A DNA stretch of 49,212 bases from a virus. The notes below the pieces were generated by a model that searched no databases, was not told the origin of the DNA, and saw nothing but the letters and a program-made list of their open reading frames with translations. The position numbers were made by a program, and so were the translations under genes. The DNA lies in the IMG/VR virus record IMGVR_UViG_3300025282_000054, positions 1 to 49,212 of that record; one strand, given 5' to 3'. Each line of letters begins with the position of its first letter. The first letter of the stretch is position 1. Positions 1 through 49,212 of the stretch are shown in pieces.

Positions 1-1
1 C

Positions 2-130
2 CGCTATGACGACCACATGCAACCACCGCGCATGGAGATTGACGAGGCGACGGGTCGTCCATTGGTGGAACGACTCCAGCCTGATGATGTGAGCGACCAT
101 GACCCAGAGGAGGATGATGATGGCGAATGA
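2..130 (+). CDS. C-terminal end of a truncated upstream protein
   Basis: An open frame enters from the left edge and ends at TGA 128-130, giving 42 residues. The tail is strongly acidic near its end (Asp/Glu run, residues about 26-42). The next gene starts inside it at ATG 120, the tight overlap typical of this genome. The rest of the protein lies outside the window, so no function can be assigned. Because the right edge of the window cuts a tail-fibre gene, this may be the end of another virion or tail-tip protein, but that is only positional inference. Confidence 0.6.
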   Translation, partial: RYDDHMQPPRMEIDEATGRPLVERLQPDDVSDHDPEEDDDGE

Positions 131-338
131 GCAGCAACCAGCAGATGGACTTCCGCAGATCAGCATCGACGACCTGTTGAAGATGATCGGCGACAGAGAC
201 GTGACGATTCAACGGCAAGGATTACTGATCGCACAACAGCACGCACGACTGGCAGAATTGGACAAGGGCAACGGCAAGGCCAGTGACGTGACCGCAACGG
301 CGTTCGATACCAGCACACTGACCGGTGTGGCGCAGTGA
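120..338 (+). CDS. small coiled-coil hypothetical protein (72 aa)
   Basis: ATG 120 is preceded by AGGAGG at 108-113 with 6 nt spacing, better than the upstream ATGs at 99, 114 and 117, which lie on or before that site. The protein has a DxLLKMIGDRD-type amphipathic helix followed by a Gln/Ala/Leu-rich heptad-like stretch (about residues 10-50) and a Thr-rich end. Its stop overlaps the GTG of the next gene. No family is recognised. The position before the hydrolase and lysis genes suggests a small accessory of that operon. Confidence 0.6.
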   Translation: MANEQQPADGLPQISIDDLLKMIGDRDVTIQRQGLLIAQQHARLAELDKGNGKASDVTATAFDTSTLTGVAQ

Positions 339-1756
339 CTCGTGTGCTCGCGATCCTGCGATGGCTGGTGTCTGTGCTTGGAGGGAAGGGTGCGGCGAGT
401 CTCCCGGTGACGACTGACCCGTCACCGTCGACAGACTCCTGCCCTGTCGTCGCTGTGCCCGACCCTCCCTCTCTCCCTGACCCAACACCGACACCAGAAC
501 CACCACCAGACCCGCCTGTTGTCGCTGTACGCCACGATCTACCAGTGCTGTGTGTGCAACATCACTCGCCGTTCTTTCACACGCCTGACGGTGCTGTGGT
601 CGACTACCGAGAATCAACAGCGATGGGTCTGTACCGTCTTTGGCTAGACGATGACCGCACACGAGTTGATGCCTTGCTGTCGTATTTCAAGCGTCGGAAG
701 ATCAACGCGATCCGACCGCTGTTCAACCTGACCTCGACGTACTGGATGGACAAAGGTCGACAGAACTCGCACGTGGATGACGGTGATCATTTCTGGGGGC
801 AGTTGGTGGGGTTCATCAATCACTGCGCCTCGTTTGGTATCTATACCAGATGCTGTCTGTTCGGTGGCATTGAACGATTCGTCGGACGCGAACTGGACTG
901 GACGAGACGACCGGACGTTGTTAGTCGCCATCCTGATGTCATCGCCAAGATGCACGCCTATACCGAGCAGTTCGTTGGGACAACCCGCGACCTACCGTCG
1001 GTGCTGTATGAGGTGGCGAATGAACCAAGCCAAATTGGATTTGGCTACGACAGTGATGTGGTGAAAGCACTAGGGAAGCGTATCAAGACGTTGGCACCGA
1101 ACCGCTTGATGAATTTTGGCGCAGCCTGTGATGAGGACAACACCTTTTACTGCGACCAGCCAGCCGACTTCTTCGACGAGCATCTTAGGAGAATGCGGGA
1201 CTGGGATTATCTGGCGTCGTGCAAGCGACTCATTGAACACACGGCTGTCGACTACGCGACAAATCGCATGCCGTTTATCAGTGGCGAGTGGATGAATCTT
1301 GGCAACATCACCAGAGCGGGAGGCCGACTGGCTGACGGGACACCCAGTACCGCAACAGCGTTCTGTTCCGCTGCGATGCTGAGACTCAAGCGGTCGATTC
1401 CGACGTTCCATGCACATGGGCTGTTGTCGTGTGACGTACCAGATGGTGCGACTGATGAGGCGCTGGTCGCATGGTCGCGTGCGCTTGATCTGATTCCGAT
1501 GACGTTTCCCGGTCGTGGCATCAACGGTCACTGGACACAGTCGCCGTTCGACAAGGACATCTTTCCGCGCACGGACGAAGGCACAGACGCATGGTATGGA
1601 CCAGTAAGAATCTTCGGACTTGATGGGGATGAAGGCTACATCGGTGTCTCGATACGCGAACCAAAGGACTACAACCTTGTCGGCGACAAGCGACCGATTC
1701 AGACGCTGCATCTGGAACAATGGGGTGAGTGGCAGAGCCGGATCATGAAAGCATGA
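335..1756 (+). CDS. GH-A clan-like (cellulase/GH5-type fold) glycoside hydrolase
   Basis: A protein of 473 aa starting with GTG 335, which overlaps the previous stop. It begins with a hydrophobic segment (residues about 4-18), then a Pro/Asp-rich linker (about 40-65), then a roughly 400-residue catalytic domain. The domain has the two hallmarks of a clan GH-A TIM barrel: YEVANEP with the likely acid/base Glu230, and FISGEW with the likely nucleophile Glu318. Known members cleave beta-linked polysaccharides. Here it may degrade host capsule or cell-wall glycan, either from the virion or during lysis, as it lies upstream of the nuclease and endolysin genes. The N-terminus could be a signal anchor. 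The exact GH family and substrate are not determinable from motifs alone. Confidence 0.7.
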   Translation: MTRVLAILRWLVSVLGGKGAASLPVTTDPSPSTDSCPVVAVPDPPSLPDPTPTPEPPPDPPVVAVRHDLPVLCVQHHSPFFHTPDGAVVDYRESTAMGLYRLWLDDDRTRVDALLSYFKRRKINAIRPLFNLTSTYWMDKGRQNSHVDDGDHFWGQLVGFINHCASFGIYTRCCLFGGIERFVGRELDWTRRPDVVSRHPDVIAKMHAYTEQFVGTTRDLPSVLYEVANEPSQIGFGYDSDVVKALGKRIKTLAPNRLMNFGAACDEDNTFYCDQPADFFDEHLRRMRDWDYLASCKRLIEHTAVDYATNRMPFISGEWMNLGNITRAGGRLADGTPSTATAFCSAAMLRLKRSIPTFHAHGLLSCDVPDGATDEALVAWSRALDLIPMTFPGRGINGHWTQSPFDKDIFPRTDEGTDAWYGPVRIFGLDGDEGYIGVSIREPKDYNLVGDKRPIQTLHLEQWGEWQSRIMKA

Positions 1757-2112
1757 CCAGCGATGGTATTACATGGCGCTTTCCCATGCGATCCTGTCGG
1801 GTTTATGACGCGGACACGCTGATGGAGATGGCTCTCGACCTCGGGTTCGGTGTGTCTATCGTTGTAACTGGTCGACTGTTTGGAATCAATGCGCCTGAGG
1901 TGCGGGGAACGCAACGGGCGCGAGGCGTTAAGGCGCGTGACTGGTTACAGGCAAGATTGGACATCGCTAAAACCATCATCGTGGAAACGCAACCTTCGGA
2001 CGACAGACAAGTGGGCAAGTATGGACGGTGGCTCGTAACCATCTGGGCAGACAACGAAAACATAAACGAAGCATTGGTGAGACATGGGTATGCCAGAGCA
2101 GCCAACTATTAA
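1753..2112 (+). CDS. staphylococcal nuclease-like (SNase/TNase) protein
   Basis: A protein of 119 aa; ATG 1753 overlaps the preceding TGA (ATGA). SNase-family motifs are in order: YDADT (Asp19, Asp21) near the start, RLFGINAPE with Arg41 and Glu49, an Ala/Arg helix (RARGVKARDWL), KYGRWL with Arg92, and NEALVRHGYA at the end. These match the Ca2+-binding acidic residues and the Arg-Glu-Arg catalytic set of thermonucleases. It lacks an obvious signal peptide. Such enzymes hydrolyse DNA or RNA. In this lysis block it could degrade host nucleic acid. The fold is confidently recognised; the role is inferred. Confidence 0.82.
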   Translation: MTSDGITWRFPMRSCRVYDADTLMEMALDLGFGVSIVVTGRLFGINAPEVRGTQRARGVKARDWLQARLDIAKTIIVETQPSDDRQVGKYGRWLVTIWADNENINEALVRHGYARAANY

Positions 2113-2374
2113 GTACATGCAGAAAAAGGTGGTCGTCAGGAATCTGCAGGAGCTGGCTGACTTGCTGGACTTGCCTGAACCTAAACGCACACCTGTAAAC
2201 CCTGCAACGGTTGCATCGGCTCAGATAGGAATGTTTGAGGATGTCGACAACGAACGGAGACTGGACAGAGATGAAACGGTTGGTACTCGCCAGAATGGAC
2301 GAGTATCAACACAAGCTAGAGGGTCTCGACGACAAGGTGGCCGAGATCAATACTCGACTGGCGGTGCTGGCTGA
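2090..2374 (+). CDS. small hypothetical protein (94 aa), 3' part overlaps next gene
   Basis: The preferred start is ATG 2090 (GGTGAG 8 nt upstream); ATG 2084 is possible. The first 60 or so residues look like a real protein (QKKVVVRNLQELADLLDLPEP), but the last 35 are Arg/Gly/Gln-rich and resemble an out-of-frame reading of the next gene, which begins around 2241-2271. So either the two genes overlap by more than 100 bp, or the first protein is normally shorter or frameshifted into the second. No family is recognised. Confidence 0.45.
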   Translation: MPEQPTIKYMQKKVVVRNLQELADLLDLPEPKRTPVNPATVASAQIGMFEDVDNERRLDRDETVGTRQNGRVSTQARGSRRQGGRDQYSTGGAG

Positions 2375-2495
2375 TCGGGAGATACGCGAATTGGCGATGG
2401 CGAAGTCGACGTCCATGAAAGTCGCGGCGACGATCGGCACGGTCGTGTCGGCGGTTGTTGCTGGACTGGTTGGAGTCTTCGGCGCAGGAGAATGA
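2241..2495 (+). CDS. coiled-coil plus C-terminal membrane helix protein, XhlA/holin-type
   Basis: About 84 aa from ATG 2241 (ATG 2271 is an alternative). The protein has a charged N-terminal helix with heptads (EYQHKLEGLDDKVAEINTRL), then a single membrane segment AATIGTVVSAVVAGLVGVFG near the end. This layout is shared with XhlA-like lysis accessory proteins and with some holin-cassette membrane proteins. The gene sits two genes before a GH108-type endolysin. A lysis role is inferred from layout and neighbours only. The start is uncertain because of the overlap with the upstream frame. Confidence 0.55.
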   Translation: MSTTNGDWTEMKRLVLARMDEYQHKLEGLDDKVAEINTRLAVLADREIRELAMAKSTSMKVAATIGTVVSAVVAGLVGVFGAGE

Positions 2496-2496
2496 C

Positions 2497-2811
2497 ATGC
2501 CTGAAATGGTGACAGTGGTTTCAAGCGGCGTGATGGTTGTGGCAGTGTTCATCGTGTGTGGGTTTGCGTGGCTGCATGTTGAGGCACAAGAGCGTGTGCC
2601 CATCTTGCGTTGTTTCCACGGCGGCGAGGTTGTGGTGTCTGTCCCAATACCAGCACCGCCAGACTTCCGTGTCCAGATGTCTGCCGGATCAGTCACGTCG
2701 GCAGAGTGGACATTGGCAAACGGTCAGAGACAAGTGCTCGCCTCGACTGCGCCGTGTGTCTATCTGGTCACGTCTCCAGTGCCGGGATCAACGGGAGCAG
2801 GAAACGAGTGA
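2497..2811 (+). CDS. single-pass membrane protein in the lysis cassette
   Basis: A protein of 104 aa. ATG 2497 follows GGAG at 2487-2490 with ideal spacing, 1 nt after the previous stop. An N-terminal hydrophobic segment (residues about 5-27, VTVVSSGVMVVAVFIVCGFAW) is followed by a 75-residue soluble part, probably on the far side of the membrane, with Pro-rich and beta-like sequence. The stop overlaps the GTG of the endolysin gene. Membrane protein immediately upstream of the endolysin suggests a holin or spanin-like component, but no family signature is visible. Confidence 0.55.
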   Translation: MPEMVTVVSSGVMVVAVFIVCGFAWLHVEAQERVPILRCFHGGEVVVSVPIPAPPDFRVQMSAGSVTSAEWTLANGQRQVLASTAPCVYLVTSPVPGSTGAGNE

Positions 2812-3314
2812 CGGTTGACGACATCCTTGAGGCAGTACTGGACCGTGAAGGATGGCCAGAGTATACCGAGCACCCCAACGACAGGGGTGGTCCCACGAAA
2901 GGTGGCATCACACTTCGGACATTGGAGTCATGGCGTCAGCGGCGATGCACCCGTGCGGAGCTCAAGAGGTTAAGCAAGGGTGAAGCCCTATCGATTTTAA
3001 CCAGACGGTATGTCGAGACGAACGGCATACACACACTCTCGGACCTTGACCTTCGGACGCAGGTCATTGATAACTCGGTGCTCTCCGGTCCGGTGTTGTC
3101 CGTGAAGGATTTACAAAAGGTGTTAAGCGTTTCGGTCGATGGCATCATCGGGCCAAAGACGTTGGCAGCCGTTGAGAAGGTCACGCCTGTGATAGCAAGT
3201 CGGCAGTTGGCCGTTGAGCGTTCGCTCCGTTTGGCACGGCACGTTTCCAAGCACCCAGACCAAGTTGTGTTCCTTGTTGGCTGGCTTCGCCGTTGCCTGT
3301 CCTTTGTTACCTAA
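2808..3314 (+). CDS. endolysin, GH108-type N-acetylmuramidase with PG-binding domain
   Basis: A protein of 168 aa; GTG 2808 has AGGA at 2799-2802 and overlaps the preceding stop. The N-terminus reads DREGWPEYTEHPNDRGGPTK, a variant of the GH108 signature (EGGY..DpxDxGGxTxxGI); Glu14 is the expected catalytic acid. The second half (DLQKVLSVSVDGIIGPKTLAAV) is a predicted peptidoglycan-binding helical domain typical of the same family. Length fits the family. It should cleave the glycan strand of murein for host lysis. It lacks a signal peptide, so it would need a holin, consistent with the membrane-protein genes just upstream. Confidence 0.85.
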   Translation: MTVDDILEAVLDREGWPEYTEHPNDRGGPTKGGITLRTLESWRQRRCTRAELKRLSKGEALSILTRRYVETNGIHTLSDLDLRTQVIDNSVLSGPVLSVKDLQKVLSVSVDGIIGPKTLAAVEKVTPVIASRQLAVERSLRLARHVSKHPDQVVFLVGWLRRCLSFVT

Positions 3315-3490
3315 CCTAACCGACACCTACCCAACCATTCCCTTCCCGTTCCCAACCAAAACCTAAACGCCTAAGACGTTCCTGACCAGAGACTCGGGCC
3401 AACGTTCCACAGGCTCTCGACCATCCGTTTTTGTCGGGTCAAGACAGACGCATGCCCCAACTTTTTTGGTGCCCCTTCATATCGTCAACG

Positions 3491-3518
3491 TTTACAGGGG
3501 TGTTTTCGACCAGATAAT
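3491..3518 (+). promoter_or_regulatory. candidate sigma70-type promoter
   Basis: TTTACA at 3491-3496 and GATAAT at 3513-3518 are separated by 16 bp. A second GATAAT lies at 3555-3560. The position, after the lysis cassette and before all early genes, suits an early promoter. Pattern match only. Confidence 0.35.
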
Positions 3519-3597
3519 TCTCGCCCTCCCTGTTCAGCGTATGAGAAAAGATGGGATAATTATGTTGTTGTTGTTGTTTGAAACCAACAGCAAACGA

Positions 3598-3610
3598 GAG
3601 TTCTTTAACA
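3598..3610 (+). promoter_or_regulatory. boxA-like antitermination element
   Basis: GAGTTCTTTAACA resembles the bacterial rRNA-leader and lambdoid boxA core (CTCTTTAACA); the shared core is CTTTAACA. It lies about 40 nt downstream of the second GATAAT box and upstream of the early block, as a nut-type leader element would. No boxB hairpin is obvious directly next to it. Confidence 0.35.
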
Positions 3611-4319
3611 ACTGAATAACGTTTCATCTCTGGGGCGCGAGCTTCGCAGCCACGACCGACTCAGAGTAGCGGGGCGACAGCCTTCGAAAGCGGGACCCGC
3701 GCTAACGTTCTAAATGTCAGCAGTTCGGTGGCAGCGAAGATCTCTGTCCCTGCCCCGCAGTTGAACGACAACTCGCCTCGGCTCTTGTCGACCTCGACAC
3801 TGCCCTAACGCTGGGTCGCTCCCTGACAGGATGCACCTACGCCACAAAGCAGAAACGCGGAACGCACAACATGTTGGTAACTCCAACGAACTGCTGGCGA
3901 GTCTAAGCCGGAGGACAATAAACGTCTGGCAAACATAGCAAGTTGGCAACCTCGCCACACGAGGTTCATCAGTAGCGAAACAGCAAGGTGAAAGCTAACG
4001 TCCCGGCCCCGTCCGAGGAAGAACAGACTCGGGCGACCGGCGACCCTCGTTGCTTGCGTTCCATCATTCTTATAGTGCGATACGCGCCAAGCGGTTCATG
4101 CACTAGAGCGAGGATGACTGGAACGGGCAACGTTGAGACTGAGGAACCCACGATGGACTTTGTGCGAAAGCGAGGTAACTGCCCTGACCGAGACAATCGG
4201 TCCGGACGCACGGCTGAGGAACTCTAACGAGTGAAGGCAGCGGGGGCACCCCACCGGGGGGCGAGAGTAAGACCAGCGCGGGCAGTGACACCCACGGCTA
4301 TGCTCCGACTGTTGTTCGG

Positions 4320-4362
4320 GCGTTCCGCTTCTGCGGAGCGTCCTCTAGAGCATTCGGCTCTA
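4320..4362 (+). promoter_or_regulatory. two adjacent hairpins upstream of HNH gene
   Basis: Hairpin one: 4320-4328 pairs with 4333-4341 (loop TTCT; two G-T wobbles). Hairpin two: TAGAGC 4346-4351 pairs with GCTCTA 4357-4362 (loop ATTCG). No T-tract follows, so these look like 5'-leader structures or processing sites rather than a terminator. Confidence 0.4.
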
Positions 4363-4397
4363 CTCGGAAACATCACCGTTCTTCAAAGGAGAACACA

Positions 4398-4784
4398 ATG
4401 AATTGGATCAGACCAAATACCCGACTCGCCATCTATTTAAGAGATGGCCTCGCTTGTGCATGGTGCGGACAGTCTGTTGAGGACGGCGCACAGTTGACGT
4501 TGGATCATTGCAAGCCCAGAAGCAAGGGTGGCAGCAACTTGCCCACCAACCTCGTGACTTCCTGTTTCAAGTGCAACACCAGTCGCGGCACTCGTTCGAT
4601 CAAGGCGTTCAGCATGGTCGTTGCGGATTACGTTGACCACGGGGTTGACGTAAAGGACATCCAAGCCCACATCGCTTCCTGCCGTCGTCGCAGTCTGAAG
4701 ACCTACAAGGCTGAAGCCAAGGCGCTGATGAACCGTCGGGGCAAGGCTGGAACAAAGATGGCATCGGCGCTTGCTGGAATGTAA
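4398..4784 (+). CDS. HNH endonuclease
   Basis: A protein of 128 aa with AAAGGAGA upstream of ATG 4398. HNH/zinc elements: CAWC (Cys20, Cys23), LDHCKPRSKGG (Asp36-His37), N51 in TNLVTSC, and CFKCN (Cys56, Cys59, Asn60 in the third position). This arrangement is that of McrA/phage-type HNH nucleases with a structural zinc. The C-terminus (about residues 75-128) is basic and could bind DNA. Free-standing phage HNH proteins can be homing nucleases or helpers of DNA packaging and recombination. At this position, far from terminase, a homing or early DNA role is more likely. Confidence 0.85.
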   Translation: MNWIRPNTRLAIYLRDGLACAWCGQSVEDGAQLTLDHCKPRSKGGSNLPTNLVTSCFKCNTSRGTRSIKAFSMVVADYVDHGVDVKDIQAHIASCRRRSLKTYKAEAKALMNRRGKAGTKMASALAGM

Positions 4785-4798
4785 AACCTCTCAGCTTG

Positions 4799-4809
4799 GA
4801 GGGGTGACG
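4799..4809 (+). repeat. dispersed motif GAGGGGTGACG, copy 1
   Basis: First of five exact copies of this 11-mer in or beside gene junctions. Here it is preceded by G (GGAGGGGTGACG) and lies 32 bp before ATG 4842; the upstream CCTC can pair with its GAGG. Confidence 0.6.
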
Positions 4810-4813
4810 AACT

Positions 4814-4827
4814 GTTAATCAATTAAC
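4814..4827 (+). promoter_or_regulatory. 14-bp palindrome GTTAATCAATTAAC, operator-like
   Basis: A perfect inverted repeat (GTTAAT / ATTAAC around CA) directly after motif copy 1 and just before the ribosome binding site of the gene at 4842. The reverse-complement version of the same 14-mer recurs at 28184-28197 beside a candidate promoter. This suggests a shared binding site for a phage regulator. Confidence 0.5.
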
Positions 4828-4841
4828 CGAAGGACAAAACA

Positions 4842-5168
4842 ATGGCAGAACTAAGCGCAGCAGAAAAGCGATGGATGGACGGCGGACGCGAAATGAAAGT
4901 GACAGTTAGAAAGTTAAGCAAACGAATGAGCGATACCAGCACCGAGCCTTGCGGTTGGGGAAGACGGGGCAACGGTTACACGCAAGCGGCAACGTGGGCG
5001 CTGCTAGTAGACGGGGAGCATGTAGCAACGACAAGCAGTAACGGAGATTTTTGGGTGATCAGTACTCCGACAGGCAGGCTGTTGGCTGGGGTGCAGAACA
5101 AGCAAGCGGCTGTGCAGTGGGTGCAAAACAAGAAGTGCTACCTACTACGCCTACATTTCTACGCATGA
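4842..5168 (+). CDS. hypothetical protein (108 aa)
   Basis: ATG 4842 follows GAAGGA at 4829-4834. The N-terminus is basic and helical (EKRWMDGGREMKVTVRKLSKRM). The rest contains Trp/Gly-rich beta-type sequence (ATWALLVDGEHVATTSSNGDFWVIS) and a helix (NKQAAVQWVQNKK). It looks like a small single-domain early protein, possibly nucleic-acid binding given its charge. No family is recognised. It sits between two hairpin-rich gaps, so it may be transcribed as its own unit. Confidence 0.65.
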   Translation: MAELSAAEKRWMDGGREMKVTVRKLSKRMSDTSTEPCGWGRRGNGYTQAATWALLVDGEHVATTSSNGDFWVISTPTGRLLAGVQNKQAAVQWVQNKKCYLLRLHFYA

Positions 5169-5195
5169 TGTTTCAGTAGGTAAACGTTGCTCGGG

Positions 5196-5266
5196 CAGTG
5201 GAGCGTTTAACGTTCCACTGTCTCATGGAACGCTTACGTTCCCACCCATGCAGCCAAGGCGCTGCA
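5196..5266 (+). promoter_or_regulatory. chain of three short hairpins in the 5169-5282 gap
   Basis: CAGTGGAGCG 5196-5205 pairs with CGTTCCACTG 5211-5220 (one wobble, loop TTTAA). GGAACG 5227-5232 pairs with CGTTCC 5237-5242 (loop CTTA). TGCAGC 5249-5254 pairs with GCTGCA 5261-5266. The gap ends with the ribosome binding site of the next gene. No T-run follows any stem. Confidence 0.5.
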
Positions 5267-5282
5267 ATAAAGGACAGACATC

Positions 5283-5771
5283 ATGATCGATCATATTAGC
5301 TCCAGACAGATCACTTGGAACATCAATGTCACGGCAATCAGGACAAACGGTTCACCAGTTACTCAGCAGTTCATGTTGCGGTTTGGCGATGAGGCTGTGG
5401 TCGAGGCGACGATTGACGCAATTACATCGACGCTCACCCACTGGACGAACGACACCCACTTGGGTGGCGTTGTTCGATTCTTCGTGAACCTGACCGACCG
5501 TCGTTTCAACAACAGCGAAACGTTGGAGTTCAGCGACGTGGCTGGTGTGCGTTTGTATTTGAAAGAGTACGACGACAGCAAGGTGGTGATTGAATCAACG
5601 GGTGTGATGGCAGTGTGGACCGTCGTCGAAGCCCCGAAGCCTCCGGTCAGACTGACCTCGGACATCAAGTCACCGCACGGATTCAAGGTCACGGAACCCC
5701 TCATTGTCCTGTGTGACGTATGCGGTTACGACATTGAAGGGGACGACCCAGCCTTTGCATGTAACTGTTGA
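5283..5771 (+). CDS. hypothetical protein with C-terminal cysteine cluster (162 aa)
   Basis: ATG 5283 with AAAGGA 9 nt upstream. The body is predicted mainly beta with alternating polar and hydrophobic residues (ITWNINVTAIRTNGSPVTQQFML). The last 20 residues contain CDVCGYDIEGDDPAFACNC: four cysteines in CxxC and CxC pairs that could hold one zinc ion. No family is recognised. The neighbours are small early genes of unknown role, separated by hairpins on both sides. Confidence 0.65.
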   Translation: MIDHISSRQITWNINVTAIRTNGSPVTQQFMLRFGDEAVVEATIDAITSTLTHWTNDTHLGGVVRFFVNLTDRRFNNSETLEFSDVAGVRLYLKEYDDSKVVIESTGVMAVWTVVEAPKPPVRLTSDIKSPHGFKVTEPLIVLCDVCGYDIEGDDPAFACNC

Positions 5772-5783
5772 TCGCATAAAACG

Positions 5784-5794
5784 GAGGGGTGACG
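5784..5794 (+). repeat. dispersed motif GAGGGGTGACG, copy 2
   Basis: Exact 11-mer, preceded by G, 12 bp after the stop of the 5283 gene and about 33 bp before the strong hairpin at 5828. Confidence 0.6.
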
Positions 5795-5827
5795 GTGAAA
5801 CGTTGAGGCTACGCGCGCGGTACGTAC

Positions 5828-5883
5828 GTACGTACAAGAGGAGAACGCACCAAGCGTTCTTCTCCGTACGTACTTCCTTTTAT
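5828..5883 (+). terminator. strong two-part hairpin with T-rich tail
   Basis: Inner stem of 11 bp: 5838-5848 with 5854-5864 (one wobble, loop ACCAA). Outer stem of 8 bp: 5828-5835 with 5866-5873, built from GTACGTAC-type repeats. TTCCTTTT follows at 5874. It fits an intrinsic terminator (T-run imperfect) or a stable mRNA-end structure. A TACG tandem run (5820-5835) forms part of the left arm. Confidence 0.65.
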
Positions 5884-5908
5884 TTGAAAACCATGAGGAG
5901 ATTCCAGA

Positions 5909-6469
5909 ATGACCAAGAACTACATCACCCATTACCCGAAGCCTTACGAACTGATTGCCGCTGCCATTGAGTATGCAGAGGAGCACCTTGACGACAGCAC
6001 GTTTCGGCATTCAATGCGTATCGGTGTTCTCGCATCTGGCGCTGGCGACAGCATCGGACGCGGCGTCGAGGCTATGGTGGTCGGTATTCTTCACGATGTC
6101 CTTGAGGACTGGGACCCAATTCTTCTTGGTAGGAAATCGCAAATGCGGTCGTGGCGACCGTCCAGTGACGTGGAAGACATGCTGAAAGAGATGTCCAATC
6201 TGTTTGGACAGAACATTGTCGATACGGTGATCGTCCTCACTCGCCGTCAAGGGTCATGGTTTCCGTCTGGCGGTGAGACCTACTCTGAATACATCGGGCG
6301 CGTCTTGGAGTCTGAACTGGCGAGTGTGGTGAAGTGCTGCGACATCCAAGATCACCTCGCGGAAGAAAACGCCGCAACGTTGCTCCCGTCGCTTCGCCCT
6401 CGTTACGAGATAGCACTAGACCGGCTTCATGAATCGCTGGACGCTCGATGGAATGAGGTGAACGTATGA
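5909..6469 (+). CDS. HD-domain phosphohydrolase, RSH/MESH1-like (possible alarmone hydrolase)
   Basis: A protein of 186 aa; ATG 5909 has GAGGAG 8-13 nt upstream. The HD-family metal ligands are in order: His34 (TFRHSMRIG), His62-Asp63 (GILHDVLED) and Asp145 (VKCCDIQDHL). The spacing and the LLHDVxED, LFGxxIxDxVxxLTR and YxEYIxRV patterns match the hydrolase domain of RelA/SpoT and the small MESH1 enzymes. The known reaction is removal of pyrophosphate from (p)ppGpp. The DRLHN signature is altered to DIQDH, so the substrate may differ. A phage could use it to lower the host alarmone during infection. The HD fold is secure; the substrate is inferred. Confidence 0.72.
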   Translation: MTKNYITHYPKPYELIAAAIEYAEEHLDDSTFRHSMRIGVLASGAGDSIGRGVEAMVVGILHDVLEDWDPILLGRKSQMRSWRPSSDVEDMLKEMSNLFGQNIVDTVIVLTRRQGSWFPSGGETYSEYIGRVLESELASVVKCCDIQDHLAEENAATLLPSLRPRYEIALDRLHESLDARWNEVNV

Positions 6470-6588
6470 CAGATGAGTGGTTACGTGAGACGGAGATGTG
6501 GCTGGCGCTGTATTGCGCGGCAGCGGTGTTCTTGTTTGGTTGGTTACTGCAATTGCTTGGAGAGCTGTACGACGGAAGGAGGAAGTGA
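6466..6588 (+). CDS. 40-aa single-pass membrane protein
   Basis: ATG 6466 overlaps the preceding TGA, and its own TGA overlaps the next ATG at 6588. The sequence has a short polar start (MTDEWLRETE), one membrane helix (residues about 11-30, MWLALYCAAAVFLFGWLLQL), and a basic end (DGRRK), giving a predicted N-out or C-in anchor by the positive-inside rule. The gene chain overlap on both sides supports real translation. Function unknown. Confidence 0.55.
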   Translation: MTDEWLRETEMWLALYCAAAVFLFGWLLQLLGELYDGRRK

Positions 6589-6884
6589 TGAGTGAGGCGC
6601 GAAGATTCACAACGGCCTCAAGGAGCGACAAGCTCCGATGGGCTGCGGAGTTGGTTCGGTCTGTATTAGCGAACTTGGATTCTGGTGGTGAGCGTTGCGA
6701 GGCATGTCATGCCTTGCGGCGAAACAACTGGGTCGAGTTCAGGGTCAGCGACATGCTGAAACATTTACCAGCGAAGCTGGACGGTCTTGCCGATGACCTT
6801 GCAGAAGCGACTGGCGAGCCAGTGCCAGTGAAACGATTACGGCTAGAAGAAAACGAAAGCGAATACCCCTCGGTAACTCGGTAA
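6588..6884 (+). CDS. hypothetical protein with CxxC (98 aa)
   Basis: ATG 6588 overlaps the stop of the small membrane protein and has GGAGGAAG directly upstream (6577-6584). The protein is largely helical; residues about 36-46 contain CEACHAL, a CxxCH motif that could bind metal (one such motif with no signal peptide does not make a cytochrome). The tail is acidic then polar. No family is recognised. Confidence 0.6.
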   Translation: MSEARRFTTASRSDKLRWAAELVRSVLANLDSGGERCEACHALRRNNWVEFRVSDMLKHLPAKLDGLADDLAEATGEPVPVKRLRLEENESEYPSVTR

Positions 6885-6903
6885 CTTTATTCTGGAGACT
6901 GAA

Positions 6904-8478
6904 ATGGAATCCAAAAACAACGCAATCACCAAGCAGTTCCTCTCGGCTCGCGCAGTAAGCACACCGATCGTGGCAATCGAAACGCCTGACCCGGGCGCAA
7001 CGAGGAAGCGTCTCATCACTGGCGTGGAGGGTGTATGTCAGAAGCGGCAGGTCGCAGTGGCCTCGATGTTTGTATGGGACGCCGCATCGGGTATGCGTCC
7101 AGTGAACGATGAGGCGCAAGCAGTCTTCGGCAACATGCTAGAGCCGTTCGGTGGTGAGCAGATGGCAACAATACAACCACAGAATGCGTTGATGGTTGCA
7201 GCGTCCTCGCCAGATTCGTCGATGACCATTATGTCGAACCTGCATCGCTTCTGGGAAGATGCTCGATTGGACCCTGCCGTGTTGCAGGGCATCTGGAATC
7301 TGCGCGACCAGTTCAAGGTGAGTGGTCGTACGTTGGTTCTCACGATGCCGGATTGCACGTTGCCACCCGAGCTTCGGAATGATGTTGTGGTGTTGTCTGA
7401 GGCGATGCCTACGCCTGACGAGCTACGGCCGGTCGTTGTGAAGATCCACGAGAATGCTGGACTGCCTAAGCCGTCAGCCAGTGTTCTGGAAAACGCGACT
7501 GATGCGTTGGCTGGCTTGGCAATGCAACAGGCAGAGCAGGTCACCGCGATATCGCTTCGGAAGTCTGGTCTGGACCTTGAGTCTCTTCGGCAGCATCAAC
7601 GGCAGCAGATTGAACAGACCCCGGGTCTGTCGATCTTTAGTTCCGATGCAGCCTTCGACAAACTCAAAGGACTCGGTGCGTTGACCAAGTTCCTGCGCGG
7701 CATCATCAAGGGCAAGCGTCCTCCGAAGGCGATTGTCTTCATCGATGAAATAGAAAAGATGTTGGCCGGAGCGTTTGGAAGTCAGGGTGATTCGTCTGGC
7801 ACATCCCAAGAGCAACTTGGTTACTTCCTGCAGCACATGCAGGACGAGAACGCACGGGGCGTCTTGGTGCTTGGCCCTCCGGGAACTGGTAAGAGCGAAC
7901 TGGCGAAAGCGACTGGCAACGAGGGTGACTGCTGGACAGTTGGTCTTGACGTTGGTGGCATGAAGGGGTCGTTGGTTGGGGAGTCTGGTGCGATGACCCG
8001 TCGAGCCTTGAATGTAATCAAGGCGCTTGGTCAGGGTGATTGCTTCTGGATCGCAACCTGCAATTCCATCGAGAGTCTGCCGCCTGAACTGCGGCGTCGG
8101 TTCTCGTATGGCACATGGTATGTCGAGCTTCCGAATGCCGATGCTCGAAAAGCCATGTGGAAACTCTACGGAGAGAAGTATGACGTGGACCCGGGTAGCG
8201 TTGCGGACGAGGGCTGGACTGGCGCAGAGATTAAAACATGCGTGACGATGGCAGCGGACATGGACACTACGGTCGAGGAGACTGCAAGGTTCATCACGCC
8301 GGTGTCTCGTTCCAGCGCCGAGTCGCTAGCGCGTCTCCGGTCGTTGGCGTCTGGTCGTTTCTTGGATGCGTCGAGCGGAGACTTCTACCAACAGTCGTCG
8401 AAGCCAGTCTCCACACCAGAGGGGATGAAACAGATTCCCAAGGATGCTGGTCGCATCTTCGACATGGACGAATCGTAG
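6904..8478 (+). CDS. Ycf46-like AAA+ ATPase with Walker B placed before Walker A
   Basis: A protein of 524 aa with TGGAGA upstream of ATG 6904. The N-terminal 270 residues are Ycf46-like (no enzyme motif). Then come VFIDEIEK (Walker B-like, Asp281-Glu282), then GPPGTGKS (Walker A, Lys330), then LDVGGMKGSLVGES, then IATCNSIESLPPELRRRF (sensor 1 and Arg finger). In ordinary Ycf46-type AAA+ proteins the order is Walker A, SLVGES, DEIEK, sensor 1. All pieces are in one uninterrupted frame, so the permuted order is real in this sequence. It precedes DUF1257- and DUF2997-like genes, partners also clustered with such ATPases elsewhere. Its cellular role is unknown; a remodelling or protease-like function is plausible. 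Confidence 0.8.
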   Translation: MESKNNAITKQFLSARAVSTPIVAIETPDPGATRKRLITGVEGVCQKRQVAVASMFVWDAASGMRPVNDEAQAVFGNMLEPFGGEQMATIQPQNALMVAASSPDSSMTIMSNLHRFWEDARLDPAVLQGIWNLRDQFKVSGRTLVLTMPDCTLPPELRNDVVVLSEAMPTPDELRPVVVKIHENAGLPKPSASVLENATDALAGLAMQQAEQVTAISLRKSGLDLESLRQHQRQQIEQTPGLSIFSSDAAFDKLKGLGALTKFLRGIIKGKRPPKAIVFIDEIEKMLAGAFGSQGDSSGTSQEQLGYFLQHMQDENARGVLVLGPPGTGKSELAKATGNEGDCWTVGLDVGGMKGSLVGESGAMTRRALNVIKALGQGDCFWIATCNSIESLPPELRRRFSYGTWYVELPNADARKAMWKLYGEKYDVDPGSVADEGWTGAEIKTCVTMAADMDTTVEETARFITPVSRSSAESLARLRSLASGRFLDASSGDFYQQSSKPVSTPEGMKQIPKDAGRIFDMDES

Positions 8479-8517
8479 TTCGGTGTTTGGTGTTGCCCGT
8501 AGCGGAGAGGAGGCACG

Positions 8518-8733
8518 ATGAAAGCAGCAACGGTAGTAGTGAGACTTGGCGATCATCGCTACGCTGTAGCGACAGATTACGGACAGCCGCTTGGCATGGG
8601 TCGGTCTGGGGTTTGGGTGCCACAGCAGTCTGGAGGATGGTGGACTGGCTCAGGCTCGGTCGAGCGGATCGTCCGCTCATGTCCTGATCCCGTAATTTAC
8701 CGCACTAAGCAAGAAGCCCTCAGCGAGGGGTGA
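8518..8733 (+). CDS. hypothetical protein (71 aa)
   Basis: ATG 8518 with GGAGAGGAGG upstream (8504-8513). The sequence is predicted beta-rich with several Gly/Trp (RLGDHRYAVATDYGQPL, GGWWTGSGSVERIV), suggestive of a small barrel. Its last codons GAG GGG TGA lie inside copy 3 of the GAGGGGTGACG motif. No family is recognised. It sits inside the AAA/DUF1257 group and may be an accessory. Confidence 0.6.
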   Translation: MKAATVVVRLGDHRYAVATDYGQPLGMGRSGVWVPQQSGGWWTGSGSVERIVRSCPDPVIYRTKQEALSEG

Positions 8734-8735
8734 CG
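8725..8735 (+). repeat. dispersed motif GAGGGGTGACG, copy 3
   Basis: Exact 11-mer spanning the stop codon of the 8518 gene and ending 27 bp before ATG 8763. Unlike the other copies it is preceded by C, not G. Confidence 0.6.
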
Positions 8736-8762
8736 GTCATTCGTATTCCTTAGGAGATAAAC

Positions 8763-9215
8763 ATGTCTCATGTGGCAAATGTTGAGGTTGAGATTCAGGA
8801 CATCGGTTCGCTGAAGGCGGCTTGCACCAAGCTCGGCTTGACGTTCAAGGAAGGACAACAAACGCATCGGTGGTATGGAAAGTTCATGAACGACTGGGAC
8901 ACTGATGATTCGGCTGTGGCAAACGGGTATGACCCGAAGACGTTTGGGACATGCGAACACGCCATCGAAGTGCCGGGGTCGGATTACGACATCGGCGTGG
9001 TGAAGAACCCAAAGGGCAGTGGCTACCGTCTCATCTATGACACGTGGGGTCATCAAGGCGATGCGATTGCAAACAAGCTCGGCGGGATGAAGCTCACCAA
9101 ACTCAAGACTGAGTATGGCGCCTCCAGAGCCACGAAGTATTTACAGCGTAGCGGTTACCGTGTTGTCCGTCGCGTGTTAGCGAACGGGCAGGTCAAGATT
9201 TCTGGAGTGAAATAG
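8763..9215 (+). CDS. DUF1257 (Ycf35-like) protein
   Basis: A protein of 150 aa with TTAGGAGA before ATG 8763. It begins MSHVANVEVEIQDIGSLKAAC and contains YDIGVVKNPKGSGYRLIYDTWG and LKTEYGASRATKYLQRSGYRVV followed by a xxGQVKI end. These are the conserved blocks of the Ycf35/DUF1257 family known from cyanobacteria, plastids and some phages. The function of that family is not established. Its adjacency here to a Ycf46-like ATPase and a DUF2997-like protein repeats a known gene neighbourhood, which supports the assignment and implies that the three act together. Confidence 0.75.
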   Translation: MSHVANVEVEIQDIGSLKAACTKLGLTFKEGQQTHRWYGKFMNDWDTDDSAVANGYDPKTFGTCEHAIEVPGSDYDIGVVKNPKGSGYRLIYDTWGHQGDAIANKLGGMKLTKLKTEYGASRATKYLQRSGYRVVRRVLANGQVKISGVK

Positions 9216-9223
9216 GAGACATC

Positions 9224-9412
9224 ATGAGCCAAATCATTGAGGTCATTATCGACACGGACGGCAACATCGAAGTCCAAACGCAGGGCTTCTCCGGACCAGA
9301 CTGCAAGAAGGCAACAGCGGATCTGGAACGTTCACTTGGAAAGGTTACTGGCGACAAGGTGACCAGCGAGTACTACAGAGCCAGTCCCGTTACTGTGAAA
9401 GCGAGAGGCTAG
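9224..9412 (+). CDS. DUF2997-like small protein
   Basis: A protein of 62 aa with GGAGACATC before ATG 9224. The pattern (IIEVIIDTDGNIEVQTQGFSG, a Cys, then LERSLGKVTGD and SEYY) matches the DUF2997 family: a small alpha/beta protein with a conserved Gly-x-x-Gly-x-x-Cys and terminal EYY. DUF2997 genes commonly neighbour DUF1257 and Ycf46-type ATPase genes. Biochemical function unknown. Confidence 0.72.
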   Translation: MSQIIEVIIDTDGNIEVQTQGFSGPDCKKATADLERSLGKVTGDKVTSEYYRASPVTVKARG

Positions 9413-9414
9413 AC

Positions 9415-9669
9415 ATGACAACTATCGACATCACGGTCCAAGGTGACCGTCTGGAGTTCATCTATAACGACGCGGTCGCGTCATTGTTGGATGAGGGTAC
9501 GGCAACGGTGAAGCGTGTTAGCCACGTCGAGCCATCGCTGGTTGATGGTCGACATGGCTGGACGGCAGACATGTCTCCGGTTCAGGGTCCAGTGCTTGGA
9601 CCCTATGAAACACGAGCCGAGGCGTTGAATGCAGAACACGAATGGTTGCAAGCCGAGAGGGGACTGTAA
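9415..9669 (+). CDS. hypothetical protein of the AAA/DUF1257 group (84 aa)
   Basis: ATG 9415 lies 2 nt after the preceding stop, with GAGAGG at 9402-9407. The protein has an N-terminal beta hairpin and a conserved-looking core: RVSHVEPSL, GWTADMSPV, GPVLGPYETRAEALNAEHEWL. That Trp-x-Ala-Asp-Met and Gly-Pro-[YF]-x-x-Arg-x-x-Ala-Leu pattern is familiar from small phage proteins, but I cannot name a family. The stop overlaps the next ATG, so it is cotranslated with the SWIM protein. Confidence 0.6.
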   Translation: MTTIDITVQGDRLEFIYNDAVASLLDEGTATVKRVSHVEPSLVDGRHGWTADMSPVQGPVLGPYETRAEALNAEHEWLQAERGL

Positions 9670-10166
9670 TGCCCAAGATTAAAGGACCGTTCAAGGTGCT
9701 TGGTCGTTTCAATTCATCAAGGACGCCAGAGGTAATCTACACCGTCAAGGAACACTTGGACGTTCCTGAAGAGACGGGCAAGAGAATCTCATGCTCCTGT
9801 CCCGGCTGGAGATTCTCGATTAGCAAGCGTGGGTTCTATGCCTGTAAGCATACGGAACACGTCAAGCTCTACGGCAGCGGGGTTATTGACGACAAGGTGA
9901 ATGGTTCCTTGATCGCCAAGACTGTCATCGAGGCAAAGAACGCGAGTCCGTCGAGTCGCCTGTCCATGAAGTTTGTGTTGGCGCAGGCACTCGATGAGTC
10001 TGGGGTTCATCTGTCCGATGTGGCATTCCGTAAGCTACTCAAGAAGCTCCGTCCCTACCTTCGGGCTGCTAAGCCTGAAGGCTTTACGCCGTTGCCTGAC
10101 GCACCGTCGTCCTCAACATCAACTGTGGAAACCGATGATATTTTGCGTGTCATCACACTCGACTAG
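9669..10166 (+). CDS. SWIM-type zinc-finger protein
   Basis: A protein of 165 aa; ATG 9669 overlaps the previous TAA and has GAGAGGGGA upstream. Residues about 40-61 (SCSCPGWRFSISKR, then CKH) form a CxCx(n)CxH SWIM finger with Cys42, Cys44, Cys59 and His61. SWIM fingers bind DNA or proteins and occur in recombination accessory proteins and some ATPase systems. The remainder is helical (LSMKFVLAQALDESGVHLSDVAFRKLLKKLRPYL) with a low-complexity Ser/Thr/Pro segment before the end. Context with the AAA+ ATPase suggests a substrate-binding partner, by inference. Confidence 0.7.
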   Translation: MPKIKGPFKVLGRFNSSRTPEVIYTVKEHLDVPEETGKRISCSCPGWRFSISKRGFYACKHTEHVKLYGSGVIDDKVNGSLIAKTVIEAKNASPSSRLSMKFVLAQALDESGVHLSDVAFRKLLKKLRPYLRAAKPEGFTPLPDAPSSSTSTVETDDILRVITLD

Positions 10167-10178
10167 GAGGTCACCCGA

Positions 10179-11078
10179 ATGACAATCAACAAGAAGTCCA
10201 TCGCATCGTTGTCGGATCGTGCTGTGTATTTGGTTCTCGATTGGAGCTTCATGGGAACGTGGAAGCGTGTGGAGACTCAAGACACCAACTCGGAAGTCAG
10301 GGCCAGAAAGCGAATCGTTAAGGCCGAGGCAATCAGTAAGATTCGGAAGCTGGCTGGTCGCCAGCGTCGAATGCTTCGGATGTATGCCCTGAACTCTCTG
10401 TTCCGTCCCGGTGTCTACGTTGTCCCGTTGGATTACATCGAGCAGGTAGACGACAAGCTGAAGGAAGCGAAGTCAGAGATGGAGCTCCTGAAGGATGAGC
10501 TAAAGGCTGAATGGAAAGCCATCATCGCAGAGGCTAAGAAGCGATTGGGAAAGCACTTCGATCCCAATGACTACCGGAGTGCCGACGCAGCAGCGGCTGC
10601 CTACGATCTGAACTATCGGTATGTGCCGATCGCCGATACGCCAGAGATTCTGAAAACCATTGCGGCAGATGCGTACAAGGAGGACCTTGAGCGGTCACGT
10701 CAAGAAACCGAGAAGGAGTTGGAGCAGTTCAGGGATTCGCTTCGCCTTACCTTGCTCGGCATTGTCGAGAACATGCGACAGACCCTGACCAAGCCCGATG
10801 GAGAGAAGCGGGTGTTTGGTCAGCGGTTCTTCAAGCGTCTGGATAATTTCTTGGGGACGTTTGACAGTAAGAACCTCAGTGATGATGGGGCGTTGAAGAA
10901 GGTAGTGGAACAACTGCGGAAGGTGTCGCAGGGTGTGGACATCGGAGACTTGAAGAAGGACGCGGATATCCAAGCGGAAATGAATAGCAACCTGCACCAA
11001 ATCACAAAGACGATGAAGGAGATGGTCAAAGAGGACGGGCGCATGATTGACCTGTCGATGGTCGAGGACGAGGCGTAG
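10179..11078 (+). CDS. coiled-coil protein of the AAA group, DUF3150-like
   Basis: A protein of 299 aa with TAGGAGG upstream of ATG 10179. The N-terminal 90 residues are basic and contain YLVLDWSFMGTWKRV and LFRPGVYVVP; residues about 88-125 and 160-215 are long charged coiled coils; the C-terminal part is acidic-helical. The layout resembles DUF3150-type proteins that are often encoded beside AAA+ ATPases in phages, though that family match is tentative. It could be a scaffold for the ATPase. It is the last gene before a terminator-like hairpin at 11093. Confidence 0.55.
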   Translation: MTINKKSIASLSDRAVYLVLDWSFMGTWKRVETQDTNSEVRARKRIVKAEAISKIRKLAGRQRRMLRMYALNSLFRPGVYVVPLDYIEQVDDKLKEAKSEMELLKDELKAEWKAIIAEAKKRLGKHFDPNDYRSADAAAAAYDLNYRYVPIADTPEILKTIAADAYKEDLERSRQETEKELEQFRDSLRLTLLGIVENMRQTLTKPDGEKRVFGQRFFKRLDNFLGTFDSKNLSDDGALKKVVEQLRKVSQGVDIGDLKKDADIQAEMNSNLHQITKTMKEMVKEDGRMIDLSMVEDEA

Positions 11079-11092
11079 GCGTTACATGTAAT

Positions 11093-11126
11093 GCCTGCTC
11101 TCCCGCTAGGGAGGGTAGGCGTTTCT
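11093..11126 (+). terminator. hairpin after the AAA group, terminator-like
   Basis: GCCTGCTCTCCC 11093-11104 pairs with GGGAGGGTAGGC 11109-11120 over 12 bp (two wobbles) around loop GCTA, followed by GTTTCT. The T-tract is weak. It separates the AAA/DUF1257 block from the next operon. Confidence 0.5.
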
Positions 11127-11127
11127 G

Positions 11128-11138
11128 GAGGGGTGACG
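11128..11138 (+). repeat. dispersed motif GAGGGGTGACG, copy 4
   Basis: Exact 11-mer, preceded by G, 7 bp after the 11093 hairpin and 26 bp before ATG 11165. It is followed by TTATTAAC, a partial form of the 4814 palindrome half-site. Confidence 0.6.
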
Positions 11139-11164
11139 TTATTAACCAAGCGAAGGAGACCAAC

Positions 11165-11404
11165 ATGCAGTGTTGTCTATGCAAGCAGGAGATTCCCGTC
11201 GAGCATGGTTCGTGGCACGAAGGTCATAACGCTGACCCAGTGGCTGATGGTCGGTGCTGTCGTGAATGCAATATCAAGGAGGTGATTCCAGCGAGACTGA
11301 GAGGCTTGATTACCGATGATGCGTTACAGGCGATCATCGAGTTGGAATCTACGTGGTCGTCAACTAGACAGGTGCAGGGAGACAAAAAAAATGAAATCAA
11401 CTAA
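11165..11404 (+). CDS. small zinc-ribbon-like protein (79 aa)
   Basis: ATG 11165 with GAAGGAGA upstream. Two cysteine clusters, CCLC (residues 3-6) and CCREC (31-35), flank the pattern NADPVADGRCC, then CN and VIPARL. This is a small CxxC/CxxC knuckle seen in many phage early proteins of unknown function. The final 14 bp overlap the start of the ParB-like gene. Confidence 0.6.
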   Translation: MQCCLCKQEIPVEHGSWHEGHNADPVADGRCCRECNIKEVIPARLRGLITDDALQAIIELESTWSSTRQVQGDKKNEIN

Positions 11405-12617
11405 CGGTATCAGAAAGAAGTGTCGGTGCGCTCGGTCACAGTGGGAAACCACCTGCGTCCATGCGTGGTATCTCACCTTCGTCGTAGAGGGGAAAAAGTA
11501 TGAACGGTCATTGCGGAAGCTGGCGTTGGCGCGTCGGCTGTCAGACCCGAGGACGTTTGAGGAAGCGACGGAGATGAGCGCGTCTCTTCGGGACGAACTG
11601 ATGGTGGAGGCGTTCAAGGAGAAGCACAATAACGTGTCTGTTCCTGAAGCGGCGGAGCTTAATGATTCGCCAAGCCTGCTGCCCACGATGACAACAAGCC
11701 AAGCAGTGTACGAAGGTGCTCTAAAGCGGAGGCGCACCATGCCGACCATCGTGCATGGGGTGTTGCTTCGTGGCGAGAGGGATATTCCTGTCGACCAGCT
11801 AAAGAGCATTGGCATTGATGAGCGGTATCAACGGATGAGGATTACGAATAAGGTGAACTCCCTCATCGTGGTCATCAAGAGCGGCGGGTTGATTCCCGAT
11901 CCGGTGAGCCTCGTTGAACGACCAGACGGAACGTTGTGGATCGTGAATGGTCAACAGCGGTACTGGGCGCACTACGATACCGATAGTCCGATGCGGGCGA
12001 GGATCTATGCTATTGATCCTGAGTATTCTGCACTAGCGTTGGACATCGAGCGGCGGTTGTTCTCCGCATTGAATAACAGTCGGGCGCAGACAACTGGCAC
12101 GACCATCAAGGCACATGCTGGATTGTCTGCCGAGATCCTTCGGCAACTAAACGAAGATCCGAACAGCACCATTTACCAGCGCGTCTTGTTTGAGAGTAGA
12201 GGTGGCACGAGGAAGAACGAACTATCGGCAGCTTCCCTTATTCGGGGAATGTTGTTGTCGGCTGCTGGTGCGCGTCCATCTGGTTCGCTTATGGAGCGAG
12301 TGTTGCCTCGGGCTGACTTGGAGATGGCGAAGCCTGACGCTCGATGTCGGGTTGATGCCTACTTGAGACTCGTTGGCTTGGTCTTTCCACCATTGGATGA
12401 CGGAAGGGGTCTGGCTCCAGCGCTAGCAATACGAGCGTTGGGTTCGATCTGTTACCAGAAGTGGAAGACCATCTCCTTGAGAGGTGCAGCACCGTTGCCA
12501 GATCATCGAGTTGTCAATAGGCTGCGCCGTATAAAGTGGAAGCGGATTGCCGAGTCCGTCGCGGAACGTTTCATGCCGTTGTATGAGGATGCGATCCTTA
12601 AAATCTGGAAGGAGTAG
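11391..12617 (+). CDS. ParB/DGQHR-like protein with integrase-type zinc N-terminus
   Basis: A protein of 408 aa; ATG 11391 has GGGAG 9 nt upstream. N-terminal residues 10-45 read as a CxC...CxH zinc module (Cys11, Cys13, Cys22, His24) followed by WYLTFVVEGKKYERSL, like the arm-type DNA-binding domain of some tyrosine recombinases. The middle has a ParB/Srx-like core ending in WIVNGQQRYWAH (residues 183-193), matching the DGQHR/GxxR signature. No recombinase catalytic residues follow. It is probably a DNA-binding or DNA-processing protein of the replication operon. Its activity (CTP-dependent clamp, nuclease or adaptor) is not determined. Confidence 0.62.
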   Translation: MKSTNGIRKKCRCARSQWETTCVHAWYLTFVVEGKKYERSLRKLALARRLSDPRTFEEATEMSASLRDELMVEAFKEKHNNVSVPEAAELNDSPSLLPTMTTSQAVYEGALKRRRTMPTIVHGVLLRGERDIPVDQLKSIGIDERYQRMRITNKVNSLIVVIKSGGLIPDPVSLVERPDGTLWIVNGQQRYWAHYDTDSPMRARIYAIDPEYSALALDIERRLFSALNNSRAQTTGTTIKAHAGLSAEILRQLNEDPNSTIYQRVLFESRGGTRKNELSAASLIRGMLLSAAGARPSGSLMERVLPRADLEMAKPDARCRVDAYLRLVGLVFPPLDDGRGLAPALAIRALGSICYQKWKTISLRGAAPLPDHRVVNRLRRIKWKRIAESVAERFMPLYEDAILKIWKE

Positions 12618-12857
12618 ATGAGTACAGCAAGAAAGGCAGGCCCGGGAAGACCGACACGCTTCCCGGGCAAGCCTAACCAAACTCGACTCACTGTGTCACT
12701 CACCCCGGCCTGTCGTGATCGAATCACGGAGCTGTCTGGCCGGATGGCATGCAGCCTGTCCGATGTCGTGGAATATAGCGTCTGGCAGGTGTCGAAGCGT
12801 TTAGGTCATGCCCTTACCCAACACACCATTACATCAACTGGAGGCGAACATGAGTAA
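12618..12857 (+). CDS. ribbon-helix-helix DNA-binding protein
   Basis: A protein of 79 aa starting at ATG 12618, directly after the previous TAG; a ribosome binding site GGAAGGAG lies at 12608-12615. After a basic Gly/Pro-rich arm (ARKAGPGRPTRFPGKPN) comes RLTVSLTPACRDRITELSG, then CSLSDVVEYSVWQVSKRL: a beta strand plus two helices as in Arc/MetJ/CopG proteins. It is a candidate transcription regulator of the phage and possible reader of the 14-bp palindrome, but no direct link is visible. Confidence 0.6.
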   Translation: MSTARKAGPGRPTRFPGKPNQTRLTVSLTPACRDRITELSGRMACSLSDVVEYSVWQVSKRLGHALTQHTITSTGGEHE

Positions 12858-13749
12858 GACAAAAGAACTGGCGGTGGTGGAACAAGAAGCACAGGTCGTG
12901 ATGGCTCCATCAGCAGACGTTCTGGAGCAGAGTGTCCTGCAGTATCAGAACATGAAGAACACGCTGGACAGGTTGATGCCTGACCAGATTGTTCAGACGG
13001 GTTCCAATGCTGACGGGTCACCGAAACTCTTCAGGCGCAAGGGCTACTGGAAGGCTATCGCGCAGGGATTCACTCTGACAGTGGAGATGGTTCAGGAAGA
13101 TCGTCAGGAGTACGGCGACGACTTTGGTTACTGCGTGACCTACAAGGCGACCGATCCACGCACGGGTCGCAGTGCTGATGGTGATGGTGCGTGTTTTGCA
13201 AGCGAGAAGGCGCAACGGCGTGGTGGCATTGGCGGAACAGAACACAACGTCCGTGCCCATGCACACACTCGGGCTACCAATCGAGCGATTAGTAACTTGG
13301 TTGCGTTCGGAGAAGTCTCGGCAGAGGAGTTGGAGCAGGGTCAGCCGCAAGGCAAGCGGTCTGCGCCTCGACAAAAGGCTGCCAAACCGAAGCCGACGCT
13401 GGAGTCTCACGACGGTGATGAGTACATCCAAGAAGTCAACGCCGTGAAACAGTTAGCCAGCGGTGCCACCATTCACAAGATACAGTCCACCCGCAGGGTG
13501 TACACCTGTATCGATGATGATGTGGCGAGTATGTCTCAGACGGCTGTCGAGCGAAACTGCCCAGTGGAAATTGACTGGGAGGAGAAGCTCACCAAGGCTC
13601 GGAACGGCAATAAGGGAAAACCCTATAACGCCATTAACGGTGTGACATTGCTTCAGGAAGCACCGACGATGGACGTTGAGGTTGTCGAGCCTGAGGTTGT
13701 TGCACCTGATGTAGACCAGACACCTGACGAAGACACGATTCCGTTCTAG
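12850..13749 (+). CDS. ssDNA annealing/binding-type protein with SSB-like acidic tip
   Basis: A protein of 299 aa; GGAGG at 12840-12844 precedes ATG 12850, overlapping the previous gene. The N-terminal half has KGYWKAIAQGFTLTVEMV, then VTYKATDPRTGRSADGDGAC and a helix HTRATNRAISNLVAFGEVSAEEL typical of phage recombination mediators. A Lys/Pro-rich linker leads to a second beta-rich domain that could be an OB fold (KIQSTRRVYTCIDDDVA). The protein ends PDEDTIPF, closely like the DDDIPF tail by which bacterial SSB recruits partners. Upstream of a RecB-like nuclease, this suggests a single-strand annealing or SSB role. Family name uncertain. Confidence 0.6.
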   Translation: MSKTKELAVVEQEAQVVMAPSADVLEQSVLQYQNMKNTLDRLMPDQIVQTGSNADGSPKLFRRKGYWKAIAQGFTLTVEMVQEDRQEYGDDFGYCVTYKATDPRTGRSADGDGACFASEKAQRRGGIGGTEHNVRAHAHTRATNRAISNLVAFGEVSAEELEQGQPQGKRSAPRQKAAKPKPTLESHDGDEYIQEVNAVKQLASGATIHKIQSTRRVYTCIDDDVASMSQTAVERNCPVEIDWEEKLTKARNGNKGKPYNAINGVTLLQEAPTMDVEVVEPEVVAPDVDQTPDEDTIPF

Positions 13750-13768
13750 GAATTCTGTTGTCCTCATG

Positions 13769-13807
13769 GCATGGACGTCCGCGCATGGGCGTCCATGCTT
13801 TTTCTTT
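13769..13807 (+). terminator. intrinsic terminator after the SSB-like gene
   Basis: GCATGGACGTCC 13769-13780 pairs with GGGCGTCCATGC 13787-13798 (12 bp, one wobble, loop GCGCAT), followed by TTTTTCTTT. Confidence 0.85.
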
Positions 13808-13817
13808 GGAGATAATC

Positions 13818-14420
13818 ATGACCGAACAACCAGAAGGGCTGTTGCGGGTTACTAGTCTATTAAGATGGGCGGGCCTGACAACCAGCATCCCTGACACGCC
13901 AGCAGTTCGGGCTGCACTGAAACGTGGAACGGCGGTGCATGAATGGTCATTACTGGTCGAAGACCTCCATGCGACAAACGACCAGTCCGTAATTCATCGA
14001 ATGCCTTCAGACCTGCAAGGCTATGGCACGGCTGTGGCTGCGTTCAATGAGCGGTATCAACCGCATTGGGATGAGCGGGAACAACGAAAGGACGATCAGG
14101 CTATCGGAATTACTGGCTGTCCTGATCGTGTCGGTGTTATTCAAGGTGAACGCGTGGTCGTGGACTTCAAGACTGGACATCGCTACGCATGGCACAGGCT
14201 CCAGCTTGCTCTCTATGCAATCTTAATCGAGCGGGTAGGGGTCACTGTCGATGGGGTTCTAGATCGGGACTACAAGCTGGACAAAAGGCTTGGCGTGTAT
14301 CTATCCCCTGATGGCTCGTACAGTCTCAACACCTATCGGAAGCAGCAGGACATTTTAGAAGCGTGGTCAATTATTACCAAGTATAGAAACGAGGTCACCC
14401 GCCATGACGACAACCAATGA
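13818..14420 (+). CDS. PD-(D/E)XK nuclease, RecB/Cas4-like exonuclease
   Basis: A protein of 200 aa; ATG 13818 has TGGAGAT upstream and lies after the terminator, so longer forms from upstream ATGs are unlikely. RecB-family motifs in order: GTAVHEW (His41), GCPDRVG (Asp103), VVVDFKTG (Asp116, Lys118), and RLQLALYA (Gln129, Tyr133). These are the metal-binding and QxxxY elements of Cas4/RecB-type exonucleases. It probably resects DNA ends to feed the single-strand annealing protein encoded just upstream. The stop overlaps the next start. Confidence 0.85.
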   Translation: MTEQPEGLLRVTSLLRWAGLTTSIPDTPAVRAALKRGTAVHEWSLLVEDLHATNDQSVIHRMPSDLQGYGTAVAAFNERYQPHWDEREQRKDDQAIGITGCPDRVGVIQGERVVVDFKTGHRYAWHRLQLALYAILIERVGVTVDGVLDRDYKLDKRLGVYLSPDGSYSLNTYRKQQDILEAWSIITKYRNEVTRHDDNQ

Positions 14421-15132
14421 TGCTCTTACTAAGCCGACGTTCACTTCCATTGTTCAGCCTGAAAGCCTGCCCGAACAATTGGAGTCCGCTGATGATTCCC
14501 GATTATGCCAAATGGTTATCAGTGGCTATCGAGCCTTGCGTGCCGACGCAGCAAAGACCTATAAGGCGATGCTTGATCCGTTGAACAAAAAGCGGGCAGT
14601 CATTAACAAGTGGAAGCGTGAGGACTTGGAGAGCATTGATGCGGTTGTGTCGTCGGCATCGACCAAGCTCACACAATACCGCGAACGGGTAGCCTTAGAA
14701 CAGGAGGAAGCGGCACAGGCTGCACTGGAAAAGGCAACAGCGGTAGCACAACAGGAACGCGAAGAGGAGGTGGACTTCATGTTGGCCGCGGCTGACATGA
14801 TTGGTGACGCCGACGTGGACGCAGCAGAAACCATGAAGCAGGAAGCGTCTGTTCTGAAGAACGAACCACCACCGCTGGTCGCTGTTCTTGATGATGTGTC
14901 CACGACAGAGGAACCAGCGCTTGTCTCTGAACGTCTGACCTATTCAGCCGAATGCGTGAGCGTCCTAAAGCTGGCGACCGCTGTTGCGAACGGAGAGATT
15001 CCACACGATGCGTTGAAGCCTAATCAGTCATGGCTCAATGGAAGAGCGAGAGCCGATCGTGAGGAGTTCAACGTTCCCGGGTGCGAGTTGATCTCCAAGT
15101 CATCTTACGCTCGGAAGGGCGGTGTTGGATGA
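14404..15132 (+). CDS. coiled-coil recombination-operon protein (242 aa)
   Basis: ATG 14404 overlaps the nuclease gene; GAGG lies 9 nt upstream. Residues about 45-130 form a long charged coiled coil (AAKTYKAMLDPLNKKRAVINKWKR, then an Ala/Gln/Glu-rich run). The C-terminus (LATAVANGEIPHDALKPNQSWLNGRARADRE, IPGCE-like end) resembles the tail of phage proteins encoded beside RecB-like nucleases. A structural or Gam-like DNA-end-binding role is conceivable. Position between nuclease and helicase genes supports DNA metabolism. Confidence 0.55.
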   Translation: MTTTNDALTKPTFTSIVQPESLPEQLESADDSRLCQMVISGYRALRADAAKTYKAMLDPLNKKRAVINKWKREDLESIDAVVSSASTKLTQYRERVALEQEEAAQAALEKATAVAQQEREEEVDFMLAAADMIGDADVDAAETMKQEASVLKNEPPPLVAVLDDVSTTEEPALVSERLTYSAECVSVLKLATAVANGEIPHDALKPNQSWLNGRARADREEFNVPGCELISKSSYARKGGVG

Positions 15133-16481
15133 TGGACACAGTGAACGAGTCTGGTGCACCCATGACCCTCCTGACGAATAGTGAGTTCGAGGAGGTAGTG
15201 CTTGGTCAGATCATCGTGTTCGATGCGTGGCAAATTTATGTGGCTTTGGGTATCACGCCAGAGTATTTCTGGACACCCGCACATAAGAAGATTGTCATGG
15301 TCGCCGCCAAGATTGCATCGTCTGGTGTCTCGCCCGATCCTGTTCTGCTTCGGCAGGGCGGGTGTTCGGCGATGGTCATTAGTCGTTGCATGGACAACAC
15401 CGTTAAGGTGCGTGAGGATAATGCTCAGTTCATGATGGATCGCTTGCGTGAACTAGCTCGGGCGAGGCGCATCTATCATCAGACCCAGAATCTGGAACAG
15501 CGATTAGCCGAGGGCGGATCAACCGCAAAGGAGATTGTCCGAGAGCATCTGGATGCGGTAGAAGCGATTGTCCGAGAGTCTGCTACGGGCGGCGTGGTCA
15601 TGGATGCGACAGCCCAACACAAGGCAGCGGTAGAGATGGCGAAGTCCAGAGAGTCGGGTCGTCGAGTCTGGACTGGACTGTTCGCGCTGGACAAGGTGAT
15701 TGATGGATTGTCACCGGGTGAGGTGCTCGGCTTGGCAGCCCGTCCCGGTATCGGTAAGACACTGTGGATGGGACGGTACATGCGCGCGGTCATGGACTAT
15801 GAGATTCCAGCGCTGATGTTCAGTCTGGAAATGCCTACGGCACAGATTGTCACACGGCTGGTGCAGCCAGAGTGGAATTGGTCGAGAACCAAAGCGTTGT
15901 CCTCCATGCGAGACGACACCCTGACCCTTGAACAGTACCGTGAGAAGTTTGGGTTGTTGCATATTTGCGATCGGGCTGGACTGTCAGTGGCTGAGATGGA
16001 GGCGACAGCCTTGCGAATGAAGAAGCAGCACAACATTGGCTTGGTGCTGATTGATCATCTCGGATTAGTAGGAGGTCATGGAAAGTTGAGACCGTATGAA
16101 CGCACCTCTGTAAACTCCAGAGAGATTAAGGAATTAGCAAAGAGGTGTGAGGTGCCTGTTGTTCTGGCGTTGCAGGTAAGCCGAGAGGGTGGGGGCGATG
16201 GGTCGCTCCCGTTAACGCTTTCATCGACTCGGGATTCAGGTGTCACTGAGGAGGTAGTGGACTACCTGATTGGGCTATACCGTCCAGACAGAAGTCCGAA
16301 TCTGACGGCTACCCAGAAACATGAATACGAAAACGTCGTGGTGGCTCGTGTCTTAAAGAACAGACACGGGGCGGTTGGTGGGGAAGTGTCGGTGCATATC
16401 GACCCGGAAAACCTAGAGTGGACAGAGCGTAACGACCTGAAACGAATCAACACGAGAAGGAGGGAGGCGAGCCATGACTAG
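15129..16481 (+). CDS. dnaB-like: replicative DNA helicase, DnaB-like
   Basis: A protein of 450 aa starting at ATG 15129, overlapping the previous stop. An N-terminal helical domain (residues 15-110, DnaB-N-like with LGQIIVFDAWQIYVALGITPEYF) is followed by the RecA-like domain: Walker A AARPGIGKT (Lys210), MFSLEMP, Walker B GLVLIDHLG (Asp309), and an ALQVSR motif. The order and length match DnaB/phage hexameric helicases that unwind DNA 5' to 3' at the fork. No primase or DNA polymerase is visible nearby, so the host probably supplies them. Confidence 0.88.
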   Translation: MMDTVNESGAPMTLLTNSEFEEVVLGQIIVFDAWQIYVALGITPEYFWTPAHKKIVMVAAKIASSGVSPDPVLLRQGGCSAMVISRCMDNTVKVREDNAQFMMDRLRELARARRIYHQTQNLEQRLAEGGSTAKEIVREHLDAVEAIVRESATGGVVMDATAQHKAAVEMAKSRESGRRVWTGLFALDKVIDGLSPGEVLGLAARPGIGKTLWMGRYMRAVMDYEIPALMFSLEMPTAQIVTRLVQPEWNWSRTKALSSMRDDTLTLEQYREKFGLLHICDRAGLSVAEMEATALRMKKQHNIGLVLIDHLGLVGGHGKLRPYERTSVNSREIKELAKRCEVPVVLALQVSREGGGDGSLPLTLSSTRDSGVTEEVVDYLIGLYRPDRSPNLTATQKHEYENVVVARVLKNRHGAVGGEVSVHIDPENLEWTERNDLKRINTRRREASHD

Positions 16482-16860
16482 CAAACTATCGTCGCAGGGC
16501 TGGACAGATGACCAGTTGTCCTTGATTAACATGACCAGACGGGACGAGACGCTCAATCCTAAAACACAGGCGCGTCGTACTGATCCGGAAACATCCCATG
16601 AAGCGGCTCGCAGTATCCAGACTGGGCAGTCCGAGAGCCATAGGCGAGTTCTTCACCTTCTCGGAATGTCTGGTGACGTAGGTATGACCGATGCTGAATT
16701 GTTGAACGCATGGCAGCGTATCTATGGTCGCGTGCCAGAGTCTACACCTCGAAAGAGGCGATGCGACTTGGTGCGCCTCGGAAAGATAGTCGAAGACGGT
16801 AAGCGAATGATCGATGGACGACGAAGGATAGTGTGGAAAGTGCAGGACCGGTTTTGGTAA
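16474..16860 (+). CDS. winged-helix-like phage protein (128 aa)
   Basis: ATG 16474 with GGAGGGAGG upstream and an 8-bp overlap with dnaB. Core: ARRTDPETSHEAARSI, then MTDAELLNAWQ and ESTPRKRRCDLVRLGKIVEDG. This is the familiar phage early-protein pattern of a winged helix that would bind DNA (recognition helix around STPRKRRCDLV). It is the last gene of the operon, ending in the strong terminator at 16888. Confidence 0.62.
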   Translation: MTSKLSSQGWTDDQLSLINMTRRDETLNPKTQARRTDPETSHEAARSIQTGQSESHRRVLHLLGMSGDVGMTDAELLNAWQRIYGRVPESTPRKRRCDLVRLGKIVEDGKRMIDGRRRIVWKVQDRFW

Positions 16861-16887
16861 CCGGTCCCCCGCCGTTGTAGTGCGACC

Positions 16888-16924
16888 GACCCTCACAGGC
16901 TTCTGCCTGTGGGGGTCTTTTTTT
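16888..16924 (+). terminator. intrinsic terminator after the helicase operon
   Basis: GACCCTCACAGGC 16888-16900 pairs with GCCTGTGGGGGTC 16905-16917 (13 bp, one wobble, loop TTCT), followed by seven T. Confidence 0.9.
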
Positions 16925-16950
16925 AGGTCTAGGTGACGATAAGTTTGGCG

Positions 16951-16959
16951 TGGTATACT
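16951..16959 (+). promoter_or_regulatory. extended -10 promoter for the rusA operon
   Basis: TGGTATACT is a TGn-extended -10 hexamer, with GTGACG 15 bp upstream as a weak -35. It lies just after a strong terminator and about 17 nt before ATG 16976, where a new operon has to begin. A similar CGTGGTATCCT occurs at 28197-28207. Confidence 0.5.
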
Positions 16960-16975
16960 CGGCATACCTCATACG

Positions 16976-17392
16976 ATGATTCGTTTTCAAGTGGCGGGAC
17001 AGGCGAGAGCGAAGGGATCGATGAGGGCGTTCGTGCCAAAGGGGTGGACCCGTCCCATAGTGACCTCCACAAGCACATCGGTAAAAGACTGGGAGCAAAC
17101 GATTGGTCATGTTGCCCAGAAATTTTCCGGTAGCTACACCACAGGACCCGTTCGGGTGCGTTTGCATTTTGTGTTAGCGCGTCCGAAGAGTCTGTCCAGT
17201 CGGGCGTCCCGTGCGCATTGCAAGCGACCCGACTTGGACAAACTCTGTCGGGCGGCCCTTGATGCTCTGACCGGAGTGTTATGGAAGGACGATTCGCAGG
17301 TCTACGCCTTGTCCGCCCTTAAAACCTACGCAAAGGCAGGCGAACCGCCTCGCGTTATTGTGACCGTTCACAACAAAGGAGAGACAGCGTGA
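16976..17392 (+). CDS. rusA: RusA-like Holliday junction resolvase
   Basis: A protein of 138 aa. RusA family signature: QARAKGSMRAF near the start, LARPKS, and the catalytic acidic block KRPDLDKLCRAALDALTG-V-WKDDSQV with Asp86, Asp88 and Asp106 matching the three catalytic aspartates of E. coli RusA. It should resolve branched DNA before packaging. The start lies close to the predicted promoter and has no good ribosome binding site, so translation may be near-leaderless or begin elsewhere. Confidence 0.88.
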   Translation: MIRFQVAGQARAKGSMRAFVPKGWTRPIVTSTSTSVKDWEQTIGHVAQKFSGSYTTGPVRVRLHFVLARPKSLSSRASRAHCKRPDLDKLCRAALDALTGVLWKDDSQVYALSALKTYAKAGEPPRVIVTVHNKGETA

Positions 17393-17988
17393 CCGAGATT
17401 CAAACCATTCCAGAGACAGTATCTTCCATCGACCTAACCGAACGCACCTTTGACCTTGAGCGGTTCAAGTTCAGTCCAACGACGCTGGTTCCCGGTGATG
17501 AGTCCAAGAGCTTCTCCATAGATCAGTGGCAGCGGCTAGGTGACTTTATTAGGTTGACCAATCAGGCGTGCCAGTGGTGGTGGGGTGATTGGATGAACAT
17601 GGGAGAGGATGCGTTCGGAGAAGAGTCGTCTCAGGCGTTGGAAACAACTCGGTGGGATGAGGAGACATTGCGGGTCTATGCGTGGGTGTGCCGCAAGGTC
17701 CCGACTGTTAATCGGCTAACAGGAGTTCCGTTTAGTCACTACTTGGACATTGCCAAGCTGCCTGTCGAGGAACAACACGTATGGGCATCCCGTGTGTCCG
17801 ATGAACAATTATCCCGTCGCCAGTTGCGTCGAGCTTTACGGGATGAGAACGGTAGCGATACTCAACCGTGCGTTCTTATCCGATGCAAGTCTGAGGCTGA
17901 CGCTGATACGGTCGAGGGGTTGTTGCCAGAGCAGGTGCGGTCGACATGCGTTGTGGAGCGGACATCCCGCAAGCGGAAAGGTGACTAA
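17389..17988 (+). CDS. putative DNA-binding phage protein (199 aa)
   Basis: GTG 17389 overlaps the rusA stop; AAAGGAGA upstream. The middle reads LTNQACQWWWGDWMNMGEDAFGEE, TLRVYAWVCRKVPTVNR, FSHYLDIAKLP and LSRRQLRRALR. That order (WxxGDxxNxGE, then helix-turn-helix-like segments) is known from phage and plasmid regulators related to ParB C-terminal helices. The C-terminus is polar and basic. It may bind DNA beside the resolvase. Family name uncertain. Confidence 0.55.
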   Translation: MTEIQTIPETVSSIDLTERTFDLERFKFSPTTLVPGDESKSFSIDQWQRLGDFIRLTNQACQWWWGDWMNMGEDAFGEESSQALETTRWDEETLRVYAWVCRKVPTVNRLTGVPFSHYLDIAKLPVEEQHVWASRVSDEQLSRRQLRRALRDENGSDTQPCVLIRCKSEADADTVEGLLPEQVRSTCVVERTSRKRKGD

Positions 17989-18352
17989 GTTTCCCAAGCC
18001 GACGCCTCGTTCTGTTGAGCGGCAGAGGAAGCGCCGCATGGAGAGAGCATGGATAGGGAAGGTGCGTCGAATTGTCGAGGCCCGAGACAGGGGTTGTCGG
18101 TCGTGTCGGCAGCTTGGCCTGTCACCTGACAACGCGGGCTTGCCTGTGCAGATGCACGAATTGGTCTACAGGAGCAAGACTAGAGGTCGGCCCATAGAGG
18201 AACGGGTCAATACTCTGAACTGTTTGCTCCTGTGCCCATCCTGCCATCAGGCTATACATGCCAAGCGTTTGTCTGTCCATATCGTGAACAAGAACAAAGG
18301 CGCGGACGGGTTGTTGAGGTTCAAGCTATGGAATCAAATTTCGGAGGGGTGA
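17981..18352 (+). CDS. HNH endonuclease-like protein
   Basis: A protein of 123 aa from GTG 17981, which overlaps the preceding gene; later starts such as ATG 18038 are possible. A very basic N-terminus is followed by CRSC (Cys39, Cys42), MHELVYRS (His59), a conserved Asn near 77-80, and CPSCHQAIH (Cys85, Cys88, His89, His93). That is a zinc-supported HNH nuclease domain. The basic arm suggests DNA binding. It is distinct from the HNH protein at 4398. Its stop codon lies in motif copy 5. Confidence 0.75.
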   Translation: MTKFPKPTPRSVERQRKRRMERAWIGKVRRIVEARDRGCRSCRQLGLSPDNAGLPVQMHELVYRSKTRGRPIEERVNTLNCLLLCPSCHQAIHAKRLSVHIVNKNKGADGLLRFKLWNQISEG

Positions 18353-18645
18353 CGATTATATTGGCCTTGTTTGCTCTTGGCATGATTGTCGGTTGGTTGA
18401 TCGCCACACGGGAATCCACCGACAGCATCGAGCGATTCCGCTACAGTGACCAGAAGTTCTACGAACGGTGGAAGGCTTACTGTGAATTGGAAAAACGATT
18501 AGGGGAGAGACACGATGAACATTCTGGTCACAGGAGCAACGGGAGCACTGGGTCGGGCCGTTCTTCGTTATGCGTTGAGACAAAAGGAAACAACGAGAGT
18601 GGCAGCGTTCGCTCGGTCCGAGTCGAGACTGACGGAACTGACTAG
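18328..18645 (+). CDS. small membrane protein with long 3' overlap (105 aa)
   Basis: ATG 18328 has GAGG 8 nt upstream; GTG 18349, inside motif copy 5, is another possible start. A membrane helix (VTIILALFALGMIVGWLIA, residues 8-26) is followed by a charged helix. The last 43 residues are Ser/Gly/Arg-rich and overlap the start of the dehydratase gene by 131 bp in another frame, so the natural end of this protein may have been lost by mutation or sequencing error. Function unknown. Confidence 0.45.
   Translation: MESNFGGVTIILALFALGMIVGWLIATRESTDSIERFRYSDQKFYERWKAYCELEKRLGERHDEHSGHRSNGSTGSGRSSLCVETKGNNESGSVRSVRVETDGTD
18344..18354 (+). repeat. dispersed motif GAGGGGTGACG, copy 5
   Basis: Exact 11-mer, preceded by G, spanning the stop of the HNH gene and lying early in the small membrane protein frame, before the sugar cluster. 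Confidence 0.6.
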
Positions 18646-19540
18646 CGAACTTGGACACTACAGCACCTTCCGTCCTTTTCTTGGCGACATACGAGACGAA
18701 GGTCGGCTCCGCGATGCCTGTGTCGGAGTGGACACAGTGATACATGGGGCAGCCCTCAAGAGAGTAGACGACGGCGCTTACAATCCGCTTGAGATGCACA
18801 AGACGAACGTAATGGGCAGCATCAACGTGGCGAACGCTGCGAGGGCTGAGGGAGTTCGGAATGTCGTGCTGGTCTCTTCCGACAAGGCGGTGTCTGCCAT
18901 CAACACGTATGGCGGCAGTAAGTATCAGGCCGAGAATTGTCTGAGGGAATTGAACGCGCATTCTGCACCACGAGGCACACGGATTTCTTGTGTCCGGTAT
19001 GGCAACGTGCTTGGCAGTACGGGGAGTGTGCTTACGCTCTGGCATAAACAACACCGGCAAGGTGGAAGACTGGTTCTGACTGACAAGCGGATGACCCGTT
19101 TCTGGATGACGCTCGATGAAGCGGTGCGCCATGTGTTTAAGGCGCTGCGAATAATGCGCGGCGGCGAGATTATTATTCCGATGATGCAAAGTTCAACGCT
19201 CTGGTTGTTAGCTCAGGCCTATCAGGACGTAACTGAATGGGTAGATTGCGAGATACAGGAGATGGGCGTTCGTACTGGTGGCGAGAAACGACATGAGTCC
19301 TTAATCAATGAGGACGAGGCCACTAGAGCGATTGCCCAAAAGGGTGTCGTGGTAATTCCACCGGCTGTGCATTCGTGGACCGCTGATGAATGGAAGACCG
19401 ATGGGACGGTGACTGTTCCACATCCATACCATAGCAATGCGGTGAAATGCTGTACGCATACGCGGAAAAGTCTGCGCGGAGTTCTTGAGTCGATAGAGGG
19501 AGTGTGGAAAAGTCCCGAGGTCCGTTGCCAAGTCAGGTGA
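18515..19540 (+). CDS. pseB-like: UDP-GlcNAc 4,6-dehydratase-like SDR (PseB/FlaA1-type)
   Basis: A protein of 341 aa with GGGGAGA upstream. It is an extended SDR: NAD-binding TGATGALG (residues 6-13), GDIRDEGRL, HGAALKRV, then the catalytic SSDKA with Asp123-Lys124, Tyr132 and Lys136 (DK-x7-Y-x3-K, as in FlaA1/PseB), RYGNVLGSTGSV and TDKRMTRFWMTL. PseB-family enzymes convert UDP-GlcNAc to a 4-keto-6-deoxy sugar nucleotide, the first step to pseudaminic and related acids. It opens the phage sugar cluster. The family is clear; the exact epimer made is not determinable from sequence. Confidence 0.85.
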   Translation: MNILVTGATGALGRAVLRYALRQKETTRVAAFARSESRLTELTSELGHYSTFRPFLGDIRDEGRLRDACVGVDTVIHGAALKRVDDGAYNPLEMHKTNVMGSINVANAARAEGVRNVVLVSSDKAVSAINTYGGSKYQAENCLRELNAHSAPRGTRISCVRYGNVLGSTGSVLTLWHKQHRQGGRLVLTDKRMTRFWMTLDEAVRHVFKALRIMRGGEIIIPMMQSSTLWLLAQAYQDVTEWVDCEIQEMGVRTGGEKRHESLINEDEATRAIAQKGVVVIPPAVHSWTADEWKTDGTVTVPHPYHSNAVKCCTHTRKSLRGVLESIEGVWKSPEVRCQVR

Positions 19541-19734
19541 GCCTACCGTTCACGTTGACTCTGGTAGGGCGACTCACCCAATCGAGTCGTGGCGTGTGGC
19601 ATGTGGTCGATAACGTAATGACCGGAGTGCGGTTTGGTTACTTCAAGGCCAAGTGCGGACTTGATACTCACTATACGTTCGACGGTCAAGCTGGAACGCT
19701 GTGTCGTAGGTGCAAAAAGTCTGGCACTGGGTAG
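19537..19734 (+). CDS. small cysteine-containing protein (65 aa)
   Basis: GTG 19537 overlaps the previous TGA; no strong ribosome binding site, so coupled translation is assumed. Features: WHVVDN, KCGLDTHYTF, and LCRRCKKSG near the end, which could form a small zinc knuckle. Its stop abuts the ATG of the oxidoreductase gene. No family is recognised; its place inside the sugar operon does not by itself give a role. Confidence 0.5.
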   Translation: MSLPFTLTLVGRLTQSSRGVWHVVDNVMTGVRFGYFKAKCGLDTHYTFDGQAGTLCRRCKKSGTG

Positions 19735-20628
19735 ATGGATAAGCAGGCCTTAGTCATTGGACTTGGTTCGATGGGTCAACGCCACCTGCAGTACATGGGA
19801 GAGCGTGCTGGTGTCTCACGGTTTGGCTGTGACAGGAGACCGGAGACGTTTCCAGACGGAGTGCCGTGTGTGCAGGACATTACACAGGCGCTTCACTGTT
19901 TCTCGCCGTCGCTTGTCGTTATTGCGTTGCCAGCGAGATATCACTTGGAAACGCTGTATCAGGTTCGACAGGCACATCCGGACGCGAGCATCTTGGTTGA
20001 GAAGCCACTATCCGATCGTCCGTTGTCAGACGAGGACAAGGAACGATGTCTCAACATCGGGGGCATTGTGTGTGTCGGGTATAACTGGAGATTTCATCCG
20101 TTTGCCAAGATGCTGCACGGAGTTCGGGATGCGATTGGGGATATCACTTTCCACGTAGGTAGTGACATGCGGACATGGCCCGGGAGTGATTACTCAGATC
20201 CGTTGCGGGAGTTTTCCCACGAGTTGGACTTGGTTGCATATCTTACGTCCATGCCTCAGGTCACGGACGCAACCATGACTCCGCACGGTCGTTATGTTGT
20301 GGATGGATTTCATAGTCATGGTCGCTGGCGTGTTGTCATTGCTCCGTATCATGAGCCAGTCGAGCGATGGGTGAATGTGGAGATACGACCACCGGTAGGC
20401 AACGGGCGAGTAATGACATACCCGTGGGATATGCAGTCACACACGCTGGAGGCAATGTATAGGGCGCAGTCGTTTCGGTTCCAGAGAATGTCTACGGTTG
20501 GTATCGCTTCGGCCATGGACTCATCGCGCCTGCTGTGTTCCGTGTCGGATGCGTTGATGACCACGGGGCTTATAGATAATGCCGAAGTGTTGCTGGCTCG
20601 AAAGGACAAGGGATGTCTCATTATGTAG
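19735..20628 (+). CDS. Gfo/Idh/MocA-family oxidoreductase
   Basis: A protein of 297 aa starting directly after the preceding TAG. The Rossmann motif GLGSMGQRH (residues 9-17), VVIALP, VEKPLSD with Glu89-Lys90-Pro91, GYNWRFHP and EFSHELDL with His162 and Asp165 are the conserved elements of NAD(P)-dependent sugar dehydrogenases of the Gfo/Idh/MocA family. Members oxidise or reduce hydroxyls of (nucleotide) sugars. In nonulosonate-type clusters such an enzyme can supply a keto-sugar for an aminotransferase, which is present at 23609. Substrate inferred, not proven. Confidence 0.82.
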   Translation: MDKQALVIGLGSMGQRHLQYMGERAGVSRFGCDRRPETFPDGVPCVQDITQALHCFSPSLVVIALPARYHLETLYQVRQAHPDASILVEKPLSDRPLSDEDKERCLNIGGIVCVGYNWRFHPFAKMLHGVRDAIGDITFHVGSDMRTWPGSDYSDPLREFSHELDLVAYLTSMPQVTDATMTPHGRYVVDGFHSHGRWRVVIAPYHEPVERWVNVEIRPPVGNGRVMTYPWDMQSHTLEAMYRAQSFRFQRMSTVGIASAMDSSRLLCSVSDALMTTGLIDNAEVLLARKDKGCLIM

Positions 20629-21473
20629 AGCGTCTTGGCTTACGTGAGCGTCGGACCTATGTCATTGCCGAGGCTGGGTCATGTGGTGATGCGACTCCGA
20701 ACAAGATGGCGGAACAGATCGACCGATGTGCCGATGCTGGATGCGATGCTGTGAAATTCCAGTGGACCTCAAGCGCAAAGGAGATGGCGCGCAGGCGTGG
20801 TCGTGCTACGGCAGATGGGTATGACCTCATTTATCAGCGTTACCTTGAGTGGCCAGACGACTGGCACGCCATTCTTCAGGCTAAGTGTCAGGAGCGAGGA
20901 GTGGATTACCTGTGTTCGGTCTATCTTGCCAGCGATGTGTACGTGGTCAGCCCGTATGTCAGTCACTTTAAGGTGTCGAGCTTTGAGGCACTGGACTGGA
21001 CGTTGCAGTCTCGGGCGATATCGGAATGCCTGCATTCGCTTCGGAAGTGTATGTTCGTTTCGGTAGGGATGTGCAGCGACGATGAGGTGGAAACATTGCG
21101 CCGTCAGTATGCGGCATCGCCGTTTGTTGCTTTGTTGCATTGCGTGACGGCTTACCCTACGCCCTTTGGCTCAATGAATCTGTCGTCTATTTATCGCAAT
21201 GGCCTTGATGGGTTTTCCGATCACACTGATCCCGCGATAACCATGACTGGTGCGCTAGCAGTAGCGGCCGGTGCGAGGATTATCGAGGCGCACATGCGTC
21301 TGGAGAATACAGACCCTTTGAATCCAGACGCTGCTCATGCTATGACACCGGACCAGCTTTCGGACTACGTTTCTCGTATTCGGATGGTGGCACAGGCGAT
21401 GAGTAGGCCGGAAGATGATGATGTCCAAGACAACATGCGGTGCTATCGAGTGGGAGATACCTTTGGAGACTAA
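20613..21473 (+). CDS. neuB-like: NeuB/PseI-like nonulosonic acid synthase lacking the SAF domain
   Basis: A protein of 286 aa; ATG 20613 overlaps the previous gene. NeuB motifs: IAEAGSCGD near 18-26, DAVKFQ (45-50), FKVSSFEALD, SVGMCSDDEV, LLHCVTAYPTP (175-184), FSDHTDP and IIEAH. The two manganese-ligand histidines (His204 and His227 here) are kept, while the Lys of the usual IIEKH is Ala226. Known members condense phosphoenolpyruvate with a hexosamine to a nine-carbon acid. The protein ends right after the barrel, so the C-terminal antifreeze-like (SAF) domain of about 60 residues is missing. Chemistry is plausible; exact product unknown. Confidence 0.8.
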   Translation: MSHYVERLGLRERRTYVIAEAGSCGDATPNKMAEQIDRCADAGCDAVKFQWTSSAKEMARRRGRATADGYDLIYQRYLEWPDDWHAILQAKCQERGVDYLCSVYLASDVYVVSPYVSHFKVSSFEALDWTLQSRAISECLHSLRKCMFVSVGMCSDDEVETLRRQYAASPFVALLHCVTAYPTPFGSMNLSSIYRNGLDGFSDHTDPAITMTGALAVAAGARIIEAHMRLENTDPLNPDAAHAMTPDQLSDYVSRIRMVAQAMSRPEDDDVQDNMRCYRVGDTFGD

Positions 21474-21909
21474 TCTGAGGCGGGCAACGATGGAGGACGC
21501 GGAAGCTGTTTACAACTGGCGCAACGATCCGAAGGTGCGAGCGGTCTCCAGAAGCGTCGGCGAGATTGATTATGCCGCTCATGCGTCATGGTTCGCAGAA
21601 CGTATTCCACTGACGCATCCAGAGACTGTGTGGATAATCGAAGCAGACGATGGAGTCGGGATAGGAAGCGCCCGTATCAATTGCTATGAGGACGATGATC
21701 GGGCAGAAATAAGTGTGGTGCTTGGTGAAGAGCATAGGAGTCGAGGTGTGGGTCGACAGGTGATTAAGCAGTTGGCTGACAAGGTTCGGGCAATGGGTCG
21801 GGTGCCAACTGCGTTCGTTCGACCTGATAACAGGCGTTCCCTTAATACGTTTACGGCAGCAGGGTTCACCTATGTGCTTCCGGTGATTGAGTTACATGTC
21901 AGGGATTAG
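21421..21909 (+). CDS. GNAT acetyltransferase, PseH-like
   Basis: About 162 aa from ATG 21421, which overlaps the NeuB-like gene; in-frame ATGs at 21415 and 21418 precede it. The domain begins NLRRATMEDAEAVYNWRNDPKVR, and contains the acetyl-CoA site EEHRSRGVGRQVIKQL and the terminal PDNRRSLNTFTAAGF. The N-terminal LRxxxxxDxxxVxxWRN pattern is that of PseH and similar N-acetyltransferases acting on amino-sugar nucleotides. In this cluster it would acylate an amino group made by the aminotransferase. Confidence 0.75.
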   Translation: MSKTTCGAIEWEIPLETNLRRATMEDAEAVYNWRNDPKVRAVSRSVGEIDYAAHASWFAERIPLTHPETVWIIEADDGVGIGSARINCYEDDDRAEISVVLGEEHRSRGVGRQVIKQLADKVRAMGRVPTAFVRPDNRRSLNTFTAAGFTYVLPVIELHVRD

Positions 21910-22936
21910 CGTTAAGGAGAAAGAGTCGGTAAACGTGTACGGCAGGGAGATGTTTCGGAACAGCGAGACATGGGATGGGTTTGTTGATCGTCATCATGCT
22001 GGTTACTGGTGGCATCGACAGGCGTGGTTGGACTATTCGCTATCGTATGACCCGAAGGCAGTGGACCGATCGTTCGCTGTAGTCGTAAAGTCCAATGGAT
22101 ATCCGAGGGTGATGGCTGTCTGTCCTGCGATAGAACGGGACGCGATCATTTGCATGGGCGCAGGTGATGTGCCGTGTGCTGGTCCGTTAGTTATCGATCA
22201 CCAAGACGAGACGTACACGTCGTGGTATCGGGAAGTATTGTTAAGGAACATTCAATCACGTCTCGGTGGATGTCGCGGTTGGTGGTCGTGGAATCGAGAG
22301 CCAAGTGATTCGCGTGAACTGATTCAGGTGTTGGCAAAGCGTCTGTCCATGGGGCAGTCGGTGACAAGCACATCATTGGTATCGGTGCGGAACGAACGGG
22401 CGTGGTTTGGTTTACGTAAGAGCTATAGGTCGTTGGTGTTGTCTGCGGCTCGGGAGTACGACATCGGATACGGGTTTGCTGACCTCTGGCCGTATTACGA
22501 AATGTGCCATCGACACTGTGCCACCAGAGAGCGTGACGGTGATACCTATCTTCATCAGTTGCGATGGTTGCGTCAGGCGTCGGCGTTCGTGGTTGTAGCG
22601 TTGCCAAAGCATGGAGGGACAACGGGGGCAATGAACCCAGATGGTCGGGTGACCTCTTCATTGTCTTGGGTTGCGTCAGGTTCGGGTCCTGATCCCTCGT
22701 CTACATTGGCTGCTGCCTATGTTCTCGTGTATAAGGGGCGCGCCTACTATGCAAGTGGGCCGAGTGTGCAGAGTAACCTGCAACATGCTCTACAGTGGGC
22801 GGCGATACAGGCGGTAGCTCGACTCGGTGGACACACTTACGAGCTTGGACATCATACCGATGACGGTATCGGCTTTTTTAAGCGAGGGTTCAGTAAGGAT
22901 GTTGGCAGCGTTGATGTCTTGAATGGGTATATATGA
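21896..22936 (+). CDS. FemAB/double-GNAT-like acyltransferase
   Basis: A protein of 346 aa from ATG 21896 (overlaps the GNAT gene; weak ribosome binding site). The N-terminal half shows WWHRQAWLDYSL and CAGPLVID; the C-terminal half has the GNAT-like tail YYASGPSV, HALQWAAIQAVARLGGHTYELG and IGFFKRGFSKD, the pattern of FemAB-type transferases (family feature: substrate sugar or amino acid acylation, often using aminoacyl-tRNA or acyl-CoA). In this context it may acylate the nonulosonic sugar or its glycan. The identification rests on the C-terminal pattern. Confidence 0.6.
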   Translation: MSGISVKEKESVNVYGREMFRNSETWDGFVDRHHAGYWWHRQAWLDYSLSYDPKAVDRSFAVVVKSNGYPRVMAVCPAIERDAIICMGAGDVPCAGPLVIDHQDETYTSWYREVLLRNIQSRLGGCRGWWSWNREPSDSRELIQVLAKRLSMGQSVTSTSLVSVRNERAWFGLRKSYRSLVLSAAREYDIGYGFADLWPYYEMCHRHCATRERDGDTYLHQLRWLRQASAFVVVALPKHGGTTGAMNPDGRVTSSLSWVASGSGPDPSSTLAAAYVLVYKGRAYYASGPSVQSNLQHALQWAAIQAVARLGGHTYELGHHTDDGIGFFKRGFSKDVGSVDVLNGYI

Positions 22937-23616
22937 CCAGACAAGTGGTGGCAATCATACAGGCGCGCCTTGGAAGCTCTCGATTTCCTCGGAAGTCACT
23001 GGCTATGTTCAAGCATCGGCCGATGATCGAGCATGTGATCCAGCGTGTCCAGCAAGTGCCATTGATTGACGAGGTTGTGGTGACGATTCCAACGCTGGAT
23101 AAAGCGTTGATTGATGTCGTTCGGGACTATGGTTCTCGACTGGTGAACACGGATGTCGGGAATCGCCCAGTGCGTATCGCGTGTGGTCCAGAGCAGGACG
23201 TTCTTCTGCGGTACTGGTTGGCGGCGTGCGAGTATCAAGCCGATGTAGTGGTTCGCGTGACAGGCGATTGCCCGCTGTGGTCATCTAAGGCTGGAAATAC
23301 AGTGGTGAAAGCCTTCCTTGAGGATAAGAAGCGTCGAGCGTTTTGGTCGAACGATACGACCTTGAGTGGGTGGCCAGACGGAACTGATGTTGAGGTGTTC
23401 TCGATGGATCTGCTCCGTCAGGCACGGAACGCTCGGAGTACGCTAACGAATGACGATCGGGAACACGTTACGACGTGGATGAGGAGGCAACTGCATGGGA
23501 AGTGTGGTGTGGTCTATCGCAAGGAGGACAACATCTCGTCCCTCAAGTTATCGGTCGACACGATTATGGATCTCTTGAGGATTGAGACATTCGATGAGGC
23601 GTTATTGCATGGATGA
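22933..23616 (+). CDS. spsF-like: SpsF/CMP-nonulosonate-type cytidylyltransferase
   Basis: A protein of 227 aa, 4-bp overlap with the previous gene (ATGA). Signature IIQARLGSSRFPRKSL near residues 8-22 (CTP-binding loop), HVIQRVQQ, CGPEQDVLLRY, VVRVTGDCPLW, DGTDVEVFS and REHVTTWM. This is the SpsF/NeuA-like family that activates acidic or other sugars with CTP. It would convert the acid made by the NeuB-like synthase to a CMP-sugar donor. The following aminotransferase starts inside this gene's end. Confidence 0.82.
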   Translation: MTRQVVAIIQARLGSSRFPRKSLAMFKHRPMIEHVIQRVQQVPLIDEVVVTIPTLDKALIDVVRDYGSRLVNTDVGNRPVRIACGPEQDVLLRYWLAACEYQADVVVRVTGDCPLWSSKAGNTVVKAFLEDKKRRAFWSNDTTLSGWPDGTDVEVFSMDLLRQARNARSTLTNDDREHVTTWMRRQLHGKCGVVYRKEDNISSLKLSVDTIMDLLRIETFDEALLHG

Positions 23617-24736
23617 AAGCAAATTATTGGAACGTGCGCGTCTGGTAACGCCCGGTGGCGCACAAACTTCCAGCCGGAGACATGGGAATGTTGGTCCCCG
23701 TTCTTATCCACCGTTTGCAACACGAGGAGAAGGAGCGTATTTATACTTCAACGACGGCACAAGAGCGATTGATTTGGCTGGGTCGAATGGCGCGGCGGCG
23801 CTTGGCTATGCTCATCCAGAGGTCGTGGCGTCCGTAGAGCGATACATAGGCAGTGGGTGTACCTTGTCGTTGCCGACTGGCCTTGAAGTTGAGGCATCGG
23901 AGGCGATGATCCGAGGCTTTGACTATGATGTCGCGGTGCGGTGGGTTCGTACAGGAAGTGAGGCTGTATCTGCTGCGGTCAGCGTGGCGCTTGAGGCGAC
24001 AGGTCGTGAGGCTGTTGCCGCGTTGGAAGGCTCCTATCACGGCTGGCATCCGTGGACCAGAAAGGTTTCTCGTTACGAGAGTGTGGATAAAGTGCCATTG
24101 GAGAATGTGGCAGCGTTGCTGATTGAGTCTCCTCGATGGCGTGAGGTTGATAACGATTACATTGTCTCCCTTCAACGGATACGGAACCTGTGCAATCGGC
24201 ATGGTGCCTTGTTGATATTCGATGACGTAGTGTACGGATTTCGTTTTGCCGTAGGTGGATTAACCGAAACAACTGGCGTCCGGTCCGACCTGTCCTGTTT
24301 TTCTAAGGCGCTTGGCAATGGAGTGCCGGTTGGGTGTGTGGTTGGTTCAAGGGACCTAATGATGCGCACTGGTTATCGAGTTAGTAGCACGTTCGGTGGG
24401 GAGACAGTTGGCTTGGCGGCAGCCAGAGCGGTGCTGGCATTACATGCGGAGTTCGATGTATGCGGAGAGCTACGCGAGATGGGAAGACGATTACGATCTG
24501 ACCTCGACGATGGCTTGCGGTCGTCTCCGATACGGGTGGAGGGAACACCGCAGCATTTCCGCTTCGTCTCTGACCACCCAAATACTTTGGAGCGTTTTTT
24601 GACTTTATGTATGCAGCAGTCAGGAGATGCTCGGGTGCTGATACATCGAGACGCCAACAATATTAACCTGATGATGAATGAGTCCATACGGCAACGCATA
24701 GTTGATACGGTCTGTGCCGCTGCCAGTCATATCTAG
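23609..24736 (+). CDS. class III PLP aminotransferase (GSA-aminotransferase-like)
   Basis: A protein of 375 aa starting at ATG 23609, inside the end of the cytidylyltransferase gene. It is a fold-type I PLP enzyme: TPGGAQTSSR start, GSEA (116-119), YHGWH (143-147), IFDDVVYGFR (Asp205) and the Schiff-base lysine in SKALGNGVPVG (Lys233). Closest family features are those of glutamate-1-semialdehyde aminomutase-like enzymes, several of which act in polysaccharide clusters next to NeuB and SpsF. It would place an amino group on a keto-sugar. It takes the place of the DegT-type aminotransferase PseC, which I do not see in the window. Confidence 0.8.
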   Translation: MDESKLLERARLVTPGGAQTSSRRHGNVGPRSYPPFATRGEGAYLYFNDGTRAIDLAGSNGAAALGYAHPEVVASVERYIGSGCTLSLPTGLEVEASEAMIRGFDYDVAVRWVRTGSEAVSAAVSVALEATGREAVAALEGSYHGWHPWTRKVSRYESVDKVPLENVAALLIESPRWREVDNDYIVSLQRIRNLCNRHGALLIFDDVVYGFRFAVGGLTETTGVRSDLSCFSKALGNGVPVGCVVGSRDLMMRTGYRVSSTFGGETVGLAAARAVLALHAEFDVCGELREMGRRLRSDLDDGLRSSPIRVEGTPQHFRFVSDHPNTLERFLTLCMQQSGDARVLIHRDANNINLMMNESIRQRIVDTVCAAASHI

Positions 24737-24744
24737 GAGGAGAC

Positions 24745-25293
24745 ATGGCAGAGCAAAAGAAGCAGTGGCGCAATCGAATCATCGGTCAAGGCGAGGAGGT
24801 GCCAGATCAATTGCTGGCAAATCCTAAGAACTGGAGAATCCATCCCAAGGAACAGCAGGAGGCGTTGGGTGGAGTGATGGAGCGTGTGGGTTGGGTGCAG
24901 CAGGTCGTGGTAAATAAACGGACAGGCTTCGTGGTTGATGGACACTTACGTGTCAGCATGGCGATTAGCAGGAGCGAGCCTATGGTCCCTGTGGTGTATG
25001 TGGATCTGTCTGAGGAAGAGGAGGCGTTAATTCTTGCGACTATCGACCCGTTGGCGGCGCTGGCAAAAACAGACAACGACCAATTACGTGATTTGGTGAC
25101 AGACATTGGGGTCAATGAGCAGATACGTGACCTCTTGGCCGCTCTTCGCTTGCCCGTTGATGTTGCAGACGTGCCTCCTGACGAGTTTGATATGGTTGAT
25201 CCCAATGCTCATTCAAAATTTCGGTGCCCAAAGTGCGCCTATGAGTGGGACGGCTCACCGACACCTCAAAAGGATGACCAATCAGCGCAATAA
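24745..25293 (+). CDS. ParB-like nuclease-domain protein with C-terminal CxxC
   Basis: A protein of 182 aa; TAGGAGGAGAC precedes ATG 24745. Residues 20-70 hold the ParB-N/Srx-like core: NPKNWRIHPKEQQEAL, GWVQQVVVN and VVDGHLRV (residues 64-70). The C-terminus has FRCPKCAYEWDG, a single CxxC half zinc ribbon. Phage ParB-like proteins of this type commonly neighbour DNA methyltransferase genes. It is directly followed by the phased repeat array at 25301, a natural candidate for its binding region. Role inferred: DNA binding or processing coupled to modification. Confidence 0.75.
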   Translation: MAEQKKQWRNRIIGQGEEVPDQLLANPKNWRIHPKEQQEALGGVMERVGWVQQVVVNKRTGFVVDGHLRVSMAISRSEPMVPVVYVDLSEEEEALILATIDPLAALAKTDNDQLRDLVTDIGVNEQIRDLLAALRLPVDVADVPPDEFDMVDPNAHSKFRCPKCAYEWDGSPTPQKDDQSAQ

Positions 25294-25300
25294 ACGAGAT

Positions 25301-25468
25301 ATTCGGCACGTTCGGTGCGTTGTCGGCGTTACGGCGCGCACCGAATGCACCAAATGAGCACCGAATCAGCACTGAATGCACCGAATCAGCACCGAATCAA
25401 CCGAACTCGCACCGAACGTGCGCCGAACATACCAAACGTGCGCCGAACACACCGCATACGCGCCAAAC
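25301..25468 (+). repeat. array of about 13 GCACCGAAT-like repeats at 9/11-bp spacing
   Basis: Nine-base units related to GCACCGAAT start at 25338, 25347, 25358, 25369, 25378, 25389, 25398, 25409, 25420, 25429, 25440, 25449 and 25460. Steps are 9 or 11 bp (mean 10.2), about one helical turn. Two inverted units (25301-25309 and 25310-25318) precede the array. It lies in a 213-bp gap between the ParB-like and PP-loop genes. An origin iteron array, a ParB-type centromere or a multi-site operator would all fit; the region has no credible gene. Confidence 0.7.
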
Positions 25469-25506
25469 CACTGTATTTATAGCCTTAAACGGACCGTATA
25501 AGCCGA

Positions 25507-26313
25507 ATGAATGTTAGAGAGACCCTTGCTTCTTTAATCGAGCCACTACCTACGCCTCTGCCCATTGCAACATCTGGGGGAATAGACTCTTCGTCGCTGA
25601 CATTAGCGGCTAGGGATGCAGGAAAGGACCCGATTATTGTCTCGTTTACGTTGGCCGATCGGGAGTCGGCTGACTTTGTGGCAGGCCGTAAGCTCGCTAA
25701 TCACTTTGGATTTGAGTTTCGGCCAGTGATTCTTCCTGTGGATACAGATGTTATCTGTGGAGACGTGATTCGGCTCATTCGGCGCTACGGTGCTCGCCGT
25801 AAAACAGCCATCGAGTGTCTCTGGCCGTATTTGCACGTCTTGGAAACCCTCAAGTCCTTAAATCATTCAGTCCTCCTTACTGGTAATTCCGCTGACGGAC
25901 ACTTCGCTCTGTCACGCAAGGCGATGGTTCGTTATAGGGTGCGAGAGTCTAAGGAGCAATTCCAGCTGTTCAGACAGCACTTCTACGCCAATCCCGAGTC
26001 ATCCCAGATTGGCTTTTTGCATCGTATCTATTCACAGGAGAACATTCAGGTCCATACCCCGTGGTTTGATCCAGCGCTGTTTGCCCTGTTTGAGGATTGC
26101 ACGTGGGAAGAAGTGAATAAGCCGAGACAAAAGGAAGTTGTCCGCGTGGAATTTCCAGAGTTGGATACATTGCACATTGCTGGCTACTCGCCATTGCAGC
26201 TTGGCGATTCTGGGATCGCTTCAACGGTAGGCGATGCTGTCAGGAGGCGATATGCCCCAGAAGCCAAGTCTCCCATTCGCGCCTACAACCTAATCGCTCA
26301 GGCCTCATCATGA
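25507..26313 (+). CDS. asparagine-synthetase-type PP-loop amidotransferase domain, no glutaminase
   Basis: A protein of 268 aa from ATG 25507. PP-loop SGGIDSS (residues 23-29), ANHFGFEF, LLTGNSADGHF (126-132, counterpart of the GEGSDEVF loop of AsnB) and VHTPWFDPALFALF (counterpart of the ARVPFLDxxFLDVA motif) identify the AsnB synthetase domain. In AsnB that domain adenylates a carboxylate and hands it ammonia. The usual N-terminal glutaminase domain is absent, so ammonia or another amine must come from elsewhere. It overlaps the DNA methyltransferase gene by 4 bp, so amidation of a carboxylated base is a reasonable hypothesis; direct proof is lacking. Confidence 0.78.
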   Translation: MNVRETLASLIEPLPTPLPIATSGGIDSSSLTLAARDAGKDPIIVSFTLADRESADFVAGRKLANHFGFEFRPVILPVDTDVICGDVIRLIRRYGARRKTAIECLWPYLHVLETLKSLNHSVLLTGNSADGHFALSRKAMVRYRVRESKEQFQLFRQHFYANPESSQIGFLHRIYSQENIQVHTPWFDPALFALFEDCTWEEVNKPRQKEVVRVEFPELDTLHIAGYSPLQLGDSGIASTVGDAVRRRYAPEAKSPIRAYNLIAQASS

Positions 26314-27425
26314 AACCTGCCTATGTAGTGCCGACGCTTGCTGAAGTGGAATCGCTTTCATGGAATGGCCTGAATGTTGTGTCGACCTTTAGCGGTGGTG
26401 GTGGATCGTGTCTTGGGTTTCGCATGGCAGGCTATCGCACATTGTGGGCCAGTGAGTTTATTCCGCTGGCAGCAGAAACCTATCAACTGAATCATCCGAA
26501 CGTGTTCTTGGACACTAGAGACATCAGGCAGGTGCATCCTGATGACATTCTCAAGCGAGTGCCGTCTGGTGAATCGGTGCATGTGCTGGAAGGCTCGCCG
26601 CCTTGCGCTGCATTCTCGTTGGCTGGCAAGCGAACAAAGGGATGGGGTCAGGTAAAGAAGTATTCCCAGACCGAACAGCGCGTTGATGACCTGTTTGAGG
26701 AGTTCCTTCGACTGGTCGCTGGCGTCCAGCCGTATGTTTTTATTATGGAGAACGTGAAAGGTCTTATCGGCGGTGCGTCGAGTGGCGTGCTGCAGGACAC
26801 ACTGGAGACGATGCGAGCGATTGGCTATCGCGTGCAGGCTCGGGTGCTAGATGCTCAGTGGTTGGGTGTCCCGCAGTCTAGGGAGCGTGTCATCTTTCAG
26901 GGTGTACGCCGTGACCTTAATCGTCAGCCGGTATGGCCTAAGCCGCTCAACTATCAGTATTCGATTAGGGAGGCTGTGCCTAGTCATGTGCTACGACATG
27001 CACATGGAGCTCCGTTCCCGAATCATGTCTTTGGCAAGACGTATGCTGGTGAAACCTTTGTAAGCAGTGTCGCTAATGATGTGCCTGAGCTTACAAAGAA
27101 CGATCAGGCTCGGGTGCACTACGTGTTTGGTCATGGACATGCTAACTTCCTTCAACGTGGACAGCCCCTCTCGCTGAATAAACCAGCTCCGACTATCATG
27201 GCAACGGCCGATAGCGTCGAGAAGCACCTTAAAACCAACTGGGCAACCTATCGCCGTCGTCTAAGCATGGATGAATTGCGTCTCCTCTGTTCGTTCCCGT
27301 CAGACTTTCGATTGGCGGGCGAGAGTTACATCAGGCAATGGGAGCGTTTTGGTCGAGCGGTGCCACCATTGATGATGCGAGCGGTGGCAGAAACGATACG
27401 GGATAAGATTTTTGGCCCTGTATAG
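26310..27425 (+). CDS. cytosine-5 DNA methyltransferase with Asn-to-Arg in motif X; probable DNA carboxymethyltransferase
   Basis: A protein of 371 aa; ATG 26310 overlaps the PP-loop gene stop. C5-MTase motifs: I FSGGGGSCLGF (27-37), IV GSPPC with catalytic Cys99, VI MENVKG (Glu147), VIII QSRERV (189-194), and motif X near the C-terminus. Motif X is normally GN[AS]V; here it is G348-R349-A350-V351 (codon CGA at 27354). That Asn lies by the cofactor methyl. In M.MpeI the engineered N374K change (recalled from literature) enables use of carboxy-SAM. With a CmoA-like gene next door, DNA 5-carboxymethylation is my leading inference; plain methylation remains possible. Confidence 0.9.
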   Translation: MKPAYVVPTLAEVESLSWNGLNVVSTFSGGGGSCLGFRMAGYRTLWASEFIPLAAETYQLNHPNVFLDTRDIRQVHPDDILKRVPSGESVHVLEGSPPCAAFSLAGKRTKGWGQVKKYSQTEQRVDDLFEEFLRLVAGVQPYVFIMENVKGLIGGASSGVLQDTLETMRAIGYRVQARVLDAQWLGVPQSRERVIFQGVRRDLNRQPVWPKPLNYQYSIREAVPSHVLRHAHGAPFPNHVFGKTYAGETFVSSVANDVPELTKNDQARVHYVFGHGHANFLQRGQPLSLNKPAPTIMATADSVEKHLKTNWATYRRRLSMDELRLLCSFPSDFRLAGESYIRQWERFGRAVPPLMMRAVAETIRDKIFGPV

Positions 27426-27440
27426 TCCGAGACGGGAAAT

Positions 27441-28178
27441 ATGATGAGGGATACAGTAGAGCCTGACGGTGCGTGGGTGTTCGACACTACGGTGGCAGCG
27501 TCCTTCGACGACATGTTGGAGCGTTCGATTCCACAATATTCAGTAATGCGAGACGCTGTAACGGGAATCGGCTGTCGATTCATGGATAAGGTGCAGGGAC
27601 ACGGCACGATTATCGACCTTGGATGCTCTCGGGGAGCGGCCCTTGCCCCGTTTGTTGACCGTTACGGTCAGTCGGCTCGGGTGCATGGGATAGAAGTCAG
27701 CCAACCTATGCTCGACGAGGCGCGCACCCTGTTTGCTGAACCCATCAAGTCGGGCATCGTTACGTTGGAAGGGATTGACCTACGAACAGACTGGCCCACG
27801 ATTGACACAACCGTCCACCCTAATTACCTCACACTGTGTATCCTGACGTTGCAATTCATCCCGATGGAACATCGGCAGCGACTCTTGGCTAGCGTCTTCC
27901 AGACGATGGAGTCTGGTGGCGCGTTCATCTTGGTAGAGAAGGTGCTCGGCGCAACCAGTTCGCTCGATACGGTCTTCAAAGGCGAGTATTACCAACTCAA
28001 GCGTGAGCATGGCTACTCACAGGAATCTATCGACCGGAAGCGACTGAGCCTTGAAGGTGTGCTGGTGCCTGTCACGGCAGAATGGAATGAGGGCCTGCTC
28101 AGGCAGACAGGCTTTCAACAGGTCGATTGCTTCTGGCGCTGGATGAACTTCGCCGGATGGGTTGGAGTTAAGCCTTAA
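27441..28178 (+). CDS. cmoA-like: carboxy-SAM synthase, CmoA-like
   Basis: A protein of 245 aa, 15 bp after the methyltransferase gene. It aligns by eye along its length with E. coli Cmo[21 protein letters not shown] matches [30 protein letters not shown] matches the SAM motif [25 protein letters not shown], and [17 protein letters not shown] match TLQFL, GGALVLSEK, and GYSELEISQKRSMLENV. The Arg equivalent to CmoA Arg199 (which contacts the carboxylate of cxSAM) is Arg201 here. CmoA makes cxSAM from SAM and prephenate for tRNA wobble modification with CmoB. No CmoB is visible, so cxSAM is likely used by the adjacent DNA methyltransferase. Confidence 0.9.
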   Translation: [245 protein letters not shown]

Positions 28179-28183
28179 CGTTC

Positions 28184-28197
28184 GTTAATTGATTAAC
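28184..28197 (+). promoter_or_regulatory. 14-bp palindrome GTTAATTGATTAAC, operator-like
   Basis: The reverse complement of the palindrome at 4814-4827. It sits just upstream of an extended -10 box, within the -18 to -5 spacer side of a putative promoter, where a bound regulator would block RNA polymerase. Confidence 0.55.
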
Positions 28198-28198
28198 G

Positions 28199-28207
28199 TG
28201 GTATCCT
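28199..28207 (+). promoter_or_regulatory. putative extended -10 promoter
   Basis: TGGTATCCT (TG at 28199-28200, hexamer TATCCT 28202-28207). Predicted start about 28214, which is where the self-complementary RNA candidate begins. No good -35 is seen; the extended -10 and overlapping palindrome support a regulated promoter. Confidence 0.4.
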
Positions 28208-28213
28208 AGCCTT

Positions 28214-28307
28214 GCGTGTCGGACTTGCCTCACGTGTCGCCTCGCCATAAAACGCCTTGCGGCTCTAGTCGCCCTCATACCAGACTGAAGGGGCCTCTCC
28301 GACACGC
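28214..28307 (+). ncRNA. candidate structured RNA upstream of the packaging genes
   Basis: GCGTGTCGGA 28214-28223 pairs perfectly with TCCGACACGC 28298-28307, closing a 74-nt loop that can form GCC/GGC (cgccttgcggc) and AGTC/GACT stems. The 5' end coincides with the predicted transcription start. A second copy of CGTGTCG at 28233-28239 could compete for the same partner, allowing an alternative fold. It lies in the gap before the small membrane gene and terminase. It may be a free small RNA, a packaging RNA or an mRNA leader. Confidence 0.45.
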
Positions 28308-28326
28308 ATTTATTGTAGGTAGGGGT

Positions 28327-28494
28327 ATGCTGAACCTCACTCTCATTGTGAACTGTGCGGCGACGATAGGCTTGGCAGGCGCAGTCGTCTTGGGCGAGGA
28401 GACACTGGTGTCCATCGGACTGGCATATGTCTCCGGACTCTTGACCGCGTTCGCCAGTCGTTACCATGTAGCCCTTGAGTCGAACGGGTCTTAA
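28327..28494 (+). CDS. small two-helix membrane protein (55 aa)
   Basis: ATG 28327 with TAGGTAGGGG upstream. The sequence has two hydrophobic segments (LTLIVNCAATIGLAGAVVLG and LVSIGLAYVSGLLTAFA) and a short polar tail. It resembles a small holin-like or membrane accessory protein, but it lies beside terminase, not endolysin. Function unknown. Confidence 0.55.
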   Translation: MLNLTLIVNCAATIGLAGAVVLGEETLVSIGLAYVSGLLTAFASRYHVALESNGS

Positions 28495-28526
28495 TGTAAG
28501 GGCTAAAATGCCACGCGAGGGTTAAC

Positions 28527-28982
28527 GTGGACACTATAAAAAAGACTCGGCGCAAAGGTGGACGCCCGAAGGGTAGTAAGGCGAAGGGATCGGGCGAGTG
28601 GAAGCCTGTGTTCCTGTCTGTCCTGCAGACGATGCCAGTGGTGCGTATAGCGTGCCAGAAGGCGGGGATCTCTCGGTCGGAAGCGTACAAGGTGCGGTCG
28701 TCTGATCCAGAGTTTGCGCTGGCATGGCAACAGGCGCTACAGGACGGCGTTGATATGATTGAGGCCACTCTTCATGCACGGGCGCGGAAGAGTGATACGG
28801 TTGCGGCCATCTTCCTGCTGAAGAACCTGCGACCTGAAGTCTACGGCGAGAATGTCAACGTGAACGTAAGTGGGTCGCTTTCCATCGAGGAAGTCAGTCA
28901 GGCGCGGGCCTCATTACATGCCAAGCTCACCCAAATTGCCAGCACCGTCGCCCCCGGCGAGAGACGGATCACTGTCGAATGA
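28527..28982 (+). CDS. terS: terminase small subunit
   Basis: A protein of 151 aa from GTG 28527 with GAGGG upstream. A basic N-terminus (KKTRRKGGRPKGSKAKG) is followed by a helix-turn-helix-type block VRIACQKAGISRSEAYKVRSSDPEF, a helical oligomerisation segment (MIEATLHARARKSDTVAAIFLLKNLRPEVYG) typical of small terminases, and a Glu-rich end. It should recognise the phage pac/cos site. The large subunit gene overlaps its 3' end. Confidence 0.8.
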   Translation: MDTIKKTRRKGGRPKGSKAKGSGEWKPVFLSVLQTMPVVRIACQKAGISRSEAYKVRSSDPEFALAWQQALQDGVDMIEATLHARARKSDTVAAIFLLKNLRPEVYGENVNVNVSGSLSIEEVSQARASLHAKLTQIASTVAPGERRITVE

Positions 28983-30384
28983 ATCACTGGCGGTACTGAC
29001 GGCGGCTGACCAGAGTGTTACGCAAGAGATCCTAGACAGTCTCACTCCAGCAGAGGCAGCCCTGCTTCGCTATGAGTGGAGGTTCTGGGCGCGACCAAAC
29101 CAATTAGCTCCAGCAGGCGAATGGGGTATCTGGTTACTGATGACTGGTCGAGGCTTTGGGAAGACCAGAGCGGGTTCGCAGTGGGTCATCGAACAGGCGC
29201 AACACCCGGGACATCGTATTGCCATCGTCGGTCGTATCCCTGCTGACTGTCGGGACGTCATGGTTAACGGCGAGTCCGGCATCTTGAGGTGCAGCCCTCC
29301 AGACTTCCGTCCGCTCTACGTGCCAAGTCAACGTCTCTTGAAATGGCCGAACGGGTCAGAGGCGAAACTGTTCTCCAGTGAGAAGCCTGCCGACTTACGT
29401 GGCCCAAACTTCCACTGTGCATGGATTGATGAGTTGGCGAAGTATGACCAAGCACAAGAGACATGGGACACACTGGTCATGGCGGTGCGTCTCCCAGACG
29501 AGCCGCGCATCGTGGTAACGACTACGCCTCGGCCCATCCCTGTCATCAAACGATTAATGGACGACCCGGCTACCCACATCACGCATGGTTCCATTTATGA
29601 CAATCGCACAAACCTAAGCGCCAAGTTCTTTGAACGTCTCATCAAACGGTATGAGGGAACCTATCTTGGTCGACAGGAACTAGAAGGACTCCTTATAACG
29701 GATCGTCCCGGGGCGCTGTGGGCGCGGTCGACCTTAGAGAACCAGCGGGTGTCTGTTGCGCCAGAGGAACTGTCTCGTATCGTCGTGGCGATTGACCCAC
29801 CGGCAACCGCATCTGAGGATAGCTCCGAAGCGGGCGTCGTGGTTGTTGGTCGTGCGAGTGACGGAACGTCCTACGTCTTGGCTGATGGCAGTCTGCATGG
29901 CACGCCAGATGAATGGGGTCGACAGGCTGTGAGGCTGTATGACCAGTTTGAGGCAAACCAGATTGTGGGTGAGGTGAACAACGGGGGCGACATGGTGGGC
30001 TTCACTGTGCGGGAGTGTGCCAAGGCCCTACATCGTGATGGTGAACGCGAGACCAGCGCAGTGCCATACGTGCCAGTGCGTGCTAGTCGCGGCAAGCTCA
30101 CCAGAGCCGAGCCTGTGTCTGCTCTGTATACCCAAGGGCGAGTGAAGCATGTCGGCGTCTATCCAGAACTGGAAGACCAATTGACCTCATGGTTGCCGGG
30201 AGAACAATCGCCCGATCGCTTGGATGCACTGGTGTGGGCGTTGACATCGTTGGTCATCTACAGCGGTGATGACATCGAGACATGGGGTGGCGCTGACACC
30301 GCGTCCGAATCGAGCGAACACGTTCGGGATGTTGTGAAACATGAAGGGTCATGGTTTCCGTCTGGTGTCTCGTCTCGATGGTGA
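28918..30384 (+). CDS. terL: terminase large subunit
   Basis: About 488 aa from ATG 28918 (no strong ribosome binding site; a nearby alternative start cannot be excluded). ATPase: Walker A TGRGFGKT (Lys82), Walker B CAWIDE (Asp171-Glu172), coupling VVTTTPRP. Nuclease: VVAIDPP with Asp293, followed by the second acidic cluster region (GEVNNGGD) and DRLDALVWAL. It is the packaging motor and cuts concatemers. It overlaps the small subunit by 65 bp. Confidence 0.92.
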   Translation: MPSSPKLPAPSPPARDGSLSNESLAVLTAADQSVTQEILDSLTPAEAALLRYEWRFWARPNQLAPAGEWGIWLLMTGRGFGKTRAGSQWVIEQAQHPGHRIAIVGRIPADCRDVMVNGESGILRCSPPDFRPLYVPSQRLLKWPNGSEAKLFSSEKPADLRGPNFHCAWIDELAKYDQAQETWDTLVMAVRLPDEPRIVVTTTPRPIPVIKRLMDDPATHITHGSIYDNRTNLSAKFFERLIKRYEGTYLGRQELEGLLITDRPGALWARSTLENQRVSVAPEELSRIVVAIDPPATASEDSSEAGVVVVGRASDGTSYVLADGSLHGTPDEWGRQAVRLYDQFEANQIVGEVNNGGDMVGFTVRECAKALHRDGERETSAVPYVPVRASRGKLTRAEPVSALYTQGRVKHVGVYPELEDQLTSWLPGEQSPDRLDALVWALTSLVIYSGDDIETWGGADTASESSEHVRDVVKHEGSWFPSGVSSRW

Positions 30385-30428
30385 TGTCTTGGGTTGCGTC
30401 GTCCTAGACATTCTGCCATAGTCACGCT

Positions 30429-32843
30429 ATGCAACCACAGTCCCCATCTTTTGGCCAGCGTCTGTCTGTCGCGGCTAAAGCACTGGTTGGAATCTTTTCC
30501 GATGAGAGCGCGAGACAGGCGCACGGAATGCTTGGTGGCATCTTCAACGGAAGCGCTGGTGATCCCCCTTACCGTGGGGCGTCAAGCATCCTGTCGGCCT
30601 ATTCAACAATGCCGTGGCTTCGGGCTGTTGCCCAACGAGTCGCTACGTCCGTCTCCGCATCGACAACACAGTGGCGACTGTATGCGCCGTCATCAGGGCG
30701 GCGGAATGACGTGCGGGTCATACAGCGGTCGGGAGACTCGACGGCGCGTCGAGACATGATTCGGAAGGCCAACGCTGACCTCGTTGAGGTCGATAGCCAT
30801 ATCCTGCTCGATGCCTTGAACAAGGCGAACAGTTACATGGTGGGCCAGTCGTTGTTTAAGCTCACCCAGTTGCACCTCGATCTCGTTGGTGAGTCGTTCT
30901 GGATAAAAGAGCGGAACGCTTTTGGAGCTCCTGTTGAGTTTTGGCCTGTTCCTCCCGACTGGATAGAAGCAACACCCACACCAGAGAGTCGGTCGTATCG
31001 TGTGAGCTTTGGCGCATGGCAGGGGACAATACCGGAAACAGAGATTCTCTGGATGGCTGACCTTGACCCGTCGAACCCGTACGGCAGAGGCACCGGCATG
31101 GCCCGTTCACTGTCTGATGAGTTAGAGACCGATGAGTATGCCGCGAAGCATACGCGCCAATTGTTCTTTAACCGCGCACGACCAGACATGATTATCTGGC
31201 CGAAGTCTCAAGGTGCTCACGATGTTGGTCTGCAACAGGATCAGGTCAGGCGATTAGAGGAACGCTGGCTTGATGGGCATCAAGGTTTCTGGCGAGCGTT
31301 CAAGCCGTTCTTCGTTGGGCGAGAGATTCAGGTCCATGAGGTGAATCAGTCGCTACAGGAATTGCAGCTGGTCGAGCTTCGCAAGCATGAACGGGACACG
31401 ATTGTACAGGTCTTCGGTATACCGCCTGAACTGCTAGGCATCCTTAACAATTCCAACAGGGCCACGATTGAGTCTGCGGACTATCTCTTCAGCCGATGGG
31501 TCGTAACGCCGCGTTTGGAATTTCTGCGTTCACAATTACAAGAACGGTTGGTGCCTGAGTATGACGAGCGATTGGTCTTGGACTTTGTGTCTCCAGTGCA
31601 GGAAGACCGCGAGCATATGCTGGAAGCGGCGAAGGCTGCGCCATGGGCCATGAAGGTTGATGAGTGGAGAACGTTGCAAGGCCAAGAGACGTTAGACGAT
31701 GACGCTGGTCAGGTGCACATGATGCCGCTCAATCTGATTCCAGTGCGTTCCCCTAGCGTGCCTCCAGCGCCTGTACCTGCGACAGTAGCGGGTGAGACGC
31801 CCCCGGAAGGGGATGTAATCACTGACGCATGGCGAGACGATCTGACGGTCTTAAAGGATGCCGGTGATGGTGAAGCCGTTGGGCAAGTGCAACGTGAGAT
31901 TGCGGACAACATCGACGGCCTGTCTGGTGTCTGGGGTGATTTGGCTGAACAGGAACCCAAGCTCGCCCGTATGGTCGGTCGCCATATTCGTGGATTAAGC
32001 GAGCGGGTCAGCGCCGATGACCTGTCGTCGATTGCAACTGGGCCGCAGCTGGAACAGATGCTGGACTTCGAAGGCTGGATTCGGGAACTCGATGATGCGA
32101 TGCGGCCGTATTGGAAACAGGGCTGGTGGACGGGAGCAGAGTTCTCAGCAACGGATCTTGGCATCACGCTCCAGACCAGTGCTCATGCACCGATCGCCAA
32201 GCAGGAGTTGCCTGCGCCGACGATTACACCAGTTGTGCCAGCCTTTGATTTTAACGTGATGAATCCGTATGCGGTGAACTGGGTGCAGACGCACGGCGCA
32301 CAGTTTATCCAGCAGGTCGGTGATGCAACCAAGGCGGCGATTCGGAGTTCGGTAGCGGACGCTGTAAAGATGGGCCTAAGCGTTAAAGCGGAAGCGCGGG
32401 AACTGTTGAAGCTCCAGATAGGTCTCACCACAGAACAACGCACCTCTATCTGGCATTATCGACAGCGGTTGATGTCGACCAAGCCGCACCTGACGCCTGC
32501 TCAACGCATCGCAGACATTAAGCGGTATCGAGACTCTAAGGTTAAGCTACGGGCCATGACCATTGCTCGCACCGAACTGGCGTTTGCTAGCTCGGAAGGG
32601 CAGGAAGCGATTTGGGGCGAAGCGGCCAAGCAACAACTCCTAGACCTTGGCAGCATGAGCCGCGACTGGATTGGCTCGATTGACAAAAGCACCTGTCCCA
32701 TTTGTCGCAATCTACACTACCAACAGCCTGTGCCGTTTGAGAAGTCCTTCACGGTAGGCATGCGTAGCTTTAAGAATGCACCCGCGCATCCAAACTGTCG
32801 ATGCACCGTAGCGTTGACCAAGACCAAGACACCGAAAGCCTGA
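30429..32843 (+). CDS. portal protein fused to MuF-like head protein
   Basis: A protein of 804 aa. Residues about 1-430 are an HK97-type portal (APVEFWPVPPDW, NPYGRGTGMARSLSDELE, GIPPELLGILNNSNRATIESADY). A Pro/Ala-rich linker about residues 435-465 leads to a C-terminal domain with the minor-head MuF/SPP1 gp7 cysteine-histidine pattern CPICRNLH, then PAHPNCRC near the end. In most phages the two are separate genes; here they are one. The portal forms the DNA entry vertex; MuF-type proteins are minor head components. Confidence 0.88.
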   Translation: MQPQSPSFGQRLSVAAKALVGIFSDESARQAHGMLGGIFNGSAGDPPYRGASSILSAYSTMPWLRAVAQRVATSVSASTTQWRLYAPSSGRRNDVRVIQRSGDSTARRDMIRKANADLVEVDSHILLDALNKANSYMVGQSLFKLTQLHLDLVGESFWIKERNAFGAPVEFWPVPPDWIEATPTPESRSYRVSFGAWQGTIPETEILWMADLDPSNPYGRGTGMARSLSDELETDEYAAKHTRQLFFNRARPDMIIWPKSQGAHDVGLQQDQVRRLEERWLDGHQGFWRAFKPFFVGREIQVHEVNQSLQELQLVELRKHERDTIVQVFGIPPELLGILNNSNRATIESADYLFSRWVVTPRLEFLRSQLQERLVPEYDERLVLDFVSPVQEDREHMLEAAKAAPWAMKVDEWRTLQGQETLDDDAGQVHMMPLNLIPVRSPSVPPAPVPATVAGETPPEGDVITDAWRDDLTVLKDAGDGEAVGQVQREIADNIDGLSGVWGDLAEQEPKLARMVGRHIRGLSERVSADDLSSIATGPQLEQMLDFEGWIRELDDAMRPYWKQGWWTGAEFSATDLGITLQTSAHAPIAKQELPAPTITPVVPAFDFNVMNPYAVNWVQTHGAQFIQQVGDATKAAIRSSVADAVKMGLSVKAEARELLKLQIGLTTEQRTSIWHYRQRLMSTKPHLTPAQRIADIKRYRDSKVKLRAMTIARTELAFASSEGQEAIWGEAAKQQLLDLGSMSRDWIGSIDKSTCPICRNLHYQQPVPFEKSFTVGMRSFKNAPAHPNCRCTVALTKTKTPKA

Positions 32844-32865
32844 CCCACACACAAGGAGGACGTTG

Positions 32866-33123
32866 ATGGGATGGATCACACTAGGGATGAAGATGTTGCC
32901 GTATATCGTCGAGGCGGTGCAATGGGTTGAGAAGTTCATCACGACCAAGGGTCAATACAAGCAGGATGCCGCCGTCTATCTCGTGAAGAGCGTGCTCGGC
33001 ATTGCAGAAATTGGAACGGCAAAAGACCTCTTGGATGACGACGAGGTTGAGGCTGCAACCCGCAAAGTGATCGACGCGGTGGTGGCACTCCAGAACGTCG
33101 TGGCAAAGAAGCACGGTGAGTAA
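32866..33123 (+). CDS. small hypothetical protein (85 aa)
   Basis: ATG 32866 has AAGGAGG 6 nt upstream, so this start is chosen over the in-frame TTG at 32863. It is all-helical: a hydrophobic beginning (WITLGMKMLPYIVEAVQWVEKF), then charged helices (LLDDDEVEAATRKVIDAVVALQN). The stop overlaps the next GTG. It may be a small head accessory or scaffold; no family is recognised. Confidence 0.6.
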   Translation: MGWITLGMKMLPYIVEAVQWVEKFITTKGQYKQDAAVYLVKSVLGIAEIGTAKDLLDDDEVEAATRKVIDAVVALQNVVAKKHGE

Positions 33124-33793
33124 ACCTGTCCGTCCCTTCACGTTAAGTCCACACAACAGTCATGCGGTTATCCGTGACGGTCGTATCGTCGTGGAACCCA
33201 AGCGGCGTCGAGTCGTTATCACTGGTGCTGGCAATTCATTGCGTCTCATCCCGTGGAACGACGAGTCGTGGGAGATATGGGGCATCAATAATTTCTGGAA
33301 CGCTATGCGTGATCCCGAGGGACGATTGCGCGCCGACCGATGGTTTGAACTGCATCCCCCAACCGAAGACATTCAAGACCCACATGACATGAATTGGCTG
33401 CGGGACTGCCCAGTGCCAATTTATACGACCGAACCATTCCCAGAGAATCCACGCGCCGTCGTGTTCCCCGTTGATGACCTTGCGAAACATTACCGAGACT
33501 ATTTCTCCTGCACGTTTGCCTACCAGATTGCCTTGGCTATCGCTGAGGACTTTCAAGAGATTGCGGTGCATGGCCTAGAACTAGCGTACGGCACGCAGCG
33601 AGAAGCGACAGTGGAACGGGCGTGCGTTGACTGGTGGCTCGGCTATGCAGAAGGACGCGGGATGAAGGTTACAGTTCCCGAAGGCGACCATGTGATTACA
33701 CACTGGTCGAGATATGGATTTGATTATTGGCGAGAGGCCAAGCTGGTCGAGCAATACGTTGGGTCGTTAATAGGCAGGAAAATTGCAGAGTAG
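33116..33793 (+). CDS. MptE/MAF-like Rossmann-type protein, paralogue 1
   Basis: A protein of 225 aa from GTG 33116, overlapping the previous stop. It contains RRVVITGAGNSLRLIPW, EIWGINNFW, DRWFELHPP, CPVPIYTTEP, SCTFAYQIALAIAEDFQEIAVHGLELAYG and WWLGYAEGRGMKVTVPEG. The gene at 37785 shares all these blocks, so the two are paralogues. The GxGxSL...WxxN pattern recalls the MptE-like/MAF (DUF115) and GT42-type folds; MAF proteins are linked to nonulosonic acid transfer on flagellin. A role on the virion is speculative; no function has been established for the phage forms. Confidence 0.55.
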   Translation: MSKPVRPFTLSPHNSHAVIRDGRIVVEPKRRRVVITGAGNSLRLIPWNDESWEIWGINNFWNAMRDPEGRLRADRWFELHPPTEDIQDPHDMNWLRDCPVPIYTTEPFPENPRAVVFPVDDLAKHYRDYFSCTFAYQIALAIAEDFQEIAVHGLELAYGTQREATVERACVDWWLGYAEGRGMKVTVPEGDHVITHWSRYGFDYWREAKLVEQYVGSLIGRKIAE

Positions 33794-33919
33794 CTATGGA
33801 CAAGGCCGACCAAACGTGTCATGGTGCGATTGGGTCGGTGTGGTGGTGGAGTTAGGGCGGGTCGCGTAACGTTACCTCCTGCGGAACGCGCCCGTCCTCT
33901 CCTGTTGAACGGAGCCACA

Positions 33920-35578
33920 ATGACAGAACCAGATTTTGTAAAACAGACCGAAGACATCAGCACGTGGCGAACACAGGTAGCGTCTGGCAACGCGCCGGAC
34001 GATGCCGTTGTGCGGAAACAGTTTGTCAGCGATGTTGAGGTGCATGATGACCGCACCGTAAAGTTTGTCATCACAACTGGTGACGCCGATCGGGAAAAGG
34101 ACATCATAGATCCTGCCGGATGGGACGTTCGTGGGTATCTCAAGAACCCCGTGGTTCTGTTTGCCCATGATTATGATTCCCTTCCAGTTGCTCGCACCGT
34201 GAGTCTGGAACAACAAGGCGACAAGCTGATTGCGGTCGCTGAGTTTGCCAGTCCTGAATTGAATCCCATGGCAGAGCAGGTCTACCAGATGCTGCGGCAG
34301 GGATTTCTGAAAGGTGCATCGGTGGGGTTTAGACCACTGGCGTTCACCTATAACGAGACGCGCGGCGGCGTGGACTTTGCCAAGCAGGAGCTCTTAGAGT
34401 TTTCCGTTGTTCCTATTCCGGCGAACGCTCAAGCGTTGATGGCTGCTGGCATGACCAATGACGCCGATGTCTCGCAGTGGACACAATGGGCGAAGACGGT
34501 CCTGTTGGCGCTTGACCCAGACGCCATCAACACCAAAGCTCCCATTAGTGACCAGCTTGACGATTTCCTTGATGTTATTCGGAAGATGATGAACGACATC
34601 AAAGTCTCGGTGAAAGAAACGATTCGGAACGTAGACGAGTTCCAAAACTCGTTTCAGTATTCCTCTCCAGCACGAGCGATGCCAACGCCGCCCGATTGGT
34701 CTACGCTCGACGTTAAGGGCATTTCTCCGAAGAATGTGTCGGAAGAGACTGCGCCAATGGAGGAATCATGGAGCAAGCCATCGCTTGGTGACTTCTCGGA
34801 TAAGCCGTGGGGCGACCTGTCATCTGGAGAGCGTCGCAAGATTGCTGGACACTTCGCATGGGCAACGGCGGCTGCACCAGACACGTTTGGTGATATGAAG
34901 CTCCCGCATCATCGCGCCAGTGATGGGTATGTTGTGTGGCGCGGTGTGGTTGCTGCGTCTGGTCGTCTTGACCAAACAGACTTTCCATCTGATGACATGG
35001 GCGCAGTCAAGAAACATTTGGCGGCCCACTTCCGTGAGTTCGATCGGGAAGCGCCGTGGGAACGAGACGCTAGCGGCTGGTCAGCCTTTGTCAAAGCTCG
35101 CAATAGGCGAACGCTCAAGCGTGGCGAGCCGTTGCACGACAACGACATTGCCAGCTTGCTGGATGACTACGGGTTTGAGGATGAGGCGATTGTCATGGTG
35201 TTACCACCAGCAAACGCTATACAGTCCGCTTCAAACGAGGATGAGCTAGTTAAGGCTTCGGACAATGCGTCAGGTGAGGTCTTGGACTCTATTCTTGAAT
35301 CCGTTAAACTTGTCCATGAGCAAGTCCAACACTTGAGCGATCGGGTTGAGTCGCAGGAAGCGCAATCCGGCGAGATGGTTTTGGAAATGGACGACGCTGG
35401 TGGCTTCATGGTAATGGATCACTCAGAGGAACGTGCTGTAGCCGACGACCTGTCGGTCGATGTGAATCCGGCTGACTTGTCGCATGCCTTGCGCGATGCA
35501 ATGCACGAAACAGTGAGCGCGGTCGTGGGCGCGGAAATCCGGTCTGCGGTTAATGCAATGCGTGGTCGTCTCGACTGA
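33920..35578 (+). CDS. HK97-type prohead protease (S78) with long C-terminal extension
   Basis: A protein of 552 aa; ATG 33920 follows GGAG. The first 180 residues hold the S78 protease: DREKDIIDPAGWDV, NPVVLFAHDYDSLPVART (catalytic His83), GFLKGASVGF (Ser134) and ELLEFSVVPIPAN. A second domain (about residues 290-400, SLGDFSDKPWGDLSSGERRK, MKLPHH) and a coiled-coil/acidic tail follow, which may act as scaffold before being cleaved. It matures the head. Confidence 0.88.
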   Translation: MTEPDFVKQTEDISTWRTQVASGNAPDDAVVRKQFVSDVEVHDDRTVKFVITTGDADREKDIIDPAGWDVRGYLKNPVVLFAHDYDSLPVARTVSLEQQGDKLIAVAEFASPELNPMAEQVYQMLRQGFLKGASVGFRPLAFTYNETRGGVDFAKQELLEFSVVPIPANAQALMAAGMTNDADVSQWTQWAKTVLLALDPDAINTKAPISDQLDDFLDVIRKMMNDIKVSVKETIRNVDEFQNSFQYSSPARAMPTPPDWSTLDVKGISPKNVSEETAPMEESWSKPSLGDFSDKPWGDLSSGERRKIAGHFAWATAAAPDTFGDMKLPHHRASDGYVVWRGVVAASGRLDQTDFPSDDMGAVKKHLAAHFREFDREAPWERDASGWSAFVKARNRRTLKRGEPLHDNDIASLLDDYGFEDEAIVMVLPPANAIQSASNEDELVKASDNASGEVLDSILESVKLVHEQVQHLSDRVESQEAQSGEMVLEMDDAGGFMVMDHSEERAVADDLSVDVNPADLSHALRDAMHETVSAVVGAEIRSAVNAMRGRLD

Positions 35579-35602
35579 AGCGGACTGTTAGGAGAACATC
35601 AC

Positions 35603-36868
35603 ATGAGTAAAGGGATGACGAGGGAACAACTCGCAGACTTCGTGAAGGAAACTTCTGTCCCGTTGATCAAGGATCAGCTTGGCAGCGAGATTTCACAGGT
35701 TGTGCGTGAGAACGTAGAAAAGATGGCGTCGGACCCAAACGGTCCGTGGGCAAGCAAGTGGTCTGATCGCTTGGTTGAACAGAAAGCGTCAACACCAACA
35801 CGCGAGAAGGGTGCGGCGTTTGGTCGCGTCGTTCGTGCGATGGCCGCAGCCAAGATGAACAAGATGGGGTCGGAAGGCACTGTCGAGGTTCTTCGGGGTT
35901 GGGGCGATACCGATCTAGCGGATGCGCTGGCGGACGCTCGTTCCAAAGCGTTGGCCGCTGGTGATGCGACTGCTGGTGGCTTCCTCGTGCCGACACAGTT
36001 CAGCAACGAGGTCATCGAACTCTTGCGTGCACAGTCTGTCGTGAGACGACTTGGCGCGAGAACGGTGCAGATGCCAACCGGTACACTGAAGTATCCGAAG
36101 ATCGCCACTGGCGCATCGGCGGCCTACATCGGTGAGAACGTCAACATCGGTAAGTCAGAAGAGACGTTCGGTCAACTGACACTAACGTTCAAGAAGCTGG
36201 CAGTCCTCACGCCTATCAGTAACGACTTGCTTCGCTATAGCAGTCCATCGGCTGATGCGATTGTGCGAGACGACCTTGTGTCGTCGATGGCTACCAAGGA
36301 GGACTCGACGTTCATCCGTGGTGCTGGCACAGACGCGACTCCGAAGGGTCTGCTGAACTGGTGTGTCGCTGACCAGAAGATTGCGGCGTCGGCTGCATCG
36401 CTGGCGAACATCACTGACAATCTTGGTCAGTTGGTCGTCAAGCTCAAGAACGCCGACATCCCGATGATTACACCGGGGTGGATCATGGCACCGAGAACAG
36501 AACAAAGCCTTGCCACCATTCAGAACGCGAACGGTGTGTTCGCGTTCCGTGATGAGGTTATCGCTGGCACGTTGTGGGGTTGGCCGATTGGCACCACGAC
36601 CAACGTGCCAATCACACTCGACACGACTGGCGCGGGAAATGATGACGAGTCAGAAATCTACCTCGTCGATTTCTCGCAAGTCCTGATCGGTGAGTCGCAG
36701 AGCCTGCTTGTTGATTCATCGCAGGAAGCGGCGTATCACGATGGGTCGAACGTCCAAGCGGCGTTTAGCCTTGACCAAACTGTTGTGCGGGCAATTGCCG
36801 AACACGACCTTGGCATGCGGCATGACAAGGCTGTGGCAATGCTGACCGGCGTAACTTGGGCACCATAG
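35603..36868 (+). CDS. major capsid protein (HK97 fold)
   Basis: A protein of 421 aa with TTAGGAGAACATCAC upstream of ATG 35603. N-terminal about 110 residues are helical and charged (delta-domain-like, probably removed by the protease). The core has AAGDATAGGFLVPTQFSNEVIELLRAQSVVRRLG, KLAVLTPISNDLLRYSSP and FIRGAGTDATPKGLLNW, the standard HK97 major capsid blocks. It directly follows the protease gene. Confidence 0.93.
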   Translation: MSKGMTREQLADFVKETSVPLIKDQLGSEISQVVRENVEKMASDPNGPWASKWSDRLVEQKASTPTREKGAAFGRVVRAMAAAKMNKMGSEGTVEVLRGWGDTDLADALADARSKALAAGDATAGGFLVPTQFSNEVIELLRAQSVVRRLGARTVQMPTGTLKYPKIATGASAAYIGENVNIGKSEETFGQLTLTFKKLAVLTPISNDLLRYSSPSADAIVRDDLVSSMATKEDSTFIRGAGTDATPKGLLNWCVADQKIAASAASLANITDNLGQLVVKLKNADIPMITPGWIMAPRTEQSLATIQNANGVFAFRDEVIAGTLWGWPIGTTTNVPITLDTTGAGNDDESEIYLVDFSQVLIGESQSLLVDSSQEAAYHDGSNVQAAFSLDQTVVRAIAEHDLGMRHDKAVAMLTGVTWAP

Positions 36869-36925
36869 GATGAGCGGCCTGTATAGCGTTTCGCTTGGGT
36901 CTGGTGAGTAAAGCGAGGACATCAC

Positions 36926-37543
36926 ATGATAACCAGAGACGTAGCACAGATCAGACCAGTCCACGCGGTAGACGTTGAATCTTACGACGCCTCCTGCGGT
37001 GGCAATGACGGGACGACTGACAACGAGGTCAAGGGTCGCATCATCGACCGTCTTGGTCTTGGTCGTTCCTATGTATCGGCGTTGCTTCATGCGTATGGAT
37101 GGGGCGACATTGGCACCAGCACGGCTAGTGGCACCAAGTTCATGACTGTCGGCGCGCGGTTGTTGCATTCCAGCACAACCTGTGCCGATGATTTCGATGA
37201 ACTGTCCACAGCGGACCGTCCAAGTAATCAGGCGCTGTTCCTGACTGGGAACACAACGTCCACGCTGGCAAGTGGCTTTATGGCGACAAGCACAAGCGTT
37301 GGAACGTTTGGTGTGTTCACTGCAACGGCAACAGGTAGTGCTGCTGGTGATGCGTTTGGGTTTTATGACATCACTGGTGCACAGCGGTTTATACAAGCCG
37401 CGTTGCTCTGGAATGCGAATGCGTCAAGCTCGGGTGGATCGGTCCTAGAGGCTGGTGTTGATATTGGCTTTGGTGAGGTAGACGTTGTTCCTCACCAGAC
37501 GACAAGCACCGGCGCTGTGTATGTCACTACCTGCAACGGCTAG
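36926..37543 (+). CDS. head-associated hypothetical protein, possible decoration protein
   Basis: A protein of 205 aa with GAGGACATCACATG start context. It is Ser/Thr/Gly/Ala-rich and predicted beta-strand-rich (TLASGFMATSTSVGTFGVFTATATGSAAGDAFG), typical of surface-exposed phage proteins. Its place immediately after the major capsid protein suggests a decoration or head-fibre protein. No family is recognised. Confidence 0.6.
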   Translation: MITRDVAQIRPVHAVDVESYDASCGGNDGTTDNEVKGRIIDRLGLGRSYVSALLHAYGWGDIGTSTASGTKFMTVGARLLHSSTTCADDFDELSTADRPSNQALFLTGNTTSTLASGFMATSTSVGTFGVFTATATGSAAGDAFGFYDITGAQRFIQAALLWNANASSSGGSVLEAGVDIGFGEVDVVPHQTTSTGAVYVTTCNG

Positions 37544-37555
37544 GCACAATGACGC

Positions 37556-37783
37556 ATGGCACTGGTAACGTACGAGGTTGTAGGTCGGACTCTGGTTATG
37601 AGTACGGGCTTGACCCTGCAAGTGGGTGAACGCTTTGGCCTAGATCCAGATCGTCCGGAACATGCGTCGATAATCCAACGAGGGTGGGTGCGCCAGTGCC
37701 CACCCTCTTCGTCTATTACCAAGTCGCTAGAGCACCAACCCAACAAGCAAGTCAGAAAGCGACATACTAGGAGGAAGGGATAG
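37556..37783 (+). CDS. small basic hypothetical protein (75 aa)
   Basis: ATG 37556 with TAGGCACA upstream. A short beta-like N-terminus (MALVTYEVVGRTLVMSTGLTL) with QVGERFGLDP, then a polar basic tail ending HTRRKG. Possibly a small head-assembly or DNA-associated protein; no family is recognised. Confidence 0.5.
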   Translation: MALVTYEVVGRTLVMSTGLTLQVGERFGLDPDRPEHASIIQRGWVRQCPPSSSITKSLEHQPNKQVRKRHTRRKG

Positions 37784-37784
37784 G

Positions 37785-38732
37785 ATGAGCAGTCATCTTA
37801 CGGCAAAGGAAGCTGAACCCGGGTCGGGTGTCAAGTTTGATCATCCGGCTGAAGCGGATCACAAAGTTACGGTAGTCGACCGAGAGGCTGGCTCGGTAGT
37901 CTGTGAGCCGAAGCGAGACAAGGTAGCGATTATTGGCTTTGCCACATCGAGTCGAGACCTTGCGCCGTTCGACGATCCTGACTATGAGATTTGGACGTTG
38001 AATCAGTTATACCGCCATGTGCCACGCGCCACGCGCCACTTCGACATTCATTGCAACTGGGATGAGGACAACGTGGAAGGAACTGACCATCGCGGTTGGA
38101 TTCGAGAGTCCCCGATTCCTGTTTACATGATGGAGGCACACGACGAGTTCCCGAACGCCGTGCGATATCCGATCGACAGGGTGATTGCCGATGCTGGCAT
38201 TGATTATTTTACGAGCACCGTAGCTTTTGAAGTTGGGCTGGCGATGGTCGAGGGCTTTAAGGAGATATCTCTCTACGGCATCGACCTTATCGTTGGGACT
38301 GAATATAGCGTCCAAAAAGCCTGTCTTGAGTTTTGGCTGGGCATGGCCCATGCGCGCGGAATCAACGTTCGCATTCCCGGCGAGTCCGCGCTTCTGAAGC
38401 AGGCGTATCGTTATGGCTACGAACGTGAACCAAGCTGGGGACCGCTCCAGATGTCAGAGGTCGTTAGGCGCATCGAATACCTGAGCACCGAACGTAACAA
38501 GAAAATGGCGCTAATCAATGCACTGGATGGGGCGCTTGCCGAAGACGAGCGGTGGTACATCAAAAAGATGAACGACCTCACACCGGAGGAACGCATGAAA
38601 GCCTTAACCGAACAGCGCGGTGAGGCGATGGCATCGTTAGCTACTATCGACGGAGCCATACAGGAAACAACGTATTGGCGCGACCTGTATACGTTACGTG
38701 GTCGCGGCGCAGCCGTTAACTCGATGATCTAA
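37785..38732 (+). CDS. MptE/MAF-like Rossmann-type protein, paralogue 2
   Basis: A protein of 315 aa with AGGAGGAAGG upstream of ATG 37785. It repeats the blocks of the 33116 protein: DKVAIIGFATSSRDLAPF, EIWTLNQLY, HFDIHCNW, SPIPVYMMEA, FTSTVAFEVGLAMVEGFKEISLYGIDL and FWLGMAHARGINVRIPG, with an extra C-terminal helical region (residues about 225-315). Paralogy with 33116 is clear by eye. It lies between the capsid and connector genes. It may be a virion or assembly enzyme with a nucleotide-binding Rossmann-like fold; glycosyl transfer is conceivable given the sugar cluster, but unproven. Confidence 0.55.
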   Translation: MSSHLTAKEAEPGSGVKFDHPAEADHKVTVVDREAGSVVCEPKRDKVAIIGFATSSRDLAPFDDPDYEIWTLNQLYRHVPRATRHFDIHCNWDEDNVEGTDHRGWIRESPIPVYMMEAHDEFPNAVRYPIDRVIADAGIDYFTSTVAFEVGLAMVEGFKEISLYGIDLIVGTEYSVQKACLEFWLGMAHARGINVRIPGESALLKQAYRYGYEREPSWGPLQMSEVVRRIEYLSTERNKKMALINALDGALAEDERWYIKKMNDLTPEERMKALTEQRGEAMASLATIDGAIQETTYWRDLYTLRGRGAAVNSMI

Positions 38733-38740
38733 GGCGGGTC

Positions 38741-39406
38741 ATGATATCGGTATGCACCAGCAGTACGGAAAACCAGTTGGCGAGTCTGGGCGATCTAATG
38801 GTCATGCTCGGAGCGACGGCGTCATCGTCAGGCATGGATCTGTCGCTGACGCAAGCGTCGGACTGGGCCAGCAGGTATGTGGGCTACGAGCTACGTCGTC
38901 AGGTCTACGAGGAGACGGTCGCGAGCTACGGGAGCCAGTATCTGATTGTCAGCCGCACGCCAATCCTGTCGGTGCAGCGATTCTTCGACAGCACCAGCAC
39001 GGGAGACGCGACCGAGTTTCAGTCGAGCGAGTACCGAGTTGCGGACCCCGAGGCTGGATTTATCGGGCGCGATCAAGGTTTCCGCTGGACCGCTCAGGAG
39101 ATGTGGAATCTTGGCAAGTACGTGAAGCCCGGAAGCGAACTGCATCCGTGGCTCGTCGTGTATGAGGCGGGGTATCAGTTTCCTGAAACCAGCAGCACGG
39201 ATGCGAAGTGGGCGACAACCACTACGGCGAACACGCTCCCGCCGACGATTGAACGTGCCGTGTTGTTGAGGGCGGCGGAAATGTATCAGGGATCGTCTGG
39301 GGTGAAGTCCATGAAGGTCGGTCCGTTGTCTGTTACGTATTCCAGTGAAGGACAAGACACGCCAGAGGCGTTGTTGCGTCCGTTCTTGCGAGTAACGGTG
39401 ACCTGA
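38741..39406 (+). CDS. head-tail connector (gp6-like adaptor)
   Basis: A protein of 221 aa. SLTQASDWASRYVGYELRRQVYEETVASYG is a helical connector pattern (DxxxxxxSxxIxxYxxR-type), followed by a variable beta insertion and IERAVLLRAAEMYQ then GPLSVTYSSE. It matches the HK97 gp6/SPP1 gp15-type adaptor. It lies before the head-closure-like gene, whose start overlaps its stop. Confidence 0.7.
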   Translation: MISVCTSSTENQLASLGDLMVMLGATASSSGMDLSLTQASDWASRYVGYELRRQVYEETVASYGSQYLIVSRTPILSVQRFFDSTSTGDATEFQSSEYRVADPEAGFIGRDQGFRWTAQEMWNLGKYVKPGSELHPWLVVYEAGYQFPETSSTDAKWATTTTANTLPPTIERAVLLRAAEMYQGSSGVKSMKVGPLSVTYSSEGQDTPEALLRPFLRVTVT

Positions 39407-39753
39407 TGTTTAACGTCAACGTCTTTGCCCCGCTAATGCGCCAGAGCATAAGTGTCTCTCCGTTCCAAAGCTACGATGCGTACGGCGATGCCAGCTACGG
39501 ATCGGCGGTGCAGTACGAAGCAGCGGTCGTTGGGAAGTCAGAAAAGGTGCTCGGTGCTGATGGGCAAGAGGTAGTGAGTCGCCAGACCGTGTATCTCAAG
39601 TCCGACGCGCCATTGCGACCTGAAGACCAAATCACGTTATCGACTGGCGATGTCGGATCGACCGAGAGTTATGCTATCAACCCAACAATTATTTCTATTG
39701 GCCGTTTTCCCTTTGGTGGAACGCAGGGCTGCACGGTAGTTTACCTGAAGTAA
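39406..39753 (+). CDS. head closure/head-tail joining protein
   Basis: A protein of 115 aa; ATG 39406 overlaps the previous TGA. Beta-rich with KSEKVLGADGQEVVSRQTVYLKSDAPLRPEDQITL, the small-barrel pattern of gp16-like stopper proteins. Order (connector, stopper, then gp10-like, tail terminator) fits. Confidence 0.65.
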   Translation: MFNVNVFAPLMRQSISVSPFQSYDAYGDASYGSAVQYEAAVVGKSEKVLGADGQEVVSRQTVYLKSDAPLRPEDQITLSTGDVGSTESYAINPTIISIGRFPFGGTQGCTVVYLK

Positions 39754-39757
39754 AAAC

Positions 39758-40033
39758 ATGGCTAACACACTAACCATTCGGGTGTCCTCTGGGTCAATCG
39801 ACCGACTCGATGCTCTCTGTAAATCCAGCGGGCTGACTCGCGGCGATGCCCTGTCGTGGATTCTTGAAGAAACAGGTCGACCGTCTATTCCAAAGCGAGG
39901 CAAGGCCAGTCGTTCTGAGCCAGTGTCGTTGACGATTTCCGATGCCGCGCACTCGACCCTTAATGCGGTGGTCGCAGCGAATGAGGCAAGCGTAAGCGTG
40001 GTTGTGGAGGCGTATCTCGCCAGAGACTACTGA
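39758..40033 (+). CDS. ribbon-helix-helix-like protein in the head-tail block
   Basis: A protein of 91 aa. Two similar halves: LTIRVSSGSIDRLDALCKSSGLTRGDALSWILE and VSLTISDAAHSTLNAVVAANEASVSVVVEAYLA, each a strand plus two helices as in Arc/MetJ RHH domains; the protein thus looks like a tandem RHH. Unusual in a connector operon; may be a regulator or a small structural part. The stop overlaps the next start. Confidence 0.55.
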   Translation: MANTLTIRVSSGSIDRLDALCKSSGLTRGDALSWILEETGRPSIPKRGKASRSEPVSLTISDAAHSTLNAVVAANEASVSVVVEAYLARDY

Positions 40034-40482
40034 TGGCTAAAGCTGGCAAGGTCAAGGTCACTGTCGTTAACAGTCTCAAGACGGGACTTCAGGCACTCGC
40101 AACCAAGGTGCCTGTGTTCGCGGCGCAGGCCTTGAACGAGGAAGCCGAAGAAACGATGCGCGTCTCCAAGCTCATCACGCCAGTGTCTCACGAGGAAGGC
40201 AAGCCGGGTGGTCGGTTGAGACGCAGTGGTCGGGTGCAACATGCGACGTTTAAGCACTTGGTAGCACGTTTGACGTTTGGAACAGATTACGCAATATACG
40301 TCCATGAAATTCCAGCGCCTCCAGAGAAATCGTCGCCGGGTGGACGTTCGGCAACGCATGAACAGCCGACCAGTTGGAAGTTTTTGGAGATTCCAATCAA
40401 CCATCGCGCCAAGACGTTTGACGCACGTATCGGTGCGACTATTTATGCCAAGATTGCGAAGGCCAAGTTGGGGAAGGGATAG
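40033..40482 (+). CDS. HK97 gp10-like neck protein
   Basis: A protein of 149 aa. LKTGLQALATKVPVFAAQALNEEAEETMRVSKLITP and RLTFGTDYAIYVHE match the gp10-family pattern, where a Tyr-His (Y-A-x-x-V-H-E) block follows the variable middle. It takes part in the head-tail interface. It overlaps the previous stop by 1 nt. Confidence 0.7.
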   Translation: MAKAGKVKVTVVNSLKTGLQALATKVPVFAAQALNEEAEETMRVSKLITPVSHEEGKPGGRLRRSGRVQHATFKHLVARLTFGTDYAIYVHEIPAPPEKSSPGGRSATHEQPTSWKFLEIPINHRAKTFDARIGATIYAKIAKAKLGKG

Positions 40483-40485
40483 GAC

Positions 40486-40881
40486 ATGTTGCTGGATGAC
40501 ATCTCCGATCTCCTCTCGACTGGCGGGGTAACGACCTCAATCTATAAAGGCTTTATGCCAGAGCAACCGAACGAGGCGTTTATCCTGACGGAGACAGGAG
40601 GACGTGGGCCTATACATGCGATGGCATCTGGCCCGGGCGAAGCAAAGCTGGAGATAGCGGGACTGCAGGTGATTCGTCGGTCTCCGAGTTACCAGACCGC
40701 GCGTGACGGTATGCAGACGGTAATGGATTTACTGGACGGCTTGACCGAAAGGACTATCAACTCCACGCGATACTCCTACGTCGAAGCGCAACAAACGCCG
40801 ATGTCTCTCGGTCGAGATAAATCGGAACGTTCCATGCTGTCGGTAAACTTCCTTGCGTGGAAGGATCTTTCAACGGGGTGA
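40486..40881 (+). CDS. tail terminator-like protein
   Basis: A protein of 131 aa. LLDDISDLLSTGGVTTSIYKGFMPEQPNEAFILTETGG and LQVIRRSPSYQTARDGMQTVMDLLDGL match the tail-completion (gpU/DUF3168-like) pattern of small alpha/beta proteins. Its place just before the tail tube genes fits a terminator capping the tail. Confidence 0.7.
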   Translation: MLLDDISDLLSTGGVTTSIYKGFMPEQPNEAFILTETGGRGPIHAMASGPGEAKLEIAGLQVIRRSPSYQTARDGMQTVMDLLDGLTERTINSTRYSYVEAQQTPMSLGRDKSERSMLSVNFLAWKDLSTG

Positions 40882-40884
40882 TAC

Positions 40885-41280
40885 ATGGCGACAGTAATTT
40901 ATACCGATGCGAAATTCTTCCTCGGTGGATTCAATTTAAGCGCAGACCATAACGAGATCGGTTTGGACTACTCGTCGGAAACTCTTGATGTCACCACGAT
41001 GGGAGACTCGACGAGAATACGGACTGGCGGACTGGATACTGCCACTGTTAATGGCAATGGATTTTGGAACGGTGGCGCAGGGAACGCGGACGATGCGTTG
41101 TTTGGTCTTGTCGGAGAGGATCAAAAAGTCCTAACGTTGTTTCCTGATGGCATCGTGGAAGGAACGGACACGCTTAAGGGCTATGCAATGAAGTCCGTGC
41201 TGGCGTCTTACAACATCGGCAATACCGTCGGCGACATGATGACGTTCTCCATTACAGCCGAGAGCGCAGGCACCGACTAA
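40885..41280 (+). CDS. tail tube-like protein A
   Basis: A protein of 131 aa. Beta-rich with VIYTDAKFFLGGFNLSADHNEI, then MGDSTRIRTGGLDTATVNG and SVLASYNIGNT. It shares the start pattern (MATxxYT), the LSAxxxE and the MGDSTRxRxGGL block with the gene at 41677, so the two are paralogues. Major tail tube function is inferred from order and fold type. Confidence 0.6.
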   Translation: MATVIYTDAKFFLGGFNLSADHNEIGLDYSSETLDVTTMGDSTRIRTGGLDTATVNGNGFWNGGAGNADDALFGLVGEDQKVLTLFPDGIVEGTDTLKGYAMKSVLASYNIGNTVGDMMTFSITAESAGTD

Positions 41281-41291
41281 GGGAGAGACAT

Positions 41292-41663
41292 ATGGCGATC
41301 ATTAGATCGGTGCCGCTAAAGGATGCGACAACTACGGCGATGACCTCATGCGGCGTGGGTACGGCCTACGACGTTGGGGCAGTTACGGCAGGCGAAAAAC
41401 TCTATGGTGGCCTACACATCCTGTCGTCTTCGACAGGTGCGCTAGTGGTTAGGATTCAAGGCTCATCGTCTAGTGGATTTGGTGCTGGTAAGTTTACGAG
41501 CCATATTGCGTTTACCAGTCAGACATCCCTCGGTGCACAGTGGGCAAACCCGCTAAGCACCTCGACGATTACATCGACCGATAGGCAGTTCTGGCGAGCG
41601 GAGTGGGGCATGACAACGAGCGGAGAGAGTTACAAGTTCCTGCCGTGGATGGGTATCCAATAA
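41292..41663 (+). CDS. tail-block hypothetical protein (123 aa)
   Basis: ATG 41292, 12 bp after the preceding gene, with GGGAGAGACAT upstream. Ser/Thr/Gly-rich and beta-type (GALVVRIQGSSSSGFGAGKFTSHIAF). It lies between the two tail-tube-like paralogues, so it may be a tube decoration or a small structural partner. No family is recognised. Confidence 0.6.
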   Translation: MAIIRSVPLKDATTTAMTSCGVGTAYDVGAVTAGEKLYGGLHILSSSTGALVVRIQGSSSSGFGAGKFTSHIAFTSQTSLGAQWANPLSTSTITSTDRQFWRAEWGMTTSGESYKFLPWMGIQ

Positions 41664-41676
41664 CGAGGTAAAGACG

Positions 41677-42090
41677 ATGGCAACACTGGTATACACAAAC
41701 GCATTCATTCAGATCAACGCGGTTGACCTCTCGGCGCACGCCTCTGAGGTTAGTCTGAACTACGCTTCGGAAATGCAGGACGAGACAGCGATGGGCGATT
41801 CGACCCGAGTTAGGAAAGGCGGGTTGAAGGATTGGTCTGTTGACGTAACGTGGCATCAGGACTTTGCTGCTGGTGCCGTCGACGCGACCTTGTTCTCGCT
41901 GGTCGGAACGACCGTGTGCATGGAGATGCGACCGCAGAACATTTGCTCCACTGCGATCAATCCCATCTTCAGCGGCATCGGTGTCATTGAGTCCTACAAC
42001 CCGATGGGTGGATCTGTTGGTGCGCTGCTCGATGCGCCAACCACGATTCAGTCAGCGGGGGATCTGTCGCGGGCGACGGCGGCTACCTAG
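41677..42090 (+). CDS. tail tube-like protein B
   Basis: A protein of 137 aa. LVYTNAFIQINAVDLSAHASEVSLNYASE, AMGDSTRVRKGGLKDWSVDVTWHQDF and a beta-rich end. It is the paralogue of the gene at 40885. Duplicated tail tube proteins occur in other long-tailed phages. Confidence 0.62.
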   Translation: MATLVYTNAFIQINAVDLSAHASEVSLNYASEMQDETAMGDSTRVRKGGLKDWSVDVTWHQDFAAGAVDATLFSLVGTTVCMEMRPQNICSTAINPIFSGIGVIESYNPMGGSVGALLDAPTTIQSAGDLSRATAAT

Positions 42091-42377
42091 TGAAAGCCAC
42101 CGGACATACCGGTGAGCTTCGCTTCAAGTATCAGGTTGCTGTACGTCTCGGCGCGTGGACTGTTGAGCCGGTGGTCGGCACGTCCGGCCACCGGTTTCGT
42201 TTATCAGCGGAGGTCGTGGAGGATAGAGATCCGTGGACGCAGCGTCGTCCGTTGGATTTGTATCTGGCCTTCGGTGGTTCGATGTGGGTCTGGCACAAAG
42301 TGGACCCAGACGATATCGTCTCTGTCATCGACCTAGAACTACACGGAACACCCACCATCTTACAGAGGAGTAACTAA
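42090..42377 (+). CDS. small tail-block protein (95 aa)
   Basis: GTG 42090 overlaps the previous TAG and the stop overlaps the next ATG. Beta-rich (FKYQVAVRLGAWTVEPVVG) with WTQRRPLDLYLAFGGSMWVWHKV. It lies between the tube proteins and the tail chaperone. No family is recognised. Confidence 0.6.
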   Translation: MKATGHTGELRFKYQVAVRLGAWTVEPVVGTSGHRFRLSAEVVEDRDPWTQRRPLDLYLAFGGSMWVWHKVDPDDIVSVIDLELHGTPTILQRSN

Positions 42378-42811
42378 TGGGAAATCCTTGGTCAGTAGAA
42401 CCAGAAGAGGAACAGATCGAATTGGTGTGGACAGACGGCAGTATCGAGCGTCCGTTCTGGATCATGGTCAAGAAACGTCTGACCATCGGCGAGAGTCGCA
42501 AGATGCTGAAGTCCATCAGCAAGGTCCACAGCAAATTAAAGGGTCAAGGTCGTGAAGCGGAAGCGCCTGAAGCGCAGTTCGACTGGACCGAGTATTCGTT
42601 CGCCAGAGCGATGACCTACATGATTGATTGGTCGCTGGCTGACGATAAAGGCAACAAGATGCAACTCAACCGCGCCAACATCGAATCGTTGAACCAAGAG
42701 GTGTTCGACATCATCGACAAGGCGATTGATCAACACGATACGAATGTGGCGAGTCGTGAATCAAAAAAAACCAGCGCTGGTGGAACGACGCCCAAGCAGA
42801 CATCAGCGTGA
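42377..42811 (+). CDS. tail assembly chaperone, unshifted product (G-like)
   Basis: A protein of 144 aa. An acidic N-terminus (MGNPWSVEPEEEQIEL) is followed by a helical chaperone-type body (KKRLTIGESRKMLKSISKVH, YSFARAMTYMIDWSL). It precedes the tape measure gene, the standard place for the lambda gpG counterpart. A poly-A slippery site at 42763-42769 near its 3' end gives the longer form by -1 frameshift (42377..42939). Confidence 0.75.
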   Translation: MGNPWSVEPEEEQIELVWTDGSIERPFWIMVKKRLTIGESRKMLKSISKVHSKLKGQGREAEAPEAQFDWTEYSFARAMTYMIDWSLADDKGNKMQLNRANIESLNQEVFDIIDKAIDQHDTNVASRESKKTSAGGTTPKQTSA

Positions 42812-42939
42812 TGAAACGAATGGGTTGGTCGTGGCCGGAATACTGTGCGCTTCCGGTCACGTACCTGCCGCCGCTGATTGAATACATCAAGCGGTGCGAC
42901 AACGAACAACGTCGGGCGAACAAAGCGAGGCGACGGTAA
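42377..42939 (+). CDS. tail assembly chaperone, -1 frameshift product (GT-like)
   Basis: The same start as the unshifted protein, with a -1 shift at A AAA AAA (42763-42769). Translation then continues AAC CAG CGC TGG TGG... to TAA 42937-42939, giving about 187 aa. The shifted part contains NQRWWNDAQADIS, MGWSWPEYCALPVTYLPP and a basic helical end, the usual Trp/Pro-rich character of GT tails. The codons after the shift read without a stop for 56 residues. Frameshift rate unknown. Confidence 0.75.
42763..42769 (+). promoter_or_regulatory. slippery heptamer for -1 ribosomal frameshift
   Basis: A AAA AAA in frame-0 reading (TCA AAA AAA ACC), part of an 8-A run (42763-42770). It matches the X XXY YYZ rule, and the -1 frame is open to 42939. 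Confidence 0.75.
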
Positions 42940-42945
42940 AGGACT

Positions 42946-45900
42946 ATGGCTGAAGTAGGCAGAATACAAGCCATCATCGAACTAAAGAATCGGATGTCCG
43001 GCCAATTGAAAAAGGCCATGAAGGACACCGAGACGTTTCAGTCGAAGATGGACAAGATGGGTCAAACGGCGACCCGTGTTGGCGGTGCGATGGCCGCAGG
43101 TATCACTGCACCCTTGGCTCTCATGGCCACGCAGTCCATTAAGACCTTTTCGACATTTGAAAAAGAGATGTCCGGTGTGGCCGCTGTGACCGGCGCGACT
43201 GGTGAGGACTTCGGCAAATTAGAAGGACTCGCTAAGAAGATGGGTGAAACCACTATATTTACAGCCTCGCAGTCGGCCGAGGCAATGCGGGCCTTTGGGC
43301 TTGCTGGTTTCGAGACAGACGAGATCATATCGGCACTGGGTCCCACGCTGAACCTTGCCGCGGCAGGGTCAATGTCGATGGGTGCAGCGGCAGACATCGC
43401 CGCGAAGGTCACGAAAGGCTACGGCATAGAAGCCGAAGGCACCGCTGCTGCAATGGACGTCTTGACTAAAGCGTTCACGACAGCGAACACCGATCTTGGC
43501 GAACTGTCTCAGGCATTCAGAATGGTCGGGCCTGTCGCCAAGACGGTCGGAATGTCGTTTGAGAATACAACGGCATCGTTGCAAATTATGGCGAACGCTG
43601 GCTTGACGTCCGGCATGGCAGGTCGTCAACTTCGCCGTGCGCTGTTGAATTTAGTCAAGCCGTCAAGTGAAGCGCAAAAACAACTCGACAAGTTAGGCGT
43701 CGTGACCAATACGGCCGAAGGTCGGATGCGACCGTTCGATCAGATTGTCAGTGAACTTGAACCGCATCTCGCAAACACGGCGGCGATGACCGAAATCTTC
43801 GGCACCATATCGATGCCAGCAATGGTGGAGATCATAGGAGCAGGATCAGATGAACTAAAAAGGATGACGAAAGAGTTAGAAGGAGCGGGAGGCACCGGAC
43901 AGCGTATTGCGGACGTTATGGTCGACAACGTGGCTGGTTCGTTCACGTTGATGCAGAGTGCGGTCGAAGGTGTCTGGCTAGCGATCGGGAAACAGTTGGA
44001 ACCAATCTTGAGACAGTTGTTGAAGGTTGGGACTACTGTGTTTCAGTTCATCAGCGGACGACTGGTGCCAGCGTTTGGGAAACTTAGTCCCACTCTCAAA
44101 ATTATCGTCACGGCGTTAGCTGCCGTCGTTTCCGCAGCTGGCCCACTCATCCTTGCGTTTGGCTTGCTTGCGCCAGCGATACCAGCGATGACCGCCGCCC
44201 TCGCAGCGTTGGCTGGTGCGTTTAGTTTCCCCGTTGTGGCGATTGGCTCGTTGGTCGCTATCATCGGCACATGGATAGCCAGAAGCGAGATGGCACGAGG
44301 ACTGATCCTGAGTCTTGGGAAGTTCTTAATGGGTCTCGGGCGAATAGCCATCGTGGCTGGTGTCGCTATCGTAGATGGCATCGTTAAAGCCCTTACATTA
44401 TTGCTTGATGGGATTGGGTGGTTGATCAAAAAGATCCCCGGCGTTGAAGCAGCCATTAAAGGCCTGACTGGATGGTTGGGCAATTCTGGCGATGCCATGA
44501 TGGATTTTGGGATCGAGACAGAAGAAGCGGCAGAGGTCGCCGAGGATGTTGCACCGATTGTCGATGGCATGAACCTGTCGATGGAGGACTTGGCCGGAAC
44601 GCTCGACAACGACTTGAATCCTGCGACCGAAGAGACGCTTGAAAATTGGGAAAAGATTGCGAAGTCATGGCGAGAAGGTGCGATTCCTGAAGCGAAGGAT
44701 ATGGTTCGGGCGCTGGCGTCTCTTGGTGGTGTCACCAAGCTCACGACCGATGAACAAAAAGCCTTGAACGACACACTCGGTCTGGCGATGACGAAGTACG
44801 ACGCACTGGGTAAAGCGGTGCCGCAAGACATCATGGACACGTGGCTTGCCACGTTGGACATGAGCGAACTGGAGCTGGACTTCGGTGCGGCGTGGAGTGT
44901 CGGTACAGCGTTAGAAGCGCCGACGTGGGATCAGTTGCCGTCGCACGTCACAGACGGGTGGATGCAACTGGGTAAAGGCTTGGTGAAGCTGGTCGAAGAA
45001 GGTGCCGTGCAAGGCGTGGGTGCTGGCGGTGTCATCGGCGGGATGTTACGACAGCCGCCACCGTGGTCAGACATTCGGGAGCAGTACTACACGACCGGTC
45101 AGATGATGGCCGACAACGTCAAGGTAGGATTCGCGGCAAGTGTGGCTTCCATTCCAATGCACATCATCGACGCATTCAAAGGTGGTGGCGGCATTAGTGG
45201 TGGGCTAAAAGCGATAGGCGCACAGTTCGGATCGCAGCTTGGTGGAGACATTGGATCAGCTATCGGTGCGTCGATGGCGATTGACGACACAGGCAAAGCC
45301 AAGGGCGGCATCATTGGATCAATCGCTGGCATGATGGGTCCGATCGGTGCGGCGATTGGTGCGCTGGCTGGACCGATGATCGGCGGCATTATCAAAATGT
45401 TCAAAGCCCCAACGACACAACAACGCATCAAAAAAGTTGGCGAGTCGTGGGGACAGTCACTCAGTAATGGACTGTCGGAGAAGATTGCGAAGACGGCTGA
45501 CCAGTGGGGCGTGTCGGACTGGGGTGCAATGATGACCCACTTGTCCGAGGTGTTTGAAGATGCCGGTGGTGTGATTGAGTTCGGGATGTCTCGTGCCATT
45601 GAGAAGACACGCGACCTCTTTAGTGCAGTGGAGATGGGTGTCCTGTCGACAGACAAAGCGTCCAAGTCGTTTGGTAGTTCGTTTCGCATGATCGCTGACG
45701 AGATAGTGGCGTCGAATGAGATAGCAGGTCGGTCGTTCCTTGAACTGCTGGAACTTCAGAAGCGATTTGGGTTTGAGTCTGCCGAGGTGCTGGAGTTCAT
45801 GCGTGAACAAGGCGACCGTGTGTTCACCGGTCTTGCCGCGATGATCAAGCCACTGGCGAATGAGACAACAGCGCTGACCACCGCATTCAATGAGAACGCC

Positions 45901-47010
45901 ACGGCTATCGAAAAGAATGATGAGGAGGTTGCGAGACTACGCGAACACCTTGCAGGGGTAGAAGTAGGCACCGACAAGTGGACAGAAGCCAACGACGCCC
46001 TGAATGTCGCACTAGACGAAGGCGTAAGACTTGGTGGTGCTTATAACGATCTGATTGGACAACAGACAGGACTGGCATCAGCGAACAAGGATGAGTTAGA
46101 AGCATTTGGATTGATTGCTGTCGGTGCGTTTGGAACAGCGGTTGAGGCCGGTCTAGGTTTTGTTGAGGCGGCACGGTTAGCTGGACCTGCGATCAGTGCT
46201 ATCAGCGCATCCTTTGAAGCACTCGGCATGACCAGTGACAACGTGGCGTTCCAGCACCTTGAACGATGGAACAAGCTAATCACACAGAACGAAGACCTAG
46301 TCAATGCGGTTGACGCCTTCGATGACGTGCTGCTTGGGTTGTCGGTTACTGGAGGGCTGACCGAAGAAGCCCTCGTGACTATGGGATCGTTGGCCGGTGA
46401 TCAGTTTGATCGACTCATTGCCGCTGGGTTCAAGGAGAACGAAGCACTGTTGATGATGGCTCCAAACATCTTCGCGCTCGAAGAGGCGTATCGGAAGATG
46501 GGTATCCCCATTGATGAGGACACGCAGAAATTGATCGACATGGCGATTGCCAATGGTGCAGTCAGGCCAGAGGAACAGGTTGACGGCTGGGAGTTGGTCA
46601 CTGGCGCAATCCAACAGTTGTCTCTTGACCTTCAAGCGCTTATTACCAAGATTATGGGAGTGCCTGACGCCACGGTCGATGTTGTCTATAACGACCCCGG
46701 ACACACGCCAAACATTCCGAGACACATGACCGTGGATGTGGACTACCACGGCTCACAAAGCGGCGAACATGGCGCTGGCGTGGGAGGGGCGCGAGACTTC
46801 CAGCATGGTGGTGTCGGTAACTTCGGTAGCGGCACGCTGGCGATGCTGCATGGACACGAAGCAATCATTCCGCTCGCTGATGGTGCCGTGCCGGTGGACA
46901 TCACTGGTGAGGGAGACAGTACCGAGGTGCTTGACGAACTCAGGGCGGTCAGAGAAGAACTGGAACTCCTGCCGGTGCATCTCCGTGACGCAATGTTGAC
47001 GAGTCAGTAA
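42946..47010 (+). CDS. tape measure protein
   Basis: A protein of 1354 aa, the longest gene, 6 bp after the frameshift product stop. The N-terminal TP901-type core is clear: KEMSGVAAVTGATGEDFGKLEGLAKKMGETTIFTASQSAEAMRAFGLAGF. Several hydrophobic stretches (about residues 385-450) could insert in the membrane during DNA entry. The rest is Gly/Ala/Ile-rich and helical. Length sets tail length; this would predict a tail of roughly 200 nm at 1.5 angstrom per residue, by inference. Confidence 0.92.
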   Translation: MAEVGRIQAIIELKNRMSGQLKKAMKDTETFQSKMDKMGQTATRVGGAMAAGITAPLALMATQSIKTFSTFEKEMSGVAAVTGATGEDFGKLEGLAKKMGETTIFTASQSAEAMRAFGLAGFETDEIISALGPTLNLAAAGSMSMGAAADIAAKVTKGYGIEAEGTAAAMDVLTKAFTTANTDLGELSQAFRMVGPVAKTVGMSFENTTASLQIMANAGLTSGMAGRQLRRALLNLVKPSSEAQKQLDKLGVVTNTAEGRMRPFDQIVSELEPHLANTAAMTEIFGTISMPAMVEIIGAGSDELKRMTKELEGAGGTGQRIADVMVDNVAGSFTLMQSAVEGVWLAIGKQLEPILRQLLKVGTTVFQFISGRLVPAFGKLSPTLKIIVTALAAVVSAAGPLILAFGLLAPAIPAMTAALAALAGAFSFPVVAIGSLVAIIGTWIARSEMARGLILSLGKFLMGLGRIAIVAGVAIVDGIVKALTLLLDGIGWLIKKIPGVEAAIKGLTGWLGNSGDAMMDFGIETEEAAEVAEDVAPIVDGMNLSMEDLAGTLDNDLNPATEETLENWEKIAKSWREGAIPEAKDMVRALASLGGVTKLTTDEQKALNDTLGLAMTKYDALGKAVPQDIMDTWLATLDMSELELDFGAAWSVGTALEAPTWDQLPSHVTDGWMQLGKGLVKLVEEGAVQGVGAGGVIGGMLRQPPPWSDIREQYYTTGQMMADNVKVGFAASVASIPMHIIDAFKGGGGISGGLKAIGAQFGSQLGGDIGSAIGASMAIDDTGKAKGGIIGSIAGMMGPIGAAIGALAGPMIGGIIKMFKAPTTQQRIKKVGESWGQSLSNGLSEKIAKTADQWGVSDWGAMMTHLSEVFEDAGGVIEFGMSRAIEKTRDLFSAVEMGVLSTDKASKSFGSSFRMIADEIVASNEIAGRSFLELLELQKRFGFESAEVLEFMREQGDRVFTGLAAMIKPLANETTALTTAFNENATAIEKNDEEVARLREHLAGVEVGTDKWTEANDALNVALDEGVRLGGAYNDLIGQQTGLASANKDELEAFGLIAVGAFGTAVEAGLGFVEAARLAGPAISAISASFEALGMTSDNVAFQHLERWNKLITQNEDLVNAVDAFDDVLLGLSVTGGLTEEALVTMGSLAGDQFDRLIAAGFKENEALLMMAPNIFALEEAYRKMGIPIDEDTQKLIDMAIANGAVRPEEQVDGWELVTGAIQQLSLDLQALITKIMGVPDATVDVVYNDPGHTPNIPRHMTVDVDYHGSQSGEHGAGVGGARDFQHGGVGNFGSGTLAMLHGHEAIIPLADGAVPVDITGEGDSTEVLDELRAVREELELLPVHLRDAMLTSQ

Positions 47011-47012
47011 CG

Positions 47013-48716
47013 ATGCCAACTGTTACTCCAACGGTCACGCTTAATGCCTATTTTTCTGGCACTGGGTCAGCGTCTACGGACATCACGGCTGACGTTGTTC
47101 TAGGCGCACAACCATTGCGTGGTAAGTACGGCATTTCTGGGACAGGTCCCACTGCACGAGTCGGTCGTACTGGGACGATGACCTTTGCCATGAACAACAG
47201 CGCCTCCAACTCTGGAGGCGTGCAAGGCTACTACAGTCCCGGCCACACCAATGCGAGAACGACTGGCACCGTCGGATGGAATCTGGGTTTGATTCTCTCG
47301 GTCACGTTTAGCTACGGCGGCACCAACTACATTAAATTTATCGGGACGCTGACAGAGGTGAAGCCTGATGCTGGACAGTATCGACGACAGACCGTGAAGT
47401 GCGTCGTCCTCGATTGGATGGATGAGGCTGCACGATCTAAATTAAAGGCGTTGCCAGTGCAGACCGGTCAACGCTCTGACCAGTTGGTCACAACGTTGGT
47501 GACGAACTCGGTCGGTCGTCAGCCGATTGCGACGGACTACGACACGGGACGGTCGACGTTTGCCTACAGTCTGGACAACCTGACGGACAACCAGACCACG
47601 GTCCTAAGAGCGTTGAACGATGTCGTGATGTCCGAGATGGGATACCTCTACATTCGTGGCACGACTGATGCGGCGAGCGCGAAGGGTGGGAAGCTGACGT
47701 TTGAGAACCGCACGGCGCGGCTGGCGTATGGCGCATCCAGTCATACGTTCGACAACAACATGGTCACGCTGAAGGCACAACAGTCACGCAAGGACATCAT
47801 CAATCACACCTATGTCGTCGTGCATCCGCGAACACTCGACACGGCGGCAAGCGTGTTGTGGGAACTAACGAGTACTGAGGTCGTGCCAAGCGTGGACGCT
47901 GGCGAGACGACCACGATCATTGCGGAGTTCACCGACAGGATCATCACTGGCGTGAACTTCGGCGCGTCCACATCAACGACCGCACGAGGTGTGCAGATTG
48001 CCACAACCAATCTGACGACGCCCGTGTCAGGCACGGACTGGATAGCGAACAGTGCTTCAGACGGAAGCGGCAGCGTGCTCACGTCGGACGTGGCCGTCAC
48101 TGTCACCACGACTGCTGCCAACACCGCGACGTTGCAGATCGTCAACAGCGGTGCGACGAAAGCCTATCTGACCACGCTACAGGTGCGCGGCATTGCGATC
48201 AAAGACCAGACGCCGACGACCGTGGATGACTCGGACGCCTCGTCGATTACTAAATACGGCGAGCAGGATATCCGCATCAACATGCCGTATGAGTCGGACC
48301 CAGAACTCGCACTGGAAATTGCGAAGTGGCAGAACGAAGCGACGAACAGCGCACGGTTCGTGGTGAAGTCGATGGAGATTGCGGCGAACTCCAATGCCAC
48401 GCTGATGGAACAGGCGTTGCTCAGGGAACCGGGCGACAAGATCGGCATCGATGAAACGATGACCGGTCTGGATAACGACGAGGCATGGCACGTCGGCACG
48501 GTGGGTGAGAGTGAACTTGGCGAGACAACGTATTTAGACTTTGATCCAAGCGCTGGCGACTTCTTTATCCAAGGTGTCAGTTTCTCGTTGTCGCGTGGAA
48601 ACATTTTGCGAGTGCAGTGGAACCTTAAACCGGCTGACCAGAGCGGTGCGTGGATTCTTGGTGTCGATGGTGCATCAGAGTTAGGCGAGACAACGGTTCT
48701 CGCATGGGACATTTAG
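47013..48716 (+). CDS. distal tail/tail-tip structural protein (567 aa)
   Basis: A protein of 567 aa starting 2 nt after the tape measure stop. It is beta-rich with Thr/Ser/Gly repeats and a duplicated C-terminal ending: GTVGESELGETTYLDFD and GVDGASELGETTVLAWD. The order (tape measure, then this) fits a distal tail or tail-tip component. No catalytic motif is seen. Confidence 0.65.
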   Translation: MPTVTPTVTLNAYFSGTGSASTDITADVVLGAQPLRGKYGISGTGPTARVGRTGTMTFAMNNSASNSGGVQGYYSPGHTNARTTGTVGWNLGLILSVTFSYGGTNYIKFIGTLTEVKPDAGQYRRQTVKCVVLDWMDEAARSKLKALPVQTGQRSDQLVTTLVTNSVGRQPIATDYDTGRSTFAYSLDNLTDNQTTVLRALNDVVMSEMGYLYIRGTTDAASAKGGKLTFENRTARLAYGASSHTFDNNMVTLKAQQSRKDIINHTYVVVHPRTLDTAASVLWELTSTEVVPSVDAGETTTIIAEFTDRIITGVNFGASTSTTARGVQIATTNLTTPVSGTDWIANSASDGSGSVLTSDVAVTVTTTAANTATLQIVNSGATKAYLTTLQVRGIAIKDQTPTTVDDSDASSITKYGEQDIRINMPYESDPELALEIAKWQNEATNSARFVVKSMEIAANSNATLMEQALLREPGDKIGIDETMTGLDNDEAWHVGTVGESELGETTYLDFDPSAGDFFIQGVSFSLSRGNILRVQWNLKPADQSGAWILGVDGASELGETTVLAWDI

Positions 48717-48725
48717 GAGTCGATC

Positions 48726-49212
48726 ATGGCCTATTCAGATCCTCGAACGTGGGTAACTGGCGAACTCGTGACTGCGGCATTGATGAACGCCCAGCTACGG
48801 GACAATCTCGACGCGGTTATCGAAGGGACAACCGGCGCGTATGTGAACGCCGTAGTCGGACCACATGCCATCGGTGGTAGCACGGTCGACTATGTGCGAC
48901 TTGGCCTAACTGGGGCGTTCACGTCTGGTGGTGCCAGCACCGTGGCGTTCGGACTCTATACGTCGGGGGTTTTGACCGGTCACAGTGGAGACTCAGCCGC
49001 TATCGCTGGCATCAAGGCCAACAATTCGATTGTCACGGCTGGCAATTGCACGACCATCGCGCAGTTATGGGTCAGCGAACCACAAATTACGGTTGGTGCT
49101 GGTGCAGTCACGAACGCGGCCACCGTCTACATTGAAGGGGCGGCGAACGAAGCGACGAACGACTATGCGTTGTGGGTCGATGATGGTGCTACCAAGCTGG
49201 ACTCTACACTGG
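48726..49212 (+). CDS. tail fibre/minor structural protein, truncated by window edge
   Basis: ATG 48726 with TAGGAG upstream. It starts MAYSDPRTWVTGELVTAALMNAQLRDNLDAV, the N-terminal pattern of many phage tail-fibre/minor structural proteins, followed by Gly/Ser/Ala/Thr-rich beta sequence. It runs off the right edge after about 162 residues; the rest is not in the window. Confidence 0.7.
   Translation, partial: MAYSDPRTWVTGELVTAALMNAQLRDNLDAVIEGTTGAYVNAVVGPHAIGGSTVDYVRLGLTGAFTSGGASTVAFGLYTSGVLTGHSGDSAAIAGIKANNSIVTAGNCTTIAQLWVSEPQITVGAGAVTNAATVYIEGAANEATNDYALWVDDGATKLDSTL

Follow-up and report, generated by a model that had tools for sequence, protein, structure and literature searches.

A helically phased array of short repeats within a predicted 5-carboxymethylcytosine module in one viral lineage

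Integrase arm sites are a protein-binding architecture in which short direct repeats are set at helical spacing. In parC centromeres, the repeats bound by ParR are described as 11 bp in R1, 10 bp in pB171, and 20 bp in pSK41 (PMC9426499, PMC5016525). The 5-carboxymethylcytosine (5cxmC) pathway of CmoA, CmoX, and CmoY was described in PMC12783734, according to which ParBc-domain proteins occur in many 5cxmC contigs and SpCmoX requires a GC dinucleotide. That report (2025) called the precise function of the ParBc proteins unknown, and its main text does not contain the word "iteron."

The array reported here lies in the window (a virus record of 49,212 bp), beside genes that make up a predicted 5cxmC module of ParBc, a CmoY-like ligase, CmoX, and CmoA (Table 1). 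The order is ParBc and then CmoY-CmoX-CmoA. As in the CmoA-CmoX-CmoY-ParBc module described in PMC12783734, the genes are neighbors, and the CmoX-like protein carries both SPPC and an R350-equivalent Arg, with a CmoA homologue and an amide ligase alongside. The Arg was placed by count after ERFGRAVPP of the CmoX-like protein was aligned to ERVGRMVPP of 8yf3; from its residue numbering, we infer that the 8yf3 chain is SpCmoX. The PP-loop protein matches a gene of S-B43 that carries the annotation putative asparagine synthase. The locus differs from the module described in PMC12783734 in the array itself, which the comparison modules examined do not have. The array holds 14 GC dinucleotides, against 9.6 expected; since SpCmoX needs GC, this excess does not make the array a special substrate, and the proposal, made in an earlier sequence-only reading, that it is a protected site for the modification enzymes was not upheld.

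Table 1. Coordinates of the array and of neighboring features in the window
Feature	Position	Strand	Remarks
ParB-like (ParBc) gene, 182 aa	24745..25293	+	ParB_N-type domain (residues about 21-124), CPKC C-terminus
Intergenic gap holding the array, 213 bp	25294..25506	+	Considered among the gaps of genes 18515-28178
Inverted units at 25301 and 25310 (good) and at 25321 and 25329 (weak)	25301..25337	-	Matches of 8/9, 9/9, 6/9, and 7/9, respectively
65-aa open frame spanning the array	25320..25517	+	Codon score lower than that of in-frame genes; not regarded as a gene
13 direct 9-bp units, GCACCGAAT to GCGCCAAAC	25338..25468	+	Steps of 9/11 bp, super-period of 51 bp; starts at 25338, 25347, 25358, 25369, 25378, 25389, 25398 (first seven) and 25409, 25420, 25429, 25440, 25449, 25460 (last six)
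PP-loop/asparagine-synthase-like gene, CmoY-like amide ligase	25507..26313	+	
Cytosine C5 enzyme gene, CmoX-like	26310..27425	+	SPPC present, Arg at SpCmoX R350 position
CmoA-like gene (YecO, carboxy-SAM synthase family)	27441..28178	+	

The thirteen GCACCGAAT-like direct units that had been proposed were recovered, with every step either 9 or 11 bp and none of 10 bp (in order, 9, 11, 11, 9, 11, 9, 11, 11, 9, 11, 9, 11); the pattern 9, 11, 11, 9, 11 forms the super-period. Compared to GCACCGAAY, the direct units have between 0 and 3 mismatches. The two inverted units placed at the left end were likewise found, and two weak ones were added, bringing the repeats to about 17. In inverted orientation, the stretch from 25301 to 25318 aligns to the unit pair spanning 25409-25428; the alignment has a 2-nt gap and a score of 29, which 0 of 2,000 shuffles reached. 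The array as an observation is therefore confirmed. In the gene run from 18515 to 28178, no gap but the one holding the array exceeds 15 bp; units are rare elsewhere in the window, and CACCGAAT occurs 0 times outside the array. Both features favor the reading that we tentatively prefer, namely, that the array is a multi-site, operator-like binding array for a putative protein. The genes of the run at 18515-24736 (polysaccharide epimerase, NeuB-like, cytidylyltransferase, and class III aminotransferase) are conserved in terminase relatives, and we take them to be a sialic/legionaminic-type sugar pathway in the phage.

Next, the periodicity of the array was examined. A motif-free scan ranked 25338 first in the window (z of 9.9), with no second peak of 5.2 or more. 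Self-identity of the array was 0.66 at lag 20, 0.66 at lag 31, and 0.64 at lag 51, compared to best values elsewhere in the 49-kb window of 0.39, 0.44, and 0.48, respectively. The expected 10.2-bp autocorrelation was recovered in part: the mean unit step is 10.17 bp and phase coherence (R) is 0.943 at 10.18 bp, but identity at lag 10 itself was at background (0.226), and lag 9 was unremarkable (0.392 versus 0.464 elsewhere), because the units alternate between steps of 9 and 11 bp. The observed coherence was reached by 0.2% of random orders of the array's own steps, by 1% of independent draws of 9 and 11, and by 16% of draws of 9, 10, and 11. The regularity of order and phase and the retention of the step in units with up to 3 mismatches are points for an operator-like array.

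Block duplication, however, keeps phase by itself. TRF resolved a 31-mer in 2 copies at 90% and a 20-mer in 2.2 copies at 87%. Read as blocks, the steps run 31, 20, 31, 20, and 20 bp, and R was at least 0.918 for each of the 10 ways of ordering two 31-bp and three 20-bp blocks. The array is largely explained by such duplication. Since every block order keeps phase, the fact that phase is retained does not count as separate evidence of selection; the regular phase results from how the array was copied, so that drift of the units with held phase, from which selection on spacing had been argued, is weak evidence for it. The TRF blocks and the block-order result instead favor a short, functionless satellite produced by replication slippage, block duplication, and one inverted duplication, with phase as a by-product of the 20- and 31-bp blocks. 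We consider this neutral origin nearly as likely as the operator-like array. Against it, 213 bp has been kept in an otherwise gapless gene run, and the steps are only 9 or 11 bp despite many substitutions, although few indels would be expected anyway. Alignments sought between the array and the neighboring genes, as sources of its seed, were no better than those with random pieces of the window.

The distribution of the array in relatives bears on both readings. It is unchanged in three further records (3300008220_000240, 3300028022_000137, and 3300009605_003067), which is a point for a binding array; however, these records differ from the window by only 3 to 4 mismatches (and one gap) over 14 to 20 kb, so their agreement has no power. 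No intermediate relatives of this lineage turned up in the collections searched, and the phage collection gave no DNA match to the 3.5 kb around the array. Among 20 terminase loci, none of the 17 outside the lineage has more than 3 unit matches per 150 bp. The span from the aminotransferase gene to TerS is complete in only 5 of these 17 (L018, L022, L023, L027, and L029, with L022 and L023 appearing to be one virus), and in all five the place of the array is taken by a swapped modification module. By Pfam, PTPS and radical-SAM genes occur in the modules of both L018 and L029, joined by QueC in L018 (where the PTPS is QueD-type) and by GTP cyclohydrolase I in L029; a ParB-like gene was found in each of L018, L022, L027, and L029. 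One site adjoining the terminase appears to be a place where DNA-modification modules replace one another, each with a ParB-like protein. The predicted 5cxmC module itself spans 24745-28178, and 7-deazaguanine-type genes stand at the corresponding place in terminase relatives, with the QueC/PTPS/radical-SAM/GTP cyclohydrolase genes at 4784-8601 in L018 and at 5831-8681 in L029. A packaging site was also considered and rejected, given that 3 kb separates the array from TerS and that nothing is present in this position in relatives.

CmoA loci gave the same result. A repeat scan restricted to lags that are not multiples of 3, with the window's lineage (L261 to L263, of 80 loci) left out, found a 9- to 11-bp-phased array in 0 of 77; the repeats present were unrelated ones of 7, 8, and 23 bp, in six loci. 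L333 has the gene order of the window, ParBc-CmoY-CmoX-CmoA, with the CmoY frame overlapping the end of ParBc. The gap from the ParB-like gene to the next gene was at most 3 bp in 19 of 20 genes and 104 bp in L003, compared to 213 bp in the window; the 20 comprised 17 of 18 ParBc relatives (L334 left out) and terminase relatives L018, L022, and L029, and the next gene was taken to begin at the first start codon met from a point 60 bp short of the stop, a rule that leans toward overlap. Absence from related phages had been named in advance as a finding that would refute the sequence-only reading, and absence was what we found in all other relatives examined; the array is thus an insertion private to one lineage and does not belong to the module. 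The lack of the array in related modules and relatives counts against an operator, and its restriction to one lineage fits neutral duplication, as do the unrelated 8-bp tandem arrays at other CmoA loci (L279/L281/L283 and L285/L288) and a different 17-mer that is scattered in 8 copies over a non-coding stretch of terminase relative L029.

The adjacent ParB-like protein had been put forward as the natural binder. Its gene (24745-25293) gave no HTH match up to an E value of 10, and its product did not match PF02195, so that its ParB-likeness rests on PHROGs. The CPKC...YEW-type C-terminus recurs, with variations, in 18 relatives (compared by eye) chosen from 27 loci that have a ParBc match and lie outside the window's lineage, and the relatives' modules lack the array and mostly lack intergenic space. 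Matching no DNA-recognition domain, the ParB-like protein is a poor candidate binder. Among all proteins scanned, no Pfam HTH or ribbon-helix-helix (RHH) match exceeded the cutoff, which weighs against an operator-like array, and the best RHH match was a subthreshold one at 39770-39850. This negative result also fits the neutral explanation.

These searches also bear on whether the array is a replication origin or partition site (iterons or a parC-like centromere). Phased direct repeats of 10 to 11 bp upstream of a gene are a likeness to parC (PMC9426499, PMC5016525), and GC skew falls at about 25 kb, as checked for the origin role in the sequence-only reading. However, the change in skew is small and partly due to the C-rich array itself, and terminase relatives do not have the array. 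No ParM, ParA, TubZ, or initiator gene was identified among the genes around the array, and a ParB with an HTH recognizing the site, as in parS/ParB systems, was not found at 24745-25293. Unlike parC-type centromeres or iterons, the array has no gene for a cognate binding or motor protein next to it (no ParM/ParR genes were identified, with RHH only subthreshold at 39770); the neighboring protein is of the ParB_N type and belongs to a DNA-modification module. An origin or partition role is thus very unlikely.

Similar repeats were then sought elsewhere. Among the matches listed for the pattern GCACCGAAN{1,3}GCACCGAA, most were 9-bp-step (coding-type) repeats. A step-11 pattern gave 41 stretches, 3 of them from the known lineage, with the best other match being a chain of 6 at a constant 11 bp in L349. 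In bacterial genomes there were 22 stretches, led by a chain of 7 in L382 (Thiohalocapsa). When the motif was relaxed to an 11-9-11 pattern, 107 stretches were found, and several of them are approximately 10-bp-phased C-rich arrays in unrelated contexts; a match to any of four query integrases was seen at 6 of 104 such loci tested, always within 1 kb of the pattern. In L147, ATTCGCACCGA repeats at 11-bp steps lie on both sides of a tmRNA-3'-end-like core (named by eye), with an integrase adjoining, and in L381, three ATTCGCACCGA repeats separate tmRNA from an Arm-DNA-bind_2 integrase that is 51% identical to that of L147. L147, L381, and L355 all have ATTCGCACCGAATT at 11-bp steps. These repeats, beside tmRNA or tmRNA-end-like sequence at 2660-2890 (L147), 1165-1200 (L381), and 5640-5675 (L355), look like arm-type attachment sites common to distant ssrA-associated integrases.

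The likeness raises the possibility that the array is what remains of integrase arm-type (attP) sites, or a decoy of them. In both cases short, non-coding direct repeats are helically spaced, and they share the core GCACCGAA and an 11-bp step. The match is partly by construction, however, because the arm-like loci were found with the window's own motif, and only 3 of 60 GCACCGAA-pair loci examined match one of the four query integrases within 1 kb. The window differs in its number of units (about 17 versus 2 to 3 per arm), in its mixed 9/11 steps, and in a spacer that is not TC. It has neither an integrase gene nor a tRNA/tmRNA-like core between arms: PF00589 and PF00239 (tyrosine and serine recombinases) had 0 matches in the 49,212-bp record, which may be incomplete, and no tRNA or tmRNA was found, in a search that would miss a partial core, as it did in L147. 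Seven of eight related records searched (including L002, of the same lineage) had no integrase, the exception being the record of L333. We regard an attP origin as very improbable. For the operator-like array, L147 and L381 do provide examples of short phased direct repeats where protein binding is expected.

To complete the analysis, the array was considered as coding sequence and as RNA. As a repeat protein coupled to CmoY, it would be translated in the 65-aa frame, which is open, has a 51-bp period equal to 17 codons, and overlaps the start of the CmoY-like gene by 11 nt at its end. The frame scored -0.045 per codon, versus 0.045 to 0.256 (5 to 95%) for in-frame gene pieces; off-frame pieces reached -0.077 at their upper 95% bound. 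The TTG start of the frame has no ribosome site in front, and the frame has no PHROG match. Translation of the array is not supported, which counts for an operator-like array, and a coding explanation is extremely improbable. The earlier description, of an array that is phased, non-coding, and placed between the genes for the ParB-like and PP-loop proteins, is supported. As RNA, inverted units could pair with direct units in the CmoY leader and control translation. In the predicted fold, which has a minimum free energy (MFE) of -54.9 kcal/mol, units around 25409-25428 are paired with the left inverted end; no Shine-Dalgarno-like sequence precedes the CmoY-like gene. The MFE z score is only -1.59, however (12 of 200 shuffles fold as well), the array region matches no Rfam family, and helical phase would be irrelevant to such a role, making this account highly improbable.

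The operator-like array thus stays our tentative preference. It would serve as a multi-site landing pad, with copies of a putative phage or host DNA-binding protein bound at each unit core (CCRAA) and lined up along roughly the same helical face. Given its place directly upstream, the array would most likely control CmoY-CmoX-CmoA expression. Steps of 9 and 11 bp would give no constant protein-protein geometry, and no sigma-70-like promoter was found between the array and the CmoY-like gene, two points against this reading; no promoter or terminator scored above chance. A narrower version, in which the array is a dedicated 5cxmC-pathway switch, a phased multi-site element timing the amide-ligase and carboxymethyl steps and loaded perhaps by ParBc or by a regulator sensitive to modification of the GC-starting units, seems quite unlikely.

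To our knowledge, from a limited literature search, no cis-acting control element for 5cxmC modification is known. If protein-binding, the array would offer a first handle on regulation of a 5cxmC module and would help in asking what the ParBc proteins of such modules do. If neutral, it would be a clear case of helical phase arising from block duplication and a caution against reading phased repeats as selected.

Several other repeats and genes were observed. Approximately 10-bp-phased, C-rich CCNAA arrays occur in unrelated viral contigs (L169, L203, L187, L191, L213, L252, and L215); some adjoin integrases, some are intergenic, and one (L215) is inside a gene. The 8-bp tandem arrays of CmoA-bearing contigs are TTAGGTGA-like or CTAGTCAG-like (L285 at 1065, L288 at 1039, and L283 at 4103). 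The L029 17-mers are TTTAACGTTCAGAGCAG-like and lie at 8735-9201, in a largely non-coding stretch upstream of TerS, with irregular spacing (33, 33, 136, 25, 16, 153, and 54). In the window, DUF1257 and DUF2997 genes (8763-9409) adjoin an AAA ATPase gene (6904-8478).

Follow-up and report, generated by a model that had tools for sequence, protein, structure and literature searches.

The question raised by this locus is whether a DNA cytosine C5-methyltransferase homologue that carries Arg at the position of the motif X Asn, and is encoded beside a homologue of the carboxy-SAM (Cx-SAM) synthase CmoA, uses Cx-SAM and, in that case, which base the phage makes. The window analysed was a 49,212-base IMG/VR virus record, taken over its whole length. 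It very likely encodes a CmoA-CmoX-CmoY system of DNA hypermodification, in which 5cxmC would be made and then joined to an amine. Natural C5-carboxymethyltransferases (CmoX) occur widely in phages; the 5,615 candidates listed have SPPC and the motif X Arg, and their frequent neighbours are CmoA, a ParBc protein and an amide ligase (Yang et al., Nat Commun, December 2025, PMC12783734). Enzymes of the CmoX/CmoA/CmoY kind are already published there, and the Arg is a known family signature, not a new invention.

CmoX, its Motif X and the Neighbouring CmoA

26310..27425, forward strand: cmoX, putative DNA cytosine C5-carboxymethyltransferase, 371 aa (Pfam PF00145; best PDB match 8YF3; R349 opposite R350)
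27351..27362, forward strand, within cmoX: motif X, GGTCGAGCGGTG, G348-R349-A350-V351, with Arg at the Asn position
27441..28178, forward strand: cmoA, Cx-SAM synthase homologue, 245 aa (phrog_4752, E 2e-63; PDB 1IM8/4GEK/4IWN); R201 corresponds to E. coli CmoA Arg199

The product of the open reading frame at 26310-27425 is a homologue of C5 cytosine methyltransferases (Pfam PF00145, E 8e-49) in which the features of the fold were all present (SPPC, ENV, and QxRxR). The original prediction had read motif X as GRAV, with Arg for Asn, and the remaining catalytic motifs as intact in a gene that was not decaying, and the sequence bore this out: the R349 codon occupies 27354-27356, the motif continues as GRAV-P-P, and Cys99 (SPPC), Glu147 (ENV), and Q189-S-R191-E-R193 (QSRER) are intact and were invariant in the alignments. 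Sequencing error or gene decay behind R349 was ruled out, since the frame is open, the identical CmoX protein is encoded on three further IMG/VR contigs that come from separate metagenomes, and Arg was found in 137 of 153 distinct homologues.

SpCmoX in complex with Cx-SAM (8YF3) was the top PDB match to CmoX by sequence (E 2e-50) and also by predicted fold (E 3e-24). The proposed equivalence of R349 to the cofactor-site Asn held in both phmmer and MAFFT alignments, which placed it opposite Arg350 of SpCmoX and N304 of M.HhaI. All contacts with Cx-SAM named for SpCmoX are kept, F25, E47, F48, D69, C98, and R350 of SpCmoX corresponding to F27, E49, F50, D71, C99, and R349 of the window protein; the first four of these are adenine and ribose contacts. 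Arg350 of SpCmoX contacts the carboxylate/carboxymethyl group of Cx-SAM, the wild-type enzyme uses only this cofactor, and its R350N variant is inactive (PMC12783734). The use of Cx-SAM, which had been predicted from Arg beside cmoA by analogy with engineered M.MpeI, is supported by this homologue (34% identical; PMC12783734), and, like SpCmoX, the CmoX of the window would form 5cxmC in a Cx-SAM-dependent manner. A trace of its target motif, sought in the window as avoidance of GC or CG dinucleotides, gave no clear signal.

The neighbouring gene, also predicted to encode a Cx-SAM synthase, proved to encode a CmoA homologue whose best PDB matches were 1IM8 and 4GEK. The carboxylate-binding Arg is kept as residue 201 (numbering inferred from the PDB alignment and the chain length); its E. 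coli counterpart, Arg199, forms a salt bridge with the carboxylate of Cx-SAM (PMC3663124). Phage CmoA supplies the cofactor to CmoX, which host CmoA is also able to feed (PMC12783734). The window CmoA would be expected to convert SAM and prephenate into Cx-SAM.

Association of the Motif X Arg with CmoA

Relatives of the methyltransferase were gathered from viral contigs, genome contigs, and public phages with both Arg-type and Asn-type seeds. The distinct homologues (n = 153) comprised 137 proteins with Arg, 14 with Asn, one with Met, and one in which the position was missing owing to a frameshift; these totals are biased by the seeds and by retrieval limits, the robust part being the contrast between the Arg and Asn classes. 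CmoA was encoded within 4 kb of 134 of the 137 Arg-type proteins vs. 0/14 of the Asn type and 0/1 of the Met type (Fisher P = 4e-18 for 134/137 vs. 0/15 Asn/Met-type proteins, relatedness not removed). The absence of this neighbour from GNxV homologues agrees with what the original prediction implied, and CmoA was likewise absent from nine Asn-type records (4 to 88 kb) searched over their whole length. Three Arg-type proteins had no CmoA within that distance: Erwinia phage Yoloswag has the gene about 14 kb away, and the two others (L156 and L172), with none in their records, may rely on the CmoA of the host.

When a tree was computed with the motif X residue left out, proteins with Asn fell into few groups, one of them an 11-member clade inside the Arg proteins. 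Only two independent Arg/Asn contrasts lay on well-supported branches, so that the association is formally not independent of descent, and the direction of change for the 11-member Asn clade is uncertain because the root of the tree is on a long branch. The co-inheritance of Arg and CmoA independently confirmed the motif X Arg as a reliable mark of DNA methyltransferases using Cx-SAM; an Asn relative from the window's own lineage lacks both CmoA and CmoY.

It is very unlikely that CmoX simply makes 5mC, with Arg as a tolerated substitution and the neighbouring cmoA serving tRNA modification. Membership of CmoX in PF00145 would fit such an enzyme, and CmoA is indeed a tRNA-modification gene in bacteria. 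However, Arg tracks CmoA across the homologues (134/137 vs. 0/15), no CmoB was seen beside the window cmoA, and CmoA, CmoX, and CmoY are exchanged together within the lineage. Moreover, SpCmoX, with the same motif X Arg, cannot use SAM (PMC12783734).

Some loci found in the survey had peculiar arrangements. The CmoX of Erwinia phage Yoloswag (L122:16397-18505), with the GR motif, is split by an apparent intein just before the catalytic Cys. In a Staphylococcus phage SPbeta-like (L124:5980-7679), cmoA directly precedes an HhaI-like C5-methyltransferase in which motif X is VGGVIN and the Arg position is taken by Gly; this could be either another route to the use of Cx-SAM or an unrelated pairing.

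The Amide Ligase CmoY and Its Altered Loop

25507..26313, forward strand: cmoY, single-domain asparagine-synthetase-like amide ligase, 268 aa, PP-loop SGGIDS, without glutaminase domain (Pfam PF00733)

CmoY of the window is 31% identical to SpCmoY (E 1e-28) and has the features of that type of ligase: an AsnS ligase domain, the PP-loop SGGxDS, no glutaminase domain, and a position adjoining CmoX. Its AF2 model (pLDDT 92) matched AsnB (1CT9, TM 0.79). SpCmoY joins the DNA-borne carboxylate to glycine, and the amine substrates of the ligase were left as a question in the CmoX paper (PMC12783734). The motif H-x-N-L-Q-L-G-[DS], a feature defined by the present survey and not by that paper, is carried with few exceptions by single-domain CmoY homologues, SpCmoY included, whereas residues 227-234 read YSPLQLGD in the window protein and its identical copies vs. 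HxNLQLGD in the family, Y227 and P229 replacing the near-invariant H and N. The changed loop suggests either an altered substrate or a loss of function.

Were CmoY inactive, CmoX would make 5cxmC and this bare base would be the final mark. The departures at Y227 and P229 are compatible with this, as are loci with CmoX and CmoA and no adjoining ligase, such as that of Moraxella phage Mcat8. Nevertheless, the PP-loop and the other conserved residues of CmoY are intact, its frame is open, identical copies occur on three other contigs, and the model is of high confidence, and we regard an inactive CmoY as unlikely. We favour a ligase that joins 5cxmC to an amine. As the ligase sets the final base, the loop change is the best hint of a product other than the glycine amide; the amine joined here may not be glycine, and the ligase, with its altered loop, is a specific candidate for one that uses a new amine.

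ParBc Protein, Repeat Array and Upstream Sugar Operon

24745..25293, forward strand: ParBc-type protein, 182 aa, C-terminal CPKCAYEW (PHROG ParB-like/DNA methyltransferase families)
25338..25470, no strand assigned: array of ~11-nt repeats, GCACCGAATCA, between parB and cmoY (TRF and repeat finder)
18515..24736, forward strand: sugar operon, seven mostly overlapping genes (Pfam; same operon in L109, L112, and L113)

The four published partners are all present in the window (ParB at 24745, CmoY at 25507, CmoX at 26310, and CmoA at 27441) in a tight ParB-CmoY-CmoX-CmoA order in which CmoY and CmoX overlap. The repeat array at 25338-25470 scored highest among the tandem repeats in the window and, among 155 distinct CmoX-type loci scanned, it was seen only in the lineage of the window. 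The repeats are possible protein-binding iterons, the ParBc protein being the candidate ligand.

Upstream, the operon encodes, in this order, a PseB-like dehydratase, a Gfo/Idh/MocA oxidoreductase, NeuB, a GNAT protein, a 349-aa protein of unknown function, an SpsF-type cytidylyltransferase, and a class III aminotransferase, and it is probably devoted to the synthesis of a nonulosonate-type sugar, as judged from these families. A search of the literature on phage nonulosonate operons found nothing directly relevant. A sugar-linked hypermodification, with the aminotransferase/NeuB/cytidylyltransferase operon making the amine attached by CmoY, might be suspected from the mostly overlapping genes, which stop 8 bp before parB, and from a CmoY loop motif unlike that of glycine-type ligases. 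This is most improbable: L109, L112, and L113, relatives without CmoA and CmoY, keep the operon beside 7-deazaguanine or plain C5-methyltransferase genes, and it is absent from other CmoAXY loci. On this double pattern the operon probably neither belongs to the CmoAXY system nor feeds CmoY, and it was rejected as the amine source. The simplest reading is that it would serve a surface or virion glycan.

A Putative Exchange Slot between ParB and the Terminase

28527..30384, forward strand: small and large terminase genes, downstream border of the slot (PHROG terminase)

The region from ParB to the terminase was compared with that of relatives whose large terminase is 74-81% identical to that of the window; it extends over 24745-28527 in the window, L109:11125-15863, L111:1574-3234, and L113:11271-13060. 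L113 has the same upstream sugar operon as the window and matches it in the large terminase (76%), portal (70%), and DnaB (66%). From the aminotransferase to the terminase it holds ParB and a C5-methyltransferase whose motif X is GNAV; CmoA and CmoY are both missing. This methyltransferase is only 37% identical to the window CmoX and represents a replaced gene, a point reversion from Arg to Asn in this lineage being ruled out. L112 resembles L113 in the slot, its methyltransferase being frameshifted. In L109 (large terminase 79%), ParB is followed by a 7-deazaguanine set (DpdA-like transglycosylase, QueC, DUF6884, QueD, QueE, FolE, and a phosphoribosyltransferase). Direct reading showed ParB with an ABC-ATPase-GNAT fusion in L111 and L202, and L110, which has the same spacing, was assigned the same content. 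Immediately ahead of the small terminase gene, L199 and L200 end with an apparent C-terminal part of an amino-methyltransferase (DPFAGTGTT, by eye), and the slot of L206 contains a phosphoribosyltransferase.

Since differing modification genes occupy one place in related phages, the ParB-to-terminase stretch behaves, on gene content, as a putative exchange slot for DNA modification genes. A broader proposal is possible but rather doubtful as a whole: that the amine which CmoY, with Y227 and P229, joins to 5cxmC is neither glycine nor ammonia, the resulting base being one not described before, and that the slot swaps unrelated modifications (5cxmC-amide, 5mC, 7-deazaguanine, and possibly Mom-like acylation) beside ParBc. 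As far as the main text of PMC12783734 goes, the words slot and swap are absent, and the putative slot, the CmoY loop change, and the persistence of the sugar operon without CmoA, CmoX, and CmoY appear to be additions to it; the literature on ParB-associated exchange slots yielded nothing directly relevant. Related phages that differ in the modification chemistry encoded in the slot form a natural series, useful for finding what each modification protects against.

Proposed Pathway

Gene identity, residue equivalence, and the joint inheritance of Arg and CmoA are shown by the sequences, and the chemistry of the CmoA-CmoX-CmoY system is taken from the published homologue; that these proteins are active, which amine they use, and which motif they target are inferred. 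CmoA would convert SAM and prephenate into carboxy-SAM. Cys99 of CmoX would attack C6 of cytosine and the carboxymethyl group would be transferred to C5, with R349 holding the carboxylate of the cofactor. CmoY would then adenylate the DNA-borne carboxylate and join it to an amine. Glycine was used in the only case tested, and a different amine may be used here; the product might shield phage DNA from host nucleases. Counted against this pathway were the moderate identity to characterised enzymes (25-34%), the deviation in the CmoY loop, the weak target-recognition region in the AF2 model of CmoX, and the SPbeta-like cmoA beside a non-Arg methyltransferase.

Comparison with Known Systems

The window shares with Synechococcus phage S-B43 (PMC12783734; 8YF3) three adjacent enzymes, the motif X Arg, all the Cx-SAM contacts, and a single-domain ligase, with identities of 34% for CmoX, 31% for CmoY, and 25% for CmoA. 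The two differ in gene order (CmoY-CmoX-CmoA in the window vs. CmoA-CmoY-CmoX in S-B43), in the ParBc protein present in the window, and in the CmoY motif (YSPLQLGD vs. HINLQLGS). Streptomyces phage TurkishDelight also has ParB, CmoX (45% identical, with Arg), and CmoA close together; unlike that of the window, its ligase (466 aa) carries a glutaminase domain, which points to ammonia as its amine. A basic residue at the position equivalent to R349 of the window CmoX gives M.MpeI N374K the use of Cx-SAM (cited in PMC12783734), but this is an engineered, CpG-preferring enzyme, whereas the CmoX of the window is natural and is accompanied by a gene for dedicated cofactor synthesis.
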